NCBI RefSeq assembly: GCF_902859765.1
Contig: NZ_CADIJV010000037.1
Coordinates: 1-46,413, forward strand
Origin: Achromobacter pulmonis
GTDB lineage: Bacteria; Pseudomonadota; Gammaproteobacteria; Burkholderiales; Burkholderiaceae_B
DNA: 46,413 nucleotides
Direction of reading: 5' to 3'
The position numbers and the translations under genes were made by a program. Of this stretch, positions 1 through 46,413 are shown in pieces. Under the pieces are notes generated by a model. The model worked only from the letters and a program-made list of their open reading frames with translations. It did not search any database and had not been told where the DNA came from. Positions within the stretch are counted from its first letter, which is position 1; the number at the start of each line of letters is the position of its first letter.

Positions 1-1044
1 GCCTGGCTGCTGGCGCATCGCGGCGGCCGCCGCGCGCCGCGCCGGGTGCTTACCGCGCGCACGCTGGCGCGCCGGCTCGACGCCCTGCCCGTGGCCCTGC
101 TGCCCCAGGCCCAAGCTCGCCTGGACTGGCTCAACGACATCGGCTGCCATACGCTGGCCGACCTGCGCGCCCTGCCGCGCGGCGGCCTGCAACGACGCAG
201 CGCGCCCGACCTGCTGCAGGCGCTGGACGCCGCCTATGGCCAGGCGCCCGAGCTGTTCCACTGGATCGAGCCGCCGCCGCGCTTCGAACGCCGCATCGAG
301 CTGATGGAATACCTCGAACACACCGACGCGGTGCTGGCCGTGGCGCGGCGCCTGGCCGAGCAATTGGGCGGCTGGCTGACGGCGCGGCAACTGGCGGTAC
401 GGCGCGTGCTGCTGCGCCTGGACCACGAACGCGGCCGCCATGCGCGCCCGCCCACCGACCTGGAACTGGCGCTGGCCCAGCCCGTCTGGCAGGCGCCGCA
501 GATCCTCAACCTGCTGCGCGAAAAACTCGGCCGCCTCACCCTGGAAGCGCCGGTGATCGCGGTCACGCTGCTGGCGCCCGACACCACCGAACAGCCCGCC
601 GCCAGCACCACCCTGTTCCCCGAGCCCGGCGGCACCGCCGCCGACCACGCCCGGCTGCTGGACCTGCTGACCGCGCGGCTGGGCCGCGAACAGGTGCGCC
701 ACGCCTGTCCCACCCCCGACCACCGGCCCGAGGCCGCCAACACCTGGGGCGACGCCCTTGACCCGCCGCCGCGGCCCGAGCCATTGCCCGAGCCCCTGGA
801 CCGTCCTTTCTGGCTGCTCGATCCGCCGCTGCCGCTCAAGCTGGCCGGCCACCGGCCGCAATACGCCGGCCAGGCGCTGCGGCTGATGCGCGGCCCCGAA
901 CGCATCGAAAGCGGCTGGTGGGACCCGGCCCTGACCGTGCGCGACTACTTCGTCGCCGAGGACGCCGCCAGCGCGCGCTACTGGATCTACCGCGAACGCG
1001 ACGACGAACACGCGCGCTGGTACCTGCACGGGCTGTACGCCTGA
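1..1044 (+). CDS. imuB: ImuB, Y-family polymerase-like mutasome protein (5' partial)
   Basis: The reading frame is open from base 1, so the N-terminal catalytic-like part lies outside the window. What remains is the C-terminal part of an ImuB-type Y-family polymerase homologue: the helix-hairpin region (residues near LADLRALPRGGL), the little-finger region, and the long Pro-rich tail with DRPFWLLDPPLPL and the terminal YWIYRERDDEHARWYLHGLYA-like end typical of this family. ImuB is the bridging subunit of the ImuA-ImuB-DnaE2 translesion mutasome and binds the beta clamp. Its stop is 7 bases before the dnaE2 start, which fits the standard imuA-imuB-dnaE2 cassette, normally LexA-controlled; that promoter would lie outside the window. 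Confidence is high because of the neighbour and the tail motifs. Confidence 0.93.
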   Translation, partial: AWLLAHRGGRRAPRRVLTARTLARRLDALPVALLPQAQARLDWLNDIGCHTLADLRALPRGGLQRRSAPDLLQALDAAYGQAPELFHWIEPPPRFERRIELMEYLEHTDAVLAVARRLAEQLGGWLTARQLAVRRVLLRLDHERGRHARPPTDLELALAQPVWQAPQILNLLREKLGRLTLEAPVIAVTLLAPDTTEQPAASTTLFPEPGGTAADHARLLDLLTARLGREQVRHACPTPDHRPEAANTWGDALDPPPRPEPLPEPLDRPFWLLDPPLPLKLAGHRPQYAGQALRLMRGPERIESGWWDPALTVRDYFVAEDAASARYWIYRERDDEHARWYLHGLYA

Positions 1045-1051
1045 CCCCGCC

Positions 1052-4000
1052 ATGCAAGCGCCCGACGATCCCCATGACGACGCCCCCGGCCCGCCGGCCG
1101 GACTGCCCGGCTACGCCGAACTGCAATGCCAATCGAACTTCTCGTTCCTGCAGGGCGCCTCGCACCCCGAGGAACTGGTCGCCCGCGCCGCCGAACTGGG
1201 CTACGCCGCGCTGGCCATCACCGACGAATGCAGCCTGGCCGGCGTGGTGCGCGCCCACGTCGAGGCCAAGACCCAGAAGCTGCCGCTGATCATTGGCGCC
1301 ACCTTCCGGCTGCGCGCCGGCCCCGACGCCGCCCCGCTCGACCTGACCCTGCTGGCGCAGACCCGCGAGGGCTACGGCAACCTGTCCGAGCTCATCACCC
1401 TGGCCCGCACCCGCGCCCCCAAGGGCGAATACCGGCTCGCGCCCGAGGACTTCACCGCCCCGCCGCCGGGCCACGAACACCTGCGCCACCTGCCCGAGTG
1501 CCTGGCGATCCTGTCGCCCGTCTACGGCGACGACCCCGACCGCATGGCGCAGCAGGCGCGCTGGCTGGCCGCCACCTTCCCGCGCCGCGCCTGGGTCGGC
1601 CTGACGTTGCTGTACCGCTCGCGCGACGACCTGCACCGCGCCGCCGTCGACCACGCCGCGCGCGCCGCCGAGTTGCCGGTGGTGGCGCTGGGCCAGGTGC
1701 AGATGCACGTGCGCTCGCGCAAGCCGCTGCACGACACCCTGACCGGTATCCGCACCCACCAATGCGTGTCGCAATGCGGCTACGCGCTGTCCGGCAACGC
1801 CGAACAACATCTGCGCACCCGCATGCGGCTGGCCAATCTGTATCCACCCGAGGCCCTGGCGCAGACCCTGGTGGTGGCGCGGCGCTGCGCCTTCTCGCTG
1901 GACGAGCTGCGCTACGAATACCCCGACGAGATCATCCCGCGCGGCCACACGCCGGCCACCTACCTGCGCCAGGAAACCCTGGCCGGCGCGGCGCGGCGCT
2001 TCCCGGCCGGCACGCCGGCCCACGTCAGCGCGCAGATCGAAAAAGAACTGGCGCTGATCGCCGACCTGCAATACGAGGCCTACTTCCTCACGGTCTACGA
2101 CATTGTCCTGTTCGCCCGCAACAACGGCATCCTGTGCCAGGGGCGCGGGTCCGCCGCCAACTCGGCGGTGTGCTACTGCCTGGGCATCACCGAGGTCGAC
2201 CCGCGCCGCGGCAACAACCTGTTCGAGCGCTTCATCAGCAAGGAACGCAACGAGCCGCCCGACATCGACGTCGACTTCGAGCACCAGCGGCGCGAGGAAG
2301 TGATCCAGTACATCTACCGCAAGTACGGCCGCCAGCGCGCCGCCCTGACCGCCGTGGTGATCTCCTACCGCCCGCGCAGCGTGCTGCGCGACACCGGCCG
2401 TGCGCTGGGCGTGGACCCCGGCGTGATCGACGCGGTGGCGCGCGCCCACCAATGGTGGGACGGCAAGAAGGAAATGCTGCGCACCCTGGGCGCCTGCGGC
2501 CTGGACCCGGAATCGCAGGTGGCGCGGCAATGGGCCGCGCTGGCCCAGACCCTGATGGGCTTTCCGCGCCACCTGTCGCAGCACCCCGGCGGCTTCGTCA
2601 TCTCACGCGGCAAGCTGTCGCGGCTGGTGCCGATCGAGAACGCCGCCATGGCCGACCGCAGCGTGGTGCAGTGGGACAAGGACGATCTGGACGCGCTCAA
2701 GCTGCTCAAGGTCGACGTGCTGGCCCTGGGCATGCTGTCGGCGCTGCGCCGCACCCTGGAACTGGCCGGCCAGCGCCGCGGCCAGCCCTTGCGCCTGCAG
2801 GACATCCCCGAAGGCGACGAACCCACCTACGACATGATCTGCGAGGCCGACACCATCGGCGTGTTCCAGATCGAATCGCGCGCCCAGATGACCATGCTGC
2901 CGCGCCTGCGGCCGCGCGAATACTACGACCTGGTGGTGCAGGTGGCGATCGTGCGGCCCGGCCCGATCCAGGGCGGCATGGTGCATCCCTACCTGCGCCG
3001 CCGCCAGGGCAAAGAAGACATCGACTACCCCAGCGACAAGGTGCGCGGCGTGCTCAGCCGCACCATGGGCGTGCCCATCTTCCAGGAACAGGTGATGCAG
3101 ATCGCGGTGGTGGCGGCCGGTTTCACGCCCGGCGACGCCGACCAGCTGCGGCGCTCCATGGCCGCCTGGAAGCGCAAGGGCGGCGTCGACAAATACCGCG
3201 CCAAGCTGGTGGGCGGCCTGCTGGCCCATGGCTACACCCTGGAATTCGCCGAGGCGCTGTTCCGCCAGGTCGAGGGCTTCGGCGAATACGGCTTCCCCGA
3301 AAGCCACGCCGCCAGCTTCGCGCTGCTGGCCTACGCCAGTTCCTGGCTCAAGCGCCACGAGCCCGAGGCCTTCCTGGCGGCGCTGCTCAATTCCCAGCCC
3401 ATGGGCTTTTACGCCCCGGCGCAACTGGTGCAGGACGCGCGCCGCCACGGCGTGCGGGTGCTGCCGGTGGACGTGACCGTCAGCGGCTGGGACGCCGCGC
3501 TGGAAACCGCGCCCGCCGACGCCCCCCCCGCGCCAGCCCCATCCTCACGCACCCCCGTCGGACGAAATCCGCCCCGCCGTGCGCCTGGGCCTGAGCCTGA
3601 TCCAGGGCCTGCACGAAGACAGCGCCCGCCGCATCGAGGCGGCCCGCGCCGACGCGCCCTTCACCAGCACCGGCGACCTGGCCCGCCGCGCCGCCCTGAC
3701 GCGCCACGACCTGAACGCCCTGGCCGCCGGCGACGCCCTGCGCACCCTGGCCGGCCACCGCCGCCAGGCCAGTTGGGAAGCCGCCGCCAGCGTGCACAGC
3801 CGCGACCTGCTGCGCGACGCCGCCATCCACGAAACCGAGGCGCCGCGACTGGCCGTGCCGACTGAGAACCAGACCGTGGCGGCCGACTACCGCAGTGTCG
3901 GCCTGACCCTGCGGCGCCATCCCGTCGAACTGCTGCGGCCGCAACTGGCGGCGCGCAATTTCCAGCCGGCCAGCGTGCTCAACGGCTACCCCGACAAGCG

Positions 4001-4280
4001 CGTGGCCCGCGCCTGCGGCGTCGTCACGGTGCGCCAGCGGCCGCAGACCTCCAAGGGCGTAATCTTCGTCACGCTGGAAGACGAAACCGGCCCCGTCAAC
4101 GTGGTGGTGCGTCCCGAGCTGATCGAACGGCAGCGCCGCGAACTGCTCGGCGCCACCCTGCTGGGCGTCTATGGCAGCTGGCAGAGCGTGGACGGCGTGC
4201 GCCACCTGATCGCGCAGCGGCTGGTGGATCTGTCCGAATTACTGGGCGGCCTGAGCATGCCCAGCCGCAATTTCCACTGA
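1052..4280 (+). pseudogene. dnaE2: error-prone DNA polymerase III alpha subunit DnaE2 (ImuC), frameshifted
   Basis: This is the catalytic alpha subunit of the mutagenic translesion polymerase. An N-terminal PHP domain is visible (SNFSFLQGASHPEELV, ITDECSLAGVVRAH), then the polymerase core with the acidic motif PDIDVDFEHQRREEV and the FQEQVMQIA and GFGEYGFPESHAASFALL blocks, and an OB-fold C-terminus ending SMPSRNFH. The frame used from 1052 loses homology after about base 3520 and the correct C-terminal frame resumes one base later, running to 4280. The switch coincides with eight consecutive C at 3522-3529; with seven C the protein would read through as about 1,075 residues, the family length. 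Either a real slippage mutation or a sequencing error explains this. Without the fix the product has 937 residues and lacks the OB domain. Confidence 0.9.
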
Positions 4281-4439
4281 CGGCGGGAACCCGGCGGCCG
4301 AATGCCACGCCCGGGCATAAAGCCCGGCCACGCCAGCCGAGCGCGCGGCCGGCGGCTGGTCTATGATGGATTTTCCGCGACGCCCGCCAGCCCGCGCGAT
4401 GGCCGTGCCGCGGAAACGTTTCATTTTTCAGGAGTGACC

Positions 4440-4820
4440 ATGATCCGCAAGCTGATTCCCGTTCTGCTGGTAGCCACGCTGAGCGCCTGCGCCAATACCG
4501 GGGCCCCGCGTTCCTCTTCATCCGCCTCCTCCAGCAGCGCCAGCTCGCCCGCCGCGTCCGACAGCACCTCCGGCGCGACGTATGGATCGTCCTCCGCCCC
4601 GTCCGGCAGCGCCCGCAAGACCTGCGACGCCAGCGCCCTGCAATCCCAGATCGGCCAGAAAGCCACCGAGTCCGTCACGGAAGACCTGCGCAGCCGCAGC
4701 GGCGCCACCAAGGTCCGCATCCTGCGTCCGGGCCAATTGGTCACCATGGAATACAACGACACCCGCCTGAACCTGATCGTCGACGACAAGGACGTGATGA
4801 CGGCGATCCGCTGCGGTTGA
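4440..4820 (+). CDS. I78-family peptidase inhibitor-like lipoprotein
   Basis: A 126-residue protein starting at the ATG at 4440, preceded by a CAGGAG ribosome site at 4429-4434. An earlier in-frame start exists upstream but would bury the signal peptide. Residues 1-20 form a lipoprotein signal with lipobox LSAC, so the mature N-terminal Cys is probably lipidated. A Ser/Ala-rich linker follows to about residue 55, then a compact domain with a CDAS...IGQKATESV helix and the strand pattern VRILRPGQLVTMEYNDTRLNLIVDDKDVMTAIRCG, the hallmark of small I78 serine-protease inhibitors (Elastase/potato-inhibitor-like). The two Cys residues bracket the domain. It stands alone. It is likely periplasmic or outer-membrane attached; the protease it inhibits is unknown. 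Confidence 0.8.
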   Translation: MIRKLIPVLLVATLSACANTGAPRSSSSASSSSASSPAASDSTSGATYGSSSAPSGSARKTCDASALQSQIGQKATESVTEDLRSRSGATKVRILRPGQLVTMEYNDTRLNLIVDDKDVMTAIRCG

Positions 4821-5121
4821 GGCCGGCAGGGCCGGCATGACAGGCGGCACGGCCCTGTTCCTGAACACGGCACAAGTTCCCCGCTGTCCCCACGGTCTGC
4901 GTGAGGCGATCCCCCCGGACCGCCCCCCGCCCCGCCAGCCATTGGCCGCCCACCGGCCCCCGCCCTGCCCCCCGGCCCTGCGGCCGCCGCTCGCACTGGC
5001 ACGGCGGCTGTCGCGCGCTCAACCGCCATGATCGGACGGCGCCCCCTATCTTTGCGGCCCGCACTGCAAGCCGCGTGCCGCGGGATGTTTCAACGTCGCG
5101 CCACATTCGACCCACAAACGC
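4821..5121. other. intergenic region with no supported gene
   Basis: About 300 bases of very GC-rich sequence with long C runs between the I78 lipoprotein and the MerR gene. The short open frames here have neither ribosome sites nor recognisable motifs. I see no RNA gene or strong terminator; GCCGGC repeats at 4822-4836 could form only a short hairpin. Confidence 0.5.
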
Positions 5122-5140
5122 TTGACCCTTACGCAACGTC
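5122..5140 (+). promoter_or_regulatory. possible MerR-type promoter/operator
   Basis: The stretch TTGACCCTTACGCAACGTCA has a TTGACC -35-like box and TGAC/GTCA ends forming an imperfect dyad, the layout expected of a MerR-family operator lying inside its own promoter. It sits about 40 bases before the MerR start. No convincing -10 box is seen at the 19-base spacing usual for this family, so confidence is low. Confidence 0.3.
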
Positions 5141-5181
5141 ATGCCCAACAGTTCCGTCTGCGCCATCAACGGAGGAACCCC

Positions 5182-6210
5182 GTGCGACTGAAAGTAGGAG
5201 AACTGGCCAAGCGCAGCGGACTAACCGTCCGCACGCTGCACCACTATCACGCGATCGGCCTGCTGACACCTTCGGCGCGCGCCGACAACGGCTACCGGCT
5301 CTACGGCCGCGACGACATCGCCCGCCTGCACCAGATCCAGGCATTGCGTCGCTTCGGATTGCCGCTGGCGGAAATCGGCGCCTACCTGGACCAGCCCGGC
5401 ACGCCGCTGGACGAGATCATCGCCAGGCAGATCGCGATGCTCGACCGCCAGATCCAACAGGCCGCCCGGCTGCGCGAACGCCTCGCGCAGTTGCATGGCC
5501 AGTTGGCGACGGGCGCGGAGCCGGAGCTGGCCGATTGGCTCACCACTCTGGAACTGATGAACATGTACGACAAATATTTCTCCCAGGAAGAACTGGCGCG
5601 CCTGCCCATGTATGGCCGTCGCCGCGACGACGATACCGACTGGCTCGCGCTGATTCAGGACGTGCACCGGCAGATGGACAGCGGCGCCCCGCCCGAGGAC
5701 GCACGCTCGCAGGCCCTGGCCCAGCGCTGGATGACGCTGCTGCTGCGCGACACCAACGGCGATCCGCGCCTGCTGGTGAAACTGAACCGGATGCACGAAC
5801 AGGAACCGGCCATGCAGGAACACATCGGCATTTCCCCCGCCATGCGTGACTACGTGGTGCGCGCCTTCTCCGAAAGCAAGCTGCGTCTCTACGAAAAGCA
5901 CCTGACGCCGGACGAGGCGCGCTTCATGCGGGCGCACTATCACGACCGCGTCGGCGAATGGCCGGCCCTGATCGCCCGGGTGCGGGATGCGATCGACGCC
6001 GGCCAGACGCCCGACTCGGCCGCCGGCCGCGAATTGGCACGGCAATGGCTGGAACTGTTTTGCACCTATGCAGGCAAGGACCCCGCCACCCACGCGAAAT
6101 TCCGCCACGCGCTGATGACCGAGCCCGAACTGACCGCCGGCACCTGGGCCGACGACGCCACGCTGGCCTTCATGCGCCAGGCGATGGCCGCGTTGACGAC
6201 GGCGCGCTGA
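5182..6210 (+). CDS. MerR-family regulator with TipAS-like C-terminal domains
   Basis: The chosen GTG start at 5182 has a GGAGG site at 5171-5175 with six bases of spacing; upstream in-frame starts lack one. Residues 1-70 are a MerR winged helix (LKVGELAKRSGLTVRTLHHY, NGYRLYGRDDIARL), followed by a coiled-coil dimerisation helix to about residue 115. The remaining 220 residues carry two related helical units, each opening with a YxxYxSxEE/LTPDEARFM-like motif, resembling the TipAS drug-binding domain of TipA-type regulators. Such proteins bind antibiotics or other hydrophobic ligands and activate efflux or their own gene. The target gene is not obvious here: the next gene downstream is a secreted Ltp-repeat protein almost 400 bases away. 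Confidence 0.88.
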   Translation: MRLKVGELAKRSGLTVRTLHHYHAIGLLTPSARADNGYRLYGRDDIARLHQIQALRRFGLPLAEIGAYLDQPGTPLDEIIARQIAMLDRQIQQAARLRERLAQLHGQLATGAEPELADWLTTLELMNMYDKYFSQEELARLPMYGRRRDDDTDWLALIQDVHRQMDSGAPPEDARSQALAQRWMTLLLRDTNGDPRLLVKLNRMHEQEPAMQEHIGISPAMRDYVVRAFSESKLRLYEKHLTPDEARFMRAHYHDRVGEWPALIARVRDAIDAGQTPDSAAGRELARQWLELFCTYAGKDPATHAKFRHALMTEPELTAGTWADDATLAFMRQAMAALTTAR

Positions 6211-6599
6211 TCTGCGGGGCGGGCGCCCTCCGTGCCGGGCGTCCTTCCCGGCGCGGTCCGCGCTACCAGCGCGCCGCGATCCAGGTCGGCATCCGGCGCC
6301 GGCCAGCCATGCACCACGCCAAGGTCGGCCGTGCCGCCCAGCACCGCCGGGGCCGTCGCCTGACGCGCATCCCCTGCGCGCAATATCCCTACCCGCTAGC
6401 GGATTCAGATTCAGATTCAGATAGCGACGTTACATGCGGAATTTATTGGCAGTGTATATTTACGTTTCATTCTCCACTCGGCCATTCAACCTTTCCGATA
6501 AAAAACATCGCGAAACGCTGAACAAGCGGCTCTCTTCCGGAATAACCGAATGGCAGATTCGAGATCGCATTTCAATATCAACTCACAATAAAACTGGAT
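6211..6599. other. intergenic region, GC-rich then AT-rich
   Basis: There is no supported gene in these 389 bases. The first half is GC-rich; from about 6420 the composition shifts sharply to AT-rich up to the next start codon, which suggests that the small gene downstream arrived with its own upstream region. It contains the GATTCA microsatellite annotated separately. Confidence 0.5.
6402..6422 (+). repeat. GATTCA hexanucleotide microsatellite
   Basis: Three and a half perfect copies of GATTCA lie about 180 bases upstream of the Ltp-repeat gene, at the junction between GC-rich and AT-rich sequence. Short tandem repeats in promoter regions can change copy number by slippage and vary spacing; that role here is only a possibility. 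Confidence 0.85.
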
Positions 6600-6995
6600 A
6601 TGAAAAAGACGATAGCGCGCGCATGCATCTCCCTTATCACTCTTGCAACCCTTGGCACGACTTCCGCCTGGGCTCAAGAACTGACCATTCCTCAAAAGAA
6701 TGCCGTGCGCTCGGCCAAGCAATACCTCAGTTTTGCCGGATTTTCACGCAGTGGATTGATTCAGCAGCTGTCGTCGGACGCGGGTGACGGATACAAGGTT
6801 GCGGACGCCACAATCGCGGTGGACAGCCTCAAGGTGGATTGGAACCAGCAGGCCGCCAGATCCGCACAGAATTATGTGGATATGATGGGTTTTTCGTGCA
6901 AAGGCCTGATGCAGCAGTTGTCGTCGAGCGCGGGCGACAGGTACACCAAGAGCGAAGCAGCCTACGGCGCCAAGGCCGTAGGCGTGTGCCAATAA
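6600..6995 (+). CDS. secreted protein with two Ltp (PF07553-type) repeats
   Basis: A 131-residue protein. Residues 1-25 are a cleavable signal peptide ending SAWAQ. Two copies of the Ltp repeat follow: one at about 32-66 (KNAVRSAKQYLSFAGFSRSG..QQLSSDAGDGY) and one at about 81-120 (QAARSAQNYVDMMGFSCKG..QQLSSSAGDRY), joined by the characteristic AVDSLKVDWN segment. These repeats are known from Gram-positive surface lipoproteins and from the phage TP-J34 lipoprotein Ltp, which blocks DNA entry of other phages. This copy has no lipobox, so it is probably periplasmic or secreted. There is no clear ribosome site before the ATG. The upstream sequence is AT-rich, suggesting transfer. The function in this host is unknown. 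Confidence 0.8.
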   Translation: MKKTIARACISLITLATLGTTSAWAQELTIPQKNAVRSAKQYLSFAGFSRSGLIQQLSSDAGDGYKVADATIAVDSLKVDWNQQAARSAQNYVDMMGFSCKGLMQQLSSSAGDRYTKSEAAYGAKAVGVCQ

Positions 6996-7110
6996 ATAGC
7001 AGGCTCCCGGGAGGCATTACGATCCAGGTGGCGCATCGTCGCGCCTCCCGAGTAAAGAAATTGTCCTTTTGGAATAAACAGCGGTAGCCGTCTACGCCCC
7101 CGAATGGCGT

Positions 7111-8070
7111 TCAAGCGGACCGCACCGCCGGCGGCACATGCGGCAGAAAATCCCCCGCCACCTCAAACGCGCATTCCTCCCGCGCAATATCAATCACCCG
7201 CGACACCACCGGATTGACGATGCTCTTCTTGTGCACCGCGTAGTAATTGATCGTCGGCAGATCCGGCTGCACATCCAGCCGGCACAGCGCCCCGCGCTCG
7301 ACCAGCGGCGCGAAATACGCCCCCGGCAGGTAGCTGATGCCCAGCCCCAGCATGGTCAGCTGCGCCATCATGCCCAGGCTGTTGCAGGTCAGCACCCGCT
7401 TGACCGACAGGCCCTGCTCGGCGAACCAGGCATCGTACAAGTGCGACAGCGCTGAATTGGTCGGCTGCGAAATCACCGGATACGGCGCCAGGTCCTGCGG
7501 CGCCAGCCGCGCCGCAAAGTCGATATCCAGCGACGGGCTGGCCATCCAGACGTTGGTCACCGCGCCCAGGTGGACACAGTCGTACTGGTAGCTCCAGAAC
7601 GGTCCCGGCATGATCGCCAGGTCCAACTGGTCCTGCTCCAGCCGCTCGTACAGCGTGATGCCGCCGTCGATCTCCGGCATAAGCTGCACCTTGGGATAGC
7701 GCAGGCTGATCTGGCTGACCAGCCGCGCCAACCAGGTCATGCCGACCAGCTCGGTCACGCCCAGCCGCACCACGCCCTCGAAACTGGCCGGGTCGGCCAT
7801 GTTCTGCACGATGCGGCTGTTCAGGTCCAGCATCTCGCGCGCCAACTCGAACAGCTTGCGGCCTTGCGCCGTCAGCACCAGCTTCTTGGCGCGGCGCTCG
7901 AACAGCGGCGCGCCGGCAAAGGCCTCCAGCTCGCCCACCCGCTTGGCGACCGCCGACTGGGTGGTGTGCAGCTTGCGCGAGGACGCGCTGAAGCTGCCCA
8001 GTTGCGAGCTCCAGTAGAACGCCTCCAGCTGTTTGAGGGTGTACATCGCGGCGGTGGATGTGAAATGCAT
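7111..8070 (-). CDS. LysR-family transcriptional regulator
   Basis: A 319-residue LysR-type regulator. I chose the start at 8070 because GAGGG lies six bases upstream on the minus strand; the alternative ATG at 8046 has no ribosome site. The N-terminal winged helix reads LKQLEAFYWSSQLGSFSASSRKLHTTQSAVAKRV (positions 10-45), followed by the linker helix and a periplasmic-binding-protein-like effector domain (VRLGVTELVG, the LGISYLPG loop). It is the last gene of a same-strand run that includes an RraA-like aldolase, an aminotransferase and an amino acid ABC transporter, so it probably senses a substrate or intermediate of that pathway and controls the operon, perhaps at the dyad at 13182-13203. 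Confidence 0.9.
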   Translation of the reverse strand: MHFTSTAAMYTLKQLEAFYWSSQLGSFSASSRKLHTTQSAVAKRVGELEAFAGAPLFERRAKKLVLTAQGRKLFELAREMLDLNSRIVQNMADPASFEGVVRLGVTELVGMTWLARLVSQISLRYPKVQLMPEIDGGITLYERLEQDQLDLAIMPGPFWSYQYDCVHLGAVTNVWMASPSLDIDFAARLAPQDLAPYPVISQPTNSALSHLYDAWFAEQGLSVKRVLTCNSLGMMAQLTMLGLGISYLPGAYFAPLVERGALCRLDVQPDLPTINYYAVHKKSIVNPVVSRVIDIAREECAFEVAGDFLPHVPPAVRSA

Positions 8071-8119
8071 GAAGAACCCTCGCATTATCGTCGAGGCGGG
8101 GGCCGGCCGCCCCCTCCCC

Positions 8120-8854
8120 CTACCCCCGCGGATGCAGAATATCCGCCAGGAACCGCTGCGCCCGCGGATGCCGCGGCGCGCTGAAGAAGCGCTCCGGCGT
8201 ATCCACCTCCAGGATTTCGCCCGCATCCATGAACACCACCCGGTCGCACACGTCCCGCGCGAAACCCATCTCGTGCGTCACGCAGACCATGGTCATGCCG
8301 TCCTTGGCCAGGCCCTTCATCACCTGCAGCACCTCGCCCACCATCTCCGGGTCGAGCGCGCTGGTGGGCTCGTCGAACAGCATCACCGGCGGTTGCAGCG
8401 CCAGCGCCCGGGCGATCGCCACGCGCTGCTGCTGGCCGCCCGACAAGGAACCGGGATAGGCGTCGATCTTGTGCTCCAGCCCCACCCGCGCCAGCAACTG
8501 GCGCGCCAGCTCGATGGCCTGCTTGCGCGGCTGCTTGCGGATGTTGACCGGCGCGAACACCACGTTGTCCAGCACGCTCATGTGCGGAAACAGGTTGAAC
8601 TGCTGGAACACGAAACCGATCTTCTGGCGCAGCGCGTTCAGGTTGACGCCCTTGGCGTAGATGTCGGCGTCATCGATCAGGATGCGGCCCTTCTCGATCG
8701 GCTCCAGCCGGTTGATGGTGCGGATCATAGTGGACTTGCCCGAGCCCGACGGCCCGCACACCACCAGCACTTCGCCGCGCGCCACCGACAGGTCCACGTC
8801 CTTCAGGACGTGGTGCTCGCCGTACCATTTATTGACTTTCTCAAGCTTGATCAT
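8120..8854 (-). CDS. polar amino acid ABC transporter ATP-binding protein (GlnQ/GltL type)
   Basis: A 244-residue ABC ATPase, standard length for the PAAT family. Walker A is GPSGSGKST (about 34-42), the Q-loop is in [18 protein letters not shown], the signature is [15 protein letters not shown], Walker B is [14 protein letters not shown], and the H-loop is [18 protein letters not shown]. It powers import through the two permeases encoded just upstream on the same strand; 24 bases separate it from the second permease. It is followed by the LysR regulator after 49 bases. The close match to glutamine/glutamate-type ATPases is typical of the whole family and does not by itself identify the substrate. 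Confidence 0.95.
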
Positions 8855-8878
8855 GATGAATTCCGATAAGCACCGGCC

Positions 8879-9568
8879 CTAGGCCATGGCGCGCTGGCGG
8901 CGGATGCGCAGGTCCAGCCACGACAGGCCGCGACTCAGGCTGAAGCACACCAGGAAGTAGATGATGGCCAGGATGCCGAACACCTGCAGCGGCTTGGTCA
9001 GCACCAGGTTGTTGACCTGGTTGGCGGCAAAGGTCAACTCGTTCACGCTGATCACATAGCCCAGCGAGGTCTCCTTGATGGTAGAGACGAACTGACTGGT
9101 CATGCTGGGCAGCACGTTGAACAGCGCCTGCGGCAGCACCACCCGGCGCATCGTGGTCCAGTAGCCCACGCCCAGCGAGCGCGAGGCCTCGATCTGGCCG
9201 CGCGGCACCGCCTCGATGCCCGAGCGGATCACCTCCGACAGATAGGCGCTTTCGTACACCACCAGCGCCGCGATCAGCGTCCAGAAGCCGCTGATCACCT
9301 GCCCCGTCAGCTTCGGAATGACGAAGTACGCCCAGAAGATCAGCATCAGCAGCGGCATGCCGCGCACCACGTTGACCAGCGTCTTGCTGGCCACGCGCAG
9401 CCAGCCAAACGGACTGACCCGCGCCAGCGCGATGGCCAGCGCCAGCGGCAACGACAGCAGCAGCCCGCACAGCGCCAGAATCAGCGTCAGCGCCAGCCCG
9501 CCCAACGGCCCATTGGGGTATTGGCCGACCAGCAGCGTCGGCCAGTATTGCGACAGAAGATCAAGCAC
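8879..9568 (-). CDS. polar amino acid ABC transporter permease 2 (GltK type)
   Basis: A 229-residue inner-membrane permease. It uses a GTG start at 9568 with GGGAGG five bases upstream, and its first eight bases overlap the end of the preceding permease, implying translational coupling. At least five hydrophobic segments are visible, and the EAA loop reads EASRSLGVGYWTTMRRVVLPQAL (about 129-151), the site that contacts the ATPase. VVRGMPLLMLIFW is the conserved HisMQ-type region. It forms a heterodimeric channel with the product of 9561-10250. Confidence 0.94.
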   Translation of the reverse strand: MLDLLSQYWPTLLVGQYPNGPLGGLALTLILALCGLLLSLPLALAIALARVSPFGWLRVASKTLVNVVRGMPLLMLIFWAYFVIPKLTGQVISGFWTLIAALVVYESAYLSEVIRSGIEAVPRGQIEASRSLGVGYWTTMRRVVLPQALFNVLPSMTSQFVSTIKETSLGYVISVNELTFAANQVNNLVLTKPLQVFGILAIIYFLVCFSLSRGLSWLDLRIRRQRAMA

Positions 9569-10250
9569 TGTGGCCTCCCTGGTTCAGGCGGTAGCGCGCA
9601 TAGATGCGCGAGCCGATCAGCATGATCAGGAAGGAGCCCAGCAGGTACATGATGGTCGCGGCGCCAAAGGTGGCGAAGGTCCGGTAGGTTTCGTTCTCGA
9701 TCTCGCGCGCCTGGTAGGTCAGCTCCATCACGCCGATGGCCATGGCCACGCTGGTGTTCTTGAACAGCAGCAAGGCCCGTCCCACCAGCGGCGGAATCGA
9801 AATCCGCAGCGCCTGCGGCACGATCACGAAGCGCATGCATTGCAGGTAGCTGGCGCCCAGCGCCCGCGCCGCCTCGAACTGCGTGCCGGGAATGGCGCGC
9901 AGCCCGCTGCGGATGTCCTCCGCGATATAGGCGGCCGACCCCAGCGCCAGCGCGATCGCCGCCAGCGACATCTCGGCGTTGTGCTGGTACAGCCACAGCC
10001 GGAAACCCTCCGGCAGCAGCTCGGGCATGCCGAAGTACCAGAACAGCACCTGCACCAGCAGCGGCACGTTGCGGTGGTATTCCACATAGGCGTCCACCAG
10101 CCAGCGGCACGGCGCCAGGTTGGTGGCGCGCACCACCACCAGCGTCACCGCGATGGTGAACGCCATCACCCAGGACACCAGGAACAGTTGCAGCGTCACC
10201 GCCATGCCGCTGGCCAGCAGCTGGTATTGCGAAGCGTCAAGTAAGCTCAT
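9561..10250 (-). CDS. polar amino acid ABC transporter permease 1 (GltJ type)
   Basis: A 229-residue permease of the HisMQ family. The start is set at the ATG at 10250 (MSLLDASQYQ); a longer frame runs to 10334 but would overlap the binding-protein gene. It has several membrane helices and an EAA loop EAARALGASYLQCMRFVIVPQAL. It starts 17 bases after the binding-protein gene ends and overlaps the second permease by eight bases, so the four transporter genes form one translational run. Confidence 0.93.
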   Translation of the reverse strand: MSLLDASQYQLLASGMAVTLQLFLVSWVMAFTIAVTLVVVRATNLAPCRWLVDAYVEYHRNVPLLVQVLFWYFGMPELLPEGFRLWLYQHNAEMSLAAIALALGSAAYIAEDIRSGLRAIPGTQFEAARALGASYLQCMRFVIVPQALRISIPPLVGRALLLFKNTSVAMAIGVMELTYQAREIENETYRTFATFGAATIMYLLGSFLIMLIGSRIYARYRLNQGGHSA

Positions 10251-10267
10251 CGCGCGGGCACCGGCGC

Positions 10268-11089
10268 TCAGCCCGCGATGGGGCCGATCTTGAAGCTGCG
10301 TTCGAGCTTGTACGGCGTCTGCGGGCCGAACCACTTGTCGAACAGCCGCGCGGCCGCGCCCGAGCTTTCGGCCTCATCCAACGCCTGGTTCACGACCTTC
10401 AGCATGCCCGGCTCCGACTTGCGCACGCCCAGGCCCCACGGCTCATTGAACACCGACTTCGGAATCACGCTGACCGGCGCCGTCGGCGGGCTTTGCAGCA
10501 CCAGCCGCACCAACACCAATTCCGAGGCGAATTGCGCGTCCACCTTCTTCTGTTGCAGCGCCAGGTACGTGGCCGAACTGTCGCCGTAGCCAATCACCTG
10601 CGACTTGTCCAGAATGCGCTTGATCTCGCGCTCCGAACTGGACCCCTTGGTCGCGCCGATGCGGTGGCCGTTCAGCGATTCAATCGTGTCCAGCCCCGAA
10701 TCCTTGCGCACCAGCAGCTTCTGCGGGCTGACATAGTAGGCGTGGCTGAAGGCGATCTGCTGGGCGCGGTCCGGCGAATAGCCCAGGTTGGCCGCCAGGA
10801 TATCGACACGGCCCTCGTTCAGCTCCGGCACGCGCGCCGCCACCGACAGCAGCTTGTAGCTGATCTTCACGCCCAGCTTGTCGGCCACCAGCTTGCACAC
10901 ATCAACGTCATAGCCCACCAGCTGGCGCGTCGCCGCGTCCTGGAAACTGAACGGCTGCGACGTGCCCAACGTGCCGCAGATCAATTCGCCGCGGGCCTTG
11001 ATGTCGGCCACCTGATCGGCGCGGGCGCCGGCGCCCAGTGACAGCGCGGCCAGGCCCAGGCAGGCGGCAATGAGTGAATGGCTTTTCAT
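10268..11089 (-). CDS. amino acid ABC transporter substrate-binding protein (family 3)
   Basis: A 273-residue periplasmic binding protein. The start at 11089 has AAGGGGAA upstream; a longer open frame that runs back into the aminotransferase gene is a shadow. Residues 1-24 are a signal peptide ending GAGARA. The mature part shows the family-3 pattern: VADIKARGELICGT, VGYDVDVCKLVADKLGVK, VDILAANLGYSPDRAQQIAFS, and a C-terminal lobe with ALQQKKVDAQFASE. It delivers its ligand to the permease pair encoded next. It is separated from the aminotransferase by a hairpin terminator, so transporter levels may be set partly independently. The ligand cannot be read from the sequence; the gene context points to an acidic or gamma-substituted amino acid. 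Confidence 0.92.
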   Translation of the reverse strand: MKSHSLIAACLGLAALSLGAGARADQVADIKARGELICGTLGTSQPFSFQDAATRQLVGYDVDVCKLVADKLGVKISYKLLSVAARVPELNEGRVDILAANLGYSPDRAQQIAFSHAYYVSPQKLLVRKDSGLDTIESLNGHRIGATKGSSSEREIKRILDKSQVIGYGDSSATYLALQQKKVDAQFASELVLVRLVLQSPPTAPVSVIPKSVFNEPWGLGVRKSEPGMLKVVNQALDEAESSGAAARLFDKWFGPQTPYKLERSFKIGPIAG

Positions 11090-11119
11090 GGTGATTCCCC
11101 TTGTGTTGTGGTTTGAACG

Positions 11120-11153
11120 AAAAACAGAACCGGCCCGCTCACGGGCGGGCCGG
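11120..11153 (-). terminator. Rho-independent terminator after the aminotransferase gene
   Basis: On the minus strand a GC-rich hairpin (arms CCGGCCCG and CGGGCCGG, 11130-11153) is followed by TTCTGTTTTT. It begins 8 bases after the aminotransferase stop and lies 31 bases before the start of the binding-protein gene, so it should stop or attenuate transcription between the enzyme genes and the transporter genes. Confidence 0.75.
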
Positions 11154-11160
11154 GGAACAA

Positions 11161-12420
11161 CTAAGCAAGCTTGGCGCAGGCCGCGCGAATCGCCGCGCAC
11201 CCCTGCCGGATATCGTCCAGCGAGGCCGCGAACGACAGGCGGAACGTGCCCGGCGCGCCATAGGCATGGCCGTCGATCACCGCCACCCCGGCCTCGCGCA
11301 GCAGGTAATGCGTCAGGTCGGTATCGGTGCGGATCTCGTCGCCGGCCGGCGTGCGCTTGCCCAGCAGCCCCGAGCAGTCCGGAAACACGTAGAACGCGCC
11401 CTGCGGCACCACGATCTCCAGCCCCGGCGTGCCGGACAGCTCTGCCACCGCCAGATCGCGGCGCTCGCGGAACACCCGCGCGAACTCCGTCACGCAGTCC
11501 TGCGGCCCCGACAGCGCCTCCAGCGCCGCCGCCTGGCTCACCGACGACGCGCCCGACGTGCTCTGCGACTGCAGAATCGCCATGGCCTGGATCAGCTCGT
11601 CCGGACCCGCGCCATACCCGATGCGCCAGCCCGTCATGGCATAGGCCTTGGACACGCCATTGACTACCAACGTGCGCGCCGCCAGCGCCGGCGCCACCTG
11701 CAACGGATGCACCGTCGGCGCGTCGGTGAAATTCAGGCGCGCATAGATATCGTCCGTCATCAGCCAGACGTGCGGATGGCGCTCCAGCACCGCAGTCAGC
11801 CCGCGCAGCTCGTCGGCAGTGTAGACCGAGCCGGTCGGATTGCTGGGCGCGTTCATCATCAGCCACTTGGTGCGCGGCGTGATGGCGCGCTCCAGCGCCT
11901 CGGGCGTCAGCTTGTAATCCGTGGCCGGCGTGGTCGGCACCGCCACCGGCACGCCGCCGTTGACCAGCACCATGTCCGGATACGACACCCAGAACGGCGC
12001 CGGAATCAGCACCTCGTCGCCGTCGTTCAGCGTCGCGGCCAGCCCGTTGAAAATCACCTGCTTGGCGCCCGTGCTGACGATGATGCGCGCCACCGGATAA
12101 TCGACGCCGGTCGCTTCCAGCAGATGCGCCCGCGCCGCCTTGCGCAGCGCCACCGTGCCCTGGGCCGGCGAATACTTGGTCTCGCCCCGGTTCATGGCGG
12201 CCGTGGCCGCTTGGCGGATATGCTCCGGCGTCGAGAAATCCGGCTCGCCGATCGTCAGGTCGATGATGCGCCGCCCCTGCTCGCGCAGCTCGGCGATGAT
12301 GGCGCGCGCCGCCACGCTGGGCGACAGCTTGATGCGCTTGATGCGGTCGGCGACGATGCTGGCGGCTTGCGGGGGCTGGGTTTGCGCCTGGGTCGGGGTT
12401 TGCGTCGGGGTCTGGCTCAC
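11161..12420 (-). CDS. pyridoxal-phosphate aminotransferase, class I/II (AspC-like)
   Basis: A 419-residue fold-type I aminotransferase. Visible active-site elements are N194 in APSNPTGS, D223/Y226 in TDDIYARL, the Schiff-base lysine K258 in NGVSKAYAMTGWR with R266, and the substrate carboxylate-binding Arg in TFRLSFAAS near the C-terminus. The opening YSPAQGTVALRKA and TIGEPDF are typical of aspartate/prephenate-type subgroup I-gamma enzymes. The first 20 residues are a Thr/Pro/Gln repeat absent from most homologues. Its GTG start overlaps the stop of the RraA-like gene by four bases, so the two are coupled. In this setting it probably converts an imported amino acid into the 2-oxo acid cleaved by the aldolase. 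Confidence 0.93.
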   Translation of the reverse strand: MSQTPTQTPTQAQTQPPQAASIVADRIKRIKLSPSVAARAIIAELREQGRRIIDLTIGEPDFSTPEHIRQAATAAMNRGETKYSPAQGTVALRKAARAHLLEATGVDYPVARIIVSTGAKQVIFNGLAATLNDGDEVLIPAPFWVSYPDMVLVNGGVPVAVPTTPATDYKLTPEALERAITPRTKWLMMNAPSNPTGSVYTADELRGLTAVLERHPHVWLMTDDIYARLNFTDAPTVHPLQVAPALAARTLVVNGVSKAYAMTGWRIGYGAGPDELIQAMAILQSQSTSGASSVSQAAALEALSGPQDCVTEFARVFRERRDLAVAELSGTPGLEIVVPQGAFYVFPDCSGLLGKRTPAGDEIRTDTDLTHYLLREAGVAVIDGHAYGAPGTFRLSFAASLDDIRQGCAAIRAACAKLA

Positions 12421-13097
12421 TTCACGGCTCCCGTCTTCTCGGCCAGCGTCTTCTCCAGCCAGGGCTTGGTGTAGGTGCCGGCGCGCAGCTTCTCCTTGGC
12501 CACCGCCTCGTCGGCTTCCTTCTTGGTCGCCAGCACCAGCACGGCCGCGGCATGCTCGGCGGGAATCACCACCACGCCGTCGGCATCGCCCACCACCACG
12601 TCGCCCGGGTTGACCACCTGGCCGCCCACCGACACCGGCACATTGATCTCGCCCGGACCATCCTTGTACGGCCCCTTGTGCGACACCGCGCGCGCAAAGC
12701 AGCCGAACTGCCCCTGCGCGAACACGTCCAGGTCACGCACCGCACCGTCGATCACGAACCCGGCGATGCCGCGCCCCTGCGCGTCCATCATCATCAATTC
12801 GCCCACCAGCGCATTGCTGGTATCGCCAGCGCCATCGACCACGATCACATCGCCCGCGCCACCCAGCGAAATCGCCTTGTGGATCATCAGGTTATCGCCC
12901 GGCCGCGTCTTCACGGTGAGCGCCAGGCCGACCGTGCGCTGGTTGCCGGCGTGCAGCGGACGCAGCCCGCTGACGCCGTACAGGCGGTTCATGCAATCGC
13001 TGATCTGGGCCGAGCCAATGGCGGCGAAACCGGCCAGCACGTCAGCGGCGACGGCCGGCGCGGTCCGGGGAAGAATGCGGTATCCGATGGGATTCAT
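12417..13097 (-). CDS. RraA-family protein, HMG/CHA aldolase-like
   Basis: A 226-residue protein starting at the ATG at 13097; a longer frame to 13172 lacks support. It shows the RraA/HMG-aldolase fold markers: GDVIVVDGAGDTSNALVGE, IAGFVIDGAVRD (the Arg-Asp pair that binds substrate and metal), and VNPGDVVVGDADGVVVIP. Members split pyruvate from 4-hydroxy-4-methyl-2-oxoglutarate or related 4-hydroxy-2-oxo acids using a divalent metal; others (true RraA) inhibit RNase E. The C-terminal helix is longer than in RraA, and coupling with an aminotransferase and an amino acid importer favours the enzyme role. It is the first gene of the run. Confidence 0.85.
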   Translation of the reverse strand: MNPIGYRILPRTAPAVAADVLAGFAAIGSAQISDCMNRLYGVSGLRPLHAGNQRTVGLALTVKTRPGDNLMIHKAISLGGAGDVIVVDGAGDTSNALVGELMMMDAQGRGIAGFVIDGAVRDLDVFAQGQFGCFARAVSHKGPYKDGPGEINVPVSVGGQVVNPGDVVVGDADGVVVIPAEHAAAVLVLATKKEADEAVAKEKLRAGTYTKPWLEKTLAEKTGAVK

Positions 13098-13181
13098 AGC
13101 GAGGAATTTTCTTGAAAGCGTGAACGGCAATAAGCGAACACGCATTACAAGGCCTCGCGGGGCGATCCTCAAAACGATATA

Positions 13182-13203
13182 AATTCCCGGTTATGTAGGA
13201 ATT
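13182..13203. promoter_or_regulatory. inverted repeat, candidate operator for the aldolase operon
   Basis: AATTCC and GGAATT arms are separated by ten bases, and outer A/T bases extend the symmetry. The dyad sits 85 to 107 bases upstream of the RraA-like start, in the only AT-rich part of this intergenic region. The size and position suit a LysR-type or GntR-type binding site; the LysR gene at the end of the same operon is the obvious candidate partner. Confidence 0.4.
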
Positions 13204-13216
13204 ATTTTCGTGGATG

Positions 13217-13546
13217 TTATTGGATCGAGGGGGGAGCGTTGTGGGTGGGGGTGGGGGCTGCCCTTTCATCCTCGGCTTGCAGGGCCTGGTCGAGCATGGC
13301 TTCGGTCAGGGTGCCCAGGTGCTCGCAGAGGCTTTCGACGCCGCCCATCAGGGCGGTGACTGCCCAGGGGTCCAGCGGTGGGGAGCCGGTGGCGTCGGGT
13401 TCGGACGCGCTGTTGCCGACCATGCGGGCGATGGTCTGGATGGCGTAGCGGGTGCGGTCTAGTTGGTGGAGGTGGGAAAGGGAGACGGGGCCGGATTCGC
13501 GGTCGGTGTCGATTTGCCAGGGGTTTTGGGTGAGGGGGTGCAGCAT
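13217..13546 (-). CDS. small protein controlled by a C4-like RNA leader
   Basis: A 109-residue cytoplasmic protein (MLHPLTQNPWQI...). The start at 13546 is fixed by a strong AGGAGG seven bases upstream; the longer frame to 13612 runs through the structured leader. There is no signal peptide or membrane segment. The middle (LSHLHQLDRTRYAIQTIARMVGN and LMGGVESLCEHLGTLTEAML) is predicted to be two or three amphipathic helices. I do not recognise a named domain; small proteins behind similar leaders occur in prophage-derived loci. The leader's self-complementary elements cover its ribosome site, so translation is probably normally repressed. It lies between the aldolase operon and the defence island. 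Confidence 0.7.
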   Translation of the reverse strand: MLHPLTQNPWQIDTDRESGPVSLSHLHQLDRTRYAIQTIARMVGNSASEPDATGSPPLDPWAVTALMGGVESLCEHLGTLTEAMLDQALQAEDERAAPTPTHNAPPSIQ

Positions 13547-13553
13547 GGGGCTG

Positions 13554-13744
13554 CCTCCTATAGCGAGTGGAGAACCCGCCTCCCCGCTTCCAAACGGGGC
13601 GGGCGGGCACAAGACAGGGTTGGAAGACCGGAGCTATAGGACCCGGCGTGCGCAAGCGCACCCCCGTCCAGGCCCGCCCATAGGGACGTGCGTAGACGCT
13701 GGACATGAAAATGCCGCCTGAGCGGCGGCTGTCCCGCCTATAGC
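13554..13744 (-). ncRNA. C4-like antisense RNA / structured leader with competing pairings
   Basis: Read on the minus strand, the 5' leader carries three related segments. GCTATAGG is at 13744-13737, its complement TCCTATAGC is at 13641-13633, and GCTATAGGA at 13564-13556 overlaps the AGGAGG ribosome site of the small gene. A second complementary pair is GGGCGGGC (13679-13672) with GCCCGCCC (13608-13597). This is the design of phage P1/P7 C4 RNA, which pairs at two places around the target's ribosome site, and of P4 CI RNA, whose seqB pairs with seqA and seqC. The part between is a compact hairpin with GTGCGC/GCGCAC arms. Two further hairpins (13582-13599 and 13748-13765) present GGA in their loops, as CsrA/RsmA sites do. 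Structure prediction was by eye only. Confidence 0.6.
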
Positions 13745-13791
13745 TTACCCGGCTTCCATTCCGGGACTACCGTTGGTGCGGTAGTGGGGGG

Positions 13792-13797
13792 AGTATA
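13792..13797 (-). promoter_or_regulatory. -10 box for the C4-like leader
   Basis: TATACT on the minus strand lies just before the first hairpin of the structured leader. No good -35 box is visible 17 bases upstream, so activation by a regulator is possible. The rest of 13800-13950 shows no gene on either strand. Confidence 0.4.
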
Positions 13798-13979
13798 CGG
13801 GAAGCGCGGCGGCCCTGACGGATGGACGGATAAAAATGACATCTGCTCGGCGCGCACACAGCCTGCTCCGCTCCCACCTAAGAATCCCGCCAGATGTCTA
13901 ATTGCCATCTGAACCGGCTAAATGAGATCTGAGAAGAACCATCGGTGGCCGTTACGAACTGTACACGCGGTCGATCATG

Positions 13980-13985
13980 TATAAT
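13980..13985 (+). promoter_or_regulatory. consensus -10 box before the tRNA-like element
   Basis: A perfect TATAAT lies about 52 bases upstream of the tRNA-like acceptor stem. No convincing -35 hexamer was found at the standard spacing. A transcript from here would start near 13992 and include the tRNA-like element and the HEPN gene. Confidence 0.5.
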
Positions 13986-14037
13986 CCCAACGCGTTATAG
14001 GTAGTTCACAAACAGCAAGCAGAAGACCCTCAAATAT

Positions 14038-14134
14038 GCACCAGCGGCCGATTGGGTACAGGCGCTCCACTTCAAAATGGTCGCACAGACCATCCTTAGA
14101 TGGAGAGAAGCAGGTTCGACTCCTGCCTGGTGCA
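14038..14134 (+). tRNA. tRNA-like element, serine-type body, UCA-like anticodon, abnormal anticodon arm
   Basis: The 5' GCACCAG pairs perfectly with 3' CTGGTGC (eight pairs if T14037-A14134 is counted). The T arm is perfect (GCAGG-TTCGACT-CCTGC, 14110-14126). The D arm GCC...GGC with G-A at the inner position resembles class II serine tRNAs, as does the following G-CTCCA. The anticodon region is odd. Loop CTTCAAA (anticodon TCA) follows CTCCA, but the matching TGGAG appears only at 14101-14105, after a perfect hairpin ATGGTC/GACCAT (14077-14093). Alternatively CCATC/GATGG forms a long variable arm and the anticodon stem keeps three pairs. Position 8 is C rather than the near-universal T. CCA is not fully encoded. 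It may be a tRNA relic at an island edge, a UGA-reading tRNA, or a tRNA mimic. Confidence 0.5.
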
Positions 14135-14139
14135 CCGCG

Positions 14140-14982
14140 ATGAAATACACTCTGGCTCGAAAGACGTTCAAGCGGCAGTTAGGACAAGCAAACCACTTTC
14201 TGGTCTCCGCACTGGTAGCCCTCGACTGTCTGGACAAGAATCCGCAACATCAAGCTATCGGCCTGCACGCCGCCTGGTCCCCAAAAAACGTATCTCACTC
14301 AATCCAGCGATCTAGGGTTTTTATCTTGCATTCCTTCCTTGGAACTGCAGTTGATGCCTTGGATGTGTATTTTTCCTTGCTTAATCGCAAGCCAGATTAC
14401 CTTCAAGACCCTCTCTTTTCTGGAGAGCTTCAAGCTTGCGGAAGGTCAGTATATAAGAAAGCTAAGGCCTTCTCTGATTGGGTCCCTGCGCCTGACATTG
14501 AAGCGGCTCTAGTAGAAGTGCTGATAACGTGGCGCAACAATGTCATGCACGAGCTCGCCGATAACGTCATATCGGACCGTTCAAAGGACACTCTACAAAG
14601 GCACTCGGAACAAATTGCCAATCTGTATTGCGGTTTGAACCCCATCAATCTCGTCAATAAGGCCGAGTCTGGTGACGATCTCACATTTAAAGAAACTGCC
14701 TCACTGATTGCGGCCGTCCACAACTTCGTTCAAGCAACCGACCACCACATCCTCGGAAAGCTGGACAGGCCATCTTTATATCTGAGTCTCTTACGCGAAT
14801 CACTAGAGCAGAATTCAACGAATCACGGCTTTCGCACGAGGCTTTTTGACACGAAAGCTGCTCGCTGGGGTAGTTTCGTCTCGAATTGGGCTGGCAATAC
14901 GCTTTCTGCTTCTCCACTTGCCACACAAGATCTCGAGGCAATCAAAGATCTGATTCCCACACTGAAGAATGCGCTTGACTAA
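14140..14982 (+). CDS. HEPN-like protein (R-x4-H motif), predicted ribonuclease
   Basis: A 280-residue protein without signal or membrane segments. The segment ALVEVLITWRNNVMHELADN contains R132 and H137 in the R-x4-H arrangement at the start of a helix, the catalytic signature of HEPN ribonucleases used in toxin-antitoxin, abortive infection and tRNA-cleaving systems. Helices on both sides (the 55-80 and 200-240 regions) fit an all-alpha fold. I cannot place it in a named family. The ATG lies five bases after the end of the tRNA-like acceptor stem and has no ribosome site, so its mRNA would be nearly leaderless if the tRNA-like part were trimmed off. Codon use and A+T content differ from the flanking chromosome. 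Function as a defence nuclease is inference. Confidence 0.65.
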   Translation: MKYTLARKTFKRQLGQANHFLVSALVALDCLDKNPQHQAIGLHAAWSPKNVSHSIQRSRVFILHSFLGTAVDALDVYFSLLNRKPDYLQDPLFSGELQACGRSVYKKAKAFSDWVPAPDIEAALVEVLITWRNNVMHELADNVISDRSKDTLQRHSEQIANLYCGLNPINLVNKAESGDDLTFKETASLIAAVHNFVQATDHHILGKLDRPSLYLSLLRESLEQNSTNHGFRTRLFDTKAARWGSFVSNWAGNTLSASPLATQDLEAIKDLIPTLKNALD

Positions 14983-15235
14983 AGCCCATTCAAACCAACG
15001 CTGCTTTGCGGCCCAGTTTAATCTCCGGTCAGGCACCTCAACTCCACATTGAACTTCTGCTTCGTTTCGAAAACATCCTTCTGCCCAAGACGGGTTCCGA
15101 AACACTAGTTGAGGGAGCTCGTTTTTTTCTGATACATTTCAACATACATTCCACACCGGACGGCCGACCATTATGCTTTTGTGAGCTAAGGCCAAGAAGC
15201 GTTATTAGAAGAGACGAGTGTGCGGCGACATCTTG

Positions 15236-15271
15236 TCAGTTAGCTTGACCAGACTACCCGCGGTTAACTGA
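15236..15271 (+). promoter_or_regulatory. inverted repeat before the DUF3800 gene
   Basis: TCAGTTA (15236-15242) and TAACTGA (15265-15271) form a seven-base inverted repeat ending eight bases before the DUF3800 start, and TTGACC at 15245-15250 could be a -35 box. It could be an operator or a leader hairpin covering the start. The remaining intergenic sequence from 14983 shows no gene; a T7 run at 15122-15128 has no clear hairpin before it. Confidence 0.3.
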
Positions 15272-15278
15272 AGACGAT

Positions 15279-16352
15279 ATGGCGACCATTTATTGCGACG
15301 AGGCAGGAAATTCTGGCGAATGGCTTCTGGATCCAGAACAACCTCATTTCGTACTCGTTTCAAATGACTTTGGGGCAGCGGAAGCAGCTTCAATTCTTTC
15401 TCACGTGCAATCGAATCAAGGGGCCGAGCCAAAATTCAAAACGCTGAGAAAGTCGTCGGATGGAATTAATCGCCTCATCCGCTTCTTCTCTGACCCTCGC
15501 CTCGACAACAGTCGATTGGTCATTCACTGCTTCGACAAGAGATTTATGGTTGTAACGAAGATGATTGACCTTGTCCTTGAAACGCTGCAGCACGAAATGG
15601 GACAAGATCTCTATCGAGGTGGCGCCAATCTTGCGATGGCAAATATGATGCACTTCTGCCTTCCAGAATTTTGTGGAAAAGCAGTGACGGAAGAGCTTTT
15701 CAAGACGTTCGTCGATTTGATCAGATCGCGAACGGATGAAGCCGCACAGGCATATTTTCTTGCGGCTCGAGAAGCTGTAGAAGCTTCTGTCGACACCGAT
15801 TTTAGAGGCTTTCTTGCGCCGTTCGCGGACCAAGAGTTATTTCATGCATGGTTTGACGGAATAGGCCCCAATGCACTTGAGCCGGCAATTCCGGCCTTGT
15901 TCAGTCAGATGGGGGTCTGGGGTGCTCGTAAGTCTGAGCGATTTCGCGTTATTCACGACAAATCAAAGCCAATTCTTGCGACCCAAGATCAGTTTGAGAA
16001 AATGATGGCCATGTCGGGGGAGCCGTCAATGCTCATAGGATACGACCGACGCAAGTTTCACTTTCCTCTTCGAGCGACGTCGCTTGAACAGGGCGATTCG
16101 AAGGAATATCCAGCAATTCAGGTTTCCGACCTATGTGCTGGAGCAGTCGCTCGATTCATGAAATATAAAGACGGTGATGTAGCCGACCCATTCACTAACG
16201 CCTTTGTCGAGCTTGTTGGACATCGCTGGGAGTTTGACGGGGTAATGCCTAGCGCCGCCGTGACGCCCAAGGACCTGAAAACAGATTCGGCAGATGTAGG
16301 AAGTCCGATCGACGTCATACTGGATCATCTAGAGCGCCGCAGCCGAAAATAG
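15279..16352 (+). CDS. DUF3800 domain protein
   Basis: A 357-residue protein opening MATIYCDEAGNSG, the D7-E8 motif that begins DUF3800 proteins, with the second conserved acidic block QVSDLCAGAVARF (D284) near the C-terminus. The domain is thought to have an RNase H-like fold with acidic metal-binding residues, so a nuclease activity is plausible but unproven. DUF3800 genes are common in defence islands and near phage-resistance loci. It lies 296 bases downstream of the HEPN gene on the same strand and converges with the helicase gene that follows. Base composition matches the island. Confidence 0.82.
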   Translation: MATIYCDEAGNSGEWLLDPEQPHFVLVSNDFGAAEAASILSHVQSNQGAEPKFKTLRKSSDGINRLIRFFSDPRLDNSRLVIHCFDKRFMVVTKMIDLVLETLQHEMGQDLYRGGANLAMANMMHFCLPEFCGKAVTEELFKTFVDLIRSRTDEAAQAYFLAAREAVEASVDTDFRGFLAPFADQELFHAWFDGIGPNALEPAIPALFSQMGVWGARKSERFRVIHDKSKPILATQDQFEKMMAMSGEPSMLIGYDRRKFHFPLRATSLEQGDSKEYPAIQVSDLCAGAVARFMKYKDGDVADPFTNAFVELVGHRWEFDGVMPSAAVTPKDLKTDSADVGSPIDVILDHLERRSRK

Positions 16353-16565
16353 CGAGGCGGCGGCGCACCATTTCTCAGCCGGTGCACGATCGGGAACGCT
16401 CGGTTCTGCGTCCTGCTGAAATCCACGCTTGAATGCGGTCGATCTCTAGCTGACGGACGTCCTAGTCGCCACAATCTTCCCAGGTCGAAAGGCGTGGCGG
16501 CTTCAGCGAAGCAGACCGCAGTCTGTAATCGAGGCTAACGAGTATGCGAGCAATCATGCTTTTTC

Positions 16566-18509
16566 TCATTCGCGAGCCGGCAGCGATGTAGCCAGTGCCT
16601 CCTGCGTGAGAACTGCGCTCCGCGGCAGGATCCCGCTCGCCACGACGTCTTCTACGGTCGTCGCCGGGTCAGCAACAAAGAAGGTTAGTACAAGCCCCCG
16701 CCTGGCGCGAGTGCAGCAAACGTACAGCAGTCTCAGCGTTCGGCTCCAAGTGTTCTCATCGCCTTCCTGAGCTCGCGCACGATCTGCGGCTCGAGCAGCA
16801 GCGCTGGCGAAGACCCGCTCATAGTTGTACGTTCTGTAGTCGTTCTCCTCCTCGTCCATCACCACAACAACGCGATCGAACTGAGCGCCCTTCACGCCAT
16901 GCTGCGTGGCATAGGGGGAGCCCTGCGAGACGTATCGCGCATATGGCCGGAGCTCTTGAGCGGCGCATTGGAAGAACTTGAGCATTGCCGCATCCGAGGA
17001 TCGCCCTTCAGCAGGAGCGGGGGTAGCGACTTCGGCCTCTTGAGCGACTTCACCAACGTCTCCGGCGAACCCAAGCACTCGCTCATAGCGCTCGTCGAAT
17101 TCGAACAGGCCCGAGTCGCGCAGATGGATGGCTATGTCACCGACAGTGGTACCGGGCTCGTCCAGCATGGCGACGAGTCTCATGACAGCTACGTGCAACT
17201 CACGTAGTACGTTCGCCGCGCGGCGACCGTTCAAATTGGCTGGCGCCAGGCGCGGGCTGAACTCCCGGAGCAGGTTCATCGTTCCAAACTCGTCACCGTC
17301 GTTCATCGCTGCAACGATCGGAAGCGCGAAACTAAGAAAGGGGCGAACCGGCCAACCGGTGCCGTCCTGCATTCCCTGCTTCATAGCATCCGACGTCTTG
17401 TCGTTCAGCGCTGAGTAGATGCCGCCGAAGCCAAGCCGATTCGCAGCCATGCGATGCACTATGACAAGAATCTTGACCGCAAGGTCCGGGGTAATCCAAC
17501 CTTCGTCGCTGTCCGCTCCCGCGCTCCATGCTCGGACCCTTGCTAGCGCCTCAGTCCGGTTCAGCGTGTTCGGCAGGACAAACATCCGGGCCGAGCCCTC
17601 CACAAGCTTGAACTCTCCATCGACCCTCTCGTGCAACCCACGGACTTGCTCCATGCCGTCGCCCTGCGCGCGCACGGCGTTAGCGACGTCTAGAATTTGC
17701 TTGGCGCAGCGGAAGTTCTCCGGCTTCATGATGAATCGCCAATGGTCTTCGCGCGGGATGTCCCCCGCCCCTCTCATGAAGATCGACTGCATCGGATCGC
17801 CAAAGAAACCGAGACAGAACTTACCCCGCATCTGGGTTTCAACTTCCTTGAAGGACTTCACTACGCCCGGGAACGTATCCTGACTCTCGTCAATGAACAC
17901 GAACGGGTAGTTCAGCGCCACGACCCGCCGGAACAGTGGGCGGTTTTGTAGCAAAAAGTCCGCGAGCTGGAGGATGTCCTCGTGGCCAAGAATTCCTTTT
18001 GCGTAGTCACTGCCGGCACCGTAATTGAACGCTCTGACGCCGTCCAGAGATTCCAGATGTCGGGCGTAGCGCTCCTGGTCAGCCTTGTTCCTATCTCGCG
18101 TACTTTGCCGAACGCGCTGGCCGTAGTTCTTGAACTCTTCTTCCAACTGAGAAACCCGCCTACGAATTTCGTCCTTCAGCCAGATCTTGATGTCAGCCTG
18201 AAATGTCTTGGTAATGCCCCAGTAAAAGCTATGGATCGTCGAAACATGAACCAGCGGATCAGAGCTGACGTCCGCCAGGATTTCATTGGCTGCTAGATCC
18301 GTATAGGTAATGCAGGCGACCTTCTGCTTCCTCGCCCGCATGCTGGCGCCGTGCGCCGACATCACCCAGTCCAGCGCCTTGATGAGGGAAGTGGTCTTGC
18401 CGGAACCTGCGCCTGCACGAACCACAAACGGCTGCGGGGGAGTTGCGGTAATGCATGCGTAGATCTCTCGGTCGGCATCTGTGTCCGGACTGTCGACTCG
18501 CCTACTCAT
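16566..18509 (-). CDS. UvrD/PcrA-like superfamily I helicase (Gabija GajB-like)
   Basis: A 647-residue helicase with all core motifs: Walker A GAGSGKT (33-39), motif Ia CITYTDLAANEI, motif II DESQD (207-211), motif III GDPMQSIF (237-244), motif IV NFRCAKQIL, motif V VKGAQFDRVVVVMDEEE and motif VI LLYVCCTRARRGLVL. The family unwinds DNA in the 3' to 5' direction. Its ATG overlaps the stop of the OLD nuclease gene by four bases (18506-18509), so the two proteins are made together. OLD nuclease plus UvrD-like helicase is the composition of the Gabija anti-phage system, in which the helicase senses DNA ends or nucleotide depletion and works with the nuclease. At 647 residues it is longer than the classical GajB of about 500. 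Confidence 0.85.
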   Translation of the reverse strand: MSRRVDSPDTDADREIYACITATPPQPFVVRAGAGSGKTTSLIKALDWVMSAHGASMRARKQKVACITYTDLAANEILADVSSDPLVHVSTIHSFYWGITKTFQADIKIWLKDEIRRRVSQLEEEFKNYGQRVRQSTRDRNKADQERYARHLESLDGVRAFNYGAGSDYAKGILGHEDILQLADFLLQNRPLFRRVVALNYPFVFIDESQDTFPGVVKSFKEVETQMRGKFCLGFFGDPMQSIFMRGAGDIPREDHWRFIMKPENFRCAKQILDVANAVRAQGDGMEQVRGLHERVDGEFKLVEGSARMFVLPNTLNRTEALARVRAWSAGADSDEGWITPDLAVKILVIVHRMAANRLGFGGIYSALNDKTSDAMKQGMQDGTGWPVRPFLSFALPIVAAMNDGDEFGTMNLLREFSPRLAPANLNGRRAANVLRELHVAVMRLVAMLDEPGTTVGDIAIHLRDSGLFEFDERYERVLGFAGDVGEVAQEAEVATPAPAEGRSSDAAMLKFFQCAAQELRPYARYVSQGSPYATQHGVKGAQFDRVVVVMDEEENDYRTYNYERVFASAAARAADRARAQEGDENTWSRTLRLLYVCCTRARRGLVLTFFVADPATTVEDVVASGILPRSAVLTQEALATSLPARE

Positions 18510-20911
18510 GACGTCTGCTCCGCGCCTGCAATAACCGCGACAGAAGCAGCCGTAGCCGGCTCAATCGTCGCGAGCTCGTTAGCGATGGCCGCGTCCGAAT
18601 CAACTTCGTGGGCCGCCTTCGCTTCAAGCCAGGCCAACCCTTCAGCGATGTACGCGGGAACCCTCCATCCACTGACGGGTCCACTTGCCAGGACCTCTAG
18701 AGCGAAGCGGGTCTTGTCGAAGTTCTTTCCCACCACCCTGTCATGCAACTTCTCAGCCAGTTCCTGGGGGGTACTGGGCGCGCGGTGCAGCTTAAGACCA
18801 ATCGCCCGATTGGCCTCAGCTTGGCACCATTCTGCGTTCTCCAGACCAAAAGCCTCCTCAAGCGTGCGACCGCATAGTTGCGCTGTCGCCGAACCAACTG
18901 TCACGGGGACCTTTGTCTGATAGGCAACTCGGACCGCTGCGCTGGAACCTTCGGCCAACGACAACGTTTTCTGTTCCGGCGTCACTTCCCAGAGCTCTGC
19001 CACCGAACGCTTCTTTGGAATCCAACTGATGAGGGTTTGGTTGGACGTGACAGCCCCTTCCACGTGCGCATGGCAGGTGCTTCCGCGCTTCTTTGACTTC
19101 TTCTTACCACTAGGGTGTGTCGCGTCGTCTTCTTCCACCTCGAAGGGTTTCAGATCGTCGTCTTCGTCGGCATCTTCGACAGCAACCGCTGCGTGCGCAG
19201 CGGCCTTCTCGTCAACCGACTTGACCGTCACACTGTCAAGGTCCGTAATGACTAGTGTAGTGAGCCCGATAAAGGTAATGAGATCTTGAAAACGATGGGC
19301 GAACGCTCCACCAACTTCAAGAATGGTCAGAGCAGAGGAACGAAGGCGCTTAGCTGCCGATTCGATCATCGCTGGCAGGAGCAGGCGCTCGACGTTGCCC
19401 TCCACCAAAATGACCGCGTCGGAGAAGAAGAGGTCACAATGCGTCAACTTCAAATATCGCTGAAGGAACTCGCGCGCGGACGCCTCAGCCTCGCCCGTCT
19501 TGAAGCGGGACAGATTCCGCACGTCCGTTTGATGGTCTAGTTGGTCGCTGACGCGACGGAAGTACCGGATGGGAGAAAACCCGCGCTCATAGAGAATGTG
19601 TGGGGAATGCGTGGTGATAACGAGTTGCGTGTGAAAAAACGTCGCGTAGTCGTTGGTATCCTCAAGCAGACGCAAAACGTTCCTAATGAACACTTGCTGG
19701 ATCTGCGCGTGCAGATGAGCCTCAGGCTCTTCAATGAAGATCAAGTGAAGCGGCGCCCGCTTGTCTTCCTCAGCTTTCCACTGCTCGTGTAAGTCAAGCA
19801 GTTCAACCACCATGTAGACCAGATTCTTGAATCCCAGGCCGTTGTAGCTGTCGGGCAGTTGAGCGGCGGCTGCGCCCGGAATCACGTAGTGGACCTTGGC
19901 GTCTTGTCCCAGGACGGTGGTCGGGTCCAAGGCCGCCCGAATGACAATTTCGGGATTGTTCACGCCTGGATAGCCCAGCTTGCCCAGGCGCTTTAGGGTG
20001 TCACTGAAGACTTCCTCCAGGTGGAAGTTCAGTTCTTTCTCTGAGGTATCGAGCGCTTTGAGAGCCGCATGGTCGTCGCCACGCTTCTCCAAGTTGCGAT
20101 GGTAAAAGCGGCTGAGGCGCCGAGAAAGGCTCTCGGCGCGATCAGAGCTAGCAGCGTCCGGGTCATCAAGGTGCCGCTGCGCGCGCAAGAAGTCCACCCT
20201 CACCAGCGACTTGAGAATGTTCGCGCCACCCGGCTCCTTGCCTAGCGGCTGCGGCTCGTAGCCTGCCGTCGCCCGATAGTCGACAAAGGCCCTCTCATCA
20301 AGCACATAGTAGCGGAAGGTATATTCCTTGCTCAGCTCCTTGGTTAGGTACTTCGTCAAGCTTTCTGGCCAGGGCCTGTACTCGCTAGCGTCGGCTTTCA
20401 CCTCAACATTATTTCCCCCATCCACCTCGGCAGCAGTCTCATTGGCTGCTTTGCGCTGTGCCGCCAACGCGTTCGCCACGTCGTTGGCTTTCTTATGCAG
20501 ATCATGGAACCGCTGGACGAGTTCGGAGGCATCGCGAGGCTCAAACGACACGCGAATCCCGACGCACTTTCCCTCCCACTCAGTGCTCGGGAGCAGCGAT
20601 ATTGCGGTCGCAAGGTCATCTTCACCGACACGGAACCAAAGATCTAAGAGGATGGATGGCAATCTCTTGGCCGCTTCCTCATCTGCCGGAGCCGATCTTC
20701 CCACGGCGTCGATTTCGGCCCACAGCGCTGCATTGAAGTCAAAGAGTTCGAACTTCCTTGCATCGCCCCGGAGCATGGAATATAGCCCTTGGACTGCAGA
20801 CGTCTTCCCGCTGTTGTTGGCGCCAACAAAGATAGATATCTCATTATCGAGCTCGATGACGACGTCGCGGAGTCGGCGGTAGTTCTGCAGTCGATAAGCC
20901 TGCAACTTCAT
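18506..20911 (-). CDS. OLD-family ATPase/TOPRIM nuclease (Gabija GajA-like)
   Basis: An 801-residue protein starting at 20911 with GAGGGGG four bases upstream. The N-terminal ABC-type ATPase half has Walker A GANNSGKT (30-37), Walker B with IFIEEPEAHLH (391-401) and the switch His in ITTHSPHIL (435). The C-terminal TOPRIM nuclease half has the catalytic Glu in ILVEGNVERL (E504) and LVITDLDS (D557, D559). An acidic then lysine-rich insert lies at about 578-610. Class 2 OLD proteins paired with a UvrD-like helicase form Gabija, where GajA nicks DNA when NTPs fall during infection. It is over 200 residues longer than the type GajA because of a longer ATPase insert and C-terminal tail. Confidence 0.87.
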   Translation of the reverse strand: MKLQAYRLQNYRRLRDVVIELDNEISIFVGANNSGKTSAVQGLYSMLRGDARKFELFDFNAALWAEIDAVGRSAPADEEAAKRLPSILLDLWFRVGEDDLATAISLLPSTEWEGKCVGIRVSFEPRDASELVQRFHDLHKKANDVANALAAQRKAANETAAEVDGGNNVEVKADASEYRPWPESLTKYLTKELSKEYTFRYYVLDERAFVDYRATAGYEPQPLGKEPGGANILKSLVRVDFLRAQRHLDDPDAASSDRAESLSRRLSRFYHRNLEKRGDDHAALKALDTSEKELNFHLEEVFSDTLKRLGKLGYPGVNNPEIVIRAALDPTTVLGQDAKVHYVIPGAAAAQLPDSYNGLGFKNLVYMVVELLDLHEQWKAEEDKRAPLHLIFIEEPEAHLHAQIQQVFIRNVLRLLEDTNDYATFFHTQLVITTHSPHILYERGFSPIRYFRRVSDQLDHQTDVRNLSRFKTGEAEASAREFLQRYLKLTHCDLFFSDAVILVEGNVERLLLPAMIESAAKRLRSSALTILEVGGAFAHRFQDLITFIGLTTLVITDLDSVTVKSVDEKAAAHAAVAVEDADEDDDLKPFEVEEDDATHPSGKKKSKKRGSTCHAHVEGAVTSNQTLISWIPKKRSVAELWEVTPEQKTLSLAEGSSAAVRVAYQTKVPVTVGSATAQLCGRTLEEAFGLENAEWCQAEANRAIGLKLHRAPSTPQELAEKLHDRVVGKNFDKTRFALEVLASGPVSGWRVPAYIAEGLAWLEAKAAHEVDSDAAIANELATIEPATAASVAVIAGAEQTS

Positions 20912-21134
20912 AATGCCCCCTCAAAAGGTTGTCGGGAGGCTTGGTGTTGAACACGCCGGTCGGGTCAAGTCCGTTAGCGTTAGCTCCCCCACTCAATGAC
21001 ATTTTGCTACAAAATTCGACATCATGCTTTTTATGGACTGGATGCGACGCTGAACCAACAGGCTGGCCCGCTTACCTCAGAGGGGTCGAGGCACATTTCA
21101 AACTACTGGCGGTCTGGGCAGACCCGGTTCAAAT

Positions 21135-22415
21135 TCAACCATTTTTCTTTTTTATCAACTGCATCAGTCGCTCGCGATCAGCTTCAAGTATGCATCGGAC
21201 CGATGCTGAAGTTCGTTGTCTTTTCCTGTCGAAAATCGCTTCCAGCTGGAACAAATCTGACAAGCTGTCCATGCGTTTCGGGGCGAGACGGTTGCCCAAC
21301 CATTCAGCGACATCATTGTCGAAAAAGGGAAGGTTCATCTTCGAGGGCCGATGCACGGCGATCGCCCTCAACTTCGTAGTATTGATAATGTCAGAAACGT
21401 CGCCGTCGAAGCTCAACACCTCAGCCAGATAGAAATCCACATGGGGAGCCTGTTCAGGAGTGACCGCGGTCAAGGCGTCTAGAACACGAGGAATATACAT
21501 GTCCCATGCGCAATTTCTAATCAACGCCAAAGGATCGGCCTGATTCTGGATGGAGTTTAGTTTTTTCGCGATTCTTGAGCGATCGCTGCGAAACAGAATA
21601 TCACCACAGACGATCAATTCTCGCAGCGCAATCGTATGCAGCTCTTCGTGCATGTAAGTAGCCAACTGCCAAAGTTTATGTTCCTTGGACTTCTTAGAAC
21701 TAATCTCTATGATTTGCGTTCGAATCAAAATCGCTTCCATCAGATCGAGCTGATCCTGCATTCCCACGAAGCGTCCCGCCCTCTTCTCCTGCTCGAACTC
21801 CGCAATCAGACCAGCGGCAAAATTCTCTGCACTTTCACGGAACTCTGCTCGGAAGCGACGCCCCCATTCGGCACTCAGTTTGCTACCGGAAGACGACAAT
21901 GCATGAATCGCCGCTACCGACTCTTTGCATTTGGCAATCGTCTCGTCAGTCCAAGACCGCAGTGACTCCCACAGATACAGGAAAGGATTGAGGTGCTGCA
22001 GCCTTGTTCCAATTTGGTTGATCAAATTAGCCCGGCTCAATGTTTTAGGCGATGGGTCCTCCTGGTAGGCTATCGCGCGAATATAGGAAGCCGCATTGGA
22101 GTCCACGAACATGGCGGAGCCCCCACTAAAATGAATAGGCCCAAATTGCAAGACAAATGGTGCGTCCATGAGCCACAGTGAATTTCCGCGAAACACAGAC
22201 GTCGCAATGCCAGCAGCTCCTAGTTCCAGATCCAGCAATTTGATGGATCCGACGTCACTCTTTTCCGCAAAGATTATCTGCCATTCGCCCAAGGCGGTTG
22301 CATGTCTCTCGAACCTGCGATGGGCTTCCAATGCGTTGGAAGCCGAACAGATATCTCTGACTAATAATTGATCAGCAAGTGATGGAAGTGATTTGTGCTG
22401 GGTAGATGCGGACAT
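21135..22415 (-). CDS. unrecognised 426-residue protein upstream of the Gabija-like pair, possibly PIN-like
   Basis: I do not recognise a named family. There is no signal peptide or membrane segment, and no ribosome site precedes the ATG at 22415. The N-terminal third is alpha/beta, with FVDSNAASYIRAIA (D105), reminiscent of a PIN nuclease first acidic motif. The C-terminal part has IRNCAWDMYIPRVLDAL (W304-D305) followed by YLAEVLSFDGDVSDI (D337, D339), spacing that resembles the later acidic motifs of PIN-like toxins. The middle is helical and charged. It is transcribed toward the OLD nuclease gene with a 223-base gap, so it may be an accessory or an independent defence gene. The PIN suggestion is inference from a few motifs only. 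Confidence 0.6.
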   Translation of the reverse strand: MSASTQHKSLPSLADQLLVRDICSASNALEAHRRFERHATALGEWQIIFAEKSDVGSIKLLDLELGAAGIATSVFRGNSLWLMDAPFVLQFGPIHFSGGSAMFVDSNAASYIRAIAYQEDPSPKTLSRANLINQIGTRLQHLNPFLYLWESLRSWTDETIAKCKESVAAIHALSSSGSKLSAEWGRRFRAEFRESAENFAAGLIAEFEQEKRAGRFVGMQDQLDLMEAILIRTQIIEISSKKSKEHKLWQLATYMHEELHTIALRELIVCGDILFRSDRSRIAKKLNSIQNQADPLALIRNCAWDMYIPRVLDALTAVTPEQAPHVDFYLAEVLSFDGDVSDIINTTKLRAIAVHRPSKMNLPFFDNDVAEWLGNRLAPKRMDSLSDLFQLEAIFDRKRQRTSASVRCILEADRERLMQLIKKKNG

Positions 22416-22506
22416 TGGAGAGACGGAGGGACATTGAGTCCATCCATTATGAGTTTTCTCGTCAGAGCGTCAAGCAAACTGAGCACGCATACGGATAATT
22501 TGAGAA

Positions 22507-22712
22507 TCTTGTGCAACGCCAGCGTCCGGCGTCGGAAATACGCTGCGCCGGCGCAGGTGGTTCTCGATCATTCACAGATGCATGCCGCCCATCGACTTGA
22601 AGAGATGTTCTGGCCCATCTCGAACGGAATGCCGGCCTTCATGCACAGCGCATACCGGTTTGTAGCCGTCGATCAACAGATCGCCCCCCAACAACACCAG
22701 GGCATCGCAGCA
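22507..22712 (-). pseudogene. decayed fragment of a ParB-like gene
   Basis: About 200 bases align closely with the middle of the intact ParB-like gene at 37807-38631 (its bases near 38330-38525), in the same orientation. On the minus strand it reads CDALVLLGGDLLIDG, then a frame change, then FKSMGGMHL, a stop where the intact gene has Trp, and MIENHLRRRS. It has no start, no end and no ribosome site. It marks the right border of the low-GC island. The rest of 22416-22783 holds no other supported feature. Confidence 0.72.
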
Positions 22713-22783
22713 GGTTTGAATTGAATAGAGCTTGCTTTGATACCTAGGAGCGCACCTGCCTCACGCTCCCGCCCGCAGAAACC

Positions 22784-23335
22784 TCACCGCCGCCCCGGCA
22801 ACATCCGCACCAACGTGTTATCCCGAAACACATAATGATGCAACAACGCCGCAGCAGCATGCAGCCCCACCAGGAAATACCCCACCGTGGCCAAGGTCTC
22901 ATGCAGCTCCTTGACCTGATCCGCCAAGGCCTTGTCCGGCCCCACCAGCGCCGGAACCTCCAACCCAAACAACGGAATCACCTTCCCCCCCGCGCTGAGC
23001 GTCAGCCACCCCAGAATCGGCGTGACGATCATGAACGCATACAGCGCGTAATGCATCAGCCGTGAAAACACATCCTGCCACCTCGGCATCGGCGGACGCA
23101 CGCCAGGCGCCGCACCCGAAGCCACCCGGATAACCCCCCGCAAAACCACCATCCCGATCACGCACAGCCCGAGCGAGAAATGCAGGGCCTTGATGTTGTC
23201 GTACAGATCGGTGCCTTTGGTGGCCAGCCCGCGCAATTCCATACAGGCGTAGACCAATGCCAGGACCACGAGCATGAGCCAGTGCATGGCGATCACCAGG
23301 CCTGCGTACTGGGTGTCGGAGTTCTTGATTTTCAT
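22784..23335 (-). CDS. cytochrome b561-family protein
   Basis: A 183-residue four-helix inner-membrane b-type cytochrome. Candidate haem ligands lie in VIAMHWLML, ALHFSLGLC, and the paired LHETLATVGYFLVGLH and LLHHYVFRDN segments. CybB-type proteins move electrons from quinol, with superoxide:ubiquinone oxidoreductase activity reported for some. The start at 23335 has GGAAGAA upstream. It is followed on the same strand by nothing closely spaced and preceded by the CDF gene 25 bases away, so the two may be cotranscribed. Membership of a stress cluster suits a redox role. Confidence 0.92.
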   Translation of the reverse strand: MKIKNSDTQYAGLVIAMHWLMLVVLALVYACMELRGLATKGTDLYDNIKALHFSLGLCVIGMVVLRGVIRVASGAAPGVRPPMPRWQDVFSRLMHYALYAFMIVTPILGWLTLSAGGKVIPLFGLEVPALVGPDKALADQVKELHETLATVGYFLVGLHAAAALLHHYVFRDNTLVRMLPGRR

Positions 23336-23360
23336 GTTTCTTCCTTGTCATCAAAACGCG

Positions 23361-24338
23361 CTACGGACTGCCTGGTTCAATCTTCGCCCTGCCCTCGGCG
23401 CCCTGCGTGGGCGCGTCGGGAGGTTTCCAGGGATCAACATGGGTCATCACGTTCAAGACACGATGCCGCTGCATGACGCGCTGGCGCGCTTGCACGGCGA
23501 TCTTGTGGCCTTCGTCGACAGTCAGCCCGGCGTCGATTTCCAGGTGAGCGTCGACCACGATCATATCGCCCATTTTTCGGGTGCGAAGGTCGTGCACGCC
23601 TTGAATACCCGGGGTGTCCATCAGGGTGCGCTGGATCGCGGCGGCTTCGCCTTCGTCGATGGCGCGGTCCAGCAGGTCGTGCAAGGCGTCCCAACCAAAG
23701 CTCCAGCCCATGCGGGCCACCATGAAGCCCACGATGGCCGCGGCGATGGGGTCCAGTATCGGGTAGCCCAGCAGGTTGCCGATGATGCCCAGGCCCACCA
23801 CCAGCGACGAGGCCGCGTCGGAGCGCGCGTGCCAGGCGTTGGCCACCAGCATGCTGGACTTCACGCGCTTGGCCACGGCCAGCATGTAGCGGAACAAGGC
23901 CTCTTTGATGACCAGGGCGCCACAGGCCACCCAGAGCGCGACCAGATGCACCTGCGGGATCGCGTCGGGCTGCTCCAGCTTGGTCACGGCGGACCACAGC
24001 ATGCCGCCGCCGACCAGCAGCAATAGCACGCCCAGCGCCAGGGACGCCGCGGTCTCGTAGCGATAGTGGCCGTAGGGGTGGTCCGCGTCGGCTGCTTTCT
24101 GGCCATGCCGGTTGGCCAGCAGCACGATGAAGTCGGCGACCAGATCGGAAGAAGAATGAATACCGTCCGCGATCAGGCCCTGGGACTTGGAGAAAATGCC
24201 GATGATGATCTGGGCGCTGGCGAGCACTACGTTCACGCCCACGCTGACCCAGGTGCTGCGGGCGGCGGCGGCGGCGCGTTCGGCCGGGCTGTGTTCATCG
24301 TCCTCCGGATCTTCCAGCGGAGGCGGAAAGGCGGTCAT
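23361..24338 (-). CDS. cation diffusion facilitator family transporter
   Basis: A 325-residue inner-membrane exporter of Zn2+, Mn2+, Fe2+ or similar ions. The transmembrane metal site is visible as GLIADGIHSSSDLVADF in helix 2 and NAWHARSDAASS in helix 5 (HxxxD type rather than the DxxxD of Mn exporters). The DHPYGHYRYE loop and the C-terminal cytoplasmic ferredoxin-like domain (VHDLRTRKMGDMIVVDAHLEID) are typical. A charged N-terminal extension (EDPEDDEHS) precedes helix 1. It lies between cytochrome b561 and a P-type ATPase gene on the same strand. Metal preference cannot be decided; the H-D pairs suggest Zn or Fe. Confidence 0.93.
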   Translation of the reverse strand: MTAFPPPLEDPEDDEHSPAERAAAAARSTWVSVGVNVVLASAQIIIGIFSKSQGLIADGIHSSSDLVADFIVLLANRHGQKAADADHPYGHYRYETAASLALGVLLLLVGGGMLWSAVTKLEQPDAIPQVHLVALWVACGALVIKEALFRYMLAVAKRVKSSMLVANAWHARSDAASSLVVGLGIIGNLLGYPILDPIAAAIVGFMVARMGWSFGWDALHDLLDRAIDEGEAAAIQRTLMDTPGIQGVHDLRTRKMGDMIVVDAHLEIDAGLTVDEGHKIAVQARQRVMQRHRVLNVMTHVDPWKPPDAPTQGAEGRAKIEPGSP

Positions 24339-24427
24339 GGTTCGTGCTCCTGTTCTTGCAATCTAGCCTTGCGGCGTTCGGGCTGGAGCATAAGCACCGA
24401 AACCTGAACGAATGATGAACGTGGGCG

Positions 24428-26971
24428 TCAATTTCGCGGCGGCGCCGGACGGGAGGCACCGCAACGGATTTGCCTTGACTTGCGCCCTAGCGCCCATTTC
24501 ACTGCCTCGAGCCACAGCAAGCCCAGCACGGTCAGCCCTGCCGCCGACAGGAGTATCCACGGCGTAGGCTGCTCGAACGCGAACAGGCGGCTCACCGGAG
24601 AGATGCCGAGCACGCAGGCCAGGAGCAGCACGGTGACCGCGCTGATCCAGGCGGCGTAGCGGTTACCGGCATCTCCGGTGCGCCAAGAGGGGCGCGTCAG
24701 GTTGCGATTGGCGTAGATGAGTCCCAGGTTGGCAAGCACCAGTACCGTGAACACCATGGCGCGGGCCATGTCTTCAGAATTTGCCGCCACTCGCGCGCCG
24801 GCATACAGGGCCAACAGTAGAACCAGCAGGCCGCACCCCTGCCACAAGCCACGGGTCAGTATGGCGCGGTCGAACAGGCGGGCGTCCGCGCGGCGCGGCG
24901 GCTCGGACATGGCATTCGCTTCCAGCGGCTCGGCCTCAAAAACAATCGCGCAGGCGGGATCGATGATGAGCTGCAGAAAGAGGATGTGCACCGGCATCAG
25001 CAGCATGGGCCAGCCCAGCAATACCGGCACCAGCGACAGGCCCACGATGGGCACGTGCACGGCCACCCCGAACACAATGGCCTTGCGCAGATTGGCGAAC
25101 ACGCGACGGCCATGGCGCACCGCGGTGACGATGGAGGCAAAGTCGTCGTTCATCAGCACCAGATCGGCCGCCTCGCGCGCCACCTCGGTGCCGCGCGCGC
25201 CCATGGCGATGCCGATGTGAGCCGCCTTGAGGGCGGGCGCGTCGTTCACGCCATCGCCGGTCATGGCGACGATGTCTCCGCGCGCGCGAAAGGCTTGCAC
25301 CAGGCGCAGCTTCTGCGCGGGCTGCAGGCGGCAGAACACCTGGGTGGCGGACAAGCGCTCCCGCAGGGCGGCGTCGCCAAGGCTCGCCAGTTCTTGGCCG
25401 GTCATCGGCGGGGCGTTGGTGTCCAGGCCAGCCTGACGGGCGATGGCGACGGCAGTGGCCGGATGGTCTCCGGTCATCATCACCACCCGGATACCGGCTG
25501 CCTGGCAGGAGGCGATGGCGCTTGGCACATCGGGGCGCAGCGGATCTTCCAGCCCCACCAGGCCGAGAAAGACGAAGTCGAAATCGTGTTGGCTGGCCGG
25601 TAGCGGCGGGGTGGCGAACACGGCGCGGGCCACCCCCAGCACGCGTATTCCATCGGCGGCCATGGCCGCCACCTGCCGGGCGATGCGCGCGCGATCGGCG
25701 GCGGGAAGATGGCATAGGTCGACGACGGCTTCGGGCGCGCCTTTGGCGGCGATCACATAGGCCCGCTGGTCGGGCGACTGCCAGACGCGCGACATGGCGA
25801 GCATGGCGGGCGACAAGGGGTAGTCCTCGACCAGGCTCCAGTCGACGTGCAGATGCTCGGTGCGGGCCAGTAGCCGCGCGCCGGCGCCGACAATGGCGAC
25901 CTCCATCGGGTCGCTGGCGTGGCGGTGGGTGGCCAGGACGGCGTATTCCAACACGCCGTGCAGCGCCTCGGGCAGCGGCGCCGCGCCGTCTCGCAGGCTG
26001 TCGTAGAGCGCGCTGCCCGACTGGAGCCGCCGAACGGCCATGCGATTGGTCGTGAGGGTTCCGGTCTTGTCAACGCACAGTACGGTGGCGGCGCCCAGCA
26101 ACTCCACGGCGGGGATGCTGCGGGCCAACACCTTCTGGCGCGACAAGCGCCATGCGCCCAGGCTGAGAAACAAGGTCAGAATGACCAACAACTCTTCCGG
26201 AAGGATGGCCATGGCCAGCGTCAATCCCGCCAGCATTCCGCCGAGCCAATCGCCACGCAATAGACCGTGCGCCAATGCCAGCGCCACCGCCAGCGCGAGT
26301 CCCAACGCGGTTACGTTTCTGACGACACGCCGGGTTTCGCGCTGGATGGGGGTGATATCAATGGCGATGCCCTGTAGCGACTGGCTGATACGGCCCAGCG
26401 CGCTATGCATGCCCGTGGCCACGACGCGGCCCTGCCCGCCGCCCTGCGTGACAAGGGTGCCGGCGTATGCCAGGACGGCCGCGTCAGCGCCCGCCTGTTT
26501 GCGCACCGGCACCGATTCGCCGGTAAGCAGCGATTCGTCCAGAGCCAGATTGGCGGTGCTGATGAGTTCCAGGTCGGCGGGCACGCGGTCACCCTCGGCC
26601 AGCAGCACAACGTCGCCGCGCACAAGCTCGCGAGCGGGGATTCTCTGGTTCTGGCCGCCCCGCCTGACGAGCGCCTGCGGGCTGGATAGATCGCGCAGCG
26701 TCTCCAGCGAGCGCTCGGTGCGACGTTGTTGCGCGAAGGTAATGCTCATCACGACAAACACAAACCCCAGCAGCATCAACGCCTCTTGCCGGTCGCCCAG
26801 CGCCAGATAGAGCGCGCCGCAGGCCACCAACAGCAAAAACATGGGTTCCGCCACCACATCGCGCGCCAGCCGCAATACGCTCCGCCGCCGCGAAGTCGGG
26901 AGCGCGTTCGGGCCGTCAAGCGTCAGGCGCTGCCGCGCCTGCGCCGGGCTCAGGCCATCGATGTCGTCCAT
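24428..26971 (-). CDS. cation-transporting P-type ATPase (P2-like)
   Basis: An 847-residue P-type ATPase. The phosphorylation site is DKTGTLT (D301), the actuator loop is LLTGES (148-153), the hinge is MTGDGVNDAPALK, and an N-terminal cation-ATPase domain (LSPAQARQRLTLDGPNAL) precedes helix 1. Helix 4 carries LPEELLV, which fits P2A/Ca- or Mg-type pumps more than heavy-metal P1B pumps, and no N-terminal metal-binding CxxC is present. Such bacterial members are often annotated only as cation-translocating. It starts 12 bases after the universal stress gene ends on the same strand, so both probably respond to the FNR-like box at 27473-27486. The transported ion is unknown. Confidence 0.93.
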   Translation of the reverse strand: MDDIDGLSPAQARQRLTLDGPNALPTSRRRSVLRLARDVVAEPMFLLLVACGALYLALGDRQEALMLLGFVFVVMSITFAQQRRTERSLETLRDLSSPQALVRRGGQNQRIPARELVRGDVVLLAEGDRVPADLELISTANLALDESLLTGESVPVRKQAGADAAVLAYAGTLVTQGGGQGRVVATGMHSALGRISQSLQGIAIDITPIQRETRRVVRNVTALGLALAVALALAHGLLRGDWLGGMLAGLTLAMAILPEELLVILTLFLSLGAWRLSRQKVLARSIPAVELLGAATVLCVDKTGTLTTNRMAVRRLQSGSALYDSLRDGAAPLPEALHGVLEYAVLATHRHASDPMEVAIVGAGARLLARTEHLHVDWSLVEDYPLSPAMLAMSRVWQSPDQRAYVIAAKGAPEAVVDLCHLPAADRARIARQVAAMAADGIRVLGVARAVFATPPLPASQHDFDFVFLGLVGLEDPLRPDVPSAIASCQAAGIRVVMMTGDHPATAVAIARQAGLDTNAPPMTGQELASLGDAALRERLSATQVFCRLQPAQKLRLVQAFRARGDIVAMTGDGVNDAPALKAAHIGIAMGARGTEVAREAADLVLMNDDFASIVTAVRHGRRVFANLRKAIVFGVAVHVPIVGLSLVPVLLGWPMLLMPVHILFLQLIIDPACAIVFEAEPLEANAMSEPPRRADARLFDRAILTRGLWQGCGLLVLLLALYAGARVAANSEDMARAMVFTVLVLANLGLIYANRNLTRPSWRTGDAGNRYAAWISAVTVLLLACVLGISPVSRLFAFEQPTPWILLSAAGLTVLGLLWLEAVKWALGRKSRQIRCGASRPAPPRN

Positions 26972-26983
26972 GTCCAGGGCGGT

Positions 26984-27412
26984 TCACTTCACCAGGAGGA
27001 CTGGCTGGCGGGCCGCTGCCAGCACGCGTTGCGCGACCGAGCCGATCAGCAGGTCGGCGATGGCCCCGCGGCCTTTGGAGCCCAGCACCACCAGATCGAA
27101 TTTTCCCTTGCCCGCACAGTCGAGAATTTCCTTGGCCACATGGCCGGTCCGCTCGACCATGTCATGCCTGATGCCGGCCGCTTCAAGTAACTTGCGGGCG
27201 GGCTTGAGTTCCTTTTCACAGACCTCGCGCAGATAATCGACCACTGCCGCCTTGCCGACAAAGGACTTTGCGTGGTTCAGGCCAGTATCGTCGTGCACGC
27301 AGATCAACGTAATGCTGTGCGGGCCCGATTGCAGGCCGGCCACCAGTTTTGCCGCGTACTTGACCGCATGCAAGGAGAATTTCGAGCCATCGACGGCAAC
27401 GAGGATTTTCAT
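26984..27412 (-). CDS. universal stress protein (UspA-like)
   Basis: A 142-residue single-domain UspA protein. The ATG at 27412 is preceded by AGAGGCCC; a longer frame to 27457 is not needed. It opens MKILVAVDGSKFSLHAVKYA and ends with the ATP-binding signature GSKGRGAIADLLIGSVAQRV (G-x2-G-x9-GS), so it probably binds ATP. It forms a likely operon with the P-type ATPase. An FNR/ANR-like palindrome is centred 67 bases upstream of its start. Confidence 0.93.
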   Translation of the reverse strand: MKILVAVDGSKFSLHAVKYAAKLVAGLQSGPHSITLICVHDDTGLNHAKSFVGKAAVVDYLREVCEKELKPARKLLEAAGIRHDMVERTGHVAKEILDCAGKGKFDLVVLGSKGRGAIADLLIGSVAQRVLAAARQPVLLVK

Positions 27413-27472
27413 CAGGGCCTCTTTGGGGGAGTGTGGGATTCTTCCAGCTTGGCGCATCCGCGGCGGGGATTA

Positions 27473-27486
27473 TTGATGCGGGTCAA
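27473..27486. promoter_or_regulatory. FNR/ANR-like box upstream of the universal stress gene
   Basis: TTGATGCGGGTCAA matches the FNR/ANR half-site pattern TTGAY-N4-RTCAA. It lies 61-74 bases upstream of the universal stress protein start, which would place it near -41.5 of a plausible promoter, the activating position for these regulators. The 434-base divergent region it occupies (27413-27846) holds no supported gene. Confidence 0.5.
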
Positions 27487-27686
27487 GCACATAGGGCATC
27501 GCCATGCTTCGCGTGGCATCGACGCGGGGATCGAATTCCAAGGCCACCAGGACATGGCGGCGACGTTCCCCGTCTTTCATGATGGGGTTCCAATCGCTGA
27601 AGCATGAAATCCACGTCGCCCCATCGCATGACGGTCGCTGTCCGTTGCGGCAAGGCACGTCGATTGTGTGCCTGCGCTTCGTTCGA

Positions 27687-27706
27687 GGATTGACTTTGGT
27701 CAATCC
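27687..27706. promoter_or_regulatory. perfect FNR/Dnr-like palindrome
   Basis: GGATTGACTTTGGTCAATCC is a perfect 8-4-8 palindrome containing TTGAC-N4-GTCAA. It lies about 140 bases upstream of the phosphoribosyltransferase start and, with the box at 27473-27486, suggests that both divergent transcripts respond to oxygen or nitric oxide through a CRP/FNR-family regulator. Confidence 0.5.
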
Positions 27707-27846
27707 GGACCTGACCCAAGGTTTTACGCTGAGGGAACTTGGCGGGCCAGATCCAGGCCGGGACCGGCGATGCGCGCCCGTCTCGTACGCAGCGGTCAGC
27801 GATGGCGCGCCTGGCGTCTTCAGGAAGCAACGATGGAGGTTCATGG

Positions 27847-28536
27847 ATGGACACTCCTTTCAAGAATCGAAAAGAGGCTGGCGTGCTGCTGGCCAGGCGG
27901 CTGATGGGATATGCGGGGCGCACCGACGTCATCGTGCTGGCGCTGCCCCGTGGGGGAGTGCCGGTGGGTTTCCAGATTGCCGCCGCGCTGAATGTTCCGC
28001 TGGACGTTGTGCTGGTGCGCAAGCTCGGGATGCCGGGGCATGCCGAATGCGCCATCGGCGCGATCAGCAACGATCAGTCTGAACTGCAGACCGAGGTCGT
28101 CGCGGCGTACGGGATTCCCACGAAAGAGATCGAGGCAATCGCGTCGCGCGAGCGAAGGGAGCTGATGCGCCGTGACGCGTTGTACCGGGCGGGGCGGCCA
28201 CCGCTGCGTCTGTGCGGAAAAACGGTGATTCTCGTGGATGACGGCCTGGCGACCGGTTCGACGATGCGTGTGGCGGTGCGGACCGTGCGGATGGCCAAGC
28301 CCGCAAAGATTGTGGTCGCCGTTCCGGTTTCCGCCGCGCAGCCGCACGAGGAACTGGCGCTTGAGGCTGACGAAATGATCTGCTTGAGGACGCCCGCGCC
28401 TTTTTACGGCGTGGGGCAGTGGTACCTGGACTTTGAGCAGACCACGGACGACGAGGTAATCAGTCTCTTGCAAGAAGCCGCGCGCACCCATCCGCTGTCC
28501 GCATGGATAGCATCGCCCGCGCCGAGTCACGGTTGA
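27847..28536 (+). CDS. phosphoribosyltransferase-family protein
   Basis: A 229-residue type I phosphoribosyltransferase fold. The start at 27847 has GGAGG seven bases upstream; an earlier in-frame start at 27739 lacks a site. The PRPP-binding loop is VILVDDGLATGSTM (about 131-144), and the N-terminal VIVLALPRGGVPVGFQIA matches the stand-alone group often found beside erythromycin-esterase genes. The nucleobase substrate is unknown for this group. It overlaps the next gene's likely start (TGATG at 28534-28538), so they are coupled. Confidence 0.9.
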   Translation: MDTPFKNRKEAGVLLARRLMGYAGRTDVIVLALPRGGVPVGFQIAAALNVPLDVVLVRKLGMPGHAECAIGAISNDQSELQTEVVAAYGIPTKEIEAIASRERRELMRRDALYRAGRPPLRLCGKTVILVDDGLATGSTMRVAVRTVRMAKPAKIVVAVPVSAAQPHEELALEADEMICLRTPAPFYGVGQWYLDFEQTTDDEVISLLQEAARTHPLSAWIASPAPSHG

Positions 28537-29921
28537 TGGTTCTTGGCCCAAGGCAGCTTATGGAAATGACCACTGATGCGCATCTGCCCTCGCCTGCCCG
28601 GGCGATTGCCGCGTCCGCGCTTGCGCTGACGGGAAGCTCGCGCGACTACGACTCCGTTCTGGAGAAGATCGGCGACGCGCGCTTTGTGCTGATCGGCGAA
28701 GCCAGTCACGGAACGCACGAGTTCTATGAAGAACGCGCGCGGCTGACGCAACGGCTGATCGCGGAAAAGCGCTTCTCTGCCGTAGCGGTCGAGGCCGATT
28801 GGCCGGATGCGTATCGGGTCAATCGATACGTTCGCGGTCAGGGAGAAGACACCACCGGCGATCAGGCCTTGGCGAGTTTCAAGCGCTTTCCGACCTGGAT
28901 GTGGCGCAATACCCCGGTGGTTCGTTTCATCGAGTGGCTGCGTGACTACAACGACTCGGTGTCACCCCTGACCGAGCAGGTTGGATTCTATGGCCTGGAC
29001 CTGTACAGCCTGTTTACGTCGATCGCGGAAGTGCTGCGGTATCTCGATCATGTCGACCCCGAATCGGCCCGCCATGCGCGTGAGCGCTACGCTTGCTTTG
29101 ATCATTTCGATCGCAACAGCGAACGCTATGGATATTTGACGGGCCATGGTTTGTCGGCCTCATGCCAGGGCGCCGTCATCGCGCAGATGCGTGAACTGAA
29201 CACGCGTGCCGCGCAATATCTGAAAAGCGATGGATACGAGTCAAGCGATGCGCTGTTCTGTGCGCAGCAAAATGCGCGCTTGATCACGAATGCCGAAGCG
29301 TACTACCGCACCATGTTCGATCGGCGCGTGTCTTCCTGGAACCTGCGGGACCGCCATATGGCACAGACCCTGGATGCCCTCGCCCGCCATCTGCCACGGA
29401 CGGGGGACGGCGGGCCGGCCAAGATTGTCGTCTGGGAACACAATTCGCATGTGGGCGATGCGCGCGCGACGGACGTCGGACAGGCGGGAGAGTGGACGGT
29501 AGGCCAATTGGCGCGCGAGCGTTACGGCGCCGAGACTTTCCTGGTGGGACTGACCACCTATCAGGGAAGCGTTACCGCCGCGGACGACTGGGATTCGCCG
29601 GCAGAGCGCAAGCGGGTGCTGCCGGCCCTGCCTGGCAGCTACGAGGCAGCGTTGCATGAGACGGGCATCGACCGATTCGTCGTGTCGTTCAAGGGCGACC
29701 GGGGCCTGACGCACGCGCTGTCCCGGCGTCGGCTGGAACGTGCCATCGGCGTCATCTATCGGCCGCAGACAGAACGGCAAAGCCATTATTTCCATGCTTG
29801 CCTACCGCAACAATTCGACTGCGTCCTCCATTTCGACCAGACCCGCGCCGTCGAGCCGCTGGAGTGGGGGGACACTTGGACGCTGGGAGAGGCGCCAGAG
29901 ACTTTCCCGCGCGGGCTGTAG
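28536..29921 (+). CDS. erythromycin-esterase family protein
   Basis: About 461 residues from the ATG that overlaps the preceding stop; ATGs at 28503 and 28560 are alternatives in the same frame and the true start is uncertain. Family motifs include VLIGEASHGTHEFYEERARL (catalytic His/Glu region), AVEADWPDAYRVNRYV, GFYGLDLYSL and VWEHNSHVGDAR. EreA/EreB open macrolide lactones, but most chromosomal members are of unknown activity and lie in stress clusters beside phosphoribosyltransferases, as here. I would not predict macrolide resistance from this gene alone. Confidence 0.9.
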   Translation: MVLGPRQLMEMTTDAHLPSPARAIAASALALTGSSRDYDSVLEKIGDARFVLIGEASHGTHEFYEERARLTQRLIAEKRFSAVAVEADWPDAYRVNRYVRGQGEDTTGDQALASFKRFPTWMWRNTPVVRFIEWLRDYNDSVSPLTEQVGFYGLDLYSLFTSIAEVLRYLDHVDPESARHARERYACFDHFDRNSERYGYLTGHGLSASCQGAVIAQMRELNTRAAQYLKSDGYESSDALFCAQQNARLITNAEAYYRTMFDRRVSSWNLRDRHMAQTLDALARHLPRTGDGGPAKIVVWEHNSHVGDARATDVGQAGEWTVGQLARERYGAETFLVGLTTYQGSVTAADDWDSPAERKRVLPALPGSYEAALHETGIDRFVVSFKGDRGLTHALSRRRLERAIGVIYRPQTERQSHYFHACLPQQFDCVLHFDQTRAVEPLEWGDTWTLGEAPETFPRGL

Positions 29922-29954
29922 CGCCGTGAACGCAAAGCCAATGGGGTCCGGGCC

Positions 29955-30116
29955 CTAGGTCGCGCTCATCTCCTTCTCTTTCTCTTTCTCCTTCTTCATC
30001 TTTTCCTTGTCTTTTTTGGCGCCGTCATGATGCGACTTGATCGCCAGAAACATGCCCGTGCCCAACACGAGGATCTTGAACGTACCGAAGATTACAGGGA
30101 CCCAAAAATTCATCAT
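29955..30116 (-). CDS. small single-helix membrane protein with Lys/Glu tail
   Basis: A 53-residue protein from the paired ATGATG at 30116/30113, preceded by TGAGGA. Residues 2-22 (NFWVPVIFGTFKILVLGTGM region) form one membrane helix. The tail is almost entirely charged (KKDKEKMKKEKEKEKE), probably cytoplasmic. I do not recognise the family. It is transcribed alone behind a structured leader at 30161-30240. The tail is encoded by a low-complexity purine-rich repeat. Confidence 0.55.
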   Translation of the reverse strand: MMNFWVPVIFGTFKILVLGTGMFLAIKSHHDGAKKDKEKMKKEKEKEKEMSAT

Positions 30117-30160
30117 TTCCTCAAAACGCTGCTGCGGCAGCTGCATTTACTGCGCGCGGG

Positions 30161-30245
30161 CCAGGCAAAGCCAAACGGGCGGTGGCCGTGAGACCACCGC
30201 ATCAGCCTGGTTCAGGGCGGTGAGCGCCCTGCTCCCTACAGGTGT
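30161..30245 (-). ncRNA. candidate structured leader RNA of the small membrane protein
   Basis: On the minus strand three perfect stems are visible: CAGGGCG/CGCCCTG (30231-30213), an outer CCAGGC/GCCTGG (30210-30205 with 30166-30161) and, inside it, GCGGTGG/CCACCGC (30200-30179). The 5' part reads TGTAGGGAGCAGG. Both hairpin loops contain CTCAC. The leader begins near a TATAGAAT box around 30280. The 5' motif is faintly like the yybP-ykoY manganese riboswitch, but its other conserved parts were not found, so the class is open. Confidence 0.35.
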
Positions 30246-30404
30246 GGAATTCTAACGCCCAATCCATACAAACTCTTGAATGATTCTATATGTATGGCTT
30301 TTTTGGCTTACAAAAGTAGATAAACTCCATACATAGAGCTCGCGCGGCGAAGGGCCACGGCTCAAACCAGGCATGGCGCGCCGTCCAGCGGCATCCCGCT
30401 GCCT

Positions 30405-30974
30405 TCAGCCCAGGGCGTTCAACAGCGCATCCGCGGTAACGACGGTGCAATATTCGCCGTCCAGGTTGGCGAGCGACATGGCGTGGATATCCTCGGCGCT
30501 TCGCGGTGTCCCATGCCAGTCGGTCCGAGCGAACGTGAAACAACCGTCAGCCACCAGCCAGGCCTGCAAGCCAAGGTTGCCGGCCATGCGGACCGTTGCC
30601 TCGACTGAGTTGTTCGTGATGACTCCCGCCACGACCAAGGCGTCGTGGCCATGGTCGCGAAGCGTCTTTTCCAGGTCGGTGCCGATAAACGCGCTGTTCG
30701 TCTGCTTGGGAATGATCGATTCCCCCGCGATGGGCGCTGTTTCCGGCTTGAATGCATGTCCTGGCTGGCCCGGCCGATAGTGGGACGTGGCATCGGTAGA
30801 GTCATGCCGGACGTGCCAGACCGGCCAGCCCTGGGCGCGCCAATGGGCCAGGAGCCGAGCCACTTGGCGTTCGGCGCCGGGATTGTTCCGCTCGCCCCAA
30901 CTGGGATGGTCGATCGCGCACTGCAGGTCAATCAGCAGAAGGACGGCACCGCGTGGGGGAAGTGGAGAGCGCAT
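30405..30974 (-). CDS. isochorismatase-family hydrolase, Cys replaced by Ser
   Basis: A 189-residue alpha/beta hydrolase of the isochorismatase/nicotinamidase family. The catalytic Asp is in VLLLIDLQCAID, and the Lys is in IIPKQTNSAFIGT. The nucleophile region reads VAGVITNNSVEATVRMAG: the family Cys position is occupied by Ser, as in a large uncharacterised subgroup. Whether this version is a hydrolase is unclear. The gene stands alone; 281 bases separate it from the chemoreceptor gene. Confidence 0.9.
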   Translation of the reverse strand: MRSPLPPRGAVLLLIDLQCAIDHPSWGERNNPGAERQVARLLAHWRAQGWPVWHVRHDSTDATSHYRPGQPGHAFKPETAPIAGESIIPKQTNSAFIGTDLEKTLRDHGHDALVVAGVITNNSVEATVRMAGNLGLQAWLVADGCFTFARTDWHGTPRSAEDIHAMSLANLDGEYCTVVTADALLNALG

Positions 30975-31216
30975 GGAGACGGGCCGGAGATTTTCGAATC
31001 GATGGGCGGGTCGAGACGGGGCAGAAATGGCGAGCGAAGCCGACTATACCGCATGGCCGCCACGGCCACCGCGCAACGTTTTCGGGCGTGTCCAACGGCT
31101 GGCGAGAAGTCCAGGGGGAGTCATTGGACGCGCCCGCGGGGCAGCCCTGCCCCGCCGACTCTTGGGCCTGGTTAGGCCAATGGTTTACGTTCGCGATTGT
31201 CCGTCGCGCGGCGCGC

Positions 31217-31249
31217 GCGCAACGGCCCATGCATCATGGGCCATTGCGC
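31217..31249. terminator. long hairpin after the chemoreceptor gene
   Basis: Arms of about 14 bases (GCGCAACGGCCCATG and CATGGGCCATTGCGC with one wobble) surround a three-base loop, starting 7 bases after the chemoreceptor stop on the minus strand. No T run follows on either strand, so it may act as a processing or stabilising hairpin rather than an intrinsic terminator. Confidence 0.4.
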
Positions 31250-31255
31250 AGGTGC

Positions 31256-32890
31256 TCAGGTCAATACCAGCGCGCCGCGCTCGCGCGGCTGGGCGCTCAC
31301 GGCCTCGCGTCGCGTGGCATCCCCGCTCAAGCGGAACACGCCGACCGCATTCACCAAGGCATGCGCCTGGTCCTGCATCGAGCCCGCCGCGGCCGCGGCT
31401 TCTTCGACCAGCGCGGCATTCTGCTGGGTCACTTCGTCCATCTGCGACACCGCGCGGTTGACCTGCTCGATGCCGGAGGCCTGTTCTTGCGATGCCGCGG
31501 CGATCTCGCCCATGATGTCCGTCACGCGCTTCACCGAGGCGACCACCTCTTGCATGGTGGTGCCTGCGTTTTCCGCGTGGTCAGCACCTTCGGCCACTTT
31601 GCTCACGGACGCTTCGATCAGCGTCTTGACCTCGCGCGCAGCCTGCGCGCTGCGTTGCGCCAATGACCGCACCTCGCCCGCGACCACCGCAAAGCCCTTG
31701 CCCTGCTCGCCCGCCCGGGCCGCTTCCACGGCGGCGTTCAGCGCCAGGATGTTGGTCTGGAACGCAATGCCATCGATGACCGAAACGATCTCGGAAATCT
31801 TGCGCGAACTGGCGGAAATATCGCCCATCGTACTGACCACCGCCGACACGACGGCGCCGCCGCGCTGCGCGACTTCGGAAGCGCTTGCCGCCAATTGATT
31901 GGCCTGGCGTGCGTTGTCGGCATTTTGCTTGACGGTCGAGGCCAGTTCTTCCATCGAGGCGGCGGTTTCTTCCAGCGACGCGGCCTGCTCTTCGGTGCGG
32001 CTGGACAGGTCCGTGTTGCCGGCCGCAATCTGCCCCGCTGCGCTGGATATGGTTTCGGACCCGGCGCGAATAGTGCGAACGGCGCCGGCCAGCTTGTCCT
32101 GCATATCATGCAGCGCGAGCAGCAGTCGGCCGGTCTCGTCCCGGGTGTCAGCGTGGATGGGTTGCCCCAGGTCGCCACGCGCCACGGTCTCCGCCACCGT
32201 CACTGCCTGGGCCAGCGGCGTCGTAATCGACTTGGTCACCCGCCACGCGAACAGGCCGCCCAGCACGATAGCCACGCCCGACAGGACCAAATTCATCGTG
32301 CCCGCGTTGTCGATAACCCGCTGGCTGGCGGCGCTGGCGTCCACCATCTCGTCAGATTGAATCCGGGAAATTTCGCTGACGCGGTCTTGCAGGATATCCA
32401 GAAGCGGAAGGGTCTCCTCCAGCAAGCGTTGGCGAGCGGCATCGCGCTCACCACGCTTGAGGAGCGCGCCCACGCCCTGGAACGACTTCACATAGCGACC
32501 GCGCACGTCTTCCAACAACCGCAACTTCTGGCGTTCTTCTTCGGTGCGGAACAACGGCCGCAGCGTTTCCAGCGCCTGGTCGATCGCCTTTCGGTTGGTG
32601 TCGATGCGAGCGAACAGCGCTTCAGCGGTGCGGGGATCAGTATTGACGATCAGTTCGAGGTTCGCGCGCGCATTGGCGCGCGTCGTCACGTCAATGATGT
32701 TGATGGCGTTCGCCTTGGCCCACGTCTGTTCTGTGATCGCCTGGTTGATGCCGCCGATGTGGGTCAGTTCATACTGCGCCAGGCCAGCGAGCGCCAATAA
32801 CAGCGCAAGTACGGTGCCGAAGCCCAGGGTCAGCCGGGTGCCAATGGATGAGTTGCGGAATAAGTTGCTGATCGTTAAACGGGAGCGCAT
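31256..32890 (-). CDS. methyl-accepting chemotaxis protein
   Basis: A 544-residue transmembrane chemoreceptor. Helix 1 is at about 20-41, a periplasmic four-helix-bundle sensor (4HB_MCP type) covers 42-200, helix 2 is at about 203-222, then HAMP, and a cytoplasmic signalling domain with the hairpin tip [38 protein letters not shown]. The C-terminus lacks the NWETF tether for CheR/CheB. No chemotaxis genes are adjacent, so it is an orphan receptor; its ligand is unknown. Confidence 0.95.
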
Positions 32891-33080
32891 GAATTTGTAC
32901 TATGACAAAGGGAAAACCCTAGTATAGGTTTCATGACACATATAGCAACGAATTTGTAATGAGAATTTGCGATTTCGCATAGCGGGCCGGAATTTTATCT
33001 GGCAGACGCCTCTGTCGAAATTCCAAGGAGGTCAAATGACGGGCAGCTTTCGACCCAAAGCAGTCGCCCGCGAATTCCTC

Positions 33081-34454
33081 TCACAGGTTCAACTGGCGTT
33101 GGATGTCGTCCTTGTTGACCGTGGCTCTGGCGACCGTCTCGCGCAGTGCGGGCTCGGCAGCCTCACCAAAGCGGCGCAGCACCTCATCGTAGGTGGCCAT
33201 GGCGGCTTCGTTCTGGTTCAGTTGGCCTTGGGTGATGCCCTTGTAGAGCAGGGCCCTGGCGACCTGCTCGCGCAGCGCGGGCTCGGCAGCCTCACCAAAG
33301 CGGCGCAGCACCTCATCGTAGGTGGCTATTTCGGCTTCGTTCTGGTTCAGTTGGCCTTGGGTGATGCCCTTGTAGAGCAAGGCCATCGCGACCTGCTCGC
33401 GCAGCACGGGCTCGGCAGCCTCACCAAAGCGGCGCAGCGCCTCATCGTAGGTGGCCATGGCGGCTTCGCTCTGGTTCAGTTGGCCTTGGGTGACGCCCTT
33501 GTTGACCAAGGCCCTGGCGACCTGCTCGCGCAACGCGGGCTCGGCAGCCTCACCAAAGCGGCGCAGCACCTCATCGTAGGTGGCTATTTCGGCTTCGTGT
33601 TGGTTTAGTTGCCCCTGCGTGATACCTCGATTGACTAGCACCTTTGCAACACTGGTGGCTACGGCATTGGCAACTCTTGCAGCTTTGAGCCAAAAATAGG
33701 CAGCGTCTTCTAAGGCTCCAGCGGTGTACGCGGCGTGGGCGCGAGTGTTCCAGTCATCGAAAGAGTAGCTGTCTTCGCTAGAGGCTTTCAGCTCAAGGTC
33801 GCGCTGAACAAGCACTCTTGTTGAGTCGGCCAGAGCAGATGGGGTTTGAGCTCCGGTTTTGCCAATTGACTCTTGTGCAGTGTCGAGAGCTCTGGCGATA
33901 TCCGCAGCGCGCGCTTGAACCCCTTGCGCATGCCCATCCATTTCTATGTGCAACTGAGCGGCTTTCTGCGCGATTGCTTCAAGTTGTTCTCTCAACAGGA
34001 CTGCCTGTTTGTCAAACCAATCTTGTGCGCTGGCTTTCGCAACATCAGAGGCCGCCTCCTTGGCTTCCGACTTGGCATTGCGATACCCGAGAAATCCACC
34101 GAAAACCAGCAATACCGTGATGCAGAGGCTCAGCAGGGCGGTCAAGATGCCAAATCGATCAATGCTTTGACCCACCTGCGCCAATTGGTCATCTACACGC
34201 TTGTCAACGGCGGTGATCTGTTGGCGGACAGCCTCAATATCTTTGACTTGGAGCGCCTTTTGTGAATCCAACTCTTTGACTTGAAGCTCCTTTTGTGATT
34301 CCCACTTGCTTTGCTGCAATTCCTTGAAGGCATTCAATTCATCTCGCAACGCAAATGTGGAAGTCTCAGTCGCTTGCGCTACAGCTGTGCCCCACAGCAA
34401 AAAGCAGATAGCCAGCAGCCTAAGCATTGGACTCGCTCTGTGGGTCGATTTCAT
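33081..34454 (-). CDS. membrane-anchored protein with four 43-residue TPR-like repeats
   Basis: A 457-residue protein with a signal-like segment (residues 10-30), a coiled-coil region rich in Gln/Lys/Glu (35-95), a membrane helix at about 103-125 (ILTALLSLCITVLLVFGGFLGY), another helical stretch, and a C-terminal array of TPR-like units (GITQGQLNQxEAxxATYDEVLRRFGEAAEPALREQVARAL). The four units at about 282-453 are near-identical, unlike ordinary diverged TPRs. Similar tails occur in uncharacterised proteins linked to effector or defence loci. The array is probably on the cytoplasmic side and mediates protein contacts. Function unknown. Confidence 0.75.
   Translation of the reverse strand: MKSTHRASPMLRLLAICFLLWGTAVAQATETSTFALRDELNAFKELQQSKWESQKELQVKELDSQKALQVKDIEAVRQQITAVDKRVDDQLAQVGQSIDRFGILTALLSLCITVLLVFGGFLGYRNAKSEAKEAASDVAKASAQDWFDKQAVLLREQLEAIAQKAAQLHIEMDGHAQGVQARAADIARALDTAQESIGKTGAQTPSALADSTRVLVQRDLELKASSEDSYSFDDWNTRAHAAYTAGALEDAAYFWLKAARVANAVATSVAKVLVNRGITQGQLNQHEAEIATYDEVLRRFGEAAEPALREQVARALVNKGVTQGQLNQSEAAMATYDEALRRFGEAAEPVLREQVAMALLYKGITQGQLNQNEAEIATYDEVLRRFGEAAEPALREQVARALLYKGITQGQLNQNEAAMATYDEVLRRFGEAAEPALRETVARATVNKDDIQRQLNL
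33120..33635 (-). repeat. four tandem 129-bp coding repeats
   Basis: The block CTCATCGTAGGTGGC recurs at 33183, 33312, 33441 and 33570, exactly 129 bases apart. The units differ at only a few bases, chiefly in one variable codon group (Asn/Ser/His and Met/Ile choices). Such conserved repeats imply recent amplification or gene conversion, and repeat number may vary between strains. Confidence 0.9.
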
Positions 34455-35096
34455 AAGTTGCCGTTGGTTGCAAATTCCTTGTTGCGGATACTAACAGAAA
34501 CCTCTGATTTGCCGGGCTGCGGCGGCATTGTCTCTGCGCATTCAACGCCCCATTCGCTGATCGGTGCGGGCGAGAGCTACCACCCAAGCAGGCAACACGA
34601 TCGGCCCAGATCAGCCGGCAACTGTCCCGCGTGGACCGAAGCCCAATTTCCGCTTCTGGCCGCAACCAGTCGTTGACGACAGGCAGCTTTCGACCTGAAA
34701 CGGACGCTCGAAAAGGCCAGATCTTCCAGCATGAGCCAAAGACCTTCGAAATCGGCGGTGCTCCCCAGTTCCTATTCGATCACCACATAAAACGGATCGT
34801 TCTTGCCAACTGATTCCTCGAAGGATTTCTGACTACAAGTCATTATCTCCTGTCGCAATCAACAACACCGGAATTCGGTTTCACGAGGCGCACGACAACA
34901 AGCGAGCAACACCGCCGCCCGCAGCCGAGCACCACAATTCAGCACGACGGAGCTACCATCTTGTCGACCATTGTTCCGAACTTTCCCGAGACTTACGTGA
35001 ATCCAGTATCGCGGGCGTCGTTTAGACGGAACTTGTGGCTGAGCTGACGCCCCGCTAGCATCGGCTCCACTGTATTCCCGTTCTGCCCCCGCATCC
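34455..35096. other. 640-base intergenic region without a supported gene
   Basis: No open frame here has a start with a ribosome site or a recognisable product. Base composition is lower in G+C than average. The second copy of the GGCAGCTTTCGACC repeat lies at 34682. I see no RNA gene or terminator. Confidence 0.5.
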
Positions 35097-35762
35097 ATGA
35101 TGGAAGCCACCGTGACCGAACCGACCGCCATTGACGTTTCAGCCGAAGCCGCGTCGCATAAGGGCGAATTTTTCCTGATCGACGCCAGCTTCTGGGCAGA
35201 CGGCAGGGTTCCCGGCATAGCAATCGCCAACGAAGAGAAGCTGATCGATCCGGGGATGAATGTCGTCTCGCGTCCTAATGGAATGCCAAATCAGTATCCG
35301 GAGCGTCCCCACCTGGTTCATGTACCGGAGAAGGGCGCAATGCCACGCGATCTGGAAGAGCTCGCGGGCATATGGATTGTGTCGGAGCCGTTGAAGCAAC
35401 TGTTTGAGCAGATCGACGCCGAGGCGTTTGCGTTTGTGGCATGCGACTTCAGCCTTGCTGACGGCAGCCCTGCCCCTCCGTACTACCTGGGCAATGTGCT
35501 GCGCAGACTTGATGCCCTGGATGAAGCCTCTTCTCGCGTGAGGACCAGGCTCGACCACAATGGTCAGACCGGCGAGTACGAGAAATTTTATAGCCTCGTA
35601 GGCGGAGCCAGCTTGGTGTTCAAACAGGATGTTGTGCGAGGTGCCCATATCTTCCGCCAGGATCGCATGGGAGCACCTCCCATCTGCGACCGCGCGATGT
35701 TTGAGGCATTGAGTGCGGCCAACTTCTCTGGTGTACGGCTGCGCGATGTCGCCGATACGTAG
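35097..35762 (+). CDS. Imm11 (DUF1629)-family immunity-like protein
   Basis: A 221-residue cytoplasmic protein. The C-terminal half has the DUF1629 layout: FVACDFSLADGSPAPPYYL, LDHNGQTGEYEKFYSLVGG, VFKQDVVRGAHIFRQDRM, ICDRAMFEALSAANFSGVRL. Imm11 proteins neutralise secreted polymorphic toxins. No toxin gene is adjacent, so this is an orphan immunity gene, possibly acquired from competitors. No clear ribosome site precedes the ATG pair at 35097/35100. Confidence 0.75.
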   Translation: MMEATVTEPTAIDVSAEAASHKGEFFLIDASFWADGRVPGIAIANEEKLIDPGMNVVSRPNGMPNQYPERPHLVHVPEKGAMPRDLEELAGIWIVSEPLKQLFEQIDAEAFAFVACDFSLADGSPAPPYYLGNVLRRLDALDEASSRVRTRLDHNGQTGEYEKFYSLVGGASLVFKQDVVRGAHIFRQDRMGAPPICDRAMFEALSAANFSGVRLRDVADT

Positions 35763-35989
35763 AGAACGAGATGTTAAGCGTGGCGATATCCTCATCTTTA
35801 GCGTGGACCGTGCCTTGGCGTTGGCGGGGCCGTTAGGAACGCGTGGAACGTCGGGCTCGCTATCAGTTCCTTGCGATAGCGTCACCAAGCCGTCCTCTTA
35901 CGGCATGACGTTGACGGAAATCCCTCATTGCGCCCAGCTTTTCTGCGCTACATATTAGAACCTCGCACGAACGACAAATGGAGCCTCAC

Positions 35990-36841
35990 ATGTCTGATCA
36001 AAACGTCTCCGATAAGAGGCCGCAACCTGATCCCGCGGAGAAGGATGCGTTTTTCCCCTCAAGCTACTCGTTGAGTCAGTTCACCTCGCCAAGATCCGAT
36101 CTGGGCGGTGCTGATTACCCGGCTCCTTACAAGGGCAGGAAGAGAATCCTGATGATCGGTGCCGACGAGCGCTATCTCCTGACCGACAATGGCACGTTTT
36201 TCTCGACAGGTAATCACCCAGTGGAGACGCTGCTGCCCATGTATCACCTCGACCAGGCCGGCTTTGCCTTTGACGTGGCGACCCTATCGGGAAATCCCGT
36301 CAAATTCGAGTACTGGGCAATGCCTTCCGAAGACCAGGAAGTACAGCGTTTCTTCGCCAAATACCATCCGCAATTCAAGCAGCCGCTGACCTTGTCAACC
36401 GTCATAGCACAAGGTCTGGACAACTACGCCGCGATATTCGTCCCCGGTGGTCACGGTGCGCTGATCAACATTCCGCAGAGCAAGGATGTTGGCCAGGCCC
36501 TTGAATGGGCGGCGGCAAATGACAGGTTCGTCATCTCGCTGTGCCATGGCCCTGCGGCTTTCCTCGCCGTCGGTGACAGCGATATATATCGTGGTTACAA
36601 GATTTGCGCTTTCCCCGACTCGCTTGACGCTAAAACCCCGGACATCGGCTATATGCCGGGACACCTGACCTGGAAATTCGGTGAAAAACTCAAGGCCCTA
36701 GGCTTTGAAATTGTCAACGAAGACAATATCTCAGGCGCGGTGCACAGGGATCGCAAGCTGATCACCGGCGACAGTCCGCTGGCCGGCAATGCCCTCGGCA
36801 AGCTTGCAGCACAGACGTTGCTCAAGGAAGTCACCACCTGA
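35990..36841 (+). CDS. hchA: HchA, glyoxalase III/protein deglycase (DJ-1/PfpI family)
   Basis: A 283-residue protein from the ATG at 35990, which has GGAG six bases upstream; an ATG at 35978 is the alternative. It matches the HchA (Hsp31) subfamily: the nucleophile Cys is in [10 protein letters not shown], with [34 protein letters not shown] and the C-terminal [26 protein letters not shown]. It converts methylglyoxal to lactate and has holdase activity. Its stop overlaps the ATG of the LuxR-type gene by one base, so the two form an operon. Confidence 0.93.
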
Positions 36842-37563
36842 TGAAGGATGCCGTCACGTCGGAAGCGGTGTTCCGGAGTGCCCTCTCCATCGAGGGCGCC
36901 AGAACCCTGTCTGCAATCGAAAGCGAAGTTCGCGCATTCAGTGCTCCACTCGGCTACGATCGTTTCTTGTTGTACTCGACATCTGCCACGCGGGATGAGG
37001 CTGTTGAGCGCATTTATTGGGTTGAAGGAAACTGGTTCGGAACTGGCGAGCCCGTCGACGCCGTGACCTACGTGCGGCACTGTCCGGTGACCCGTCACGT
37101 TCTGGATGCGCACGAACCGTTTTTCTGGACCAAGACGATCGGCCAGGAAGGCGAACGCTACCGGGTCGTTCGCACCCCGCAAGGCTCAGGCATTCACGGT
37201 CTACAAGTGCCAGTGTTCGGCCCGCTGGGGCTGGAAGGAGCAATGAGCTTGGGCGGGGAGCAGATTAATGCTTCTTCACATGCTCGGCTGGCTTTAAAAC
37301 TGATTGCTGAAACAGCGTTTCTCGCGGCACGCAGACTCCTAGAGCTCCCCCCGCATGATGCCATCGGAGCCCTGTCCGCCCGCGAACGCGAGGTACTGGC
37401 CTGGACCGCCGCGGGCCGACGGCAGGTCGATATCGCCGCGACGCTCGGTTTGTCCGAGCGCACAGTGGAGAACCATCTGCGCCGCATTCGCAAGCGCCTG
37501 GGTGTCGCGACGACGGCACAGGCTATCCGAGTGGCAATCCGAAATGGCGAGATCGTCGCGTAA
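36841..37563 (+). CDS. LuxR-type regulator with autoinducer-binding domain
   Basis: A 240-residue protein. Residues 20-160 are an autoinducer-binding-type domain and 173-235 a LuxR helix-turn-helix (LSAREREVLAWTAAGRRQVDIAATLGLSERTVENHL). In the ligand domain the invariant Asp-Pro pair that contacts acyl-homoserine lactones is changed: VRHCPVTRHV has Cys81-Pro82. W96 (PFFW) and the later Gly are kept. No luxI-type synthase is nearby. It is thus a LuxR solo with a modified pocket, likely reading a non-standard signal and possibly controlling hchA. Confidence 0.88.
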   Translation: MKDAVTSEAVFRSALSIEGARTLSAIESEVRAFSAPLGYDRFLLYSTSATRDEAVERIYWVEGNWFGTGEPVDAVTYVRHCPVTRHVLDAHEPFFWTKTIGQEGERYRVVRTPQGSGIHGLQVPVFGPLGLEGAMSLGGEQINASSHARLALKLIAETAFLAARRLLELPPHDAIGALSAREREVLAWTAAGRRQVDIAATLGLSERTVENHLRRIRKRLGVATTAQAIRVAIRNGEIVA

Positions 37564-37806
37564 GTCCAGTCGCTCGCCGCAAGGCATGGCGCCGGATGGA
37601 CGGATTGATTGCCTTGCGGTGGTCACAGACCGACGAGGCGGAATTTCTGGCGCGAACTCGCCGGCAATCGTGTTCAGGCTACGATCTGGTGCCCTGATTG
37701 AAATGCAGACTTTCGTGGCCGTCTGTCTGGGCACGCTTGATGTCACCCTGTAGAACCGCTGGCCTTTACAACCAGCGATACGAGTTGGAGGAAGGCAGCA
37801 ACCCCA

Positions 37807-38631
37807 TTAATCATCCCCTGCCCCCGCCGACGCATTCCTGGCCTCGGCCAACGCCACCGTCAAGTGCATCACCTTCTTCTTCAACTGATCCCGCTCGTCC
37901 GTCAACCGCGCCAGCAACTCCCGTAGCCGCGCCACCTCCGCCGGCAGATCCGCGATATTCTCGATCGGAATATCCGGCACCGCCTCTTTCGGCGGCGGCG
38001 CCTTGGCCTGGCGCACTTCCCGCGCCGCCTGCTGCAATTCCTTCCTGCCCCCCGCCACCGCCGCGGCCTGCCGCTCGGGCGGCAAGGTCGCCACCGCCGC
38101 CGCGGCGTTGATGGAGATCGCCCCATCCTTCACCGCCCGCACCAGTTCCGGCGCGGCGGCTTTCTGGATCTTCTCGATCTGCCCCAGCGTATTGCTGCTG
38201 ATGCGCGCCTCGCGCGCCAGCGCCTGACGGCTCAACGCAGCCGCGGGCGGGATGGGCGGCGGCTCGGGCGGCGGCGTGCTGCCGTCGTCTTCCCAGGGCG
38301 GCACGCTGCGCGATTGCAATATCTCTTTCTTGCGCAGCGCCAGCACGCCGCGCTGGAAATCCGACACGCTGCGCCGGCCCAGGTGATTCTCGATCATCCA
38401 CAAATGCACGTCGTCCATCGATTTGAACGAGGTGTTCTGGCGCGTTTCGAAGGGAATGCCGTGCTTCATGCACAGCGCGTAGCGGTTGTGGCCGTCGATC
38501 AGCAGCTCGCCCCACAGCACCAGCGCGTCGCGGCAGCCCTCGGCCAGCAGGCTGCGTTCGAGCGCTTCGCGTTCGTCGTCGGTCAAGGGGTCAATATAGG
38601 CGCGCAGGCCTTCGTCTATCCTGATATCCAT
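37807..38631 (-). CDS. ParB-like N-terminal domain protein
   Basis: A 274-residue protein from the ATG at 38631 (a TTG at 38640 is in frame). The N-terminal ParB/sulfiredoxin-like fold is seen in CRDALVLWGELLIDGHNRYALCMKHGIPF (the GHNRY box) and WMIENHLGRRSVSDFQRG. A helix-turn-helix-like part (ALAREARISSNTLGQIEKI) follows, with Ala/Lys-rich coiled coil to the end. A Pro-rich stretch (STPPPEPPPIPP) separates the two. It is not the chromosomal parB, which sits beside parA; members like this are common on plasmids and islands. A decayed copy lies at 22507-22712. Confidence 0.82.
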   Translation of the reverse strand: MDIRIDEGLRAYIDPLTDDEREALERSLLAEGCRDALVLWGELLIDGHNRYALCMKHGIPFETRQNTSFKSMDDVHLWMIENHLGRRSVSDFQRGVLALRKKEILQSRSVPPWEDDGSTPPPEPPPIPPAAALSRQALAREARISSNTLGQIEKIQKAAAPELVRAVKDGAISINAAAAVATLPPERQAAAVAGGRKELQQAAREVRQAKAPPPKEAVPDIPIENIADLPAEVARLRELLARLTDERDQLKKKVMHLTVALAEARNASAGAGDD

Positions 38632-38701
38632 GGTGTCCAAAAACAGTTCAAGTCCGCGTCGCCCCGCCCCGCGCCGCCAACGCAGCGCCGCCTGTCGCTG
38701 G

Positions 38702-39310
38702 CTAGGCTCGCGGCCCTTCCAGCGCGATGCGCACGGCTTCGAGACGAGCGCGCGGGTCCGTCAGGCCCAGCAGGCGCGCTTTGTCAGCGGCCGGCAGCGG
38801 CAACAGCTCGCACCAACGGTCAGCTACCCAGGCGCATTCATCCAGGCGGTACGGCGGCGCCACCGGCATGCGTTCAGCAGGCACGCCTTCCTGCTGCCAT
38901 TGCGCCACCAGCCGCCCCAGCGCATCCGCGCAGGGTTGCAGCGGCGCCGGCACGGGTAGCGGCGGGTCATCGGCGATGGGTTCGGTTTCGCCCATCCAAA
39001 GACCGTATTTTGCCAGTTGGCTGGAGACCAGCCGGAAACGACGGGTGCCGATGCAGCGCACTTGCAGCAAGGCGGGCATGGGCGCGTCCCAGACCTCGAT
39101 GCGGGCCAGGGTGCCGACGCCGGCCAGGGTTTCCTGGCCTTCGGGCGAGCGGACTTCGTTGCCAGCCAGCAGCGCGACCACGCCGAACTCGCTGCCGTCG
39201 GCGATGCAGCGGCGGATCATGTCCAGGTAGCGCACTTCGAAGATGCGCAAGTGCAGCACGCCGGCGGGGAACAGCGCGTTGGACAGCGGGAACAGCGGGA
39301 TGCTGGCCAT
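38702..39310 (-). CDS. Lon N-terminal (substrate-binding) domain protein
   Basis: A 202-residue stand-alone LON-SB domain: IPLFPLSNALFPAGVLHLRIFEVRYLDMI, FGVVALLAGNEV, and a GTLARI...VRCIGTRRFRL middle. No ATPase or protease domain is present, as in the common bacterial stand-alone group. Its cellular role is undetermined. It lies 9 bases before the AhpD-like gene's stop on the same strand. Confidence 0.9.
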   Translation of the reverse strand: MASIPLFPLSNALFPAGVLHLRIFEVRYLDMIRRCIADGSEFGVVALLAGNEVRSPEGQETLAGVGTLARIEVWDAPMPALLQVRCIGTRRFRLVSSQLAKYGLWMGETEPIADDPPLPVPAPLQPCADALGRLVAQWQQEGVPAERMPVAPPYRLDECAWVADRWCELLPLPAADKARLLGLTDPRARLEAVRIALEGPRA

Positions 39311-39319
39311 GGCGCCGCC

Positions 39320-39727
39320 CTACTTCACCGTGAAGGCGTCGTCGACCGGCACCTGCATGGCGGTGACCAGGGCGTTGGTCTGGGCGGCCATGCCGATGAC
39401 GGCGAGCAGTTCGGCGTGCTGGCCGTCGGTCATGCCCTTGGCGCGGGCGGCGGCGGTGTGGGAATGGATGCAGTAGGTACAGCCGTTGGCGGTGGAGACG
39501 GCGATGTAGATCATCTCGCGCATCAGGGGCGGGATTTCGCCGTCGGCCATCATGACCTGTTTCAGCTGTTCCCAGACGCGCTTGAGCTGGGGCGGGTCGT
39601 TGGCCAGGGCGCGCCAGAAGTTGTTGACGAAGTCCGACTTGCGGGTGGCGCGGATGTCTTCGAATACCGCCCACGCCTCGGGGATCTTGCGCGCTTCTTC
39701 GTCCGACAGCAGATGCACCGTAGCCAT
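39320..39727 (-). CDS. AhpD/carboxymuconolactone decarboxylase-like protein
   Basis: A 135-residue protein. The start at 39727 has GGAG seven bases upstream. The redox motif is CTYCIHSH (C83, C86, H90), with PPLMREMIYIAVSTANGC ahead of it, as in AhpD-like alkylhydroperoxidases. It probably reduces peroxides with a thiol partner. It is cotranscribed with the Lon-N protein gene. Confidence 0.9.
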   Translation of the reverse strand: MATVHLLSDEEARKIPEAWAVFEDIRATRKSDFVNNFWRALANDPPQLKRVWEQLKQVMMADGEIPPLMREMIYIAVSTANGCTYCIHSHTAAARAKGMTDGQHAELLAVIGMAAQTNALVTAMQVPVDDAFTVK

Positions 39728-39796
39728 ACGCCACTCCAACAGGTAAGGGCCGGGCGGCGAAATGCCGCCCGCGCGACATCCCATTGAACAGGAAAG

Positions 39797-40975
39797 CTAG
39801 TAATAAGTCACTTTGACCAGCACCTGCGTCGAGTACTTGCCAAGCTTCAACTCCTTGCCGGCGTCCGGCGTCAGCGATGCCGTGTAGGTGTGGACGGCGG
39901 CGGCGGGATTACTGCCCGCCAATTGGCCGAAATTGCCGACAGCGTCACGCAATGGCGGGACGGGGGCAGGCAGGATCGGCACCGGTTGGCTGGCGTTTTC
40001 GGTATCCAGGATCTGCATTTTCAGGCCGTTCTCCACGCCATCCTCATTGCGCAGGATGATGGAAGTGCCATCGCCGTCGATGCGCCCGGGGCCTTGCAGG
40101 ATGAATTGGGCCGATAGCAGCATCAGGAATTGCGTCTGTTCGTTATCCGGGGTCGCGGGGGCCGTGAGGGAACCTACACTGCAGGACGGGTTGATGCGGG
40201 CGGAGACGTTGAAAGGGTATTGCTGCGGCAAGGTACCCATGTAGTCTTTCATGGCCATGATTCTGCCAAATTGCACCAGGCTGTCCACGCTGACGTCACC
40301 GATACACCGCGGGACGAATTGCATGCGCGTGGGGCTATGGGTGATGAAGGGCCCCGGCGAAGACCCGGCTCCCAAGGCGGCGACCAGCTTGAATATGGTT
40401 CCCGAGGCAACCGGGTAGCGTGCCACCGGGGGGTGATCGTTCACCACCTTCAATCTCGCGATCAGGGTCACGACTCTCGGCCCCGATTCCCCGGTGTACG
40501 GAAGGCCGGCCTCATGGGTTTCCGAGATCGGCAGGCCCGCTTGCAGGTTCGGCCGCCACGGGTTGATCTCATCGCCGTTGACGATGATTTCCAGTGCCAA
40601 TCCCGCGTTATTCAGGGAACGGTTCAGGGTGGTGTAGTCGGCCAGCGCCTGGAGTTGAGGGGTTGAGGCAACGGGCCTGCCCATCCTGTCATAGTTGACG
40701 CATTCATAGTTGATGACGTAGGTCTGGGTTCGATAGATTTCGGTGCCCGGCGGCGGTATCGCGCCCAGGTCGAAATTCACGGACGGGATCAAGTCAATCT
40801 GGAAGCCGCCGGAGGACGTGCAGCCTCTTCTTGCTGTCTGTGCTTTTGCCACACCGGGAAATGCCATCATGGCCGCGCAGAGCAGGATCAGCGCGCCTGC
40901 CATCCCCATGCGAACGCCGGCCCAGGGGCTGCCGCCATTGCGACGGGTTGCCGCCGTGATTATCGTGTTGTTCAT
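39797..40975 (-). CDS. FimD-like fimbrial tip adhesin
   Basis: A 392-residue secreted protein with a signal peptide of about 45 residues (VAKAQTARRG). The body is beta-rich with conserved Cys residues and ends TQVLVKVTYY, the donor-strand-type C-terminal motif of chaperone-usher subunits. The layout (N-terminal lectin-like part, C-terminal pilin part) resembles Bordetella FimD, the fimbrial tip adhesin. No chaperone, usher or major pilin gene is adjacent, so it would depend on a remote fimbrial system. No poly-C promoter tract of the Bordetella fim type is seen upstream. Confidence 0.78.
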   Translation of the reverse strand: MNNTIITAATRRNGGSPWAGVRMGMAGALILLCAAMMAFPGVAKAQTARRGCTSSGGFQIDLIPSVNFDLGAIPPPGTEIYRTQTYVINYECVNYDRMGRPVASTPQLQALADYTTLNRSLNNAGLALEIIVNGDEINPWRPNLQAGLPISETHEAGLPYTGESGPRVVTLIARLKVVNDHPPVARYPVASGTIFKLVAALGAGSSPGPFITHSPTRMQFVPRCIGDVSVDSLVQFGRIMAMKDYMGTLPQQYPFNVSARINPSCSVGSLTAPATPDNEQTQFLMLLSAQFILQGPGRIDGDGTSIILRNEDGVENGLKMQILDTENASQPVPILPAPVPPLRDAVGNFGQLAGSNPAAAVHTYTASLTPDAGKELKLGKYSTQVLVKVTYY

Positions 40976-41219
40976 TGACGCATTCCATGGCCCGGGGTGA
41001 GCGGCCGACGGCCTGCTTCACATGACAGTGACGGCCGTTCTGTCGGCGGCGCCATGGCGGCGCGCCTATGGAACCGGGCGGTGTCTTTATGCGTTTCGAT
41101 TCTGCATGAAGAGGATTATCCGAACGTTAACGTTACGTCGGCGCCCTCTTGGGCATGGCCCGTGTTTGAGCGGGCGCGTCGGCGACCCGGCGGGCGCCAG
41201 CGCGGCCCCCGCGCCGCCC

Positions 41220-42713
41220 TCATGGCGATACGTGCGCCGGCTTGAACGGCTCCAGTGGATAGCGCGGCCGGTTGCGGCGTTGGTACGGGAACAATGAGAA
41301 ATCCGAGCTGGTGACGCCCGGGCTGTCGCATTCGACCAGCGCGCAGGAGATCGGCACGAACACCGGGCGGCAATACATGCGCGATTTGACCAGGATGTAG
41401 CGGGCTGCGCGCGGGTCGACGCCCAGGCTTTGGAAGACGCCCAGGTCCCAGGGTTCGTGGGTGCGTTCGGTGATGACCAGTTGCGCGGCGCCGATGTCGA
41501 GCACGGCGCTGCGGCCCATGCAGGCGGTCTGGCCGGTGTAGGTGGGGCCGGTGATGACGTAGCTGCCGTCGGTGATGGCGCGCACGGTGCCCGTCAACGT
41601 GACCGGCGCGGCGGGGCGGCCGATGGCGGGGATGGGGCGTTTGTTGCCCACGGGCAGTTGCACCTGGGCGCCCTGCCCGGCTTCGATCATGGCGGCGACG
41701 GCCTCGGGGTCGCAGTACAGGCCGGCGACGATGCCGGTCAGGCCCGCCTCGACGGCAGCCGTCAGCACGTCCATGGGGTCGCAGGTGCCGCCGGACATGC
41801 AGTTGTCGCCGTGGTCCAGCAGCAGCACGGGGCGGTCGGCCCCGCGCGCCAGGGCAATGGCGCGGTCCAGTGAGGAGGTCAGCGGCTCGGCCTCGTAGAC
41901 GAAGCCGTCGCGGTCGTCCCAGATGGCGGCGGCCAGGCCGGCCGCGACGCGGTCGGCGGCGTCGGCATCGCCGGCGGCGACCACGATGACGCTCAGGCAG
42001 GGGTCGGGAATGTCGGCCAGGGCGAAGCCGGCCAACACCGAGACGCCCAGCATGCCGCCGGCCTCGGCGCCGCGGGCGGCCTGCACGGCGCGGCGCATGG
42101 CGCCTTCGGCGGTGTTGCTGCGCAGGGTGTGGGTCATGAGCGGCAGGCGGCGCCAGGCCATGCGCGGGCGCGGGCCGCCGTCCAGCCAGTCGAACAGAAT
42201 GCGGCCGGCGTGCTCGCCGGTTTCGTACATGTCGACGTGCGGGTAGGTCTTGAAGCTGATGATGACGTCGGCGTTGTCGATCATCTTCTGGGTGACGTTG
42301 CCGTGCAGGTCCAGGGCCACGGCGATGGGGACGCTGGGGGCTTGCTGGCGCAGGCGTTCGAGCAGGTCACCTTCGCCGTCGTCGGTGGTCTCGACGGCCA
42401 TGGCGCCGTGCAGGTCGAGCAGCAGCGCGTCGCAGCCGGCGGCGGCGGCGACGATGCGGTCGCACAGCGTGCGGTAGGCCTGGCCGTCGACGCGGCCACT
42501 GGGGTAGGCGGTGGCGGACACCGGCGTGACCAGCGTGGCGCCACGGGCTTCGGCCAGGTCGATGAAGGCGGACATGGCGGTGCGTTTGCCGTGGTTTTCG
42601 GCGTAGGCGTCGCGGTCGTAGGTGGGGCCGTCGTTGCCGAAGGCGGACAGCGGCGTGGGCACCGGCGAAAAAGTGTTGGTCTCGTGGTTCATGCGGGCGA
42701 TCATGACTTTCAT
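41220..42713 (-). CDS. M81-family metallopeptidase (MlrC-like)
   Basis: A 497-residue protein from the ATG at 42713, overlapping amiR by four bases with GGAG seven bases upstream; a longer frame to 43172 is a shadow. Family motifs are ARMNHETNTFSP, LLLDLHGAMAVE, VALDLHGNV and YPHVDMYETGEHAGRI, plus the C-terminal DHGDNCMSGGTCDP. MlrC cleaves linearised microcystin; most members act on unknown amide or peptide substrates. Coupling to AmiC/AmiR-type genes suggests an amide-type substrate. Confidence 0.9.
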   Translation of the reverse strand: MKVMIARMNHETNTFSPVPTPLSAFGNDGPTYDRDAYAENHGKRTAMSAFIDLAEARGATLVTPVSATAYPSGRVDGQAYRTLCDRIVAAAAGCDALLLDLHGAMAVETTDDGEGDLLERLRQQAPSVPIAVALDLHGNVTQKMIDNADVIISFKTYPHVDMYETGEHAGRILFDWLDGGPRPRMAWRRLPLMTHTLRSNTAEGAMRRAVQAARGAEAGGMLGVSVLAGFALADIPDPCLSVIVVAAGDADAADRVAAGLAAAIWDDRDGFVYEAEPLTSSLDRAIALARGADRPVLLLDHGDNCMSGGTCDPMDVLTAAVEAGLTGIVAGLYCDPEAVAAMIEAGQGAQVQLPVGNKRPIPAIGRPAAPVTLTGTVRAITDGSYVITGPTYTGQTACMGRSAVLDIGAAQLVITERTHEPWDLGVFQSLGVDPRAARYILVKSRMYCRPVFVPISCALVECDSPGVTSSDFSLFPYQRRNRPRYPLEPFKPAHVSP

Positions 42714-43363
42714 GCCTTGCCTCCGTGATTGCTGTGGTTCTGCGGGTCGGGGCGCGCGCCGCCCAGGCCCAGTTTTTCCATGGCTTCGCTGGCCTCGACG
42801 ATCATGGCGGCGACTTCGGCCACGCTGACCCGCAGGCCGGTGGCGCGGGTGCGCATGTGTTCGTAGGCGGCGCGTTCGTCCAGGCGCTGGTGGTCCATCA
42901 GCACGCGGATCGCCTTTTCGATCACGCGGCGCGCCTTGATGGTGCTTTCGAGTTTGTCGATCTTGTTCTGCTGGCGGTTCTGGAACTGCTTGGCCGAGCG
43001 CGCCAGCACCAGGGTGCTGAGGATGCCGGCCGAACGGAATGGCCGCGTCAGCACGCCGTGGGCGTTGGTCTTGAGCAGTTGCTTCAAGGTGGTGGGAGTT
43101 TCGTATTCGGACAGCGCGATCAAGGTGGCGTCGACCTCGCTGGCGGACCAGGCGAACGAGTTCTGGCCGCATTGCGACACCTGGAAGAACACCACGTCGG
43201 CGCCGGCCGGCGGCTTGTCGGGGAACGGCCAGACCAGGTGGATGCGGCAGCCGATGCGCTGGAGCTGTTCGACCAGCAGGTCGCGGTCTTCGCCGGGCGG
43301 ATAGGCCACGGCGACGGCCACGCTGCGCAGGTCTTCGTAGAGGCGGCGGAGGCTATGGTCCAT
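42710..43363 (-). CDS. amiR: AmiR-like ANTAR-domain antiterminator
   Basis: A 217-residue protein with a receiver-like N-terminal domain, a coiled coil (FQNRQQNKIDKLESTIKARRVIEKA) and a C-terminal ANTAR RNA-binding domain (KAIRVLMDHQRLDERAAYEHMRTRATGLRVSVAEVAAMIV). AmiR binds leader hairpins and prevents termination when released by AmiC. The only ribosome-site-like bases before its ATG belong to the right-hand part of the inserted palindrome, so expression may be altered. Confidence 0.88.
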   Translation of the reverse strand: MDHSLRRLYEDLRSVAVAVAYPPGEDRDLLVEQLQRIGCRIHLVWPFPDKPPAGADVVFFQVSQCGQNSFAWSASEVDATLIALSEYETPTTLKQLLKTNAHGVLTRPFRSAGILSTLVLARSAKQFQNRQQNKIDKLESTIKARRVIEKAIRVLMDHQRLDERAAYEHMRTRATGLRVSVAEVAAMIVEASEAMEKLGLGGARPDPQNHSNHGGKA

Positions 43364-43365
43364 GT

Positions 43366-43635
43366 TAGGGCCTGTTCACACTGAAAGGAGCCTCGCACAG
43401 GCCGGTAATCGGCCGCCAGGCTAGGCGCGGTCGCCGCCGCGTGGCTTTGCCACGCAAGGTGAGCGCAACGACGCCTGGCGGCCGATTACCGGCCTGCCCG
43501 AAGGGTGAGTACCCAAATGAGCGCCTCTCAGCGTTACGAATGCTCGTCGGGGGACTGCCACGACTGCGCTTCGCGCCTTGACAGTCACTCATTTGGGTAC
43601 TCATGCGAGGCTCCTTTCAGTGTGAACAGGCCCTA
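43366..43635. mobile_element. 270-bp nested palindromic element (MITE-like)
   Basis: Perfect 32-base terminal inverted repeats (43366-43397 and 43604-43635) enclose two further perfect palindromic arms: 43398-43421 with 43473-43496 (24 bases) and 43506-43521 with 43588-43603 (16 bases). The single strand could fold as a three-way junction. There is no coding frame of note. The element fills the whole gap between amiC and amiR: its right end supplies the amiC stop codon, and its left end lies two bases from the amiR start. It may be a non-autonomous transposable element. Confidence 0.8.
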
Positions 43636-44793
43636 CCCCAGCCAGAACTCGTCCAGGCCGAAGGCCGTCAGGTAGGGGTCCGGCTTGACCGGTTCGCCGC
43701 TGGACCAGACGATGTCGAAGCGGCCGTCGGCGCGGCACACGCCAATGCGCGGGGTCAGCACGCTGTGGTTGTTTTCGGCCAGGATGGTCAGGCGGCCGCC
43801 GGGCGCGTCGAAGCCCACCTGGTGCACCGCCTGCGCCAGCTTGCGGGTGTCCAGGCTGCCGGCGCGTTGCAGCGCCCGCGCAAACAGGTGCATCTGGCTG
43901 TAGCAGGCTTCGGCGTAGACGCTGGCCGGCCGGTCGCCGAAGCGGGCGCGCCACAGGGCCAGGAAGTGGGCGTTGGCGGGCGTGTCGACGGTGTTGAAGT
44001 AGGTGGCGGCGGTAATGTGGCCGGCACATAGCGCGGGGTCGATCTCGGCCACTTCGGATTCGGCCATGGTGAGGCTGGCGATGGGGATGTGCGGCGCGCT
44101 GGGATCGGCTTCGCAGGCGGCGTGGTAGCGGCGGTAGAAGCGCTGCGCGTCGTCGCCGATCATGGTCGAGAACACGACGTCGGGCTTGATGCGGCGGATG
44201 TCGCGCACCACCTCGACGATGTCGCTGTCATCGCAGCCCAGCGGCAGGTAGGTTTCGTCGAGAATTTCGCCACCGTGTTCCTCGACGGTGTCGCGCATGA
44301 TGCGGTTGGTTTCGCGCGGGTAGATGTAGTCGGCGCCGACCAGGAAGATGCGCTTGCCGCAGTGCTGGATCAGGTAGGCGGCCAGTTGCATGCTGCCCTG
44401 GTTGGGCGCGGCGCCGGTGTAGATGATGTTGGGCGAGTATTCGAAGCCTTCGTAGACCGAGGCGTACCACAACAGTGCGTTGTTGCGTTCGATCACCGGC
44501 AGCATGGCCTTGCGGCAGTGCGAGGTGCAACCGCCGAAGATCACGTTGACCTCGTCGTCCAGCAATAGCCGCGCGGCCAGGCGGCGGTATTCCTCGGCGT
44601 CGCTGCGCGGGTCGTACAACACCGGCTCCAGCGGCCGGCCCAGCACCCCGCCGAGGGCGTTGATTTCCTCGACCGCCAGCACGGTGCCGAAGAAATGCTG
44701 CGATTCGGTGGTGCCGGTCACGCCGCTACGCGAGTACAACACGCCGATGCGCCATCCCGGCGCGGCGGCGTCCGTGTCAGTGCGGAGGGTCAT
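43633..44793 (-). CDS. amiC: AmiC-like amide sensor / Leu-type binding protein
   Basis: A 386-residue type I periplasmic-binding fold protein without a signal peptide, so it is probably cytoplasmic: WRIGVLYSRSGVTGTTE, EINALGGVLGRPLEPVLYD, VNVIFGGCTSHCRKAMLPVIE, and YFNTVDTPANAHFLALWRARFG. This is the AmiC pattern, the negative partner of AmiR that releases it on binding short amides. Its stop codon lies in the inserted palindrome, which may have replaced a few native C-terminal residues. It sits downstream of two ABC ATPase genes. Confidence 0.87.
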   Translation of the reverse strand: MTLRTDTDAAAPGWRIGVLYSRSGVTGTTESQHFFGTVLAVEEINALGGVLGRPLEPVLYDPRSDAEEYRRLAARLLLDDEVNVIFGGCTSHCRKAMLPVIERNNALLWYASVYEGFEYSPNIIYTGAAPNQGSMQLAAYLIQHCGKRIFLVGADYIYPRETNRIMRDTVEEHGGEILDETYLPLGCDDSDIVEVVRDIRRIKPDVVFSTMIGDDAQRFYRRYHAACEADPSAPHIPIASLTMAESEVAEIDPALCAGHITAATYFNTVDTPANAHFLALWRARFGDRPASVYAEACYSQMHLFARALQRAGSLDTRKLAQAVHQVGFDAPGGRLTILAENNHSVLTPRIGVCRADGRFDIVWSSGEPVKPDPYLTAFGLDEFWLG

Positions 44794-44838
44794 AGAAGCA
44801 TCCTTCTGCTCGAACCCGAAACGGGGCTCATACGGGGT

Positions 44839-45548
44839 TCATACTTTCAGGTGGTCCATGATATGGCCGGCGGCCCCGGGCGCGCCAGCCTCGCCCTGAT
44901 CGACGATGGCGCCCTGCTTGAGCACCAGGTAGCGGTCGGCCACATCCAGGGCGAAGGCCACGTTCTGCTCGACGATGAACATGGACGTGCCGCGCCGCTC
45001 GCGTTCCCAGTTCAGGGCGCGGCCGAGCCGCTCGATGACCGAGGGTTGCAGGCCTTCGGTGATTTCGTCCAGCAGCAGCAAGGCCGGCCGCTGCATCAGG
45101 CCGCGCGCCACCAGCAGCATTTTCTGCTCGCCGCCGGACAAGGTGCCGGCGTGCTGCCGCAGGCGGCTGGCGAACACGGGGAACAGGTCGGCGATTTCGC
45201 CGAAGCGCTCGTCGAACAGGCGGTCGTTGGCCAGGCCCAGACGCAGGTTGTCGCGGATGTTCAGGTCGGGAAACAGCGGCTGTTCCTGCGCGGCGTAGGC
45301 CACGCCATGGCGCGCGACCTCGTGCGGGCGCAGCCGGGTGGCGTCGACGCCGCCCAGGCTGACCGTGCCGCGCAGCTTGGGCAAGTAGCCCATGACCGTC
45401 TTGAGCAGCGTGCTCTTGCCCATGCCGTTCTTGCCCAGCAGCGCCACGCAGGCGCCGCCGGCCACCGACAGCGAGATATCGTTCAGCACCACGGCGCCTT
45501 TGTAGCCGCTGGCGACGCGGTCCAGGCGCAAGGCCGGGGCGGCTTGGC

Positions 45549-45552
<4 letters not shown>
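44839..45552 (-). CDS. branched-chain/urea-type ABC transporter ATPase (LivF/UrtE type)
   Basis: A 237-residue ABC ATPase: Walker A GKNGMGKST, signature LSGGEQKMLLVARGL, Walker B LLLLDEITEGLQPS, and the H-loop region FIVEQNVAFALDVADRYLVL typical of LivF/UrtE. It overlaps the preceding ATPase gene by four bases and precedes amiC by 45 bases, so import and amide sensing are probably linked. Confidence 0.94.
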
Positions 45553-46412
<860 letters not shown>

Positions 46413-46413
46413 C

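Follow-up and report, generated by a model that had tools for sequence, protein, structure and literature searches.

The window analysed here, a stretch of 46,413 nt from Achromobacter pulmonis (contig NZ_CADIJV010000037.1), encodes a tRNA-like RNA with an enlarged 'anticodon' loop directly upstream of a gene for a HEPN ribonuclease-like protein. An RNA of the same design lies directly upstream of the HEPN gene in 22/22 loci of the family, and the comparison of these loci shows that, in the relatives found, the tRNA-like RNA and the HEPN protein are a constant, co-inherited pair and that both the fold and the loop are under selection. Because the pairing is constant in the relatives found, and because at least one copy occupies a single cassette, the two together look like a module of toxin or virus-defence type that is controlled by RNA and has so far gone unrecognised.

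The tRNA-like RNA and the HEPN protein in the window

The module consists of the following features.

14038-14136, + strand: tRNA-like RNA, which includes a D arm
14038-14044 with 14127-14133, + strand: acceptor stem, 7 bp
14065-14069 with 14101-14105, + strand: 'anticodon' stem, 5 bp
14070-14100, + strand: enlarged 'anticodon' loop, 31 nt (CUUCAAA, a hairpin at 14077-14093, then CCUUAGA)
14110-14126, + strand: T arm, perfect
14134, + strand: discriminator A, followed by CC, at the 3' end of the tRNA-like RNA
14140-14982, + strand: HEPN ribonuclease-like protein, 280 amino acids, with an RN-x3-H motif (R132, N133, H137), all-alpha in the predicted model

At 14038-14136 ARAGORN reports a tRNA-Phe, and the Rfam tRNA model matches 14038-14134 with 45.1 bits against a cut-off of 29. 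The element folds with a z-score of -2.95, and 2 of 200 dinucleotide shuffles fold as well. The hairpin inside the loop has 6 bp, and the loop carries the CUUYA and U-N-A-N-A words that are conserved among the relatives. A working tRNA-Phe was ruled out, as the 'anticodon' loop has 31 nt, not 7, and contains an inner hairpin. The AAA anticodon reported by ARAGORN was likewise ruled out (the stem formed by 14065-14069 and 14101-14105 is paired in 97.3% of alignment cells), and the 'Phe AAA' call is the product of forcing the element into the usual tRNA shape. Because its 'anticodon' loop is so large, the element should be unable to decode in the manner of a tRNA. At the DNA level, no second copy was found in the same genome.

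An earlier note on this DNA had described a HEPN R-x4-H protein that begins five bases behind the tRNA-like element and has no ribosome site, and all three points are borne out. R132, N133 and H137 of the RN-x3-H motif are invariant in 5/5 aligned rows and in 12/12 rows of a wider, overlapping set (the window is in both); exactly five bases separate the discriminator A at 14134 from the ATG at 14140; and no word of our Shine-Dalgarno (SD) list occurs 4-16 nt before that ATG. The family has the R-x4-6-H motif of the HEPN superfamily with a polar residue after the arginine, and the predicted model has a helical HEPN fold with the motif at a helix end. The GC content of the HEPN gene, 48.9% against 63.3% for the window, suggests that the gene was acquired.

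Searches with the protein gave few matches. The window protein has no match in Pfam, and two of ten members match HEPN_RiboL-PSP (PF18735) at E values up to 1 (best 5.4e-4), a HEPN family for which a table remark in PMC3710099 reads 'distantly related AbiF and AbiD'. None of the ten members, window included, matches Abi_2 of Pfam at E values up to 1, and the same holds for the 5027 models of PADLOC 2.0 (0/10). The best NCBIfam match has an E value of 0.069, and the names there are unrelated. Foldseek found nothing at E ≤ 0.001 in the PDB or among viral models, and a sequence search of the PDB gave four matches with E values of 0.19 and worse, which are designed proteins by name or seemingly so.

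Conservation of the pair, the fold and the loop

Twenty-one further non-redundant loci of the HEPN family were found, down to about 20% protein identity, on chromosomes, plasmids and viral contigs. The family is rare, being present in 0.5-1.3% of genomes per search (3/268, 2/369, 4/398, 4/300, 3/240 and 1/145, in overlapping sets with the window's genome or centre counted). The other relatives came from plasmid records, viral contigs and GTDB contigs; part of the viral and GTDB searches gave no match, nor did three of three family proteins in phage records or the L006 protein in plasmid records. The 22 loci are those left after duplicate or near-identical records were dropped (L021, L022, L028, L031-L033, L073 and same-place repeats), while the close pairs L003/L019 and L013/L027 were kept. 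From L010, where the reading frame is broken, the RNA only was used; at this locus (3561-4470 of a Pseudoalteromonas plasmid) the tRNA-like RNA is present, the HEPN frame is interrupted and nothing is annotated.

The presence of the element in 22/22 loci supports the link that the earlier note had drawn between the tRNA-like RNA and the HEPN gene. That note had named, as the outcome that would speak against it, homologues that lack the element in most genomes; this did not occur, and the lone exception is the second HEPN gene of a tandem pair in G865, which has no tRNA-like RNA of its own. The homologues were gathered with this HEPN family as seed, and relatives without the RNA are possible. 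As a contrast, five loci of the PF18735 HEPN family (three above the family cut-off and two below) were inspected and no such RNA was found at them. In the tandem pair of G865 (L014/L015), both HEPN genes belong to the family, have diverged from each other and stand behind one tRNA-like RNA.

RNAalifold, applied to an unfitted MAFFT alignment of the 22 sequences, returned a cloverleaf plus an extra hairpin, with two-sided changes in 20 of 21 pairs. In the named structure 86.4% of cells pair, against 62.6% after shuffling; covariation is 0.650 against 0.238, with 0/500 shuffles as high, and two-sided changes occur in 25/27 pairs (shuffled mean 19.4). When the structure is slid by 1-3 columns, covariation falls to 0.114-0.196. 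Shuffling the alignment ignores the relatedness of the sequences, which sliding the columns keeps. The 'anticodon' stem is the best-kept helix (97.3% paired). The acceptor stem is paired in 79.3%, with several rows out of register in the counted alignment, which works against the covariation claim; an alternative alignment with some acceptor stems out of register was kept out of the counts. As in canonical tRNAs, the T-loop reads UUCRA and the elbow G19 is present: alignment letter G18, which corresponds to tRNA G19, is found in 22/22 loci, as are U80, C81 and A83 of the T-loop, and U79 in 21/22. An NCCA end is encoded at 11/22 loci. No single tRNA identity could be assigned to the mimic, for which the best canonical matches are Arg, Gly, Lys, Thr and Val without a consistent answer.

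The 'anticodon' loop has 19-32 nt in 22/22 loci, and none has the canonical 7 nt. On its 3' side the word U-N-A-N-A is invariant (U60, A62 and A64 of the alignment, 22/22). Three types of loop are seen: type A (14 loci) has CUUYA, a hairpin and then U-N-A-N-A; type B (6 loci) has CGAUUA (CUAUAA in L036) and then U-N-A-A-A; and type C (2 loci) has AACUAA and then U-N-A-A-A. The inner hairpin is clear in most type A loci and doubtful in types B and C. On a protein tree of 20 rows (L010 and L018 absent), a branch with 100/100 support separates type A from the rest, and 2 changes suffice to place the three labels, which is the minimum and is reached by 0/200 shuffles. Paired stems that drift while the loop letters stay fixed and track the protein are what we would expect of an RNA-protein contact; joint inheritance also contributes to the tracking and can produce it alone. 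The 5' word contains UCA, UUA or CUA, the reverse complements of stop codons, an observation made by eye and post hoc that may be due to chance.

The element can also be recognised without the alignment. Our cloverleaf parser gives a score of at least 37 at 18/22 loci against 0/2200 dinucleotide shuffles (highest shuffle 36.5), and of at least 32 at 22/22 loci against 63/2200 shuffles; among the stretches upstream of other ORFs, 6/178 reach 32, with a maximum of 35. L013, L017, L027 and L030 score 32-35.5, within the range of the best shuffles, and the case for these four loci rests on their alignment with the other loci. On our reading, L004, L014 and L017 have a 6-bp acceptor stem. ARAGORN reports the element at 7/22 loci, under ordinary or undefined tRNA names, and 14/22 pass the Rfam tRNA cut-off (1/1, 0/2, 6/10 and 7/9 per batch). 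A covariance model built from type A alone recovers all eight loci of types B and C, with 28.9-48 bits and E values of 4.5e-11 to 1.7e-5 over 293,669 bases; it also picks up ordinary tRNAs. With this model there is one HEPN-adjacent match per source in 28/28 sources, that is, a single RNA unit.

Orphan elements were searched for with the type A model only. Across 20 genomes, 11 of which were known to carry a family HEPN gene, five matches exceed 60 bits and 5/5 lie before a HEPN gene; the other matches listed, down to 39.2 bits, either are 74-77 nt long with at most 58.7 bits or are the HEPN-linked elements of G865 and G1388. Among 20 candidates scored in each of 200 family genomes, the sole match at E ≤ 1e-13 is the window, in a screen that did not necessarily include G038, which has the element, and in which orphan elements are possible.

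Transcription, translation and genomic setting

Promoter-like sites peak where 6 nt separate the end of the -10 box from the element's first base (mean score 4.18); of the 40 distances scanned, no other exceeds 3.44. For -10 boxes at 4-8 nt the mean score is 5.11, whereas shuffled sequences give 3.90 and reach a mean of 4.43 at most. With a cut of 5.0, which was picked after the scores had been seen, 13/22 loci have a promoter-like site aimed at the first base; 500 rounds of shuffling gave a mean of 2.4 such loci and a maximum of 7. No clear promoter-like site is present at the favoured place in 9/22 loci, window included, where the following candidate was noted by eye.

13980-13985, + strand: TATAAT, weak candidate -10 box of a shared transcript

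This TATAAT has no good -35 box and is not the best site of the scan. Cassettes should need no promoter of their own, as for L023, which is integron-like, and perhaps L006, L016 and L017, which may be so.

Where the start codon is clear, at 19 loci (L010, L018 and L036 are outside this count), the gap that separates it from the NCCA position is 0-19 nt. Given the 22/22 linkage, this short gap and the 13/22 promoter-like sites at the first base, the tRNA-like RNA and the HEPN gene are very probably on one transcript, as the earlier note had proposed. An SD-like word from our own list occurs at 2/19 loci, a list that missed AAAGGG in L014 and GAGGA beside the ATG in L035. In 11 of the 19 loci there is no in-frame ATG, GTG or TTG inside the tRNA-like RNA, and the HEPN protein must therefore start behind it. 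Two loci carry a possible start within the RNA.

L018, 2121-2211, - strand: enlarged loop with AAGG and an in-frame ATG
L036, 2265-2355, - strand: enlarged loop with AAGG and an in-frame ATG

At these two loci, HEPN translation probably begins inside the enlarged loop. The suggestion of the earlier note that 3' processing would leave a nearly leaderless mRNA agrees with the scarcity of SD-like words, but probably does not apply to L018 and L036.

In Azoarcus sp. L1K30 (L023), the RNA and the gene stand alone between two 62-nt repeats, 87% identical (5793-5854 and 6832-6893), with what we take by eye to be attC-like cores. Because it is flanked by attC-like repeats, the pair would move as a single integron-like cassette. 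L009 (G632), with an attC-like end and an integrase fragment, is likely an integron cassette as well. Beside L007, a phage integrase gene adjoins a 77-nt match to the tRNA model (4791-6091), which suggests that the module in G038 is carried by an island that inserted at a tRNA gene.

Some neighbours were scanned at 11 of the 22 loci, and defence-type genes lie near 6/11. The window has the following neighbours.

13595-13685, - strand: C4 antisense RNA (Rfam RF01695, 60.7 bits), about 350 bases upstream of the module
15279-16352, + strand: DUF3800 gene, GC content 49.9%, about 300 bases behind the HEPN gene
16566-20911, - strand: Gabija pair (GajB, GajA)
28503-29921, + strand: erythromycin esterase family protein (Pfam PF05139)

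Elsewhere, L020 has an OLD-like ATPase-TOPRIM gene with a UvrD helicase (Gabija-like on our reading), L008 an AAA_13 ATPase, which we take to be of the family of PrrC/RloC-like ATPases, L025 a NACHT protein with an HsdR-like part, and L009 SIR2_2 and DUF4365. On the Sinorhizobium plasmid of L005, an ApeA-type HEPN gene follows the module (7408-8802); BLASTP found no significant similarity between its product and the HEPN protein of the module. Phage integrases lie near L007 and L026, and a primase and a helicase near L027. Nothing was recognised around L023 and L029, and a clear defence gene is absent from 5/11 scanned neighbourhoods. No constant protein partner appears among the scanned neighbourhoods, and DUF3800 (15279-16352) and Gabija were ruled out as obligate partners, as neighbours differ between the loci examined.

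Possible roles of the module and relation to known systems

Our main reading, to which we assign a probability of about one half, is that of an RNA-regulated HEPN toxin or abortive-infection module in which a tRNA mimic restrains the enzyme. The module would combine two parts on one transcript, an RNA that copies the tRNA cloverleaf except for its swollen anticodon loop and, right behind it, the coding region of a HEPN endoribonuclease, with the RNA made first and in excess. Like a tRNA, the RNA would undergo trimming and remain stable, and its conserved loop would bind the HEPN dimer, leaving the active site occupied or misplaced. An infection that upsets tRNA or RNA metabolism (by nucleases, transcription shut-off or tRNA turnover) would lead to loss of the RNA, and the freed enzyme would cut cellular RNA, perhaps tRNA anticodon loops, such that translation stops. 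In its working mode the module would resemble type III toxin-antitoxin and AbiF-type systems, the tRNA mimic being the RNA part. More tentatively, this may be RNA-guarded immunity of a new class, in which a dedicated tRNA mimic with a decoy anticodon loop both restrains the nuclease and senses infection, the enzyme being released by phage attack on, or theft of, the tRNA machinery of the host (tRNA nucleases, ligases, modification, processing). The 3' word U-N-A-N-A together with the 5' word (UCA, UUA or CUA) would be the docking site.

Several points weigh against restraint. Type III antitoxins are usually tandem repeats, whereas each locus here has one unit; the second tandem HEPN gene in G865 lacks its own RNA; at nine of the 22 loci, the window among them, the favoured place has no promoter-like site; the family is rare, and five of the 11 scanned neighbourhoods have no clear defence gene. 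Relatives without the RNA may also have gone unfound, the family itself being the search seed, and linked inheritance alone can make the loop type track the protein. Moreover, a cis leader or an enzyme-activating RNA would give the same conservation, and sequence alone cannot separate these models from restraint. As a cis-acting leader, which we consider rather unlikely, the tRNA-like fold would only control translation of the HEPN protein on its own mRNA, with the start codon hidden and translation switched by an RNase Z or exonuclease cut at the tRNA 3' end or by HEPN binding. This would suit the short distance (0-19 nt) from the NCCA position to the start codon, the SD-like word in 2/19 loci and the AAGG with in-frame ATG inside the loops of L018 and L036, and there is a parallel in AbiD1, where binding of a phage protein to the 5'UTR is described as activating translation. 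A leader, however, need not keep tRNA features such as G18, U80, C81 and A83 (22/22), nor the NCCA end (11/22), nor a loop type that tracks the clade, and its gap to the start codon varies.

It is also unlikely that the tRNA-like RNA acts as a guard or bait (or activator), that is, as a sensor copying a tRNA that phages cut, modify or capture, whose being cut, unprocessed or bound switches the HEPN enzyme on. The kept upper half of the tRNA, the enlargement of the loop at the place where anticodon nucleases (PrrC, RloC) act, and the defence-type neighbours, the AAA_13 gene among them, are compatible with a guard, but the element has no tie to one tRNA, since acceptor stems vary and the best canonical matches are mixed (Arg, Gly, Lys, Thr and Val). 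A guard and an antitoxin cannot be told apart on sequence grounds. Integrase genes or fragments near L007, L009 and L026 would fit a mobility remnant or decoy, left by an HEPN-bearing island that used or copied a tRNA gene as its attachment site. This is highly improbable, given the 19-32 nt loop in 22/22 loci, the same gene family always adjoining, the compensated divergence of the fold and the position of the element within the cassette in L023; an origin as attachment site or tRNA remnant was rejected, as it is contradicted by the linkage. Least probable of all, to the point of being negligible, is a chance or misread fold. ARAGORN's 7/22 and the four loci with parser scores in the shuffle range would allow it, but it is contradicted by the covariation, by parser scores of at least 37 in 18/22 loci against 0/2200 shuffles, and by the 14/22 that pass the Rfam tRNA cut-off.

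The earlier note had found no match to a defence or toxin system. This stands for the tRNA shape, whereas the layout has a close precedent in AbiF of Clostridioides difficile, where the non-coding RNA encoded just upstream neutralises the HEPN-like protein (PMC12373285). The likeness to AbiF/RCd22 (Abi_2, HEPN-like) lies in a HEPN-type gene with a non-coding RNA just upstream. The AbiF RNA is described there as two motifs of 33 and 35 nt, whereas the RNA here is a tRNA cloverleaf, and AbiF is Abi_2 in Pfam, which 0/10 members of the present family match. Type III toxin-antitoxin systems (ToxIN and kin) share with the module an RNA encoded first, an RNase behind it and presumed direct control of protein by RNA; their RNA gene is directly upstream of the toxin gene, as it is here in 22/22 loci. 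A ToxN fold with a beta-sheet marks classic type III, in contrast to the all-helical predicted model here. Type III antitoxin RNAs are described as usually tandem repeats that are cut by the toxin (PMC12373285), whereas the module has one tRNA-like unit without tandem repeats. In HEPN-MNT (HepT-MntA) the partner is a nucleotidyltransferase protein, and here the constant partner is an RNA. With the anticodon nucleases PrrC and RloC the module shares the HEPN active-site motif and the tRNA theme, but RloC includes an ATPase domain and PrrC is associated with a restriction system, whereas the HEPN protein here is stand-alone. To our knowledge, no tRNA-like RNA is known for PrrC or RloC. On this comparison, we would place it among the RNA-controlled ribonuclease modules, as a variant whose RNA part is a tRNA mimic. 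None of the matches listed in a search of the open-access literature by title and start of abstract, a scope that leaves preprints and most subscription papers outside, reports a tRNA-like RNA beside a HEPN gene.

tRNAs are recognised targets of bacterial immunity, and no system is known to us in which control is exerted by a tRNA copy that the system itself carries. Annotation hides such RNAs, with ARAGORN reporting 7/22 and the general Rfam tRNA model 14/22. If the reading is true, the module would add a new RNA family with strong covariation and a compact mobile module of about 1 kb, and would offer a way to ask how a tRNA-shaped RNA restrains a HEPN nuclease.
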